Shown here in pieces: positions 1 through 31,610 of a DNA stretch of 31,610 nt. The stretch is taken from the IMG/VR virus record IMGVR_UViG_3300026519_000049, positions 1 through 31,610 of that record; one strand, 5' to 3'. The number at the start of each line of letters is the position of its first letter. Positions within the stretch are counted from its first letter, which is position 1. Under the pieces are notes generated by a model. That model saw only the letters and a program-made list of their open reading frames with translations, was not told the DNA's origin and ran no database searches. This DNA is from a virus. Position numbers and translations under genes: made by a program.

Positions 1-285
1 CGATACCGCGGCTGGCGGCGCACCGCCGCCGACGTGGTGCGGATCATGCGCCGCCGCGACACCTGGGACCGGCCCGTGTCGGTGTGGATCGGCGTCGAGG
101 CGGACCGCATCGAGGTCCACGTCGGACCCCACACCCCGACACGACCTCGAGGTCTGCGGGGCGACCTCGACAACTACGGCAAGGCGGTCCTCGACGCGTT
201 GCAGCAGGGCGGGTTGATCGCCGACGACCGCCTCGTCGAGACGATCACCGTGACGTTCGCCACCGGGAGAATCGAGGAGATATGA
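1..285 (+). CDS. RusA-like Holliday junction resolvase, 5' end cut by window
   Basis: The reading frame is open to the left edge, so the N-terminus is missing; 94 residues remain. The box GDLDNYGKAVLDAL followed by ADDRLVETI matches the RusA core (DLDN..KAVLDAL...DD..V), in which the acidic residues bind the catalytic metal. RusA enzymes resolve Holliday junctions and in phages often serve recombination or packaging clean-up. The usual trailing Lys of the family is not evident after DDRLVETITVTF, so activity is not assured. The stop overlaps the next start (ATGA), so the gene belongs to the replication/recombination operon on its right. Confidence 0.75.
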   Translation, partial: RYRGWRRTAADVVRIMRRRDTWDRPVSVWIGVEADRIEVHVGPHTPTRPRGLRGDLDNYGKAVLDALQQGGLIADDRLVETITVTFATGRIEEI

Positions 286-539
286 CGAATAGCGAGTTTG
301 AGCAGAAGTGGCAGAAACTGAAGGAGATCGTCCTTGGAACCGGGGTGATCCCCACTGAGTCGATGCTGGAGTCGGTCGGCCTCCCCACCGACCTGGATTA
401 CGACGTGGTCGAGGAGCAGTTGTTTTCGGTGGACTGTGAGGTCTGCCCCGACTGCGGGTTCTGGGTCGATTCCGGAGAGGTCGCCGAGGTCGAGAACGGG
501 ATGATCGTCTGTCTGGAGTGCGCGGGTGCGACCCGATGA
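282..539 (+). CDS. Small zinc-ribbon-like protein, unknown function
   Basis: An 85-residue acidic protein whose ATG overlaps the preceding stop as ATGA, so it is probably translationally coupled. The C-terminal half holds CEVCPDCGFW and, about 25 residues later, CLEC, an arrangement that suggests a Cys4 zinc ribbon. The first half is predicted helical and has no recognisable domain. I do not recognise a family. Its place between a resolvase and an annealing protein suggests a role in DNA metabolism, but that is inference from position only. Confidence 0.7.
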   Translation: MTNSEFEQKWQKLKEIVLGTGVIPTESMLESVGLPTDLDYDVVEEQLFSVDCEVCPDCGFWVDSGEVAEVENGMIVCLECAGATR

Positions 540-550
540 TTGGAGGCGAT

Positions 551-712
551 ATGACGACACCCGGCAGCATCATCGGCGTCCTCGCAGAAGTCAGGTCGAC
601 GTTCGCCGAGGGGGATCGGGCGGCGGAGCGTGCGTTGCGGGATGATCTGCGGCGCCACCCGAACCTCGCCGCACGGCTCGCCGGCATGACGGAAGGACAT
701 GGTGATGGCTGA
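551..712 (+). CDS. Small hypothetical protein
   Basis: A 53-residue protein rich in Arg, Ala and Glu (RAAERALRDDLRRHPNLAARL), probably helical. The start at 551 is chosen because GGAGG lies four bases upstream. An alternative ATG at 536 would overlap the preceding stop but leaves that ribosome-binding site unused. No family is recognised. It overlaps the start of the next gene by eight bases, in keeping with the tight packing of this operon. Confidence 0.55.
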   Translation: MTTPGSIIGVLAEVRSTFAEGDRAAERALRDDLRRHPNLAARLAGMTEGHGDG

Positions 713-1250
713 TCCGATCCCCTGGTCGGTCGTCCACGAACTCGTCGAGGCGTGGACACCGGTCGACGGTGCCGACTGGGTGGACGGCGACGACGTCGCC
801 GACCTCCTCGGCCTCGCCGACATGGACGACGACCCGGTTACGGTCGTCCATCAGCTCGTCGACCTCGAGGCGAAGCTGGCGGCGGTGGCGGCGACGGTGA
901 AGGCGCTGCGCAGCTGGGCGCAGACGCAGGCGGGCCGTGTGCTGGGTGACGGCGGTGCGGTCCGGGTCGGTGAGACGGTGTGGCGGCGGCAGCGGCGGAA
1001 GGTGGAGCGGTGCATCGACCCGGACGGGTTCTTCGCTTGGGTCCGGTCGGACGACGGCCGCAAACTGGTGGACCGCATCATCAACCCGAACACCGTGCGG
1101 CGTGGGTCGCTGCCGGCGGCGGTGCGGGACACATTCTTCGACGTCGAATGGGCGGCGCCGACCGTGACGGCGATGCCGCTCGACCGGGCGCCGAAGCGGC
1201 TGCAGCAGTTGGCGGACGGGGAGGTCGCTTTCGGCGACCCAGACGACTAA
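705..1250 (+). CDS. Hypothetical protein upstream of the annealing protein
   Basis: A 181-residue protein with no family I can name. Start 705 is preferred over 699 because GGAAGGA at 691-697 is then seven bases away. Residues about 48-75 form an Ala/Leu-rich helix (LVDLEAKLAAVAATVKALRSWAQ). This is followed by a basic stretch (VWRRQRRKVERC) and an aromatic segment, PDGFFAWV. It sits directly upstream of the putative single-strand annealing protein, where phages often carry recombination partners such as exonucleases or nuclease inhibitors. No nuclease motif is visible, so the role stays open. Confidence 0.65.
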   Translation: MADPIPWSVVHELVEAWTPVDGADWVDGDDVADLLGLADMDDDPVTVVHQLVDLEAKLAAVAATVKALRSWAQTQAGRVLGDGGAVRVGETVWRRQRRKVERCIDPDGFFAWVRSDDGRKLVDRIINPNTVRRGSLPAAVRDTFFDVEWAAPTVTAMPLDRAPKRLQQLADGEVAFGDPDD

Positions 1251-1256
1251 CGTCTT

Positions 1257-1280
1257 GACTGGCCGGATCGGAAAGGAGAC
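1257..1280 (+). promoter_or_regulatory. Fourth copy of the shared mRNA leader with strong ribosome-binding site
   Basis: These 24 bases are identical to the 3' part of the three 65-bp promoter-leader copies at 25765, 28079 and 29915, ending in GGAAAGGAGAC. Here the TTGACA/-10 portion is absent. TTGACT at 1255-1260 merges into the leader, so this copy is probably a translation or post-transcriptional element rather than a promoter. It drives the annealing-protein gene, with AAGGAG nine to ten bases before the ATG at 1286. Confidence 0.6.
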
Positions 1281-1285
1281 ACCAC

Positions 1286-1969
1286 ATGGCCATTGACGAG
1301 AAAGCGGCCGCCGAGCTGAGGCGGCCATTCCCACCCGAGGACGTCGACGTCCTCCCGAAACCGTTGCGGCGGAACGCCGAGCGGGCCTGGTGCGACACCT
1401 GCAAGGCGACGCACGGGCAGCCGGCCGTCCACCTCGACTATGTCGGCCATGCCGCCGTCACCGACCGGTTGCTCGCGGTCGACCCCGAATGGTCGTGGGA
1501 GCCGATGGCGACCGACGAACGGGGGTTGCCGGTGATCGGCCGCAACGACGCCGGGCAGGCGACGATGTGGATCCGTCTCACCGTCTGCGGGGTGACCCGC
1601 ATCGGGGTCGGCACCGCGAAAGCCGGGAAGGCGGACGTGGAGAAGGAGCTGATCGGCGACGCGATCCGGAACGCGGCGATGCGGTTCGGCGTCGCGCTCG
1701 ACCTGTGGCGCCGCCACGAACGGCCCGCCAAGACCGGCGGCGACACGGATGGGACTGCTGACGGCGCCGACGGTGGAACGCCGCCGAATCCTGTGGTGGC
1801 GATCAAGGTCGCCGCCGCCGACCGGTGGGGTGTCGACGTCGCCCGGGAGGCGTGGCAGACCCTCTTCCCGGAAGGTGACCCCGAGCCGGACCAGGTGTCT
1901 GGCGGACGGGCCGACGACGTCCTGCTGGCATTGGAGCAGATCGTCACCGAGATTGAGGAGGCACGATGA
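1286..1969 (+). CDS. Rad52-like single-strand annealing protein (putative)
   Basis: A 227-residue protein. Residues about 45-150 carry the block seen in phage Rad52/Sak-type recombinases: HLDYVGHAAVTDRL, then DPEWSWEP, then MWIRLTVCGVTRIGVGTA, and KELIGDAIRNAAMRFGVALDLW. That order (DRL, WSWEP, beta hairpin, Gly/Ala helix RNAAMRFG) is what I recall for this family; I cannot run a profile search. Such proteins anneal complementary single strands during phage recombination. The C-terminal 60 residues are variable and may bind an SSB or nuclease partner. The gene has the strong shared leader at 1257-1280. Its stop overlaps the next ATG. Confidence 0.65.
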   Translation: MAIDEKAAAELRRPFPPEDVDVLPKPLRRNAERAWCDTCKATHGQPAVHLDYVGHAAVTDRLLAVDPEWSWEPMATDERGLPVIGRNDAGQATMWIRLTVCGVTRIGVGTAKAGKADVEKELIGDAIRNAAMRFGVALDLWRRHERPAKTGGDTDGTADGADGGTPPNPVVAIKVAAADRWGVDVAREAWQTLFPEGDPEPDQVSGGRADDVLLALEQIVTEIEEAR

Positions 1970-2154
1970 TCCTTGGGATGCTCGCCGGCGCGTTCGGCCT
2001 CGGATGGGTCGGGATCCTGTCGATCCGGGCGGCGCGGGTCGCCCGCAGCAGACGCCGCCGCCTGGCAGTGGAGGTGGTGGCGATGGCCGCCGCCGCCGCC
2101 GGGTACGGCCTGCTCGTCGTCGCCCTGTCCAGGATGCTGGGGGTCGGGTCGTGA
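1966..2154 (+). CDS. Small two-span membrane protein
   Basis: A 62-residue protein with two hydrophobic segments (about residues 2-22 and 36-57) joined by a very basic loop, RAARVARSRRRRL. By the positive-inside rule the loop should face the cytoplasm and both ends the outside. Its ATG overlaps the stop of the annealing protein, and its own stop overlaps the GTG of the initiator, so it is co-expressed with replication genes. The function is unknown. Anchoring replication to the membrane or superinfection exclusion are guesses; a holin this far from the lysis cassette is unlikely. Confidence 0.65.
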   Translation: MILGMLAGAFGLGWVGILSIRAARVARSRRRRLAVEVVAMAAAAAGYGLLVVALSRMLGVGS

Positions 2155-2903
2155 GCATCCGTCTCGTCGACCTCGCCCTCCGCACCCGGCTCCGACCCGC
2201 CGACAAGCTGGTGTTGGTGGCGATCTGCGACGCCGCATCAGACGACGGGGTCGCCTGGCCGTCCCAGGCGACGTTGGCGGAGAAGGCGTCGACGACCGAC
2301 CGGACCGTCCGTAACGTCCTCCGACGTCTCGCCGACGCCGGGCTGGTGTCGTGGGAGCAGCGGGGTCTCGGCAGGGCGAACCGGTATCTCGTCGACGTCG
2401 AGACGCTGCGCCGCCTGGCGGAAACCGATGCCGGTCCGGACGGGTCGGACCGGCATGGGGGTTCCGGTCCAGACCGGAAACAGGGTTCCGGTCCAGACCG
2501 GAAACAGGGTTCCGGTCCCATAACAGAACCGTCAACAGAACCGTCAACCGAACCGTCATTGGCGCCGGCGGCGCCGACGCGCACCAACGGCCGGGATGTG
2601 CTGTTCGAAGCTGTGGCGGAGGTGTGCGGCATCGACTGGCAGACCGGTCTCACCAAGTCGGAGCGGGGACGGCTCAACCGGGCGGTGCAGGAGCTGCGGG
2701 AGGTCGGCGCCACCCCGGACGAGGTGCGACGCAGAGCGGTCGCCTACCGGATCCGATGGCCCGACATCGACCTCACACCCACCGGCCTGGCGGCGAACTG
2801 GACGAAGGTGACGTCGGCGCTGCCCGACCCGGAGGCTGTCACGTCGGCGCGGCTGCGGATGCGGCCCGACCGGCCCGCGCTGCGGCGGGGGTCGACGCCG
2901 TGA
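2151..2903 (+). CDS. Replication initiator with N-terminal winged helix and embedded origin
   Basis: A 250-residue protein starting at a GTG that overlaps the previous stop. Residues about 1-85 are a winged helix of the phage initiator type: LRPADKLVLVAICDAASDDG, then WPSQATLAEKASTTDRTVRNVLRRLADAGLV, and the wing RGLGRANRYLVD. Residues about 93-136 form a low-complexity linker (GSGPDRKQ and TEPS repeats) encoded by the iterons at 2428-2557. The C-terminal domain (about 145-235) is helical, with LTKSERGRLNRAVQELRE and YRIRWPDIDLTPTGLAANW, resembling the C-terminal parts of DnaD-like proteins. The layout copies lambda O: DNA-binding domain, origin in the linker, partner-binding domain. The next genes supply a likely helicase loader. 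Confidence 0.75.
   Translation: MSIRLVDLALRTRLRPADKLVLVAICDAASDDGVAWPSQATLAEKASTTDRTVRNVLRRLADAGLVSWEQRGLGRANRYLVDVETLRRLAETDAGPDGSDRHGGSGPDRKQGSGPDRKQGSGPITEPSTEPSTEPSLAPAAPTRTNGRDVLFEAVAEVCGIDWQTGLTKSERGRLNRAVQELREVGATPDEVRRRAVAYRIRWPDIDLTPTGLAANWTKVTSALPDPEAVTSARLRMRPDRPALRRGSTP
2428..2557 (+). repeat. Putative replication origin: inverted-repeat iterons plus 12-bp repeats
   Basis: Inside the initiator gene lie three inverted repeats. The first has 11-bp arms (2428-2438 and 2446-2456). The next two are TTCCGGTC-CA-GACCGGAA palindromes (2462-2479 and 2486-2503) in a 24-bp direct repeat starting at 2461, 2485 and, partly, 2509. All share the core CCGGTCC/GACCGG. Immediately downstream, AACAGAACCGTC is repeated three times (2522-2557, the last copy with one change); this stretch is much less GC-rich than its surroundings and could serve as the unwinding element. 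The layout parallels lambda ori within gene O. That it binds the encoded initiator is inference. Confidence 0.7.
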
Positions 2904-3187
2904 CGTGGTGGAGGATCCGCCTCGTCGTCTGGGACGGCGACAACGCCGCCGACGTCGCCGAAGCGCTCGGCATCACCGCGGGGATGGTCATCGGCCAGGC
3001 CGGCACTGCCGGACTCACCACCAGGGTGGTAGGCGACGGCGACGACCCCGCGGCGGTCCTCGAGTTCCTCGGATTACGGCCCGGCGACGGCGTCGCCGTC
3101 GACATCGCCACCGGCCGCCCCGTGGCGCCGATCCGCGCCCGCAACGTGGCCCGGTGGCGGCGGATGATCGGAGGGGCGCTGTCGTGA
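2900..3187 (+). CDS. Hypothetical protein in the replication operon
   Basis: A 95-residue protein read from a GTG overlapping the initiator stop (GTGA). It begins TWWRIRLVVWDGDNAADVAEALGI, contains a glycine/aspartate-rich middle (VVGDGDDPAAVLEFLGLRPGDG) and ends in a basic helix (RARNVARWRRMIGG). No family is recognised. The frame is supported by the perfect GTGA chaining at both ends. It is presumably a replication accessory, by position only. Confidence 0.65.
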   Translation: MTWWRIRLVVWDGDNAADVAEALGITAGMVIGQAGTAGLTTRVVGDGDDPAAVLEFLGLRPGDGVAVDIATGRPVAPIRARNVARWRRMIGGALS

Positions 3188-3543
3188 CATGGGATGAGTT
3201 CTGCGACCTCGTCGACTGGATGGCTGTCCGCTGGCCCGACATGAGCCGCTGGTCCGACCGCCGCCTCGACGCCCTCTGGGAGGATCTCGCCGCCTGGCCC
3301 GCCGGCGGAGTCCGCCAAGCGGTCCGACTGATCTACGAGGACGGCGGCCGGCTCCCCACCGGCGGGCAGATCATCAAAACCTGCCGGGCGCTCGGCCACC
3401 AACCTGCAGCCGACAACGCCGAGCATCGGCACGTCTGGGGGATCGTCGAATGGGAGAACGACCGACCGGACCGGCTCCGCCTCCTAGTGTGCGCCACCTG
3501 CCACACCGAAAAGACCATCGACCCGGCCAAGGAGCTCGTATGA
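3184..3543 (+). CDS. Possible helicase loader-like protein with C-terminal Cys/His cluster
   Basis: A 119-residue protein starting at GTG in a GTGA overlap. Residues 3-70 (WDEFCDLVDWMAVRWPDMSR, then a helix with LWEDLAAWPAGGVRQAVRLIYE, then RLPTGGQIIKTCR) resemble the small helical G39P-type loaders. In these, a helix pair ends with a Pro-x-x-x-x-I segment. The C-terminal part has HRHVW and LLVCATCH, a possible zinc site. Its position directly after an initiator gene fits a helicase-loading role. The match is by eye and remote; no helicase gene is in the window, so the phage may recruit the host DnaB. Confidence 0.45.
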   Translation: MTWDEFCDLVDWMAVRWPDMSRWSDRRLDALWEDLAAWPAGGVRQAVRLIYEDGGRLPTGGQIIKTCRALGHQPAADNAEHRHVWGIVEWENDRPDRLRLLVCATCHTEKTIDPAKELV

Positions 3544-3809
3544 CCCTCCGTATCCGACATGTCGACCCCAACGACCTGACCCCACATCCGGACAACCCAC
3601 GCATCATCGACGATGACGCCAAACGGCGCCTCACCCGCATCATCGACCAGTTCGGGTTCGTCGAACCGCTCGTGGTCAACCGCCGTACCGGCCGCCTCGT
3701 CGGCGGCCATCAGCGCCGCCAGATCGCCATCGACCTCGGCATCGACAAGGTGCCGGTCGTCGAGGTGGACGTCGACGACGACCTGCTGCCGGATCGGGGG
3801 CGGCGATGA
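3540..3809 (+). CDS. Stand-alone ParB/Srx-type N-terminal domain protein
   Basis: An 89-residue protein made up of little more than a ParB-type domain. It carries TPHPDNPRIIDDDAKRRLTRIIDQFGFVEPLVVN (box I region) and then GRLVGGHQRRQIAIDLGIDKVPVVEVD, where GGHQRR stands for the box II G-x-x-R nucleotide-binding motif. In many phages this domain is fused to the N-terminus of a DNA methylase. Here it precedes one as a separate gene, its stop lying in an ATGA overlap. There is no KorB/HTH DNA-binding half, so plasmid-style partitioning is unlikely. A role in DNA modification or nicking is plausible. Confidence 0.8.
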   Translation: MTLRIRHVDPNDLTPHPDNPRIIDDDAKRRLTRIIDQFGFVEPLVVNRRTGRLVGGHQRRQIAIDLGIDKVPVVEVDVDDDLLPDRGRR

Positions 3810-3850
3810 GCGAATGATGGCCGGACACCCCGGCGACCATCGACTACCTG

Positions 3851-4936
3851 GTGGGCGACGTGTTCGACGTCCTCGCCGACATGGACGACCGGTCGGTCGA
3901 CCTCATCCTCACCTCCCCACCGTTCCTCGCCGTCCGCTCATATCTGCCCGACGATCATCCGGACAAGCATCTCGAGATCGGGCAGGAACCGGACCCGGCC
4001 GCCTTCGTCGACACACTGCTACGGCTCGCAGCCGAATGGCGGCGGGTCCTCGCCCCATATGGGTCGCTCGTCGTCGAGCTCGGCGATACCTACACGACCG
4101 ACGACGCGGCCGGCTGGCCGATGCGGAAGTCGTTGGCGATGGTGCCGGAACTGTTCCGGATCGCGCTCGCCTACGGCATCCATCCCCTCACCGGCGCCGA
4201 GTCGCCGGCCGGGAGGTGGCTGGTGCGGAACGTGGTCCGGTGGGTGCGGCCGAACCCGCCGGTCGGTGCGCTCGGAGACAAGTTCCGGCCCGCGACCACC
4301 GACATCGTCGTCGCATGCACCTCCGCCGACAGGTGGTTCGACCTCGACGCCGTCCGCACCGCCCCCAGATCGGATCCGACGAAGCCTGCGATGTCGAACC
4401 GGAAAGCCCGCGAGGTCGACGACCCACGGATCCTGTCGAAGGCCAACGGGTCGGGGGAGTGGCATCCTGGCGGTGTGCCGCCGTTGGATTGGTGGGAGAT
4501 CCCACCGGGCGGATACGAAGGCGCCCACTACGCTGTCTGGCCGCCGAAACTGCTCGTCGTTCCCATCCAGTCGATGTGCCCCCGCCGGGTGTGCCGCACC
4601 TGCGGGGAGCCGTCACGCCGCATCGTCCATAGGGAACGGATGGCCGACCCGGTCCGACACGAAGGGCAGAAGAACCATCCGGCCGCGAACCCGAGATCCG
4701 GGTTCTTCGACCCGCCACCCACAGACTGGCGATACAGGCCGGAGACGGTCGGATGGACCGACTGTGGCCACGACGACTGGCGGCGTGGTGTCGTCCTCGA
4801 CCCGTTCGCCGGCACCGGAACCACCCTCGCGGTCGCCCACGGCCACGGGAGGTCCGCCATCGGCATCGACCTCGACGAACGGAACCGCAGATTGGCGGCC
4901 GAACGGATCGGCCCCCTCTTCTTCACTCAGCGGTAA
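3851..4936 (+). CDS. Beta-class DNA amino-methyltransferase, start uncertain
   Basis: An SAM-dependent N4-cytosine or N6-adenine DNA methyltransferase of 361 residues. Motif IV is VDLILTSPPF near residue 20 and motif I is VVLDPFAGTGTT near residue 315, followed by GRSAIGIDLDERN. The order IV then I, with the target-recognition region between, defines the beta class. CPRRVCRTCGEP looks like a zinc knuckle. The GTG at 3851 has no ribosome-binding site and clips the first strand of the fold. The operon-style ATG at 3806 (ATGA overlap with the ParB gene) meets an in-frame TGA at 3815 after Met-Ser-Glu, and the frame then continues WPDTPATIDYLVGDV. The start may therefore be disrupted or recoded. 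It probably protects phage DNA against restriction. Confidence 0.8.
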   Translation: MGDVFDVLADMDDRSVDLILTSPPFLAVRSYLPDDHPDKHLEIGQEPDPAAFVDTLLRLAAEWRRVLAPYGSLVVELGDTYTTDDAAGWPMRKSLAMVPELFRIALAYGIHPLTGAESPAGRWLVRNVVRWVRPNPPVGALGDKFRPATTDIVVACTSADRWFDLDAVRTAPRSDPTKPAMSNRKAREVDDPRILSKANGSGEWHPGGVPPLDWWEIPPGGYEGAHYAVWPPKLLVVPIQSMCPRRVCRTCGEPSRRIVHRERMADPVRHEGQKNHPAANPRSGFFDPPPTDWRYRPETVGWTDCGHDDWRRGVVLDPFAGTGTTLAVAHGHGRSAIGIDLDERNRRLAAERIGPLFFTQR

Positions 4937-4941
4937 GAGGG
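4914..4941. terminator. Possible bidirectional terminator at convergent gene ends
   Basis: CCCTCTT (4914-4920) and AAGAGGG (4935-4941) form a 7-bp stem around a 14-base loop that contains both stop codons of the converging operons. No T-tract follows on either strand. Actinobacterial terminators often lack one, but stem stability here is modest, so the call is tentative. Confidence 0.35.
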
Positions 4942-5190
4942 TGGGTTGGTGTCCAACCCCAGCGAGAGGATCCGGTTGATCCACGGCCAGCGGCGACCCG
5001 CCTCATTCACCAGGCCGGTCACCACCGCTACCAGCACCGCGAACGCGCCAGCCTCCAACGCCGACCGGTCCACCGTCACACCCTGATCCGCAACCCAATC
5101 CAGGATCGGGGTCGCCCACGTCACCGCGGCGGCGACCACCACCTGCACCGCCGTCCGCACAGCAGCCACCACAACGTCACGCACCGTCAC
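4927..5190 (-). CDS. Membrane protein, candidate holin
   Basis: An 87-residue protein with two hydrophobic stretches: about residues 6-30 (VVVAAVRTAVQVVVAAAVTW) and about 45-62 (LEAGAFAVLVAVVTGLV). Between them lies a polar turn, and a polar, basic tail follows. GTG 5190 is chosen because GAGGAGG stands six bases upstream; GTG 5205 is the longer alternative. It is the last gene of the leftward late operon, close to the endolysin, and small size with two spans fits a class II holin. The single-span protein at 5443 is the competing holin candidate. Its stop overlaps the end of the opposing methyltransferase gene by 10 bp. Confidence 0.6.
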   Translation of the reverse strand: MTVRDVVVAAVRTAVQVVVAAAVTWATPILDWVADQGVTVDRSALEAGAFAVLVAVVTGLVNEAGRRWPWINRILSLGLDTNPPSYR

Positions 5191-5446
5191 AACCAACCTC
5201 CTCACCGTCCATCATATCCTCCGGGTCGATCCAGACGAGGCGGGTGGCGCCGCCATGCCCATGCACCGCCACCACGTCGTCCACCGACGACCACACACAC
5301 GTCTGCGCCACCTCCGCATCCCACCTCGTCACCGCCGCCCCATCGCCGAACACCACCCCGTAGGCGACCACCCCGATCCCGGACACGCCGGTCGGGTCAC
5401 GGTCACGGACCAGCCGAAAGCGGCGTGGCCGCAGACCACGTCTCAT
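5177..5446 (-). CDS. Small conserved-looking phage protein in the lysis region
   Basis: An 89-residue protein starting MRRGLRPRRFRLVRDRDPTG, with SGIGVVAYGVVFGDGAAVTRWD, SSVDDVVAVHGHGGATRLVWIDPED and an acidic end. The pattern (basic start, FRLVRD.D.SGVSGTGVVA, HGHGGATR) is one I associate with small hypothetical proteins found near lysis or tail genes of actinobacteriophages, with no known role. ATG 5446 overlaps the stop of the upstream gene (ATGA at 5443-5446). No membrane segment is seen. Confidence 0.6.
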   Translation of the reverse strand: MRRGLRPRRFRLVRDRDPTGVSGIGVVAYGVVFGDGAAVTRWDAEVAQTCVWSSVDDVVAVHGHGGATRLVWIDPEDMMDGEEVGCDGA

Positions 5447-5772
5447 ATCGGTGTCCCCTCCGGGTCCTCCCCCACAGGCCATCCCGGTCGGATCCCCTCG
5501 ATCATCAGCCGCTCCAACGTCCGCTGCACATCCGACAGCTGACGTTGCAGTCCGGCGAGCTCCGCCTCGAGATGTTCCCCGGTCCGTTCGATCCTCACCA
5601 CCCGGTCATGCAGGCTGTGGCCGTCGTTGGGGCGGAATTGCGAGGCGATCTCGACGAGGATCGGGGTGGCGTCGGACAGGCGGGCGACGGGGACGACGAT
5701 CCGCCACCACACCACCGACATGGCGGCCATCCCGGTGGCGACCCCGATGACGATCTGCAGCCACATCGGCAT
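5443..5772 (-). CDS. Single-span membrane protein with coiled coil (DUF2746-like)
   Basis: A 109-residue protein with one N-terminal membrane helix (MWLQIVIGVATGMAAMSVVW and onward to about residue 30). A long charged helical part follows, with heptad spacing (DRVVRIERTGEHLEAELAGLQRQLSDVQRTLERLM), and a Pro/Gly tail ends it. Mycobacteriophages carry proteins of this layout beside the lysin, some annotated DUF2746, and they have been proposed as holins or lysis accessory proteins. The ATG at 5772 lies just before the endolysin stop at 5774. Whether this protein or the 87-residue protein downstream is the holin cannot be settled here. Confidence 0.65.
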   Translation of the reverse strand: MPMWLQIVIGVATGMAAMSVVWWRIVVPVARLSDATPILVEIASQFRPNDGHSLHDRVVRIERTGEHLEAELAGLQRQLSDVQRTLERLMIEGIRPGWPVGEDPEGTPI

Positions 5773-5773
5773 G

Positions 5774-6697
5774 TCAGCCTCCGGCGGCGGATCGGAGACC
5801 TGCGACGATGCGGGACAGGATCGACGTGTGCTCTGCCACCCTGACGGCGAGCACACCCACGTCGGGGGATTCGGCGTTGCGGACGGCGGCGAGGATGCGG
5901 TCCGCCTCCCCCGGGCCGATCCCCACCCCGGTCGCCGGCGCCGCATGTCGGCGGATGGCGTCCTCGAGCCGGTCCGACCACACACCCCACGCACCGTCCG
6001 GGCCGTCGGGGCCGAAAGGGAGGGTGGGGTCGAGGCGGAGGAACTGCCGCTGCCAGAACTCGACGATCCGCCGCTTCGCCGGGGTGTCGGGGTCGTCACG
6101 CCACACGAACATGAATTCTCCTCGTCGACTGACGTCGATGATATCGGCCACCCGCGCTCGGACCTCGTCGAGGTCGGGGAGACCCGAGTCCCTGATGTCA
6201 TCCTTGCGGGGTGTCCAGCGGCGGTGGTCGATCACCTGGGCCGGATTGAGGCCGAAATGCGCGCACATGGCGGCGGCGACCCGCACCATCGCCTCCACCT
6301 GCACGTCCGGCGCCGCACCGGCGCCGGGCAGATGGTTGATCGCCACCCCCACCAGGCTGCGGTTGCCGGACACGGTGGAGGTGGCGCCGTCCCGGTCGGC
6401 GGATCCGCCGCGGAGGTCGTCGAGCACATCCGGGTCACCACGTCCGGCATGCCAGACAACCCGCTGCGACAGCAGCCACGCCCTGCCGCCCCGGTCGACC
6501 ACGACGTGATAGAGGACGCCGCGGAATCGGTTGCGGTCGACGTAGAAGTCGGGGCCGGGCCAGCCGCGGATGGCGTCCCAATGCATCACCACCCCCACCG
6601 TCTCCTCCCGGTCCAGACCGCGGTTGGTGCGGGTCTCCCACCCATCCACCTCCACCACGTCGACCCCCATGCTGCGGAGCCGGTCGGCGAGGTTCAC
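5774..6697 (-). CDS. Endolysin: N-acetylmuramoyl-L-alanine amidase (amidase_2/PGRP fold)
   Basis: A 307-residue lysin that cleaves the amide bond between MurNAc and L-Ala. The amidase_2 fold spans about residues 30-170. The zinc ligands are likely His39 (VVMHWDA) and His158 (VIDHRRWTPRKDD), with an Asp at 166-167 replacing the usual Cys/Asp ligand. YHVVVDRGG, VVWHAGRG and GVAINH are further family landmarks. Residues about 190-307 hold FGPDGPDGAWGVWSDRLEDAI, which resembles a cell-wall-binding repeat, then a helical tail. It starts at GTG in a GTGA overlap. There is no signal peptide, so release depends on a holin. No LysB partner is present, arguing against a mycolata host. Confidence 0.88.
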   Translation of the reverse strand: MNLADRLRSMGVDVVEVDGWETRTNRGLDREETVGVVMHWDAIRGWPGPDFYVDRNRFRGVLYHVVVDRGGRAWLLSQRVVWHAGRGDPDVLDDLRGGSADRDGATSTVSGNRSLVGVAINHLPGAGAAPDVQVEAMVRVAAAMCAHFGLNPAQVIDHRRWTPRKDDIRDSGLPDLDEVRARVADIIDVSRRGEFMFVWRDDPDTPAKRRIVEFWQRQFLRLDPTLPFGPDGPDGAWGVWSDRLEDAIRRHAAPATGVGIGPGEADRILAAVRNAESPDVGVLAVRVAEHTSILSRIVAGLRSAAGG

Positions 6698-6924
6698 CGG
6701 CCGCCCCCTCCGGCCGGTTCCACCGCCGTCATCGTGATCGTGTCGCCGTCGACGGTCACGTCGATGGACCAGCCCGCCGACCCGTCCACCAACTCCCGGT
6801 CGACATGCAGCTCCCCTTTGAATGCTCGGACGACTGCGACGAGGATCGTCGACACCTCAGACAGGCGCCTCACCGCCTCCGCCTTCTCGAGGACGAGCCG
6901 CTCCACCATCTCCAACTCCACCAT
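6694..6924 (-). CDS. Small hypothetical protein between fibre and endolysin
   Basis: A 76-residue protein. The first half is a charged helix (VELEMVERLVLEKAEAVRRLSEVSTILVAVV) and the second is beta-rich (WSIDVTVDGDTITMTAVEP). The ATG at 6924 shares a base with the fibre stop and lies three bases after GGAGG. No family is recognised. The helical N-terminus could be a trimeric coiled coil, which would suit a fibre accessory, but that is only a suggestion. Confidence 0.6.
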   Translation of the reverse strand: MVELEMVERLVLEKAEAVRRLSEVSTILVAVVRAFKGELHVDRELVDGSAGWSIDVTVDGDTITMTAVEPAGGGGR

Positions 6925-9500
6925 CAACCTCCAATCGTCTCGAGGCGGTCCACCCGGTCCGCCAACTCTTGGATCGCCCGGATCATCGGGGCGATCAGCT
7001 GCTCATAGTTGAGGCCCCACATATCGTCGTCGACGTGGACGAGGGCGTGGCGTTCGGGGTCGACGACGTCGGCGACCTCCTGCGCGATCAGCCCCCACCA
7101 CCACTCGCCTGTGTGGCGGCGGTACCGGTAGCGCCGCGGTCGGAGGCGGCGGATAAGGTCGAGGCCGGGCACCTGGTCGGAGATGTGCTTCTTGACCCGG
7201 CGGTCGGAGCTGGATGATTCGGCGAGCCGATACACCGTCGCCCAACGGCGCGTCGACGACCCGAGGTTGTAGGCGTTGTCGGAGCGGGGGAGGATCGACC
7301 CCGCATAAAGCACCGCCCCGTTGAACGTGTCCGACACGTCGGAGCGCAAGTAATTGGCTCCTTGGACGCCGTCGAGGAGGTCGGCGTCGAGGCCGGACCC
7401 CGACCCGTCGTTCCCGGCGTGCCAAATCAGACTCCCGTTCGCGTAGAGGGTGCTCTTGTTGAAGTAGAACGCGGGGCGGTCGGTGTAGATGTGGCAGTAG
7501 GACGTGTTCTGCGGGCCGATCTGCATCCATCCGGACGGGGTGGTCGCCTGGATGGAGTTGTTGGCGCCGACCTCGAGGCGGGGGACGGTGGTCCCAGCGA
7601 ACTGGATGGCGACGCCGGCGGCGAGGCGGACATATCCGGCGTTGAGGCGGAACACCTCGGCGCCGGTCGACCCATAGTGGAGGGTGGCGCCGTCGGCGTC
7701 GATCCCGATGCGGGTCACCACCGCCGTCCCATTGTGCGCTTTGACGAAGACGTTCCCGAGGGGCCGTTCGTTCGTCCACGACCAGTCGTCGTTGGACCCG
7801 CCGTACCCGAACCACCCCGACCGTGTCGCCTGATCGGAGAGATACCAGGACAGGTATCGGGGGCCGGCGACGGTGGCGGATTGGCCGATCCACCAGGTGT
7901 CGCAGTTGATCCGGAACGTCGCCCCGTCCAGGATCCGGACGACCTTGCTCGTCCCGTCGATGTCGAAGGCGGTGGTGCCGGACGCAATCTGGATCTGTCC
8001 GTCCTCCATCCACAACTGCGACCGCTTCCCCGTCCCATCCTGCGGCCCGTAAAAGTGGATGCGCGGGTAGCCGCCGACGTCGGAGGTGGTCATCTCCGAC
8101 GGGCCGGTCTCGAAGGTGGTCGCCGCCCAGATCTTGAAATAGCCGTTGCCGGTCGAGGACAGCTCCATCCGCTCGTTCGGTGCGACGTCGGTGCGGATCG
8201 TCCCGCCGAGGATCACGTCGGCGGACAGGGTGCCGGCGGTGATCTTGTCTGCGGACAGCGACACGATCTTGGTGTCGGTCACGGACCCGTCGGCGATGTT
8301 GAGGGACGTGACCGGGGTGGCGAACACCCGCTCCGGGACCGGTGGCGTCTCCCGGGAGACGAGCCGCTTCGACGGCGCCCCCACCTTCAAACGTGCCTGC
8401 CCCGACTCCCACACCACAAACGGGGTCAGGTCGAGATAGCTGCCCGCCGCGGTGCGGTAGTAGACGCCCATCCCGTCTCGGACCGGCCAGGACACCTCAT
8501 AGACCTTCATCACCAGAGGGGAGAGCATCTGGCCCCGGTGGATCGTCTGCTGGGCGTCGTCGCGGAGCCGCCCCTCCGGATGCCACACCCAGATCCGGTC
8601 ACCGGGCTGGACGAGGGTTTGGACGTGGGGGTGGTCGGTGGCGGCGGTGACGTCACCGGCGACGTTGACGAACCGGTTGAGCTGCGCCTGCGCGATCTGG
8701 GTGGCCTCCGGGGATGCGGTGATCGGCGACGACACCGGCCGCTTCCTGACGAGCTGGTTGCCGAACAGATCCTTGTACGGGTTCGATGCGGCGTCGGCGG
8801 TGCCCACCACCACCGTCTCCTCCTGCTGCCCCTCCCCGAACAGCACCACCCGGCTCGTCCAGTCCTGGGCGTCCCAGTCGACATCGAGGACCGTCGCCGG
8901 GAGGCCCTCCACCTGCGGGTCGGACGCCGCCGAATCGGCGAGCACCACCTGCGGGGTCGTGCGAAACACCGACGATTCCGGTCCTGCGTCGATTTTCCCG
9001 TCCGGCCGCACCCTGTATGCGGCCGAGTAGTAGTCGACGATGTAGTCGAGGATCTGGCGGCGGTTCAGAAACTGGAAGGCGCGGGAGAGCTCTCCGGCGG
9101 CGGGTGGGGCGACGGCGGTGATGGTGCCGGGCTGCAAAGGGGACGGGGTGCCGGCGATGGTGCCCAACAGCTGGGTGACCCAGCTGGTGAAGTTCTGCGG
9201 GGAGGCGGTCCACCCCACCTCGAGGATGTCCCCTTTGCCATCTTGGTCGCCGAGGTGGATGAGGAGGCCGTGTCCGGCGACACCGACGGACAGGTCGAGG
9301 CGGCGGGCCACCTCGTAGACGACGCCGCTGTATCGGGCGGCGGCGAGCATGCCGGTGTCGCCGAGCGCGTCCGGGTCGACCGGCGCGTCGGTGACGACGA
9401 TGTGGCCGAACTCGACGAGCTGGTCGACGACGTCGGCTGGGGTGTCGGGGCGGAGCCGAAGGTCGAATGCGCCGTGGCCCTGCAGCACCTCGCGGATCAT
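6924..9500 (-). CDS. Tail hub/fibre protein with C-terminal peptidase S74 chaperone
   Basis: An 858-residue virion protein. Residues about 1-390 resemble the actinophage Gp37-like tail hub (YSGVVYEVARRLDLSVGVAGHG..., RRQILDYIVDYYSAAYRV, PGDRIWVWHPEGRL). Next come a linker with SVTDTKIVSLSADKITAGTL and a beta-rich fibre of repeated short strands, including LIWHAGNDGSG and LDADLLDGVQGANYLRSD, typical of phage fibres. Residues 762-858 are an S74 intramolecular chaperone: SSSDRRVKKHI carries the Ser and Lys of the autocleavage dyad, followed by YRYRRHTGEWWWGLIAQEV and a terminal coiled coil (AIQELADRVDRLE). The chaperone trimerises the fibre and then cuts itself off. It is likely the receptor-binding protein. 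Confidence 0.85.
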   Translation of the reverse strand: MIREVLQGHGAFDLRLRPDTPADVVDQLVEFGHIVVTDAPVDPDALGDTGMLAAARYSGVVYEVARRLDLSVGVAGHGLLIHLGDQDGKGDILEVGWTASPQNFTSWVTQLLGTIAGTPSPLQPGTITAVAPPAAGELSRAFQFLNRRQILDYIVDYYSAAYRVRPDGKIDAGPESSVFRTTPQVVLADSAASDPQVEGLPATVLDVDWDAQDWTSRVVLFGEGQQEETVVVGTADAASNPYKDLFGNQLVRKRPVSSPITASPEATQIAQAQLNRFVNVAGDVTAATDHPHVQTLVQPGDRIWVWHPEGRLRDDAQQTIHRGQMLSPLVMKVYEVSWPVRDGMGVYYRTAAGSYLDLTPFVVWESGQARLKVGAPSKRLVSRETPPVPERVFATPVTSLNIADGSVTDTKIVSLSADKITAGTLSADVILGGTIRTDVAPNERMELSSTGNGYFKIWAATTFETGPSEMTTSDVGGYPRIHFYGPQDGTGKRSQLWMEDGQIQIASGTTAFDIDGTSKVVRILDGATFRINCDTWWIGQSATVAGPRYLSWYLSDQATRSGWFGYGGSNDDWSWTNERPLGNVFVKAHNGTAVVTRIGIDADGATLHYGSTGAEVFRLNAGYVRLAAGVAIQFAGTTVPRLEVGANNSIQATTPSGWMQIGPQNTSYCHIYTDRPAFYFNKSTLYANGSLIWHAGNDGSGSGLDADLLDGVQGANYLRSDVSDTFNGAVLYAGSILPRSDNAYNLGSSTRRWATVYRLAESSSSDRRVKKHISDQVPGLDLIRRLRPRRYRYRRHTGEWWWGLIAQEVADVVDPERHALVHVDDDMWGLNYEQLIAPMIRAIQELADRVDRLETIGG

Positions 9501-9513
9501 CCCGTCACCTGCC

Positions 9514-10743
9514 TCATCGTCTCACCGGGACGATCCGCTCGGCCAGATAGCCCAAATATTGGAGCGTGAGGTCTTCGGCGGTGTCGCCGGCGGCGGCGCC
9601 GGACCCGCCGACCTCGGCGCCGACGAACGCGGCGAGCTGGGAGGTGTTGGCGGCGGTGATCGCCCCGTTGGTCAGATCCTGGGTGTGCGCCGCCCCGGTG
9701 CCGACGACATATCGGTTCCCTGCGGTGTCGTTGTTGGTGGCGCGGATCGCAGGTGGAGACGTTGCACCGGTCGGTGTCACCGCCGTCGCCGCCTCCGACG
9801 GGACGACGGCGAGACCGAGGCTCGTGGTGCCGTTGTAGGTGACGACGACCTCGACGAACCGGGAGCCGCGGCGGAGGAGGAAGTCGAAGGTGAGGGTGCG
9901 GCGGACGAGCCGCACCGCGCAGGCTTCGGCGTCGTTGCGGAGGATCGTGACCGCCGACCACACTCCGCTGATCTCCGACCCGCCGACGTCGACACGCCAC
10001 GTCTTCGCGGTGTCCCATTGGGTGCCGTCGAACGTGGCGACGTCGAACCGCAGGTTGGTGCCGTTCGGCGTCACCCGCACCAACCCGTTGGACAGCTCCC
10101 AGCTGCCCGGCACGTTCGGGCATGCCAGCCCGGCCCGCACCCGGCCGTCCACCTTCACCTGACAGGCCGCCTTGAACCAGTCGGCTGGGGCGATCCCCCA
10201 GGTGGGCCGGTCGCCGTAGCCGACGTCCCGGACCACCGTGACCGACCCACCCTCCGCAGCCCGGGTCAGCAACGTCGGATTCGTGGTGGCGGTGGTGAGC
10301 ATGAAATAGCCGGGTGGGAGGCCGATCATCGGCGCCGCCTCCGACGCATCCACACCGTGGGCGTTGGTGCGGACCGAACCGACGAGGACGTCCTGCACCT
10401 CCACATCGGCGGGACCGCCGACCCGCTCCAGCAGCAGCCGGTATCCAAGTTTGCCGCCGTCGAACAGGGCGGCGTCCCGGGCGGCGGCGTCCACCGCCGC
10501 GGACCGGAGCCGGTAGAACCCGTCGACGGTCGGGTCGGTCTGATAGGTGACCGGGATGATCGTGTGCGGCATCGCCGCCAACGCCTCGAGTTCGTCCCGC
10601 ACCCACAGTGCGTCCGCCAGGGTGGACCCCCAGATCACCCCTGCCATCTCCACCGTCTCGCCCCGCCCGCCGGCGCGGCGGGAAATCTCCGACATGCGGA
10701 TCGTCACGTCGGTGCCGACCCGTCCGACCACCAGATCAGCCAT
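9514..10743 (-). CDS. Minor (distal) tail protein
   Basis: A 409-residue protein directly after the tape measure in transcription order, the usual place of the distal tail protein. It is beta-rich throughout. Its N-terminal 110 residues (RVGTDVTIRMSEISRRAGGR..., VTYQTDPTVDGFYRLRSAAVD) resemble the opening domain of distal tail proteins. The remainder (FKAACQVKVDGRVRAGLACP, GTQWDTAKTWRVDVGG) may be a carbohydrate-binding or galectin-like insertion. Nothing catalytic is seen. Its ATG overlaps the stop of the tape-measure gene. The name rests on position and general character. Confidence 0.65.
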   Translation of the reverse strand: MADLVVGRVGTDVTIRMSEISRRAGGRGETVEMAGVIWGSTLADALWVRDELEALAAMPHTIIPVTYQTDPTVDGFYRLRSAAVDAAARDAALFDGGKLGYRLLLERVGGPADVEVQDVLVGSVRTNAHGVDASEAAPMIGLPPGYFMLTTATTNPTLLTRAAEGGSVTVVRDVGYGDRPTWGIAPADWFKAACQVKVDGRVRAGLACPNVPGSWELSNGLVRVTPNGTNLRFDVATFDGTQWDTAKTWRVDVGGSEISGVWSAVTILRNDAEACAVRLVRRTLTFDFLLRRGSRFVEVVVTYNGTTSLGLAVVPSEAATAVTPTGATSPPAIRATNNDTAGNRYVVGTGAAHTQDLTNGAITAANTSQLAAFVGAEVGGSGAAAGDTAEDLTLQYLGYLAERIVPVRR

Positions 10744-12446
10744 CAGCCGACCCTCCTCGCCTCATCGACGAGCCAGTCGAACAGCACCCGCCCGTCGGGG
10801 AGGACCAGCTGGATCGTCGACCCGCCAGCGAGACGACGGCCGTCGGGTGGGTTCGGGTCGATCCGGCCGGCGGTCTGCGGGACGAACACCTCCGGCCCTG
10901 CTTCGCCGACCACCAGCGGCACCCCCGGCGTCGCCGCCCCGCCGTGACGGCGGAACGCCACCTGCTGGCCGCGGCGCCGCTTCGACCCACGCACGTCGAT
11001 CACCCCGGTCTCCACCCCGACTAACCCCAGTTCGTTCACCGACTCCATCGTCGCCTTCAACCGGAGGATGTCGTCGATGGTGACCCCAGCCTCATAGCCC
11101 ACCGCCTGCAACGCCTCCACCATCGGGGTTTTCATCGCGTTGGCGGCGTCCCGGAACCGGCCGGCCACGTCGAGGATGTCCTGCAGCGGCTGCTTCAACG
11201 CTCGGGTCTCGGCGGCGAGGCTGTCCCGGATCGTATCGGCGGCCGATTCGGCGTCGTCGTCGACGTCCCGCAGCGCAGACGCGAAGAGCCGCTGCTCCCG
11301 CTCCACCTCTCTGCTCTCGTCGGCGAGGCGCCGCATCTGGTCGGCGTAGGCGGCGGCGTCGTCGTCGGAGATGCCCAGCTGTTCCGCCATCTCTTCGACG
11401 GCGTCGGCTGCCCGGTCCAGATCCTGCGCCGACGCGCCGACCTCCCGGGCGAGACTGCGGATCGCGTCCTCGTTGTCCACCAACGCACCCTTGGTGCGGG
11501 ACAGGACGGTGACCATCGCGGCGGCCTCGTTCCCGGAGAAGTCGCCGACCTGGCGGCGGAGGAAGTCGAGTTCGGTGCGCATGAACTCGACACCGCGGGT
11601 CGTCCGGTCCGACCACGCCTTGATGGTGCGGAGCCGACCCTGCAACAGTCCCATCCCGGAGACGGCCGCCCGCAAAGCCTCCTTCTTGATCGGCAGGAAC
11701 ATCGCCCCCAGTTCGGCTTTGAGGTTCTCCGCTTCGGCGGCGGCGATCCTCTGCTGATTCGCCAGCTCGTCCTGGGTGTTGACGAAGTCGCCGGCCACCC
11801 GGTCGGTCTGTTCGTAGATGATCCGCAGCGACGCCAACGCCTTCTCCTGGCGGGTCACCTCCGATGTGGTGGCCGCCAACCCCATCTCGACCGCCTTCGC
11901 CCGCACCGACGCGTCGTCGAGGGTGACGGCGAACCGGCGGATCGGCTCGGTCTCACCCCGCAACGCCGCTTGGATCGCCACCATCGCCTGCGTCACGTCG
12001 GTGTTGAAAACGGACGCCATGTCGGCTGCCCGTTTCGTGAGGTTGATCGTCTCGTCCGCCGCCTCCGACGCCGACAGGCCGAAGTTGAGGAGGAGTGCGC
12101 CGGTCTGCGCCGCCATCTGGTTGATGTCCGACCTGGCCATCCCCACCTGCGAAGCCGCCGCCTCCCCGAACCGGAAGATCTGGTCGGCGGCGTCGCCGAA
12201 CACGACGTTCACCGCGTTCATCGACTCGCCGAGGTCGGACGCGGCGCGGATCGCGTCGTTGGCGATGGCGCCGATCCCCGCCGCCGCCGCACCGACCGCC
12301 GCCTGCGTCGTCGCAGACAAGCCCCGCACCCGGGCGCCGATCCCCGACACCGTCGCCGTCGTCGTCGCCGCGGCCTGCCGCAGACCGGCCCGATACCGGT
12401 CGGTGCGGGCGATCAGCTCGACGACGACCTGCCGCACCACCGCCAC
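10743..12446 (-). CDS. Tape measure protein
   Basis: A 567-residue protein starting at GTG. It has the standard tape-measure opening (VELIARTDRYRAGLRQAAATTTATVSGIG), then a small Ala/Gly hydrophobic stretch (TTQAAVGAAAAGIGAIANDAI). The conserved block follows: AASDLGESMNAVNVVFGDAADQI, SDINQMAAQTGALLLNFGLS, KRAADMASVFNTDVTQAMVAIQAALRGE. Long coiled-coil helices make up residues about 190-430. By the usual relation of about 0.15 nm per residue the tail would be near 85 nm, which is short for a siphovirus. No lysozyme or peptidase insert is seen. It follows the frameshifted chaperone genes exactly as in lambda-like tails. Confidence 0.92.
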   Translation of the reverse strand: MAVVRQVVVELIARTDRYRAGLRQAAATTTATVSGIGARVRGLSATTQAAVGAAAAGIGAIANDAIRAASDLGESMNAVNVVFGDAADQIFRFGEAAASQVGMARSDINQMAAQTGALLLNFGLSASEAADETINLTKRAADMASVFNTDVTQAMVAIQAALRGETEPIRRFAVTLDDASVRAKAVEMGLAATTSEVTRQEKALASLRIIYEQTDRVAGDFVNTQDELANQQRIAAAEAENLKAELGAMFLPIKKEALRAAVSGMGLLQGRLRTIKAWSDRTTRGVEFMRTELDFLRRQVGDFSGNEAAAMVTVLSRTKGALVDNEDAIRSLAREVGASAQDLDRAADAVEEMAEQLGISDDDAAAYADQMRRLADESREVEREQRLFASALRDVDDDAESAADTIRDSLAAETRALKQPLQDILDVAGRFRDAANAMKTPMVEALQAVGYEAGVTIDDILRLKATMESVNELGLVGVETGVIDVRGSKRRRGQQVAFRRHGGAATPGVPLVVGEAGPEVFVPQTAGRIDPNPPDGRRLAGGSTIQLVLPDGRVLFDWLVDEARRVG

Positions 12447-12447
12447 C

Positions 12448-13250
12448 TCAGTCCACCCCCTCGGCTAGTTCGAGCCGAACCTTCAGGCCGTGCCGCGACG
12501 TCGCCGGCGACAGCCCCGCCATCCGGGCGTCGATCTTCTCACATCCCCGGCATCGGATCAGCACCGCTTCCATCTCCAAACCTTCGTCCCAATCCCGCTG
12601 CGACGTGCCGCAGCGGCTGCACCGTTCCGCCTCGAGACGCCGCCACGCCAACGCCAACGCCTGGTCGTCCGGATCCCACGACAGGAACTCCGAATGTGGG
12701 ATCCCCAGTGGGACGACATAGGCGAGCTCCTCCGCTAGGTCGGGGGAGCGGCGGATCCGCTCGACGGTAAAGGGACGTCGCGGATCTCCCTCTGCGCCAG
12801 GAACGCGGCGGTGAACAGGGCGGTCACCTCCGCTTCGGACCATTCGTCGACGATTGCTTCGGCGTCCGACAGACTGATCTCGGGGTCGACGGACGCGGCG
12901 GCGAGCAGCGGCGCGCAGATGCCATCCGGGTCGAAGTCGAGGCCGTCTGCGGCGTCGCCGTCGGCCGGCGGATGGGCGGCGACGAGACGCCGCCATTCGG
13001 CCCGTGGCAACGCCCGGAACGTGAACGTCACCGTCGCATCCCGGATCTCCGCTTCCACTGCGGCGAGGTCCGCCTCAACCTGCGGCGCCCGGTCGCGACT
13101 GTTGGACCGTTCGTCGGTGCGGCGCACCTCGTCGAGGAGGCGGCGGAGCCGGTCCCGTTCGGCGAGCAGGTCCGGGTCGATGCAGATCCGCACCGACCTG
13201 GTCGGCGGTTTCCGCCGTTTCCGGATCGTCCCGATGTCCATCCCGGTCAC
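12448..13250 (-). CDS. gpGT-type tail assembly chaperone made by -1 frameshifting
   Basis: The fusion of about 267 residues is read from 13250 to the slippery site at 12774-12768 and then in the -1 frame to the stop at 12448. The extension of about 106 residues begins TVERIRRSPDLAEELAYVVPLGIPHSEFL and continues SWDPDDQALALAW. This is the familiar T-domain of siphophage chaperones, and it ends with two CxxC pairs (CSRCG, CRGC), a possible zinc ribbon. This frame has no start codon with a ribosome-binding site of its own. In lambda, GT bridges tape measure and major tail protein, and G:GT stoichiometry matters. The stop lies just before the tape-measure GTG. Confidence 0.8.
12735..13250 (-). 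CDS. gpG-type tail assembly chaperone (0-frame product)
   Basis: A 171-residue protein if read from the GTG at 13250, which overlaps the major tail protein stop as GTGA; ATG 13241 (168 residues) is the alternative. It sits between major tail protein and tape measure, the standard place for gpG. It contains ICIDPDLLAERDRLRRLLDEVRR, DATVTFTFRALPRAEWRRLVAAHPP and ISLSDAEAIVDEWSEAEVTALFTAAF, matching the actinophage G-domain pattern (FRALP...W..L...HPP). The end, SSGSAAPPT, is the frame used when the ribosome does not slip. Confidence 0.85.
   Translation of the reverse strand: MTGMDIGTIRKRRKPPTRSVRICIDPDLLAERDRLRRLLDEVRRTDERSNSRDRAPQVEADLAAVEAEIRDATVTFTFRALPRAEWRRLVAAHPPADGDAADGLDFDPDGICAPLLAAASVDPEISLSDAEAIVDEWSEAEVTALFTAAFLAQREIRDVPLPSSGSAAPPT
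12746..12774 (-). promoter_or_regulatory. Programmed -1 frameshift signal: C CCT TTA plus hairpin
   Basis: On the minus strand the zero-frame codons GTC CCT TTA contain the canonical X XXY YYZ heptamer C CCT TTA (+ strand 12768-12774). Five bases later a perfect 6-bp stem, GAGCGG-ATCCG-CCGCTC (12762-12746), can stall the ribosome. Slipping by -1 moves translation from the gpG frame into the T-domain frame, whose coding begins exactly there. Site, spacer and stem all fit the known tail-chaperone mechanism. Confidence 0.85.
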
Positions 13251-13729
13251 GCCGCCAGCGCGTAGTCCTCGAGCGGCACGTCGGTGACGGCGCACTCGAC
13301 CGTGAACCTCTGCATCTCGTTGCGGACCACGTCGGCCGGGTTGCGGGTGACGACGGTGATCGGCCAGAGGTCGACCTTGTCGCCGATTGCCCACGTCCCC
13401 TTCGTCGCCAGCCCGAACCTGGCGATGGCGATGTACCCGGCGGTACCGCGGGTGAGGGTGGACCAGGCGGTGTCGGCGGTGTCGTCCCGGTAGAGCTCGA
13501 GGGTGAGTGGCTGCCCGCCGTAGGTGCCGGGCGCCGTCTTGTTGAATTTCGACGACATGTCGGCGGCGTCGACGATGGATCCGTCGAACGGGGTGGACAG
13601 GCCGCCGTCGGTGAGGAACCCGGTGAGGTCGACACCGGCGTTCAACTCGGCGGACGTCGGCGCCGACTTGTTCGCCACCGTCGCGACATAGAACAGCTCG
13701 AGGACCCCTGCGCCGGTGATGCGTGCCAT
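13247..13729 (-). CDS. Major tail protein
   Basis: A 160-residue tail-tube protein beginning MARITGAGVLELFYVATVAN, the common start for siphophage major tail proteins. It is followed by LTGFLTDGGLSTPFDGSIVDAADMSSKFNKT and beta-rich sequence (PLTLELYRDD, GYIAIARFGL, WAIGDKVDLWPITVVTRNPAD). Size, beta content and position upstream of the gpG/GT genes support the call. ATG 13729 overlaps the preceding stop (ATGA), with the purine-rich GAAGAAGG run as ribosome-binding site. No Ig-like C-terminal domain is present. Confidence 0.85.
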   Translation of the reverse strand: MARITGAGVLELFYVATVANKSAPTSAELNAGVDLTGFLTDGGLSTPFDGSIVDAADMSSKFNKTAPGTYGGQPLTLELYRDDTADTAWSTLTRGTAGYIAIARFGLATKGTWAIGDKVDLWPITVVTRNPADVVRNEMQRFTVECAVTDVPLEDYALAA

Positions 13730-13881
13730 CAGCCTTCTTCTCCTTCGTCTCGGATCGCGTCGGGTTCGCCGTACCGCCATCCGGCCGTTTCGACGAGCAC
13801 CGCGGCGGTGGATTCGGGCACCTGGGCGACGCCGCCGGTGGCGGGATGGTGGATGGTGACCAGTCTCGGTTCGTCAGCCAT
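13729..13881 (-). CDS. Small protein upstream of the major tail protein
   Basis: A 50-residue protein, MADEPRLVTIHHPATGGVAQ followed by VPESTAAVLVETAGWRYGEPDA and an acidic end. The stretch VPESTAAVL...GW is typical of short actinophage peptides located near head-tail or tail genes, of unknown role. It is the first late gene after the hairpin gap. TATCGT stands seven bases before its ATG and could be the -10 of a leaderless promoter; GGCGGGT is a weak alternative ribosome-binding site. Confidence 0.6.
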   Translation of the reverse strand: MADEPRLVTIHHPATGGVAQVPESTAAVLVETAGWRYGEPDAIRDEGEEG

Positions 13882-13945
13882 ACCCGCCACGATAACCGGC
13901 CGGCCACGATCATCGGATGCGGCTGTCTGGATAGTCTGGACATGT
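13882..13945. promoter_or_regulatory. Divergent start region with possible leaderless promoters and operator repeat
   Basis: Between two divergent genes lie TATCGT (minus strand, seven bases before the ATG at 13881) and TAGTCT (plus strand 13932-13937, eight bases before the ATG at 13946). Both match TANNNT. The direct repeat GTCTGGA (13925-13931 and 13934-13940) flanks the plus -10 and could be an operator for the helix-turn-helix protein encoded next to it. No -35 resembling TTGACA is seen, so this is tentative. Confidence 0.35.
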
Positions 13946-14194
13946 ATGCGGCGGCCTGGCCATCTTGCACGACCCGACCTGGGTGACGGTTTGGATCTGG
14001 TGGGGATCGTCGAGATCGCAGCCAGACTGGCGGTGGATCGTGGCACCGTGGACAAATGGCGGTGGCGTGGCGTCCTCCCCGACCCGGACTGGGTGGTGTC
14101 GGGGACGCCGGTATGGCGGTGGTCGACGGTCCGGATGTGGGCGACGATGACCGGGCGGCTTCCCGACGGCGAACCCCCCACCCGGCGAGGGTGA
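13946..14194 (+). CDS. Helix-turn-helix DNA-binding protein on the opposite strand of the late operon
   Basis: An 82-residue protein; the start could also be GTG 14000. The domain is LVGIVEIAARLAVDRGTVDKWRWRGVLPDPDWV, then TPVWRWSTVRMWATMTG. This is an AlpA/excisionase-like winged helix: helix-turn-helix, then the LPDPDW turn and a W-x-x-x-TV-x-x-W closing helix. It aligns well with the protein at 30486-30710, sharing RW.G.LPDPDWV. Opposite orientation, placement between head and tail genes, an own promoter-like box and a strong hairpin downstream are moron-like traits. A repressor or activator of late genes is plausible. Confidence 0.65.
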   Translation: MRRPGHLARPDLGDGLDLVGIVEIAARLAVDRGTVDKWRWRGVLPDPDWVVSGTPVWRWSTVRMWATMTGRLPDGEPPTRRG

Positions 14195-14278
14195 GGGGGT
14201 TCGGCAGTCTCAACGCCCTCCGCGTCGTACAACGGCGCATCTAAGTGGCGTCCACCACACTACCAGCTAGCACAGTCA

Positions 14279-14322
14279 CACTACGGCCCCCTCCGACCTG
14301 CCGGTCGGAGGGGGCCGTAGTG
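14279..14322. terminator. 20-bp perfect hairpin, likely bidirectional terminator or attenuator
   Basis: Arms at 14279-14298 and 14303-14322 pair perfectly over 20 bp around a TGCC tetraloop; the stem is very GC-rich. No T-tract follows on either side, as is common for actinobacterial I-shaped terminators. It closes the + strand helix-turn-helix gene. On the minus strand it lies between head/connector and tail genes, where it would reduce tail transcription unless antitermination or a second promoter operates. Confidence 0.7.
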
Positions 14323-14471
14323 TCGGGGCGGTGTTGCCAACCACGGGAGGTACGGAGCTGTCCCGTCCCGACGGTCCGATGCCTGGGAGAGCCGGTGGGG
14401 GGACCAACCGCCGGACCGCCGGGCGGAACAACCTGTGGCCCCCGACTGCCACACCCGGCGACGATAGCCGG
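14323..14471. other. Non-coding gap with secondary-structure potential
   Basis: No credible gene is found here on either strand; open frames are compositional shadows. Short complementary segments (CCGTC/GACGG near 14371-14382; CCGGTGG/CCGCCGG near 14392-14416 with one wobble) suggest RNA folding. Together with 14195-14278 it makes up the only sizeable gap in the late operon. I see no tRNA, no attachment core and no promoter I would defend. Confidence 0.3.
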
Positions 14472-14873
14472 TTACGCAGGGGTCGTGGCGACCTCGTACA
14501 AGTCGACCGCGTAGAACAGCGGCGGTTTCGTGTCGTCGTCCCGCTCCACCCCGCCACCGACCGCCACCTGCACCCAAAGCACCCGCCGGCCCGTCACCGT
14601 CATATTGGGCGGCGTCATCTTCTTTCGGATCTCGTCGGCGACCCCCTGCGCCTGCTCCCTCGTCTCACCCACCGACGTCACCTGGATCTGATGGACGGCG
14701 TCCGCCTCCCAATCGTCGATGGGGCCGTCCGAGTCGGAATCGTCGAGGGCGAACACCACCGCATACGGCGGGACGGCACCGGCCGGCGCCTGGCCGTCAC
14801 CGACCGGGAACCCCGCGGTGGCGGCGGCGGCGATGGCGGCGTCCACGACGGGGCGGCGTTCCGGCGGCGCCAT
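14472..14873 (-). CDS. Tail terminator-like protein
   Basis: A 133-residue protein located after the HK97 gp10-like gene, the standard slot for the tail terminator (lambda gpU/HK97 gp9 type). It contains RPVVDAAIAAAATAGFPVGDG, PPYAVVFALDDSDSDGPIDDWEADAVHQIQVTSVGETREQAQGVADEIRKKM and LFYAVDLYEV. The alpha/beta plan with YAV...W...HQIQVTSVG...AQGVADEIR is the one I know from actinophage tail terminators. ATG 14873 overlaps the previous stop (ATGA) and follows GGAGGG at four bases. Confidence 0.75.
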   Translation of the reverse strand: MAPPERRPVVDAAIAAAATAGFPVGDGQAPAGAVPPYAVVFALDDSDSDGPIDDWEADAVHQIQVTSVGETREQAQGVADEIRKKMTPPNMTVTGRRVLWVQVAVGGGVERDDDTKPPLFYAVDLYEVATTPA

Positions 14874-15343
14874 CACACCCTCCCCGTCGCACGGCGCACC
14901 ACCGCCGCCACATCCAAAGGCTGGCGGTATAGCGACCGGCCACGCAACCGTGCCCGCGCCCGCTTCTTCGTAATGAGCTTCCCGGCGGTGTCGATCAGAT
15001 CATCCCGATACCTGCGGGCGTATTTGGAGATCGCCGGTCCCAGATAGGGGCGTGGCGCCATCCTGACGGTGCCGAACTCGACGAACCCGGCGTACGGGGC
15101 GTCGGCGATGATCGTCGCCACCGACGCGCCGACCCGACCCGCCTCCCGGTCCGGGCCGACCCGGATCGAATGCCGCAGCCGGCCGGTCCGCACCGGGACG
15201 ATCCTCCTGGCCTCCCGCACCATCTCCCCCGCCCATTTCCTCTGCACCGGCAACAGCACCTGGCGGATGTCGTCGGACCCTTGGGCGAGGTCGGCGGCGA
15301 GGTCGGCGAGCTCGTCGACACGGACGTCGAACACGAACGGCAT
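14873..15343 (-). CDS. HK97 gp10-like head-tail connector
   Basis: A 156-residue protein with the gp10 signature: VPVRTGRLRHSIRVGPD (the P.DTGRLR.S box), then IIADAPYAGFVEFGT (Y...VE.GT) and APRPYLGPAI (the MAPRPFL box). Proteins of this family sit at the neck of siphovirus particles. The C-terminus is basic and helical. Both ends are in ATGA overlaps with the neighbouring connector genes. Confidence 0.85.
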   Translation of the reverse strand: MPFVFDVRVDELADLAADLAQGSDDIRQVLLPVQRKWAGEMVREARRIVPVRTGRLRHSIRVGPDREAGRVGASVATIIADAPYAGFVEFGTVRMAPRPYLGPAISKYARRYRDDLIDTAGKLITKKRARARLRGRSLYRQPLDVAAVVRRATGRV

Positions 15344-15750
15344 CAGACCGCCCCCGAACCGCGGTCGACCTCGACGTGGAGGCGCCGCACCGTCACCAGC
15401 CCGTCGGTCTCCACCGCCCGCACCACCCCGACCGTCCCCACCAGCCGACCATCCGCGGACGTGTCGACCTTCACCCGGTCCCCGACCTGCACGGCGGTGG
15501 CGGTGGTGGGGATGTGGACGATGAGCCGGTCGAACGACCGGAGGTCGAGCAGTTCCCGGTCGACCGGACGGCCGGCGGGCCGGACCAGCGCGGCACCCTG
15601 GTAGACGACGGTGGTGGTGGGGGTGTAGGTCATGGTGGCTGTGTCGAGGGTGCCGCGGCTGGTGGTCCGGTCGACGGTGACGGTGTCGACCATCCTCGAC
15701 TGCCAGACGGCGGCGAACCATGCGGCGGCCTTCGACGTCTGCGTCGTCAC
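15343..15750 (-). CDS. Head closure/stopper-like protein
   Basis: A 135-residue protein starting at GTG in a GTGA overlap with the small membrane protein. It runs MVDTVTVDRTTSRGTLD..., TVVYQGAALVRPAG, LRSFDRLIVHIPTTATAVQVGDRVKVDTSADGRLVGTVGVVRAV. The short beta-barrel-like pattern (YQG.A.V, V.IP......V.VGD.V.V..S.D..LVG) fits actinophage head-closure proteins. The position between adaptor and gp10-like genes agrees. Confidence 0.7.
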   Translation of the reverse strand: MTTQTSKAAAWFAAVWQSRMVDTVTVDRTTSRGTLDTATMTYTPTTTVVYQGAALVRPAGRPVDRELLDLRSFDRLIVHIPTTATAVQVGDRVKVDTSADGRLVGTVGVVRAVETDGLVTVRRLHVEVDRGSGAV

Positions 15751-15860
15751 CTCGGCCTCCGACGTTCCAGTTTCTCGAGGCCGCGGACGATCCGCATCCC
15801 CGCCGACCAGACGACCCAGAAGACGGCGGCGAACACGGCGGCGGCGGCGATCAGAGCCAC
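15747..15860 (-). CDS. 37-residue single-span membrane peptide in the connector cluster
   Basis: Read from GTG 15860 to TGA 15747. It begins VALIAAAAVFAAVFWVVWSA, continues GMRIVRGLEKLERRRPR, and so has one membrane helix followed by a basic amphipathic tail. Its start overlaps the adaptor gene's end and its stop forms a GTGA overlap with the next gene. It therefore fills the otherwise empty interval 15751-15850 exactly, the best evidence that it is real. It is too short for routine ORF calling. The function is unknown; a membrane peptide among neck genes is unusual. Confidence 0.6.
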   Translation of the reverse strand: MALIAAAAVFAAVFWVVWSAGMRIVRGLEKLERRRPR

Positions 15861-16456
15861 GGTTCCCTCCGGTACCGGTCGAGGATGGCCCGTTCGGTCG
15901 GGTCGAGCGGGACGGCGTGGCCGACGACGTCGTTGACAGCCTTGGCGAACTTCACCTGGTCGGAGCCGGCCAGGCCGATGGATTCGACGCCGATCATGGT
16001 GGGGTCGACGTTGGCGCGGGCGGCGGCCGCGGTGAACGCCCTAGCGGCGATCCTGGTGGACACCAGGTTGACGTCGTCGGGCACCGCCGCGTATCCGCCG
16101 TCGTAGGTGACGACGACGCCGAGGCGTGAGCGGGTCCATCTGGCCGGCGACGTTTTCGACCCGCGGAGGAACATCCCGTTCGGCATCCATACGAAATCGG
16201 TGCCGTCGACGAGCGTCTGCCCGTCCTCGACCACCGACGTCACCGCCGTCACGGGCGTCTGGTCGACGACGAATGCCTCTTCCCCTTCGGGGCTGTGCGT
16301 CTCCACGATGTTGGCCTGCGCGTCGAGGGGCCGGCCGACGTAGTTGTCGATGACCGCTTTCGCCCAGTCGAGCAGCCTGGTGACGGTCGGGTCGGGATCC
16401 TGTGTGAAGTCGATCTGGAGGAACCGTTCGAGGTCGGTCTGGGTCGAATACGCCAT
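15851..16456 (-). CDS. Head-tail adaptor (gp6/gp15-like)
   Basis: A 201-residue protein. It begins MAYSTQTDLERFLQIDFTQD and VTRLLDWAKAVIDNYVGRPLDA, the typical helical start of adaptor proteins that bind the portal. A beta section follows (TPVTAVTSVVEDGQTLVDGTDFVW and VVVTYDGGYAAVPDDVNLVSTRIAARAF), and the Y.GGY..VP.D......A box is characteristic. Downstream genes are closure, gp10-like and terminator proteins in the usual order. Confidence 0.85.
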   Translation of the reverse strand: MAYSTQTDLERFLQIDFTQDPDPTVTRLLDWAKAVIDNYVGRPLDAQANIVETHSPEGEEAFVVDQTPVTAVTSVVEDGQTLVDGTDFVWMPNGMFLRGSKTSPARWTRSRLGVVVTYDGGYAAVPDDVNLVSTRIAARAFTAAAARANVDPTMIGVESIGLAGSDQVKFAKAVNDVVGHAVPLDPTERAILDRYRREPWL

Positions 16457-16467
16457 CTGTCAGGCCT

Positions 16468-18294
16468 TTATGGTTTCGTCGCTGGTCGCTGCGTCCATGC
16501 TACCGGGCTGGCCGTGGCGGGCGGCGCCGCCGGGGATCCGGCGGGTGGCGCCGCCGACGCCGCCGGTGCGTTGGTGGTGGCGCCGGTGGGGAGGTTGCGC
16601 CACCATCCGCCGGATGACGTCACCGTCACCGGCATCGCCTGCCCGGCCTCGGACGCCTGGCCGACGGTGACGGTGCGGTGCGCCGTCACCGGCTGGGCCG
16701 TGGCGGTCTCTGATCCGGGGCCGATGGTGATGGCGCGGTTGGCTGCGACGGCGGCGGCGAGGTCGGTTTCGGCGGCCTGTCCGACGGTGACGGTGCGGTG
16801 GGCCGTCACCGGCTGGGCGGCGTCGGTCTCTGCGGCGAGGCGGACTGGGGTGGCGGTGCTGGTCGTCACCGCCGTCGCCTGGTCCGACTCGGCCGCCTTG
16901 CCGACGGTGGCGGCCTTGGCCGGCGTCACCGGTCTGGCAGTGGAGGTGGCCGCCGCCAGACCAACGGAGACGCCGCGGACCGCGGTGATCGGCTGGGCCT
17001 GCCCGGTCTCGGCGGGCTGTCCGACGGTGACTGTCCGGACCGCGGTGACCGCCGCCGCCTGCCCGGTCTCGGCGGCCAGACCGACCGGGACGGTTTTGCG
17101 CGGTGTCACCGCGCGGGCCGCCGACCCGGTTGCCGCCTGCCCCACCGGCACGGCTTTGGCCGACCCGACCGGCTGGGCGGTCGCAGTCTCTGATGCGACC
17201 GCGACGGTGATGGTCCGGACGGCGACGATGGGTTGTGCCGTGTCCGCCTCCGCGGCGGCACCGACGACCGCGGCTTTCGCCGACCCGACGGGCTGCGCCG
17301 TGTCCGTCTCGAGACCCTGTCCCACGGCGACGACCCGGACGGCCCGGATGGGCTGCGCCAGGTCGGTCTCCGCCGCCTGGCCGATCCCGAGATCCCGGGC
17401 GGTTAGCCAATCGACCGCCAGGTCGCGGTTGGTGCGGTATCCGGCGAGGCCGAACCGGCGGTTCCCGACGATCTGGGTGTCGGTGACGGTCAGCCACACG
17501 TCCGAGTCGACCTTCGCCCGGATCGTCGACCCGGACGCCTCGAGCTGGACGAAATAGTCGACGTCCGCCGCCAGGCTGCGGCTCTGGGATGCGATGTCGG
17601 TGTTGGATCCGTTGACGGTGCGGGTGATATCGAGGCGGCCCGCGGAGTCGAGCGCCGCCCGGTAGTAGGTCTGCGCCGTCGCCGAGAATCGGGCGCAGAT
17701 GCCGATCACACCGGACACCGACCCGACGAACCGGACCGGCCCGCCGACATAATGGTTGTCGGTGTCGAGGTCGTGTTCGGCCCGGGCGGCGGCACCCGAG
17801 TTGTTGGTCCGCGGGGTCGCGCGGTTGGAGACGGTCTGCCAGTCGTTCTGCACCTCGGTCCACGTCAGATCCGGGCCGAGAACGGTCGAGTCGGCCTGGT
17901 TGAACGACTCGGAGAAGGTGGCGGCTCGGATCGGCGGGGCGGCGAAGAGCAGCTCGCGGCACCACACCTCGACGAGGCCGGTCTTGGGGTTGGTGCGGGC
18001 AGCCGGCCAGCGGCCGGGCCGGGCGTGGACGGTGAGCAGCTCGGCGACGATGTGACGGACCGTCACCCCGTCCAACGTCACCGACAACATGTTCTCGAGG
18101 TGGCGACGCACCGCGGCCGGCAGGTGGGCGTCGGGGTCGTCACCGAGGTCGACAACAGGTCGGTGCGCATGGTCGGCGGCGACGACGGCGACCGGGCCGA
18201 GGTCGATGGCAGTCCACGTCCCGTCCACGGCGGAGGGGCGGCGGTGGTTGCCGGGGTGGCCGGTGCCGACCCAGCGGGCCGCCACCCACCGCAT
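16468..18294 (-). CDS. Lectin-like structural protein with thirteen 20-residue repeats
   Basis: A 608-residue protein. Residues 1-120 have no recognised domain (MRWVAARWVGTGHPGNHRRP at the start). Residues about 125-300 look like a concanavalin A/LamG-type lectin: TFSESFNQADSTVLGPDL, YYRAALDSAGRLDITR, VDYFVQLEASGSTIRAKVD, RRFGLAGY. Residues 302-561 are thirteen 20-residue repeats around VGQAAETDxAQPVTAxRxVT. The final 47 residues are Ala/Pro-rich. It lies between capsid accessory and connector genes, so a head fibre or capsid decoration that binds carbohydrate is likely; a tail protein in an odd place is the alternative. Its ATG overlaps the previous stop, and TAA ends it, rare in this window. 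Confidence 0.7.
   Translation of the reverse strand: MRWVAARWVGTGHPGNHRRPSAVDGTWTAIDLGPVAVVAADHAHRPVVDLGDDPDAHLPAAVRRHLENMLSVTLDGVTVRHIVAELLTVHARPGRWPAARTNPKTGLVEVWCRELLFAAPPIRAATFSESFNQADSTVLGPDLTWTEVQNDWQTVSNRATPRTNNSGAAARAEHDLDTDNHYVGGPVRFVGSVSGVIGICARFSATAQTYYRAALDSAGRLDITRTVNGSNTDIASQSRSLAADVDYFVQLEASGSTIRAKVDSDVWLTVTDTQIVGNRRFGLAGYRTNRDLAVDWLTARDLGIGQAAETDLAQPIRAVRVVAVGQGLETDTAQPVGSAKAAVVGAAAEADTAQPIVAVRTITVAVASETATAQPVGSAKAVPVGQAATGSAARAVTPRKTVPVGLAAETGQAAAVTAVRTVTVGQPAETGQAQPITAVRGVSVGLAAATSTARPVTPAKAATVGKAAESDQATAVTTSTATPVRLAAETDAAQPVTAHRTVTVGQAAETDLAAAVAANRAITIGPGSETATAQPVTAHRTVTVGQASEAGQAMPVTVTSSGGWWRNLPTGATTNAPAASAAPPAGSPAAPPATASPVAWTQRPATKP
16612..17391 (-). repeat. Thirteen tandem 60-bp coding repeats
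   Basis: The repeat array of the lectin-like protein: thirteen units of exactly 60 bp with no length variation. On the + strand, blocks such as CCGACGGTGACGGTGCGG recur. Units differ by many silent and replacement changes but keep Gly4, Glu8 (mostly), Ala12, Pro14 (mostly) and a basic residue at 19. The protein period suggests a repeated beta-hairpin or solenoid turn; recombination could alter the copy number. Confidence 0.8.
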
Positions 18295-18764
18295 CAGGAC
18301 GCCCGGAGCAGCCCGCCGGCGTTGATCTGCGCCGTCAGAGCGGACCCGTCGGTGGTGACCGCGAAATCGTGGGCGGAGATCGGGATGATGTTCGCGTCCG
18401 TCCCGGCCGTCGTATCCGCGTCGTAGCACACCAGCAGCTTCACCAGCGTGTTGTTGACGGTGCCTCCGGCGGCGAGCCACGTCTGATCGGGGATGTCGAT
18501 GTCCACCAGGTCGTTCACATCGTCGACCGTCACGGTGATGTCGGCGCCGGACACCGTCTTGCGGGCGTAGTTCGTGAAGTCCGCCTCGGTGTTCCCCACC
18601 GCGCCTAATAGGGCGGCGAGGTCGTCATAGTCCCGCAGCACCGCATCCGCCTCCGCCGCCTTCAGCAGGACGATCACGAACGCCGCGTTGGCGACGCCTC
18701 CGGCGGCGTTGTCCGCGAACGTGCGGATCCGACCCAGCGCCTGGTTGAAGATCACGTCAGCCAT
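18294..18764 (-). CDS. Structural protein, probably capsid-associated
   Basis: A 156-residue protein: FNQALGRIRTFADNAAGGVANAAFVIVLLKAAEADAVLRD, TNYARKTVSGADITVTVDDVND, TLVKLLVCYDADTTAGTDANIIPISAHDFAVTTDGSALTAQINAGG. The last block is one I know from actinophage proteins encoded shortly after the major capsid gene, annotated only as structural or hypothetical. It may be a decoration or head protein. Overlapping ATGA at both ends shows it is part of the capsid gene string. Confidence 0.65.
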   Translation of the reverse strand: MADVIFNQALGRIRTFADNAAGGVANAAFVIVLLKAAEADAVLRDYDDLAALLGAVGNTEADFTNYARKTVSGADITVTVDDVNDLVDIDIPDQTWLAAGGTVNNTLVKLLVCYDADTTAGTDANIIPISAHDFAVTTDGSALTAQINAGGLLRAS

Positions 18765-18985
18765 CAGCCACCCCCACCCTTGTCACGGGCAGGTTTCACC
18801 GCCTTGTCACGGGCAGGTTTCTTCCGGCCCTTCGCCGCCTTGCCGAGGCCGTACCGGGTGGCGACGTCGTCGGGGACGGTCTGACCTGGGACGCACAGCA
18901 GGATGCGGGCGTCCGGGTCGCCGTCCTCCACCACCCGCTCCCCGTCGGCGGTCACCCACAGCTTCCGGTCCGCCACCCAGCTCAT
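18764..18985 (-). CDS. Small head-region protein with basic repeated tail
   Basis: A 73-residue protein: MSWVADRKLWVTADGERVVEDGDPDARILLCVPGQTVPDDVATRYGL, then a Lys/Arg-rich tail with KPARDKAV repeated. WVAD+.L..T.DG..V..GDP.A..LL...G..+P...A..YGL is a pattern I associate with short actinophage proteins following the capsid gene. The tail is encoded by two copies of TGTCACGGGCAGGTTT (18781 and 18805 on +), 24 bp apart. The role is unknown; the basic tail may touch DNA or capsid. Confidence 0.6.
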   Translation of the reverse strand: MSWVADRKLWVTADGERVVEDGDPDARILLCVPGQTVPDDVATRYGLGKAAKGRKKPARDKAVKPARDKGGGG

Positions 18986-19200
18986 ACCGTGTCGATCCTC
19001 GTGAACGTCGGCGTCCCAACGGGTTCGGTGTACTCGTACACGTTGTCGGTCGTCTTGTCGACGTAAAGGTCGCCCACCTGAATCTGGCCGGCGTAGGTGG
19101 TGCCCGCCGTTGGGGCGCCGTTCCCGGAGAAGATGCGGGGTCCGGTCGTCTCCATGACGACACCGCCGGAGATGACGTTCCCGCCTTCGATCACAGCCAT
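18982..19200 (-). CDS. Small structural protein after the capsid gene
   Basis: A 72-residue protein, MAVIEGGNVISGGVVMETTG with FSGNGAPTAGTTYAGQIQVGDLYVDKTTDNVYEYTE. ATG 19200 is chosen for the GGAGG seven to eight bases upstream; a longer frame lacks this. GDLYVDKTTDNVYEYT is a motif often seen in phage fibre and capsid-associated proteins (G.LY.DT....Y.). It is the first gene after the hairpin following the capsid gene, so it is expected to be less transcribed than the capsid. Confidence 0.65.
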   Translation of the reverse strand: MAVIEGGNVISGGVVMETTGPRIFSGNGAPTAGTTYAGQIQVGDLYVDKTTDNVYEYTEPVGTPTFTRIDTV

Positions 19201-19228
19201 CGTGTGTCCTCCAATCTTGTCGGCCCGG

Positions 19229-19263
19229 AGGCCGAACCCCACTAGTCCGGTGGGGTTCGGCCT
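19229..19263 (-). terminator. Hairpin terminator or attenuator directly after the capsid gene
   Basis: Arms 19229-19242 and 19250-19263 form a perfect 14-bp stem (AGGCCGAACCCCAC and complement) with a 7-base loop, 14 bases past the capsid stop. No T-tract. A partial terminator here would let capsid mRNA exceed that of downstream head and tail genes, as in many phages. Confidence 0.7.
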
Positions 19264-19276
19264 GCCGGGGTGTCGG

Positions 19277-20485
19277 TCAGATGCCGGTGATCTGGCAGAA
19301 CGCGGCGGGCCGGTAGACGACGAACGCCGCCCGGATGTCCGCCCTGACCGCCTGCTTCCCCTCGGTGAAGTAGGTGCCGTGCGAATCGGACACCTTCACC
19401 TCGACGCCCCGCCGGATCGCCAGCTCCGTGAAGTTCGCGAAGTCGCCGACCAGGCCGGTGCCGGCCGGGAGGGCGTCGGCGAGGATCACCGGGACACCCC
19501 AGATCCGCATCGGTCCCGCCTCCGACGGCGACCCCCAGATGTAGATCCCGTCGGCGGTGCGGAGCAGACGGATCTGCTCCCAGTCCTGGGAGCTGAACAG
19601 GGCGGCGTTCGGTGTCGCCCGTCCGGTGGTCCGCACCAGGGTGAGCGCCTTGTGCACCGCGTCCGGGGTCGGGTCGACACCCTTCGCCTGCGTCTGGATC
19701 CCCGCGGTGTTGAGGATCCCGGTGAGGTTCGGGGCGAGACCGTCACCGTTCAGGATCTGGCTGTCGAGCCGCTGCCGCAGCATGAACGGCAGCCGGTTGT
19801 CCAGATAGGCCCGCACCCTCGGCTCGTCCTCGAGCTGCTCGTCGGTGACGGGGAGGAAGACCGAGATCTTCCGCACCGGCGACGACTTCTCGGTGAGCGC
19901 CAACGCGGCCTCGGGGTAGACGCCACCCTCCGCCGTCTCCGCCGCCGCGTTGGTGAACGTGGTCTCCTCCATGTATGCGACCGCGGACTGGCCGGTCGGG
20001 GTGGTGGGGATCAGGTCGATCACCTGGATCGGCCGCTGCGCCGACTCGACCACCCGATCCGACCGGATCACCTCGGGCGCCCACCCGGCGGTGGTGGTCA
20101 TCAGCACCTTCACGTCCAGATCCAACACCGCAGCCTCGCCGCGGGCCTTGTAGGCGGCCGACTCGACGAACAGGTCGCCGAACGACTTCGGCTTCTCACC
20201 GGCCGGGGTGGGGAGACGTCCCGCCGGGTCGTCGAGGAGACGGCCGATCTTCTCCACGTCGGCGGCGGCCTTCTCCACCTGCCACAGCTCCTCCACCTGC
20301 TTGGCGAGGTCGTCCAGCTCGGCGTTCATCTCCCGGATCTTCTCCACCTTGGCGTGGGAATCACCGTCGAGGCATTTCACCTTGTCCATGTCCAGGTCGG
20401 GACCGGCCTCGTCGAACACCTGGGCGAGCGCCTTCCGTTTGGCGTCGAGCCGCTCCTGCAATTCGGTCAGTTTCTTGCTGGGCAT
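19277..20485 (-). CDS. Major capsid protein, HK97 fold
   Basis: A 402-residue protein. Residues about 1-85 form a charged coiled coil (LTELQERLDAKRKALAQVFDEA, IREMNAELDDLAKQVEELWQVE), the delta/scaffold domain removed by the prohead protease. The mature part begins around residue 100 (SFGDLFVES). Capsid landmarks follow: VIDLIPTTPTGQSAVAYMEETTFTNAAAETAEGGVYPEAALALTEKSSPVRKISVFLPVTDEQLEDEP, DSQILNGDGLAPNLTGIL, NAALFSSQDWEQIRLLRTADGIYIWG. ATG 20485 follows AGGAG at six bases. It overlaps the protease end by 19 bp. Confidence 0.93.
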   Translation of the reverse strand: MPSKKLTELQERLDAKRKALAQVFDEAGPDLDMDKVKCLDGDSHAKVEKIREMNAELDDLAKQVEELWQVEKAAADVEKIGRLLDDPAGRLPTPAGEKPKSFGDLFVESAAYKARGEAAVLDLDVKVLMTTTAGWAPEVIRSDRVVESAQRPIQVIDLIPTTPTGQSAVAYMEETTFTNAAAETAEGGVYPEAALALTEKSSPVRKISVFLPVTDEQLEDEPRVRAYLDNRLPFMLRQRLDSQILNGDGLAPNLTGILNTAGIQTQAKGVDPTPDAVHKALTLVRTTGRATPNAALFSSQDWEQIRLLRTADGIYIWGSPSEAGPMRIWGVPVILADALPAGTGLVGDFANFTELAIRRGVEVKVSDSHGTYFTEGKQAVRADIRAAFVVYRPAAFCQITGI

Positions 20486-21582
20486 CGTGTGCTCCTGAGT
20501 CGTTGGTCGATCCGCAGCGCCGTGCGCTGCAGCTTGAGCCATTCGGCGGCGACGTCCACGGCGTCGCCGGCGGCCATCCTGCCGAGCTCCGCTTTGAGCC
20601 GATCCAGTTCGGCGACGAGGGCGTCCACCTCGCTGCGGGTGACGTCCCCCAACCCGCGTCCCTTTTCAGCGCGGAGGTCGAGGATGGTGGCGGCTCGGTC
20701 TGCCACGTCGGCAACGTCGACCAGAACGGCGGCGACGTGGTCAGCGAACTTGAGGCTGGTGGGTGTGGGGTCGGCCCGCAGTTCGGGGGCGTCCCGGCCT
20801 GCGTCGGCGAGGTGGGCGGCGAGGTGCCGCCACACGGCCTGCCGCTCCTGGGCGGGGATGTCGACCCCGCCGCGGGCGCCGTTGAGAGCGGCGATGGCGG
20901 CGATGCAGGCCCGCACGTTGGCGGGGCCGGCCGGCCCCTCGTGATGCGGCAGCTTATAGGTGGAGGCGGATTCGGGGTCGCCGTCGGGATCCCACCAGGC
21001 GTGGACGTATCGGAGGTCTTGGGCGGTTTCGGCTTGGGCGACCGCCCGGCGGGCCGACCAGGGGCCATCCGACGTGGCGGTGGTGTGACGGCGGGCGGCG
21101 GTTTTGACGGCGACGGTGCGGGTGCCCTCCCCGGCTCCGACCAGCACCGGAGATACCTCCCATACCTTGGCGCCGGGGGTGCCGTCGGGGCGGGGCTGCA
21201 GGATCTGGCGGGCGCCGTCCGGGTCCTGGTCGCCGGCCGGGCGGGAGCCGCCGGGCAGGATCTTGAATCCGTAGGACCATTCGATCAGCGGCGGCGGATG
21301 ATCCATGTCGAACCGCAACTTGGTATGGAGCTGAGCGGCGGCCGGGTCGTCGAGGTTGAGGCGACCCCGGAAGATCGCCGTCTCACCGTCCTCGTCGGTC
21401 ACCGTCCCCTTCCCCAACAGGATCTGGGACCAGTCGTGGCCGGACACGATCTTCGTGGGCTGCGTCCCGAAAAACCCTGGGAGGGTGAGGTCACCGTCTT
21501 TGTCGACGACGTGGAGGGTGGCGACGACCGCCTCCACCTCACCTTCGGCGCCGACGTCCTTGATCTGCAGCTGCTTCAGCAT
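20467..21582 (-). CDS. Prohead protease (S78 type) with long C-terminal scaffold-like extension
   Basis: A 371-residue protein. Residues 1-165 are the protease: His49 in VSGHDW, the EWSYGFKI box near 101-108 (the SIGY-type Ser region) and WEVSPVLVG near 141-149. Residues about 180-290 form an extra domain (YVHAWWDPDGDPESASTYKLPHHEG..., VDIPAQERQAVWRHLAAHLADAGRDAPEL) often attached to actinophage proteases. Residues 300-371 are a charged helical tail ending in the basic RTALRIDQRLRSTRC. The protease matures the capsid by removing its N-terminal scaffold. TATGGT stands eight bases before the ATG, so the gene may have a leaderless promoter. Confidence 0.88.
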   Translation of the reverse strand: MLKQLQIKDVGAEGEVEAVVATLHVVDKDGDLTLPGFFGTQPTKIVSGHDWSQILLGKGTVTDEDGETAIFRGRLNLDDPAAAQLHTKLRFDMDHPPPLIEWSYGFKILPGGSRPAGDQDPDGARQILQPRPDGTPGAKVWEVSPVLVGAGEGTRTVAVKTAARRHTTATSDGPWSARRAVAQAETAQDLRYVHAWWDPDGDPESASTYKLPHHEGPAGPANVRACIAAIAALNGARGGVDIPAQERQAVWRHLAAHLADAGRDAPELRADPTPTSLKFADHVAAVLVDVADVADRAATILDLRAEKGRGLGDVTRSEVDALVAELDRLKAELGRMAAGDAVDVAAEWLKLQRTALRIDQRLRSTRCPARN

Positions 21583-21619
21583 CGCACCCCACCATATCGA
21601 ACCCGACCGTTTGGTGGGA

Positions 21620-22399
21620 TCATCGTTCGGCGGCGACGTGCTCGACCCAGCATCGGCACCCCACCGTCTCCGATGCCGGTCCTGCCGGGTCGCGGGGATA
21701 TCTGAGCAGCGACATGCCGACTTTGAACGGTTCGCCGAGGGCGACCCGCTGCCCGTCCGCGTCGGCATGGGACGGCCGCACCCGGTCATCCCCCTGCGAC
21801 ACCCACACCTTCTGGTAGCGGCGGCCGGTCGACGCCGACACCTGCTCGGCGGCGGCCTGCTCGAACACGGACACGGCCTTCAGCACCTGGTCGAGTGCGA
21901 TCCGGTTCGCCCGCGTCGTGACCCATTCGGTCTGGTAGAGGCGCCGCAACGCCCGGGTGACTTCCCGGATCTGCGATGGGGGGCCGGCCTCCCGGAGGAC
22001 GGTGTGGATGCGGCGGCGGGACCGGACGATGATGCCGTCCGCCTGCTCCTCGAGGAACCGGGCGATCTGGGATGCTGGACGTCCCTCCCGGACGATCTGC
22101 TGCACCAGGGCGGTGAGCTGCTGGATCTGTTTGGCGTCCTCGTCGGCCCGTCCGGTCAACTCGTCGACCTTCGCCTGCCACACCACCTCCCCGACGAGGA
22201 TCCAAATGTCGGCGAGGGTGAACGCCCATTCGTCCACCGACAGGACGTCGGTCGGGTCGGGCGGATCCTGCCGTTGGACGGCGTCGATGAGCCGGGCGGC
22301 GTCGCGGCGCATCTGACGACGGACGATCCGCACCGCTGGGCGGTGCAGGGTGAGGGCACGTCGGAGACCGGCCGCCGCCCGGTCACGGCGATCCGGCAT
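21620..22399 (-). CDS. Mu gpF-like minor head (head morphogenesis) protein
   Basis: A 259-residue protein, mostly helical, with the gpF C-terminal box: YQTEWVTTRANRIALDQ, RYQKVWVSQGDDRVRPSHADADGQRVALGEPFKVGMSLLRYPRD, ETVGCRCWVEHV. The V.QGDDRVRPSHADADGQ...P....LRYP.D......GCRC signature is specific to this family, which acts with the portal in head assembly and in some phages is ejected with DNA. ATG 22399 overlaps the portal end by 17 bp. It lies between portal and protease as expected. Confidence 0.88.
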   Translation of the reverse strand: MPDRRDRAAAGLRRALTLHRPAVRIVRRQMRRDAARLIDAVQRQDPPDPTDVLSVDEWAFTLADIWILVGEVVWQAKVDELTGRADEDAKQIQQLTALVQQIVREGRPASQIARFLEEQADGIIVRSRRRIHTVLREAGPPSQIREVTRALRRLYQTEWVTTRANRIALDQVLKAVSVFEQAAAEQVSASTGRRYQKVWVSQGDDRVRPSHADADGQRVALGEPFKVGMSLLRYPRDPAGPASETVGCRCWVEHVAAER

Positions 22400-23717
22400 C
22401 GAGCATCCGGGCGGCGTCGGCGGCGGGGTCGTCACCTGGCCGCACCTCGGTGACCGACACGGGCCGCAAATAGACGTCGTCGCCTGGCTGTGGCCGCATC
22501 CCGACCCGGATCTTCGCCTCGGCGACGGTGATCCACCCCGACCGCACCGCCTTGTCGACCCGCTCCCATAGCCGATGCTCGTCCTCCGCCAACGCCCGGA
22601 CGTCACGGAGCCGGAACGCCACCCAGCGGCCGGGTCTCGAGTCGACGTCGGGGAGGAGCTGGCGGGTGAGCTGCCGGGCGACCCGCGACCAGTCGGGGAT
22701 CATCGTCCGTTCGGTGAACGCCTCGAGGAGGGTGACGGATTCGGAGCGGCCGGACGATGCGGTGAGGCCGGCGCCCATCCCGGCGAGGATGGACGGGACG
22801 CCACACACCGCCGGGATCCGCTCCTCCGGCACCCTGCGCAGCGCGGACACGTCGAGCTGTTCCGGGGTGAATGCGGTGACGACGGGGCGGAGCCGGCCGG
22901 ACAGGATGAGCGGCCGGCCCGCCTTCTCGCCGGAGAACCGGTCCCGCCAGCGGCGGGCGATGGCGTCCGCCTCCGACTCGGACGGCCCGGGCGACGTCGG
23001 ATCCTCCGGCGCCAAAACGACGCCGGGGATGCCCATGTTGGAGAGCAGCCCGGCGATGAGTTTGGCGGCAGCTTCGTCACCGACCACCTCTTTGAGGACC
23101 GTCTTGATGGGGCCGACACCGAGGGCGTGGTCGCCGGGGTCGAGTCCGAGCCGCAGATGGACGATGTCCGCCGGGTCGATCAGCACCTCCCCACCTGTCC
23201 CGGGCCGATACGCGTAGGCGTCGATGTTGCGGCCGGTGTCGGGACCGCCCCGGTCTTTGAGCCGGATCGGGGTGACGAGGTCGGGGCGGAGCGGCCAGAG
23301 CTCGACCGGCCGACCGGCGCCGTTCCTCGCTTTCCACAAGTAGGCGTTGCCGTCGAGCCTCGTAGCCCAGACGTAGTAGTGCCACAGCAGATCAGACGTC
23401 ATCTCCGGGTTGGGGTTCTCGAGGAGGTCCGGGAGCGGATGATCTTCGATCTCGACGGGCTGCCCATCGTCGCCGATCTCCCACACCGCCGGAGGCGGCT
23501 CCGCCCACGCGTCGGTGAGCACCCGGAGGGTGGCGTGGACGATGGAGTTGGAGGCGCCATCCCCGACCTGGCGGATCTGGTCCATCCACGCCGCCTGCGA
23601 CGTCCACCACGGCGTCCATGACGGTGACGGCACCCCGACGTCGAGACGTTTCCGCCGCGGTTCCGGCCGGCCGGCCTGCCATGCCGTTTTGACCGTGTCG
23701 ATGAGACCCATCGGCAT
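22383..23717 (-). CDS. Portal protein, HK97 type
   Basis: A 444-residue protein. It shows typical portal features: SNSIVHATLRVLTDAWAEPP, HPLPDLLENPNPEMTSDLLWHYYVWATRLDGNAYLWKARN, GRPVELWPLRPDLVTPIR, DIVHLRLGLDPGDHALGVGPIKTVLKEV, SNMGIPGVVLAP, FTPEQLDVSALRRVPEERIPAVCGVPSILAG, and the C-terminal clip/wing part ending DDVYLRPVS. The dodecameric portal forms the DNA gate and docks the terminase. Start ATG 23717 lies in the ATGA overlap with TerL; Met 23711 is an alternative. Confidence 0.92.
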   Translation of the reverse strand: MPMGLIDTVKTAWQAGRPEPRRKRLDVGVPSPSWTPWWTSQAAWMDQIRQVGDGASNSIVHATLRVLTDAWAEPPPAVWEIGDDGQPVEIEDHPLPDLLENPNPEMTSDLLWHYYVWATRLDGNAYLWKARNGAGRPVELWPLRPDLVTPIRLKDRGGPDTGRNIDAYAYRPGTGGEVLIDPADIVHLRLGLDPGDHALGVGPIKTVLKEVVGDEAAAKLIAGLLSNMGIPGVVLAPEDPTSPGPSESEADAIARRWRDRFSGEKAGRPLILSGRLRPVVTAFTPEQLDVSALRRVPEERIPAVCGVPSILAGMGAGLTASSGRSESVTLLEAFTERTMIPDWSRVARQLTRQLLPDVDSRPGRWVAFRLRDVRALAEDEHRLWERVDKAVRSGWITVAEAKIRVGMRPQPGDDVYLRPVSVTEVRPGDDPAADAARMLDAGSP

Positions 23718-24958
23718 CAGTATGCCACCCACCGGCGGTTGGCGGTGGCGACGGAGACGAGGTAGGCGGCGGCGTCCACCTGGTCGTCGTGGCCGCCCTC
23801 GGGGAACGCCCGCAGTTCGGCGACGAAATCGGGGAGCCACGGGGCGTGGCGGGGGATGCGGAACCGGCCCGCTTCGACGGCGGCGGCGAGCGGCAACGCC
23901 CTGGTGACCTTGTCCCGGTCGGGTCGGATCGGCATGACCGGCAACCCCTCCGCGCGGCCATGCTGCACCAGACTGGCCTGGTAGGCGGTTGCTTCGACCC
24001 AAATGACGGTGGCGGACCATCGGCGGCGGAGCCGTTCGGCGACGTCGAGCACCTGGTGGGAGGGGATGCGGTCCCGCACCACCTCGAGCAGGCAAATCGT
24101 GCCGTCGGCGGTGACGGCGGCGGCGGCGGCGACGGTGTAGTCGGCGCCTTGCCGGGTGGAGAGGGCGGGGTCGACGGTGACATGAACGGTGCAGTCGTCC
24201 AGCGGCGTCGGGGTGGCGTCGACGACGACAGCCAGTGTGTCGCCGTCGGCGACGACGTCGTAGGGTTGGAGGCGGTCGACGTCGATGATGCCGCCAGCGA
24301 TGCCGACGAACTCGGCGCCGAACTCCTGCCGGAAAAGAACGTCGCCGAGGTCGTCCCGGGCGGCTTCGATTTCCGCCGGGTCGAGGTATGGGTTGTCCCA
24401 CGAGGGGCGGTGCCACCTCGACCATCCGTCGGCGTGCTCCGCCTGCTGCCACAGATCCCACAGCCAGTTGAACCCTTTGGGTGTGGAGATGAACATTGCG
24501 GCGCCGTGCCGGTCGGTGAGGGTGGGGCGGAGCGACTGGTGCCACGCCTCCGGTTTCATCCGCCCCGCCTCGTCGAGGACGACGAAGTCGAGGCCTGCAC
24601 CGACGAGCAGCTCGGGCCGGTCGGCGGATCTGACTTCGATGCGGCCGCCGCCGGGCAGGTCGATGCGGCGCCGCTGCAGATGGATTTGGGCGCCGGGGAT
24701 CTGCCGGGCGATCCGCTTCATGGGATCCCACCCTTCGTCGGCGACATGGTGGGTGGGTGCGACCCACCAGGCACGGCCCGGCCTCCGGTCGTCCGGCCGC
24801 CACCACCTGTCCCCGAGTGCGACCCGGAAGCAGCATCGGACCGCCAACCGGGTTTTCCCGAAGCGGCGGCCGGCGACGACGATCTTGTGGCGGGTCGGGT
24901 CGTCGTCGATGGGTTGCTGGCCGGGATGCAGCGGCGGCAACGTGATGACCATCGGCAT
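23717..24958 (-). CDS. terL: Terminase large subunit
   Basis: A 413-residue packaging motor. ATPase domain: Walker A GRRFGKT (30-36), Walker B VVLDEA (126-131), coupling motif ISTPKG (157-162). Nuclease domain: Asp263 in VTVDPALS, Glu322 in VIWVEATAY and the Asp cluster 391-395 in GGHDDQVDAAAYL, as in RNase H-like terminases. It cuts and translocates DNA into the prohead. Length is at the compact end for the family, and no zinc or HNH addition is seen. ATG 24958 follows the preceding TGA without a gap. Confidence 0.93.
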   Translation of the reverse strand: MPMVITLPPLHPGQQPIDDDPTRHKIVVAGRRFGKTRLAVRCCFRVALGDRWWRPDDRRPGRAWWVAPTHHVADEGWDPMKRIARQIPGAQIHLQRRRIDLPGGGRIEVRSADRPELLVGAGLDFVVLDEAGRMKPEAWHQSLRPTLTDRHGAAMFISTPKGFNWLWDLWQQAEHADGWSRWHRPSWDNPYLDPAEIEAARDDLGDVLFRQEFGAEFVGIAGGIIDVDRLQPYDVVADGDTLAVVVDATPTPLDDCTVHVTVDPALSTRQGADYTVAAAAAVTADGTICLLEVVRDRIPSHQVLDVAERLRRRWSATVIWVEATAYQASLVQHGRAEGLPVMPIRPDRDKVTRALPLAAAVEAGRFRIPRHAPWLPDFVAELRAFPEGGHDDQVDAAAYLVSVATANRRWVAY

Positions 24959-25204
24959 TCAGTCGCCTCCCCGTCGGGATCCGGTTTTGGCGCGGCGTCG
25001 CAAATCGGGGGCCGGCGGATCGTCCAGGTTCTCCGGCGGGTCGCCGTGGCGGAGGTGATGCTCGAGGATGAGGCGGAGCCGCTGCGCCTCCCGGCGGGTC
25101 AACGTCGCCCAGTCGACCCCGAGCTCCCGGCATTTGACGGCGCCGGCGATGAGCAGCAGCCCCTCCCGCTGCGCCGCCGAGGCGGGCCGGTCACCCGCCA
25201 TCAT
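24959..25204 (-). CDS. Small protein between terminase subunits
   Basis: An 81-residue protein: RPASAAQREGLLLIAGAVKCRELGVDWATLTRREAQRLRLILEHHLRHGDPPENLDDPPAPDLRRRAKTG. It has two helices and an Arg/Pro-rich tail. The start overlaps TerS (ATG 25204 or 25201) and the stop abuts TerL. No family is recognised. A packaging accessory is suggested only by its place. Confidence 0.6.
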   Translation of the reverse strand: MMAGDRPASAAQREGLLLIAGAVKCRELGVDWATLTRREAQRLRLILEHHLRHGDPPENLDDPPAPDLRRRAKTGSRRGGD

Positions 25205-25727
25205 GGCCGGATGGGAGTTGGCGGACGTCGTCGACCTGGGCCGGCTGGTCCGGCCAGGTGAGCCGCACCTCGACGACGGTGTCGGCGTCCCCGTCGGCGT
25301 TCGCGCGTCCGACCGCGAACCGTTCGGGGAAGCGCCGCTCTAAGAGTTTGTCCCACATGCGCCAGTCGTCGCCGCCGACCCGCTGCATCTGGGCGATGGC
25401 GGAGGCGATGAATCTGGAGTCGGCTTGGTAGACGCGGTCGGCAAACTCGACATAGATGTCGTGGTGGTTGTTGATGGTGTCGGCGATTTTCTGTTTGGGC
25501 CAGGATCGGGTGATGGGGATGCGGCGGCGTTTCGCTTCGGCGATGAGGTCGGTTTTGGTGTGGGTGTCGGGGTCGACGGGGTTGTGGCGGCCGCGTTGGA
25601 GCCATTGGAAGAGGGTGGCGGGGTGGATGCCTGCGGCGCGGGCGGCGTCGTCTCGGGGGACGCCGCGTTCGATGAGGCCGACGATGAGGTCGGCGACGTC
25701 GGGGGTGAGTTTGGTGGGGCGTCCCAT
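25191..25727 (-). CDS. terS: Terminase small subunit
   Basis: A 178-residue protein. The N-terminal helix-turn-helix is MGRPTKLTPDVADLIVGLIE with RGVPRDDAARAAGIHPATLFQWLQRGR, the standard phage TerS start. The oligomerisation helices follow, with FADRVYQADSRFIASAIAQM and WRMWDKLLERRFPERFA. It recognises the pac/cos site and loads TerL. The preceding bases (CCCCACCC) hold no ribosome-binding site, while TAACAT stands eight bases before the ATG, so translation is probably from a leaderless mRNA. It is the first gene of the late operon. Confidence 0.88.
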   Translation of the reverse strand: MGRPTKLTPDVADLIVGLIERGVPRDDAARAAGIHPATLFQWLQRGRHNPVDPDTHTKTDLIAEAKRRRIPITRSWPKQKIADTINNHHDIYVEFADRVYQADSRFIASAIAQMQRVGGDDWRMWDKLLERRFPERFAVGRANADGDADTVVEVRLTWPDQPAQVDDVRQLPSGHDGG

Positions 25728-25735
25728 GGGTGGGG

Positions 25736-25741
25736 ATGTTA
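25736..25741 (-). promoter_or_regulatory. Possible -10 box of a leaderless late promoter
   Basis: TAACAT on the minus strand, eight bases upstream of the TerS ATG, matches the actinobacterial TANNNT -10. Transcription would begin at or within a couple of bases of the start codon, which agrees with the lack of a ribosome-binding site. No TTGACA-like -35 is at the expected distance, so an activator may be needed, as befits a late promoter. Confidence 0.4.
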
Positions 25742-25764
25742 TCGGGTGTGGGGTGGGTTCCGGC

Positions 25765-25829
25765 TTGACATGTCCGGGCAGGGCTGATAATGTGCATGGT
25801 GTAAGGACTGGCCGGATCGGAAAGGAGAC
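25765..25829 (+). promoter_or_regulatory. Promoter-leader copy 1
   Basis: TTGACA (25765-25770), 17-bp spacer, TAATGT (25788-25793, TANNNT type; GATAAT at 25786 is an alternative -10), then a leader ending GGAAAGGAGAC. It is 65 bp long and almost identical to the copies at 28079 and 29915. It drives the first right-arm unit, with the ribosome-binding site five bases or so before the ATG at 25834, and is divergent from the TerS start. Confidence 0.8.
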
Positions 25830-25833
25830 GCAG

Positions 25834-26157
25834 ATGGCCGACACGACGAGGACCGCCAGGGTGGTCGAGCTGATGGATCGGGAGGGGCTGGCTGGGTGGA
25901 TGACCGGGCCGGACCGGGAGCGGGTCGCCGCCAAGGTGGCGGAGATGGCCGCCGACGTCGACGACAACACCGTGGTGATGATGGTGGTGGATGAGGCGGA
26001 GCGGGTCGGCACCGAGATCCGGGCCGCCTACAACCGGGCCGCCAGGGCCGGATCCCGGACGGCGAAGATGGACGCCGCCCGGGACGCCGACGTCGACGAG
26101 GGGACGGTCGACGGGTACTTCGCCGCCTTCGTCGCCCGCCTGCGGGCCGGACGGTGA
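25834..26157 (+). CDS. Hypothetical protein, first gene of right-arm unit 1
   Basis: A 107-residue, mostly helical, acidic/basic-mixed protein: RVVELMDREGLAGWMTGPDRERVAAKVAEMAADVDDNTVVMMVVDEAERVGTEIRAAYNRAARAG and DEGTVDGYFAAFVARLRAGR. No family is recognised. It is placed directly behind the strong repeated promoter-leader, so it should be among the most highly expressed early genes. The start is fixed by AAGGAG upstream of ATG 25834. Confidence 0.7.
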   Translation: MADTTRTARVVELMDREGLAGWMTGPDRERVAAKVAEMAADVDDNTVVMMVVDEAERVGTEIRAAYNRAARAGSRTAKMDAARDADVDEGTVDGYFAAFVARLRAGR

Positions 26158-26177
26158 CCGGACACGAGAAAGGAGAC

Positions 26178-26525
26178 ATGATGATGGAGCATCTGTGGAC
26201 GATGGAGACGGCCGACGGGACGACGGTGGAGGTGTGGCGGATGGCCGACCGGCAGGTCGGATTCGTCGCCGACGTCGACCGGCCCGCATCCGAGGGGCCT
26301 GGGTTGGCGAGGTGGTGGGAGCGGACGCTGTGGTTCGACACCGCGCCGGTCCCGATGACGGTCTGGATCGCCGCCGACGGACGGCCCGTCGCAGCCACCC
26401 CGAATAACGTCGACCTGTGGGAATGGCTCGACGGCCTCGCCGCCTTCGGCACGTTCCGGGTCGTCTGGACCACCGACGGCTACGACGACCTCGGCGCCGA
26501 CGAACTGCTGGAGAGGAGGATCTGA
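26178..26525 (+). CDS. Hypothetical protein
   Basis: About 115 residues, beta-rich and tryptophan-rich (HLWTMETADGTTVEVWRMADRQVGFVADVDRP, LARWWERTLWFDTAPVPMTVWIAADGRP). Three successive ATGs (26178, 26181, 26184) follow AAGGAG; 26181 or 26184 has the better spacing. GTG 26154, overlapping the previous stop, is a less likely start. No family is recognised. Its stop overlaps the next ATG by one base. Confidence 0.65.
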   Translation: MMMEHLWTMETADGTTVEVWRMADRQVGFVADVDRPASEGPGLARWWERTLWFDTAPVPMTVWIAADGRPVAATPNNVDLWEWLDGLAAFGTFRVVWTTDGYDDLGADELLERRI

Positions 26526-26989
26526 TGGCGAAGATGATGACGGCGGCGGTGTGGTGCCGCAGCTGCGACCTGTGGCGCCACGACATCGACCCGGGCGGCG
26601 CCTGCCCCAACTGCGGGATGCCGATGCTCCCCGAGGAGCCAGACCGATGGGAGGGGATGCACATCCCCCGCATCGGCGACGCCACCATTTGGATCGGAGT
26701 GCGGGTCGACCCCGCCGACCGGCCCGTCTGGGAGCGGCTCGAGTCGGTCGCCGACACCGCCGCCTCCGGATGCGTCATCCACGTCCGGGGTGGCATCTGG
26801 ACCGGCGCCGCAGTCTCCACCCACGACGGGTTCTGGACGGCGGTCGTCGGTCGGGACGACAAGACGGCGATCGTCCTCTGGTCCGACGACGCACCCCGCG
26901 GCGGTGACGGTCTCGCACCCGCCGCGATCTTCGACCGGGACGACCGGGCCGTCTGGGAGATGGTCCGCCACCTCCACGCCAGGCGGTGA
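26525..26989 (+). CDS. Zinc-ribbon protein of unknown function
   Basis: A 154-residue protein. The N-terminus carries VWCRSCDLWRHDIDPGGACPNCGMPM, a CxxC...CxxC zinc ribbon. The rest is a mixed alpha/beta domain (TIWIGVRVDPADRPVWERLESVADTAASGCVIHVRGGIW, FWTAVVGRDDKTAIVLWSDDAP). I do not recognise the family. Sharing an operon with a PP-loop protein may hint at nucleic-acid work, but that is inference. Confidence 0.65.
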   Translation: MAKMMTAAVWCRSCDLWRHDIDPGGACPNCGMPMLPEEPDRWEGMHIPRIGDATIWIGVRVDPADRPVWERLESVADTAASGCVIHVRGGIWTGAAVSTHDGFWTAVVGRDDKTAIVLWSDDAPRGGDGLAPAAIFDRDDRAVWEMVRHLHARR

Positions 26990-27288
26990 CCCAACCAACC
27001 CTCACATCAGGACGGTGGGTGGACGCACAACGGGAGGCGTCCACCCGCCTCCGCGCCGCCGCCGACACCGGAGACTGGCCGGCCGAATGCGCCGCCATCC
27101 TCCACCAGGCCGCCGACCACTGCGACCAGGCCACCGTCGACACCCCAACCGGCTGGTGGATGATCTGGCTGCCGCACATCGCCGCCACCTGGCGGATCGG
27201 CGACAGCCACCCCGACACGGACGTCGCCCAAGCCGCCGCACGGGTCCGCCGCACCATTCTCGAGGCCGCCACCGTGATGCCACCATGA
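26986..27288 (+). CDS. Hypothetical helical protein
   Basis: A 100-residue protein from a GTG in a GTGA overlap. REASTRLRAAADTGDWPAECAAILHQAADHCDQATVDTPTGWWMIWLPHIAATWRIGD is followed by a helix, DVAQAAARVRRTILEAATV. It is mostly helical. Nothing recognisable. Its stop overlaps the start of the PP-loop gene (ATGA), suggesting coupled synthesis. Confidence 0.6.
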   Translation: MTQPTLTSGRWVDAQREASTRLRAAADTGDWPAECAAILHQAADHCDQATVDTPTGWWMIWLPHIAATWRIGDSHPDTDVAQAAARVRRTILEAATVMPP

Positions 27289-28073
27289 CCACCATGCGGC
27301 ACATCGTGATGTTCTCCGGCGGTGTCGGCTCGTTCCTCGCCGCAGCCAGGACCGTCGACTTCTACGGCCCCGACGCCGTCACCCTGCTGTTCGCAGACAC
27401 CCGCATCGAGGACGACGATCTGTACCGATTCGTCGACGACGCCGCCGACCATCTCGGCGCAAAGCTCGTCACCATCGCCGACGGCCGCACCCCGTGGCAA
27501 CTATTCGCCGACGTCCGCATGATCGGCAACACCCGGGCGGACATCTGCTCGCGGGTGCTCAAACGTGACCTCATGCGCCGATGGATCGACGACCACGCCG
27601 ACCCGGACGACACCACCATCGTCCTCGGCATCGACTGGACCGAACATCACCGCTTCGACCGGGTGCGTCACCGGTGGAAACCGTGGACCGTCACCGCGCC
27701 GATGTGCGACCCGCCGCTGCTCGACAAACCCGAGATGATCGCCGAGGTGCGGCGCCGCGGCATCGAACCGCCACGCCTCTACCAGCTCGGATTCCCCCAC
27801 AACAACTGCGGCGGGTTCTGCGTCAAAGCCGGGATCGGCCAGTTCCTGCTCCTCCTCGAGAAACTCCCCGACCGGTATCGGGCGCACGAGGCCGAGGAGG
27901 AGCGGGTCCGACGGATCATCGGCAAAGACGTCGCGGTCCTCCGGGACCGACGTGGCGGCACCACCCGGCCGCTCACCCTCGCCGAGCTCCGCCGGCGGGT
28001 CGAGGCCGGCGGCGAGCAGCTCACCCTCGACGGCATCGACGAGTTCGGCGGATGCGGATGCGCCATCGAATAA
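27285..28073 (+). CDS. PAPS-reductase-like PP-loop ATPase
   Basis: A 262-residue protein of the adenine-nucleotide alpha-hydrolase superfamily. The PP-loop SGGVGS (11-16) follows a beta strand (HIVMF). LLFADTRIEDDDLYRFVDD, the ADICSRVLKRD segment with Cys87, and IVLGIDWTEHHR fit the phage/DndC-like PAPS reductase group. Cys174 and Cys178 (HNNCGGFCVKAGIGQF) and the terminal GGCGC could hold an Fe-S cluster or relay sulfur. Such proteins activate a substrate by adenylation, often for sulfur transfer. Whether the target is DNA, tRNA or sulfate cannot be told. The nearby C5-methyltransferase makes a nucleic-acid target attractive. Confidence 0.8.
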   Translation: MTTMRHIVMFSGGVGSFLAAARTVDFYGPDAVTLLFADTRIEDDDLYRFVDDAADHLGAKLVTIADGRTPWQLFADVRMIGNTRADICSRVLKRDLMRRWIDDHADPDDTTIVLGIDWTEHHRFDRVRHRWKPWTVTAPMCDPPLLDKPEMIAEVRRRGIEPPRLYQLGFPHNNCGGFCVKAGIGQFLLLLEKLPDRYRAHEAEEERVRRIIGKDVAVLRDRRGGTTRPLTLAELRRRVEAGGEQLTLDGIDEFGGCGCAIE

Positions 28074-28078
28074 ACCCC

Positions 28079-28143
28079 TTGACATGTCCGGGCAGGGCTG
28101 ATAATGTGCGGGATGTAAGGACTGGCCGGATCGGAAAGGAGAC
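28079..28143 (+). promoter_or_regulatory. Promoter-leader copy 2
   Basis: TTGACA at 28079, a 17-bp spacer, TAATGT at 28102, then a leader with the same 24-base 3' end as the other copies. It differs from copy 1 only around the presumed transcription start. It lies six bases after the stop of the PP-loop gene and starts the second right-arm unit at ATG 28148. Confidence 0.8.
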
Positions 28144-28147
28144 ACAC

Positions 28148-28564
28148 ATGGCCACCACCAGCATCACCCACGGAACCCGCACCTGGGTCCTCAACACCGA
28201 CGGCGACGTCTGGGACCGCGACGAGCTCGTCACCGAACTCGTCCGGGATCTGCACCCCCGCCACCTCACCCCGGGCGACGACGGCACCCACATCGTCCGC
28301 TGCCCCGACTGCGGCCAGACCGAGATCTGGACCGACCGGGAGCTCGCCGACCACGGCCGCTGCCGCACCACCGACGCCCGGTGTGTCTGCGACGACGTCG
28401 TCGACGACCTCGACGAGGTCCGCCTCGTCGACCTGATCGACACCCGCCGCTTCGACCGCCGCATCCGCGGCGCCGCCGTCGAGGCGCTCGTCGACCGTCT
28501 GGAGGCCGACGGGTGGATCGTCAATGTCCAGGACGGCGAGATCACCGTCTGGGAGATCGTCTGA
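28148..28564 (+). CDS. Hypothetical protein with Cys cluster
   Basis: A 138-residue acidic protein: WVLNTDGDVWDRDELVTELVRDL, then HIVRCPDCGQTEIWTDRELADHGRCRTTDARCVCDDVVDD, then helices ending GWIVNVQDGEITVWEIV. CPDC with the following Cys residues suggests a zinc-binding module in mid-protein. It is the first gene of unit 2, behind a strong promoter. No family is recognised. Confidence 0.65.
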   Translation: MATTSITHGTRTWVLNTDGDVWDRDELVTELVRDLHPRHLTPGDDGTHIVRCPDCGQTEIWTDRELADHGRCRTTDARCVCDDVVDDLDEVRLVDLIDTRRFDRRIRGAAVEALVDRLEADGWIVNVQDGEITVWEIV

Positions 28565-28593
28565 CCCGCACCGACCCGAGAGGAGACACCGAC

Positions 28594-28881
28594 ATGACCA
28601 CCATCACCACCAGGACCGACCTCCGCAACCACATCGCCGACCTGTTCCAGGAATGGGACGTCGACAACTACGACGGCTTCGTCGACGCCATGACCGCCGC
28701 ATGGCATCGGCTGTGGGGGCTGCGGAACGCCGCCTCCCACCAGGATGTCGACCGGATCGCCGCCGTGCTCGCCCGCCTCGCCGACCACGACCCGACCCAG
28801 ACCGTCGCCGACGCCAGGGCCGAACTCGCCGAGCTGGGCCTGTCCCTCGCCGACATCGACCGGGTCCTCGCCGAGCTGTGA
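28594..28881 (+). CDS. Small helical hypothetical protein
   Basis: A 95-residue protein: TDLRNHIADLFQEWDVDNYDGFVDAMTAAWHRLWGLRNAASHQDVDRIAAVLARLADHDPTQTVADARAELAELGLSLADIDRVLAEL, all helical. ATG 28594 follows GAGAGGAGAC, which echoes the end of the shared leader. Its stop overlaps the methyltransferase GTG. It may act with that enzyme; no family is recognised. Confidence 0.65.
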   Translation: MTTITTRTDLRNHIADLFQEWDVDNYDGFVDAMTAAWHRLWGLRNAASHQDVDRIAAVLARLADHDPTQTVADARAELAELGLSLADIDRVLAEL

Positions 28882-29918
28882 ACGTCGGATCCCTCTGCAC
28901 CGGGGTGGGCGGCCTCGACCTGGCCGCCCACCACCTGTGGGGCGACGTCGACGTCCGATGGGTGTCCGAGATCGACGTCGACGCCTCCGAGGTGCTCGCC
29001 GCCAGATGGTCCGACGTCCCCAACGTCGGCGACATCACCACCGTCGACCCGGACCGTCTCGACCCGGTCGACGTCATCACCGCGGGGTTTCCCTGCCAGC
29101 CGGTCTCCCAGGCCGGTCGGCGCCGCGGCGCCGACGACGACCGGTGGCTCTGGCCGCACGTCGCCCGCATAGTCGACGCCATGAGACCCGCCACCGTCAT
29201 CATCGAGAACGTCCCGGGGCTGGTCACCATCGACGGCGGCAGCCTGTTCGGCGGCATCGTCGACAACCTGCAACGGCTCGGATACAAGGTCGGCTGGACG
29301 GTGATGGCGGCGGCGGAGATCGGCGCCTGCCATCGGCGCCGCCGCGTGTTCGTCGTCGCATCCACCGCCGACACCCCACCGCCGCTCACCGCCTCGGGCC
29401 CGGTTGGCGGTGGGGTGGGCCGTCTGATGCCGACCCCGACGGCGTCGGACCACCGCGGTCCCGACCTCGCCCGCCGCCACCGTCCACGATCAGGCGGCGA
29501 TGACCTCTGCACCGTCGTCGAACGGCTCCTCCCCACCCCGGTCGCCCGGGACGCCCGGGGAGGCCGCAACGCCACCCGCATCCGCGGACCCGAATCGACC
29601 GGGCATCTCGGCCGCACCCTCTGCGACGTCGCCTTCGCCGACTGGTGGGGCGAATACCGGGACGCCATCGGCCGGCACGAACGGGCGTTGGGTCGGCCGG
29701 CGCCGCCGCCGGTGGTGGAGACGGCCCGTTCTCGAGGCCGCCTGAACCCGCGGTTCACCGAGTGGATGATGATGCTGCCCGACGGGTGGGTGTGCGACAT
29801 CGTCGACCGGCGGGCGGCGGCGTTGCGGCTGCTCGGCAACGCCGTCGTCCCCGCCCAGGCAGCCGAGGCGGTCCGACGGATCCTCGGCACCCCGACCCTG
29901 TTCGCCGACACCACTTGA
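28878..29918 (+). CDS. C5-cytosine DNA methyltransferase
   Basis: A 346-residue enzyme that methylates cytosine at C5 from SAM. Motif I is LCTGVGGLDLA (6-16). Motif IV is GFPCQPVSQAG with catalytic Cys73, motif VI IIENVPGL (109-115), motif VIII HRRRRVFVVAS (152-162). Motif X, RLLGNAVVPAQAAEAV, is near the C-terminus. The target-recognition region is about 165-310, so the length is normal. It starts at GTG in a GTGA overlap. Its TGA lies inside the TTGACA of promoter copy 3. It probably shields phage DNA from host restriction; no cognate nuclease is nearby. Confidence 0.93.
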   Translation: MNVGSLCTGVGGLDLAAHHLWGDVDVRWVSEIDVDASEVLAARWSDVPNVGDITTVDPDRLDPVDVITAGFPCQPVSQAGRRRGADDDRWLWPHVARIVDAMRPATVIIENVPGLVTIDGGSLFGGIVDNLQRLGYKVGWTVMAAAEIGACHRRRRVFVVASTADTPPPLTASGPVGGGVGRLMPTPTASDHRGPDLARRHRPRSGGDDLCTVVERLLPTPVARDARGGRNATRIRGPESTGHLGRTLCDVAFADWWGEYRDAIGRHERALGRPAPPPVVETARSRGRLNPRFTEWMMMLPDGWVCDIVDRRAAALRLLGNAVVPAQAAEAVRRILGTPTLFADTT

Positions 29919-29979
29919 CACGTCCGGGCAGACCGGGTAACTTGCGTGGTGTAAGGACTGGCCGGATCGGAAAGGAGAC
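29915..29979 (+). promoter_or_regulatory. Promoter-leader copy 3
   Basis: TTGACA at 29915, a 17-bp spacer, TAACTT at 29938 as -10, and the same leader end as copies 1 and 2. Changes are concentrated in the -10 region (GGTAACTT instead of GATAATGT), so strength or regulation may differ. It overlaps the methyltransferase stop codon and heads the unit starting at ATG 29984. Confidence 0.75.
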
Positions 29980-29983
29980 GCAG

Positions 29984-30475
29984 ATGGCCGACACCACCAT
30001 GATCACCGTCGACGGGACGTTCGCAGCCGCGATCCGCAGCCGCAACGTGTCCCCCAAGACGCTCACCAAAGCCGCCCGGATCGTCGCCGACGGCCGCATC
30101 CACCCCACCGACGACCCGGGCGTCTACCGGGTCGACGGCGACCACGGCTCCTACTGGGTCGGGGTCGTCAGCGACCACCGGGGCGTCTGCACCTGCCCCG
30201 CCGGGACGCACGGCAAATGGTGCGCCCACCTCGTTGCCGCCATCGTCACCCACACCGCAACGACGTCGGCCGCCCCGGAGACGCAGGGCGGCCGACTGGC
30301 CGGACACGACGGTGCCGGACCGGATGGCGACGACCATACCAGCTGCCGCGACTGCGGTGTCGACCCCGAATGGGACGGCGGCCTCTGCTGGGACTGCTGG
30401 CATCGCGCCGCCGACGAAGAGGCGGGGGAGCGTGGATACGCGGCGATGGTCGACGACCAGCTCGGAGCCTGGTGA
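29984..30475 (+). CDS. SWIM zinc-finger protein with second zinc ribbon
   Basis: A 163-residue protein. Residues 45-90 form a SWIM domain: YRVDGDHGSYWVGVVSDHRGVCTCPAG with Cys69 and Cys71, then GKWCAHLVAAI with Cys80 and His82 (CxC...CxH). Near residues 119-136, CRDCG...CWDC forms another zinc ribbon. SWIM domains bind DNA or proteins and occur in transposase, Rad51-pathway and plasmid proteins. The protein is small for the family and lacks a catalytic partner domain, so a regulatory or adaptor role is likely. Confidence 0.75.
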   Translation: MADTTMITVDGTFAAAIRSRNVSPKTLTKAARIVADGRIHPTDDPGVYRVDGDHGSYWVGVVSDHRGVCTCPAGTHGKWCAHLVAAIVTHTATTSAAPETQGGRLAGHDGAGPDGDDHTSCRDCGVDPEWDGGLCWDCWHRAADEEAGERGYAAMVDDQLGAW

Positions 30476-30485
30476 AAGGAGCATG

Positions 30486-30710
30486 ATGCAAACCGAAACC
30501 GTAGGTCCGGTGACGTCACCGGACGAGATCCCGGAGGTGTGCGGCGTCGCCGAGTTCGCCGCCGCCGCCGGGGTGAAAACCGACACGATCACGCGATACC
30601 GCTGGGCGGGGAAACTGCCCGACCCGGACTGGGTGACGGCCAGGCAGGTGCTGTGGTCCAGAGCCACCGTGTGGGACTGGATCCAGCATCGGCGACGGCG
30701 ACGTCGGTAA
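30486..30710 (+). CDS. Helix-turn-helix DNA-binding protein (LPDPDW type)
   Basis: A 74-residue protein; ATG 30486 is four bases after GGAG and 30483 is the alternative. EVCGVAEFAAAAGVKTDTITRYRWAGKLPDPDWV, then VLWSRATVWDWIQHRRRRRR. This is an AlpA/excisionase-like winged helix ending in a polybasic tail. It is paralogous to the protein at 13946-14194 (shared RW.G.LPDPDWV, W...TV..W). It may regulate the repeated promoters or late genes. No integrase is seen to justify calling it an excisionase. Confidence 0.7.
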   Translation: MQTETVGPVTSPDEIPEVCGVAEFAAAAGVKTDTITRYRWAGKLPDPDWVTARQVLWSRATVWDWIQHRRRRRR

Positions 30711-30888
30711 CATCCGCCGCACCGGAGCCGGTGCGGTGACACCACCCCGACCCTCGACGGGTCGACCACCGAAGCGACAAAGCCGAGGTGGGCGCAGGGT
30801 TCGTCTGTGGGGAAGTGACGGTGACCCCGACAGGGGACGGGTGGTGTCACCGGACCGGCCAGGAGGGTCGGACCGGAAAGGAGACACG
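30711..30888 (+). promoter_or_regulatory. Structured non-coding leader/terminator region
   Basis: Contains CCGCACCGG-AG-CCGGTGCGG (30717-30736), a likely terminator of the preceding gene, and CGACCC-TCGAC-GGGTCG (30748-30764). A 14-bp inverted repeat has arms at 30734-30747 and 30839-30852. Its left arm overlaps the first hairpin, so the two folds exclude each other. The 3' end, CGGACCGGAAAGGAGAC, echoes the shared leader. The frame from GTG 30736 is open but codes no convincing protein. It may be an attenuator or a regulated leader; no known riboswitch class was recognised. Confidence 0.45.
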
Positions 30889-31020
30889 ATGTATGAATGC
30901 CGCCGCTGCGGCGCCGTCCTCGTCGGGGACGACGCCAGGGCAGAGCACCGGGCCGAATACGGGTTCGGCCATGCGGGCCGCCCCGTCGACGTCATGGAGG
31001 TGGACCGTGGGGACGCATGA
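30889..31020 (+). CDS. Mini C2H2-like zinc-finger protein
   Basis: A 43-residue protein, MYECRRCGAVLVGDDARAEH followed by RAEYGFGHAGRPVDVMEV. CxxC followed by two His (H20 and H28) suggests a single zinc finger. ATG 30889 follows GGAAAGGAGAC. The stop overlaps the next gene. Such mini-proteins often accompany actinophage regulatory genes; the partner is unknown. Confidence 0.6.
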   Translation: MYECRRCGAVLVGDDARAEHRAEYGFGHAGRPVDVMEVDRGDA

Positions 31021-31219
31021 CGAGCGGGCGGTGTCGATCACCGCGCCGGGGATGGGCGTCACCGTCGTCCGCCGCCGCCGCATCGGACCGTCCGGATGGG
31101 AGGTCACCGTCCACCGTCCCAACGGCGACACGATCCGGATGGGGTTGCATCCGACCGTCCGGGCCGCCGTCGAGGCGGTCGCCGAAGCGGCCGCCCGTGA
31201 GATCCGGATGATCGGCTGA
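31007..31219 (+). CDS. Small hypothetical protein upstream of whiB
   Basis: A 70-residue protein with a beta-rich first half (VSITAPGMGVTVVRRRRIGPSGWEVTVHRPNGDTIRMGLHPTV) and a helical end (RAAVEAVAEAAAREIRMIG). The GTG at 31007 is selected because GGAGG (30996-31000) is six bases away. Its stop overlaps the whiB ATG. No family is recognised; the amphipathic beta sheet plus helix recalls single-domain nucleic-acid-binding folds. Confidence 0.55.
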   Translation: MGTHDERAVSITAPGMGVTVVRRRRIGPSGWEVTVHRPNGDTIRMGLHPTVRAAVEAVAEAAAREIRMIG

Positions 31220-31506
31220 TGGGATGGAGAGACCAGGCGGTGTGCCGCGGCGTCGATTCGATGTGGTGGCCCGAGCGGGGACTCACCGTCCCCGTCGACC
31301 CGGGCCGTCTCGAGCGCCGCTACCGCGCACAGATCCGCCTCTTCTGCGACCGATGCCCCGTCGTCGCCGAATGCCTCGACGACGCCCTCTCCTCCAACTC
31401 CAAGTATTACGACATTTTGGGGGTGCGGGGCGGTTTGACGCCGCGGGAACGGGCGTCGATCCGATACCGCCGGCAGAAGGCCGCGGCGATGCGGGAGGCG
31501 GGATGA
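31219..31506 (+). CDS. WhiB-family Fe-S transcription regulator
   Basis: A 95-residue protein with the four WhiB cysteines: Cys9 (WRDQAVCRG), then Cys43, Cys46 and Cys52 in LFCDRCPVVAECLDDAL. The G-V-R-G-G turn (68-72) replaces the usual G[VI]WGG and is followed by LTPRERASIRYRRQK, the basic DNA-contact end. WhiB proteins hold a [4Fe-4S] cluster and bind sigma factor region 4. Phage copies such as WhiB of TM4 can interfere with host WhiB control. The Trp-to-Arg change in the turn is notable because that Trp contacts sigma in host proteins. The family fixes the host as actinobacterial. Confidence 0.9.
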   Translation: MGWRDQAVCRGVDSMWWPERGLTVPVDPGRLERRYRAQIRLFCDRCPVVAECLDDALSSNSKYYDILGVRGGLTPRERASIRYRRQKAAAMREAG

Positions 31507-31610
31507 TGGCGACCATCGCCGAGCTCATCGACGACGTCGCCTCCACCCTCGGCCATTGGATGCCCGCCGACGCCCTCGTCGACCACGTCGTCGACCGGTT
31601 CGGCGCCAAC
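31503..31610 (+). CDS. Unknown protein, 3' end cut by window
   Basis: The ATG (31503 or 31506) overlaps the whiB stop. The 36 visible residues run TIAELIDDVASTLGHWMPADALVDHVVDRFGAN with no stop before the edge. The helical pattern could be the start of a helix-turn-helix domain. Nothing more can be said. Confidence 0.5.
   Translation, partial: MMATIAELIDDVASTLGHWMPADALVDHVVDRFGAN

Follow-up and report, generated by a model that had tools for sequence, protein, structure and literature searches.

The gene for the predicted replication initiator of this phage contains, in the part that encodes the linker between its two folded domains, a group of inverted repeats (dyads) followed by an array of the octamer AACCRTCA. 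Our computations show that dyads and array have been selected as DNA, with their order and strand kept, and that the dyad cores covary with the recognition helix of the initiator. We consider it likely that positions 2428-2558 constitute the replication origin of this phage, lying inside its own initiator gene and working by the mechanism proposed below; from these patterns we infer origin activity, initiator binding, DNA opening and loading.

The whole stretch of DNA analyzed (hereafter the window) is a phage contig of 31,610 bases, encoding a portal, a tape measure, DNA methyltransferases, a single-strand annealing protein and the initiator, whose gene adjoins that of the annealing protein (Table 1). 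The N-terminal domain of the initiator matches HTH_36 (PF13730; 44.8 bits against a curated cut-off of 25), whereas no match to RepA_N was found with Pfam, and the protein also matches several PHROG families annotated as replication initiation O-like, the best being phrog_391 (E = 4e-19). In the predicted structure the winged helix is confident (pLDDT about 96-98 over residues 1-70), with residues 50-62 as recognition helix, and residues about 95-148 are predicted to be a disordered linker between the two folded domains; the second of these is 49% identical over the domain to that of a same-order relative (L003). A Foldseek comparison of the model with the PDB gave no match at E<=0.001; its hits consist of generic winged helices, and the 20 best of them include one entry called "Structure of initiator" and another called "N-Terminal domain of DNA binding protein". 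A sequence search of the PDB found no relative. Among the scanned genes, neither a lambda P-like helicase loader nor DnaB was recognized, the two that follow the initiator (2900-3187 and 3184-3543) matched no family, and a terminal direct repeat of 21-300 bp is absent from the contig.

Other features of the window were noted in passing. A ParB N-terminal-like ORF and a DNA methyltransferase lie at 3540-4936, just 3' of the initiator operon, and a phosphoadenosine phosphosulfate reductase gene at 26790-28073; phage C72C1 also has one of the latter near its initiator. The longest perfect inverted repeat of the window (14278-14323, 21-bp arms, 4-nt loop) is located between minus-strand ORFs and is possibly a terminator, and degenerate 60/120-bp tandem repeats occupy 16623-17092 within a minus-strand ORF of 670 aa.

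Table 1. Positions of the initiator gene, its domains and the candidate origin elements in the window.
Feature	Position	Strand	Remarks
Initiator gene, HTH_36 / O-like	2151..2903	+	GTG start, 250 aa
Winged-helix DNA-binding domain, residues 12-66	2184..2348	+	Pfam HTH_36, E = 1e-11, and structure model
Dyad 1, ATGCCGGTCCG-N7-CGGACCGGCAT	2428..2456	.	Perfect 11-bp arms; candidate initiator-binding site
Dyad 2, TTCCGGTC-CA-GACCGGAA	2462..2479	.	18 bp
Dyad 3	2486..2503	.	Same sequence as dyad 2, 24 bp on
Extra lone half-site TTCCGGTCC	2510..2518	+	Completes a third GACCGG-N10-CCGGTC unit
CCCATAAC, left end of the shared array element (CCCATAACC in relatives)	2517..2524	+	Among top-ranked linker 7-mers of an unbiased scan
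12-bp repeat AACAGAACCGTC, three copies	2522-2557		Third copy with one difference
AACCRTCA copy 1	2527..2534	+	
AACCRTCA copy 2	2539..2546	+	
AACCRTCA copy 3	2551..2558	+	
GGCGCC-GGC-GGCGCC hairpin just 3' of the array	2561..2575	.	Loop unlike the C-T(N)NC-G of relatives; candidate member only
Helical C-terminal domain, residues 150-236	2598..2858	+	Structure model; related to that of L003

A previous reading of the sequence alone had described three inverted repeats with a common CCGGTCC/GACCGG core in the linker-coding part of a winged-helix initiator, two of them in a 24-bp tandem, with repeat lengths of 24 and 12 bp that keep the frame. All of this was borne out: three dyads with common CCGGTC/GACCGG half-sites are present at 2428-2503, dyad 3 repeats the sequence of dyad 2 at a distance of 24 bp, all the elements are in frame here, and the winged helix is confirmed as HTH_36. 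The same DNA can alternatively be parsed as three GACCGG-N10-CCGGTC units at exactly 24 bp (2448-2517), where shuffles predict 0.06. Dyads with arms >=8 exceeded the expectation from synonymous-codon shuffles of the gene itself (5 observed vs 0.31 expected, P = 2e-4), also when codons were shuffled inside the linker only (P = 0.001), and the 500-bp bin that includes the site contains 6 dyads with such arms, every other bin of the window having at most 2. Because the heptamer CCGGTCC is common by itself in this 70% GC contig (36 occurrences vs 30 expected), it is the arrangement and not the heptamer that is unusual.

A single-protein scan of viral contigs returned no relatives of the initiator, an order-wide genome search just two partial ones, and a 13-sequence alignment no stretch conserved enough to serve as query. 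From phage records, genomes and IMG/VR we gathered 325 homologous genes, a sample shaped by the search patterns and not a census; they were grouped at 60% or 80% protein identity and each was compared with its own synonymous shuffles. Across 61 clusters the linker harbored 1.41 inverted repeats per gene (arm>=7, spacer<=10) vs 0.20 expected, with no excess in the winged-helix (0.23 observed, 0.21 expected) or C-terminal (0.24 for both) regions. With 90 clusters, the dyad excess amounted to 5.8-7.6-fold at codons 75-134, was smaller at 135-164 and vanished beyond; a 3-fold excess, based on few counts, was also seen in one bin, codons 15-29. A linker dyad of the tested size was present in 62 of the 90 clusters and individually significant at 0.05 in 34.

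The dyad cores are subfamily-specific (e.g. CTGACACA, CCAGGTGG, ACCTAGGTC and GCAGAAT), and recurrent ones such as ATTCTGC and GGGTGCA are found in more than one reading frame. In L003 (1130-1440) several half-sites of the AAGGTACCG type were seen in the linker, in two frames (KGTD and KVPVP), AAGGTACCG taking the place of CCGGTC/GACCGG. Identity of the recognition helix predicts shared cores after controlling for the rest of the domain (partial Mantel r = 0.073, P = 0.0005), whereas the converse, with the rest of the winged-helix domain as predictor, gave r = 0.001 (P = 0.49); since the majority of pairs have no core in common, the effect is small. Such covariation is expected if that helix reads the dyads, the binding itself being predicted. 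In the test on homologues proposed in the sequence-only reading, palindromes persist while linker residues drift, the opposite of the outcome named there as adverse. The accompanying idea of a joint evolution of linker and DNA element calls for rewording: as each of the three frames is used to read these DNA words, it is the DNA that is conserved, and the linker peptide would be its by-product.

The second element emerged from the TEPS peptide repeats of the linker, which led to a codon anomaly in the EP[SV] residues of the family, where serine is encoded by TCA in 94% of cases vs 18% in the background and glutamate by GAA in 98% vs 52%. The threefold, less GC-rich 12-bp run reported earlier is present, but it is not merely that, as it represents a family-wide strand-specific motif, AACCRTCA. 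In the initiator gene the octamer occurs 3 times vs 0.16 expected (0/5000 synonymous shuffles; P = 0.018 when codons are shuffled within the linker alone). Codons 105-164 of the family contain 226 forward copies, about 24 being expected, and 0 in reverse. At least one copy is found in 101 of 167 representative initiators, mostly as 2-4 copies with 10-13 bp spacing, which belong to phages of Proteobacteria, Actinobacteria and Campylobacter and translate the motif, according to frame, as EPS/KPS, NHQ/NRQ or ITI/RTV (T(I/V)). An unbiased 7-mer scan ranked CCCATAACC and pieces of AACCRTCA top in the linker, with nothing comparable elsewhere; the array variants AACCGTCC, AACCACCA and GAAYCNRTCA add further members, the first of them being present in four copies in L007, from an Arthrobacter globiformis phage, and none of the recognized forms of the array was seen in 33 of the 167 initiators. 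No description of the array was found in the open-access literature searched, where text matches to the octamer corresponded to primers and unrelated sequence; the novelty of the array is provisional because that search was limited to open-access papers.

IMG/VR was also searched for three spaced AACCRTCA copies without reference to any protein. This retrieved 124 viral sites, at least 89 of them within an ORF bearing this winged helix, with several of the remainder being truncated or divergent initiators; when genome hits were added, the matches in winged-helix ORFs were all in the sense direction (126/126). The 150 nt upstream of 52 non-tandem sites contained 68 dyads vs 4.1 expected, with flat controls, and isolate genomes having both dyads and array include those of Mycetocola, Bifidobacterium, Campylobacter concisus and Alcaligenes faecalis. 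Many of the matches in genomes fall in unrelated genes as perfect tandem repeats, and we discounted these as noise.

A third strand-specific element, consisting of stem-loops with varied stems and C-T(N)NC-G loops, was observed 31 times in relatives, where 0.62 would be expected, compared with 1 vs 0.48 for the opposite-strand form; it usually lies no more than 20 nt beyond the AACCRTCA array. Examples are found in L006 (about codon 124), L084 (127), L088 (117), L156 (120) and L263 (117), among others, and they are commoner where array copies are few. Their lower strand reads C-GNA-G or C-GNNA-G, loops that form unusually stable DNA mini-hairpins.

We propose that initiator dimers would use the recognition helix of the winged-helix domain to bind the CCGGTC/GACCGG dyads, that the dyad-bound dimers would assemble side by side and thereby strain or open the adjacent AACCRTCA array (2517-2558), and that one array strand would then be presented for helicase or primase loading with the help of the initiator C-terminal domain. 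In this scheme the dyads would represent the phage-specific part, changing together with the recognition helix, and the array the shared part, recognized by something common to many phages or hosts. As the array is conserved where the dyads are not, it may be recognized by a common factor or act as a one-strand opening or loading element. We advance more tentatively, at somewhat less than even chances, the general claim that AACCRTCA is a shared strand-specific origin element, a common opening or helicase/primase-loading site for phages of unrelated hosts that is read by a conserved factor, with the dyads giving initiator specificity and some phages replacing or supplementing the array with a stem-loop. 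Composition skew, suggested at the outset as a check, is uninformative as to the position of the origin in both the window and the relatives: no sign switch of GC skew was found there across 83 relatives, and the GC skew of the window, which is confounded, flips opposite to the direction expected of a simple bidirectional origin. A GC dip beside the dyads in the family is weak.

Binding to dyads is common among winged-helix proteins, the HTH_36 fold also resembles regulators, and lambda O at ori may impede transcription (PMC3985674), so the dyads could be operators through which the protein regulates transcription inside its own gene by autoregulation or roadblock, with no origin involved. We regard this as unlikely, because the sites are not at a promoter but some 280 bp into the gene, the dyad excess occupies the same linker position across relatives, a conserved strand-specific array follows the dyads, and the family is annotated as replication initiators; moreover, in pPR9 it is an HTH_36 domain with the associated origin region that drives replication (PMC5703833).

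Less probable still is an RNA element, that is, mRNA hairpins and/or a C-rich, G-poor Rho-type site controlling translation or termination of the replication operon. It would be in keeping with the better folding of the window segment as RNA than of its shuffles (z = -3.8), with the C-rich, G-poor coding strand at the linker of relatives (GC skew -0.115) and its repeats 10-13 nt apart, and with the strand-specific loops of the stem-loops in some relatives. However, a spacer of 0-2 nt leaves no room for a hairpin loop, yet dyads of this kind show as strong an enrichment as those with longer spacers (51 vs 7.8 expected); the dyad cores follow the DNA-recognition helix, and Rho sites are not known to require a fixed octamer. 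That the peptide itself matters, residues such as GSGPDRKQ and TEPS being selected and the DNA pattern being a by-product of tandem duplication and codon bias, appears very improbable: although repeat lengths of 24 and 12 bp preserve the frame here and identical DNA copies do arise from tandem duplication, synonymous shuffles do not reproduce the pattern, the same DNA words encode EPS, NHQ/NRQ or TI/TV in different phages, and linker peptides vary between subfamilies and are predicted to be disordered here.

If the origin proposal is correct, origins could be predicted from the sequence for a large class of phages, most of which lack a mapped origin, and the variable dyads, responsible for origin specificity, could be separated from the shared array. 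It would account for the repetitive and fast-drifting nature of initiator linkers, and for the exchange of domain and origin as one module, as reported for pPR9. The question it poses is what recognizes AACCRTCA across phages with hosts as different as Proteobacteria, Actinobacteria and Campylobacter.

The lambda origin lies within gene O, where O dimers bind 18-19-bp inverted repeats and an adjacent A+T-rich region opens (PMC5043065, PMC6022878, PMC7466680); in our lambda control the annotated iterons were 18 bp each and 20-24 bp apart. Here too the putative origin DNA is located between the codons for the DNA-binding and C-terminal domains, and dyads 2 and 3 are 18 bp long and 24 bp apart. 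The lambda-like architecture put forward in the sequence-only reading holds as regards an initiator with linker dyads, but not as regards the A+T-rich tract, since 2517-2558 is 52% GC and has no such tract of about 40 bp. In its place stands the AACCRTCA array, which is absent from lambda O; the core sequence is also different from that of lambda, and no P-like partner was recognized here. RepA_N plasmids share the general plan of a winged-helix domain with boxes inside rep, the comparison with the pPR9/pUSA03 hybrids being based on published descriptions: in pSK41 the Rep boxes inside rep are bound by the winged-helix N-terminal domain, and the linker encoded by the origin is dispensable, whereas pPR9 has exchanged that domain, together with the origin region, for one of pfam13730 (HTH_36), replicates autonomously and is compatible with pSK41 (PMC5703833). 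The initiator described here matches HTH_36 and not RepA_N, and belongs to a phage and not to a plasmid. Also close are the HTH_36 / PHROG O-like initiators of Arthrobacter, Pseudomonas, Vibrio and Salmonella phages and of IMG/VR contigs, which have the same domain and for the most part linker dyads as well as the array or one of its variants, and differ in their subfamily-specific dyad cores and varied C-terminal domains.

Follow-up and report, generated by a model that had tools for sequence, protein, structure and literature searches.

A repeated promoter-leader block ahead of early genes in a viral contig: a candidate two-part expression cassette

Three near-identical blocks, each consisting of a promoter and an untranslated leader, are found in a 31,610-nucleotide stretch of viral DNA (IMG/VR record IMGVR_UViG_3300026519_000049; the whole of this stretch is called the window below). 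Why should the similarity of these blocks extend through the promoter and onward to the start codon? A preliminary description of this DNA proposed that the blocks define a regulon in the right arm of the genome, wherein the leader serves as a shared RNA or protein target. The observation behind this proposal is confirmed by our analysis, and its interpretation is supported in part.

Early gene units and promoter-leader copies

Each of the three blocks heads a separate unit, as had been suggested, and provides a SigA-like promoter for a unit of early genes (Table 1). No terminators were found between the units. In unit 3, a gene of which only the start is present is cut by the contig end at 31610, and the unit resumes at the left end of the window with genes for RusA, a single-strand annealing protein (SSAP), replication O, a ParB-like protein and a methylase, extending to position 4936. 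Another contig of the same assembly (C143) bridges both window ends, and another copy of the leader is located at the left end. Thus, the supposed right arm results from the position of the assembly cut.

Table 1. Positions of the gene units, repeat copies and related sites in the window
Feature	Position	Strand	Content
Unit 1	25834-28073	+	Four unknown genes, then a PAPS-reductase-like gene (27285-28073)
Unit 2	28148-29918	+	Two unknown genes, then a C5-cytosine DNA methyltransferase gene (28878-29918)
Unit 3	29984-31610	+	SWIM-like Cys/His protein (by eye), HTH protein (30486-30710), small genes, WhiB (31219-31506)
Late block	4927-25727	-	Lysis, tail, head and terminase genes; leader copies, 0; AAAGGAG, 0
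Promoter-leader copy 1	25764-25833	+	-35 TTGACA 25765-25770, 17-bp spacer, -10 TAATGT 25788-25793
Copy 1, downstream part		+	Invariant leader 25800-25829; ATGGCC at 25834
Promoter-leader copy 2	28078-28147	+	-35 28079-28084, -10 TAATGT 28102-28107
Copy 2, downstream part		+	Leader 28114-28143; ATGGCC at 28148
Promoter-leader copy 3	29914-29983	+	-35 29915-29920, -10 TAACTT 29938-29943
Copy 3, downstream part		+	Leader 29950-29979; ATGGCC at 29984
Copy 4	1257-1291	+	Leader, SD and ATGGCC, no promoter: GACTGGCCGGATCGGAAAGGAGACACCAC-ATGGCC
SSAP gene	1286-1969	+	phrog_3290, E 4.9e-47; headed by copy 4
Copy 5 (degenerate)	30862-30887	+	GGAGGGTCGGACCGGAAAGGAGACAC; no promoter; before ATG at 30889
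SD-only site	26161-26180	+	Ends AGAAAGGAGACATG before ATG at 26181; only GAAAGGAGAC in common with the leader

The promoter elements had been placed correctly in the preliminary description, including the positions of TTGACA, the 17-bp spacers and the TANNNT form of the -10 hexamers. All three promoters have the pattern expected for actinobacterial SigA (-35 TTGACA and -10 TANNNT, 16-18 bp apart), and this pattern occurs nowhere else in the window (3 observed versus 0.02 expected). TAATGT and TAACTT are poor matches to the E. coli consensus, and none of these promoters is called by a simple sigma-70 scan.

The repeated block is about 69 bp long in copies 1-3 and extends exactly from the -35 hexamer to the start codon. 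The limits of the copies, at the -35 and the first codons, are those of a functional cassette. Over the 70 positions that start with the C preceding the -35 and stop just short of the ATG, copies 1 and 2 differ at 5 positions, copies 1 and 3 at 8, and copies 2 and 3 at 11. The longest word found three times in the window is a leader segment of 30 nt (TGTAAGGACTGGCCGGATCGGAAAGGAGAC), rather than the 31 bases initially reported, whereas the longest three-copy word in 200 dinucleotide shuffles of the window had a mean length of 12 and a maximum of 15. Conservation well past the promoter is borne out.

Copies 1 and 3 have identical leaders and diverged promoters, wherein 8 of 37 promoter positions differ compared to 0 of 33 leader positions (Fisher p = 0.006). 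Copy 3 was thought to differ mainly in its -10 element, and two of the eight differences are indeed found there, but five are in the spacer. The remaining one is located just past the -10, and the TANNNT pattern is intact.

A leader that also occurs without a promoter

Copy 4 carries the leader with no promoter. It is located within an operon, 6 nt past the stop codon of the upstream gene and before the SSAP gene. Since this copy lacks a promoter and yet is found at an operon-internal start, the leader behaves, as judged from its arrangement, as a start-codon element that is separable from the promoter. There is also a degenerate fifth copy. Weight-matrix scores in the window are 39-40 for copies 1-4 and 23.1 for copy 5, and no other site exceeds 12.9. 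Both copies 4 and 5 had been overlooked previously.

All five copies are on the plus strand and end 1-7 nt before the starts of early genes, and there are none in the late block. The sequence AAAGGAG shows the same restriction, as all 7 of its occurrences in the window (mean 0.5 per shuffled window) lie immediately upstream of start codons on the early strand and it precedes 0 of the 27 late genes.

A stretch of 26 nt around GAAAGGAG is conserved across four copies. This core is a Shine-Dalgarno (SD) sequence located 6-7 nt before ATGGCC, wherein 8 nt can pair with the usual 3' end of 16S rRNA. That usual end is assumed because the 16S rRNA gene of the host was not found in the assembly. Among 51 genes, exactly the four with the leader have GCC as the second codon, and the predicted accessibility of their SD is 0.82-0.90 versus a mean of 0.46 (Mann-Whitney p = 8e-5). 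The proteins that head the units exhibit no homology past a common MADT start.

Given that the leader stands alone at the start codon served by the copy at 1257, part of its conservation is start-associated, and this part needs no third-party target. The start-associated features are the SD with 8 nt of pairing, its open context and the ATGGCC sequence. In its original form, the earlier argument that conservation beyond the needs of a ribosome-binding site suggests a shared target is not supported.

A candidate cassette for early gene expression

The copies, their boundaries, the separability of the leader and its restriction to early genes can be read directly from the sequence. We propose, with a probability of roughly two in three (0.68), that they represent a repeated expression cassette of early genes that combines a strong promoter with a start-associated leader for translation initiation. 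The first part would be a strong SigA-like promoter used by a host sigma factor, and the second a leader of about 26-35 nt that places a long SD in an open stretch before ATGGCC. Together, the two parts would give each of the three early units its own transcription start, predicted to be about 6-8 nt past the -10, and a high rate of translation initiation. The leader alone would raise the translation of SSAP within the third operon. Promoter activity and translational enhancement are both predicted here. Perhaps the copies spread by duplication or recombination, after which the leader came under stronger constraint than the promoter.

The GGCCGGATC segment of the leader does not take part in pairing with 16S rRNA, and therefore a strong SD alone fails to explain its invariance. 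The copies number only 3-4, all in one genome, and no close relative carries the same leader, so part of their identity could stem from recent duplication.

Related genomes

The leader is specific to the phage, as it is found on no other contig of the assembly except for one unrelated 14-mer. A motif search over related phages had been suggested, and words from the leader and promoter, searched against 50,697 phage records, revealed no close relative with the same leader. Word searches of IMG/VR returned nothing in one case and 2 hits each in two others, and these were set aside as chance or unrelated matches because no cassette surrounds them. Among 99 related genomes, L005 and L006 gave weak matches limited to a CGATCGGAAAGGAGAC-type SD context that precedes other genes, and the matches in L007 and L008 are short and partial.

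Over most of the terminase, the relatives recovered in searches with this protein were at most about 45% identical. Two phages whose terminases are about 40% identical carry their own repeated promoter-leader-SD blocks, which are unrelated in sequence. There is a leader hairpin in both of these distant relatives and a palindromic operator in one. No comparable repeated leaders were found in relatives of the SSAP gene or of the methylase.

Alternative explanations

One unlikely possibility is that a regulator of the phage or the host recognizes the leader, at the RNA or DNA level. Candidates would be the phage WhiB or HTH protein, a repressor or an RNA-binding protein, and the four genes would then form a true regulon. 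This would accommodate the invariant nucleotides outside the SD, and unit 3 encodes both WhiB and an HTH protein. However, WhiB proteins usually act through SigA at the -35 rather than in a leader, and the promoter-less copy 4 speaks against a purely transcriptional target. The distant relative G395 has an 18-bp palindrome (GCTTTACAGCTGTAAAGC) over the -35 of its repeated promoters (two perfect, two imperfect), and inverted repeats are also present on the ESAS promoters of cluster K mycobacteriophages, where a regulator is suspected (PMC11373665). In contrast, the window copies have no inverted repeat of at least 8 bp per arm. Their only palindrome is the 8-bp GACATGTC, which is broken in copy 3, and their best dyads are 4+4 perfect or 6+6 imperfect (copy 3). 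The only antisense match to the leader within the window is a single chance 10-mer, with none longer than 10 nt. A shared RNA or protein target of the kind first proposed may exist, but no significant structure, inverted repeat of that size or longer antisense match supports it here.

It is distinctly unlikely that the leader forms a hairpin switch. In such a switch, UGGCCG in the leader would pair with UGGCC at the start codon, placing the AUG in the stem and the SD in the loop, such that a factor, or the standby binding of ribosomes, would influence translation. The leader arm GGCC and the start-codon arm ATGGCC are both kept in 4 of 4 copies, the stem is present in the minimum-energy fold of each, and the limitation of the second codon GCC to leader genes is consistent with this pairing. 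However, the leader does not fold better than its shuffles (z 0.3 to -1.9), and AUG accessibility is not below that of other genes. Because GGCC is self-complementary and the arms are nearly invariant, there is almost no covariation to assess. No curated RNA family in Rfam 15, known leader RNAs included, matches the window at gathering thresholds.

Very unlikely, too, is a phage-specific initiation code, wherein a dedicated factor or a phage-made change to the host ribosome would favour mRNAs with the leader element. Such a code would unite the promoter-bearing and promoter-less copies in one translational regulon and, if true, would give the start-associated sequences (SAS) of other phages a function.

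We see little chance that the copies are scars of recent duplication or recombination that function only as ordinary promoters and ribosome-binding sites. Copies 1 and 2 are nearly identical and a close relative with the same leader was not found, as such scars would predict, but the copies stop and start where functional elements do, the promoter and flanks have diverged around a leader that is spared, a copy consisting of the leader alone is positioned precisely at a further start codon, and the arrangement recurs in distant relatives with unrelated sequence.

An attenuating minimal upstream frame, formed by a leaderless ATG/GTG-TAA start-stop where transcription is predicted to begin, merits almost no credence. 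All three promoter copies have (A/G)TGTAA about 6 nt past the -10, but it is missing from copy 4, three copies are too few to show selection, and the exact transcription start is only predicted.

Comparison with known start-associated repeats

Our preferred reading, the two-part expression cassette, has counterparts in other phages. By analogy, the window cassette most likely resembles the combined ESAS and SAS of cluster K mycobacteriophages, with a different sequence and no inverted repeat. The cluster K SAS has a 13-bp consensus, GGGATAGGAGCCC, that is present in 11-19 copies (PMC3203893, PMC11373665, PMC12699233). As in cluster K, the repeats have one orientation, occupy the ribosome-binding position of non-structural genes with ATG favoured, and combine an SD core with further conserved bases outside the pairing with 16S rRNA (the host anti-SD being assumed here). 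An upstream block with -35 and -10 elements 17-18 bp apart likewise accompanies only a subset of copies, which is 3 of 4 leader copies here. Unlike the SAS, the window element is about 26 nt long and unrelated in sequence, and its promoter block lacks the 17-bp imperfect inverted repeats of the ESAS. Moreover, there are 4-5 copies rather than 11-19, and the contig, about 32 kb long, belongs to a non-mycobacterial assembly. Allowing up to 2 mismatches, GGGATAGGAGCCC has one match in the window, with 2 mismatches and in the late block, versus 1.15 expected.

The role of the cluster K SAS, known since 2011, is still unexplained. The window and its two distant relatives place the two-part arrangement, in unrelated sequences, in other phage groups, which makes it a recurring design rather than an oddity of one cluster. 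Copy 4 separates leader from promoter and lets a translational role be probed directly.

Microbacterium cluster EF phages have SAS-like motifs (GGGAAAGGACCCC) with a weakly conserved upstream block (PMC7302621). These are similar in position and 16S complementarity, whereas the upstream block is nearly identical among the window copies, and the 13-bp EF consensus has no match in the window at up to 2 mismatches. Citrobacter phage Mordin has a 26-bp start-associated repeat before 8 hypothetical genes (PMC4611695), which is similar in length and also upstream of gene starts, but is unrelated in sequence and has no promoter reported within it. Finally, the stoperators of cluster A and the 17-bp palindromes of cluster O are other repeats of actinobacterial phages (as described in PMC4351075). 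Like these, the window repeats are short and denser in the non-structural part of the genome, but they differ in being closely linked to start codons.

Promoter-bearing copies and their leader

There are only three promoter-bearing copies of the cassette, and they share a common plan in which TTGACA, 17 bp, the -10 hexamer, six variable bases, the 30 invariant bases TGTAAGGACTGGCCGGATCGGAAAGGAGAC and a few further bases lead to ATGGCC. The promoter pattern claimed in the preliminary description is confirmed, and a search of both strands of the window for TTGACA-N16-18-TANNNT returned these copies exclusively. Conservation also extends past the promoter as described: the longest three-copy word in the dinucleotide-shuffled window has a mean of 12 bases and a maximum of 15, versus the 30 observed. 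Similarity begins one base before the -35 and decays within the first codons. Copy 3 was said to differ mainly in the -10. It does carry two changes there, which preserve TANNNT, but there are eight changes from copy 1 over the whole 37-base promoter part, versus none in 33 leader bases (Fisher p = 0.006). Near each predicted transcription start there is also a start codon with an immediate stop.

Coordinates of the cassette copies and other features (window positions unless another contig is named)
Feature	Position	Strand	Detail
Copy 1	25764		-10 TAATGT
Copy 2	28078		-10 TAATGT
Copy 3	29914		-10 TAACTT
Copy 4	1257-1291	+	leader's last 26 bases and ATGGCC; before single-strand annealing protein gene
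Copy 5, weak	30862-30887	+	before ATG at 30889; weight matrix
(A/G)TG-TAA, copies 1-3	25794-25805, 28108-28119, 29944-29955
Late genes	25727 down to 4927	-	endolysin, tail fibre, tape measure, major tail, major head, protease, portal, terminase
Early genes	25834 to right end; left end to 4936	+
Possible late promoter	25728-25750	-	TAACAT
60-bp-period repeats	16644-17376	-	within late gene 16468-18294
Tandem repeats	2459-2565		inside replication O-like gene
Sister contig C143 (L110, G000:C143; 3,236 bases), regions matching the window	854-972, 1236-1501	reverse complement
Relative G396 (L010), blocks	3581, 25918, 26446 of contig		CGGC..GCCG hairpins
Relative G395, four blocks	L009/L084 330-1530; L099		TTTACA-N16/17-TA(G/C)TAT

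No inverted repeat with 8-bp arms was found in the cassette, its folds gain no stability over shuffles, the leader matches no Rfam family, and no antisense match to it exceeding 10 bases was found within the window. Comparison of the unit-heading proteins revealed no kinship. A common host sequence is ruled out, because the rest of the assembly contains a single match to the leader's 14-base core and none to the promoter part. Similar stretches precede genes in two genomes belonging to the same family or order (CGATCGGAAAGGAGAC in L006 and CCGGATCGAAAGGAGAC in L005), so the 3' part of the leader may mimic a favourable local context for ribosome binding.

A separable start-codon element

Copy 4 has no promoter and lies six bases past the stop codon of the preceding gene. 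Copy 5 scores 23 bits with the weight matrix, and all other places score at most 12.9. There are seven AAAGGAG sites in the window, all on the + strand just 5' of early genes, and none before the 27 late genes. With starts from a simple gene caller (two corrected by hand), GCC is the second codon in 4 of 51 predicted genes, exactly the four leader genes, and predicted openness of the Shine-Dalgarno (SD) is 0.82-0.90 in these, whereas the remaining genes average 0.46 (p = 8e-5). Thus, together with promoter-less copy 4, these distributions indicate that the leader is a start-codon element able to stand without the promoter.

The best-supported explanation is a basic two-part model of SigA-like promoter plus translation leader, to which sequence evidence from three to four copies in one genome lends a probability of roughly two in three, the remainder being shared among the rival readings. 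The promoter would give each early unit its own transcription start, and the leader would offer an 8-nt SD in an open region 6-7 nt 5' of the AUG (the anti-SD being assumed), favouring strong early translation. Inside the third unit, the leader alone would serve. The two-part model leaves the invariance of GACTGGCCGGATC unexplained, as this part of the leader does not pair with the 16S rRNA 3' end under the same assumption. Perhaps it reflects leader structure formed by two pairing GGCC arms, or a factor-binding site; simple recent copying may also account for it.

Comparison with known phages and distant relatives

In cluster K mycobacteriophages, 13-bp start-associated sequences (SAS) occupy the ribosome-binding position in front of non-structural genes, and their conservation exceeds 16S pairing (PMC3203893). 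About half of them have an extended block, which a later description credits with an inverted repeat and with SigA-like hexamers spaced 17-18 bp (PMC11373665). SAS-like motifs occur in Microbacterium cluster EF phages (PMC7302621), and Citrobacter phage Mordin has a similar 26-bp repeat (PMC4611695). According to a survey published in 2025 and covering 188 phages of cluster K, SAS function still awaits experimental verification (PMC12699233). The window element resembles SAS and extended SAS in position, gene class, orientation and optional promoter. However, it fits neither the 13-bp cluster K consensus nor that of cluster EF and lacks the inverted repeat of the extended block, and therefore we assign it to neither published family.

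Several IMG/VR contigs encode terminases that share about 40-44% identity with that of the window. Two of these relatives have their own repeated promoter-leader blocks of unrelated sequence, so the design recurs but the sequence does not; the usual users are accessory or early genes. In G396, two copies have a TAGGAT-type -10 located 16 bp from TTGCCA or TTGACG and followed by CAAAGGAGACGAACATG, and two head small genes between terminase and portal, with a methylase next. The G395 blocks end in ACACACGAAAGGACAAGACAATG-type starts. Just 5' of the SD, a hairpin keeps its pairing while its sequence varies in three of four copies (AGGC..GCCT, GCCGG..CCGGC, GGC..GCC), and the -35 is embedded in an 18-bp palindrome, GCTTTACAGCTGTAAAGC, which is perfect in two of the blocks and imperfect in the other two. 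These sequence features are likely to represent an operator plus a leader hairpin. No such SD sites were found in the third relative, G397.

Genome layout

The window, one whole contig of a 2.98-Mb assembly of 340 contigs, is a tailed-phage genome with genes cut at both ends. C143 is a mosaic sister phage contig rather than the window's own molecule. It carries, in order, the window's last 119 bases (100% identity), 263 extra bases and the window's first 266 bases (95%). It completes the gene cut at the right end, by eye a helix-turn-helix protein, and next supplies the N-terminus absent from the RusA-like gene at the left end. This bridging indicates that the two ends lie next to each other, and the early genes, which continue at the left end, most likely form a single block split by assembly. 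Thus, the right arm to which a regulon had been attributed is a product of the contig cut rather than a natural unit.

TAACAT, 8 bp 5' of the ATG that opens the terminase small-subunit gene and lacking a recognisable -35, faces away from promoter copy 1 and is possibly a leaderless, activator-dependent late promoter. The 60-bp-period run would encode repeated 20-residue units. The tandem repeats, GGTTCCGGTCCAGACCGGAAACAG then AACCGTCAAC(A/C)G-type units, resemble the iterons found inside O at lambda-type origins.
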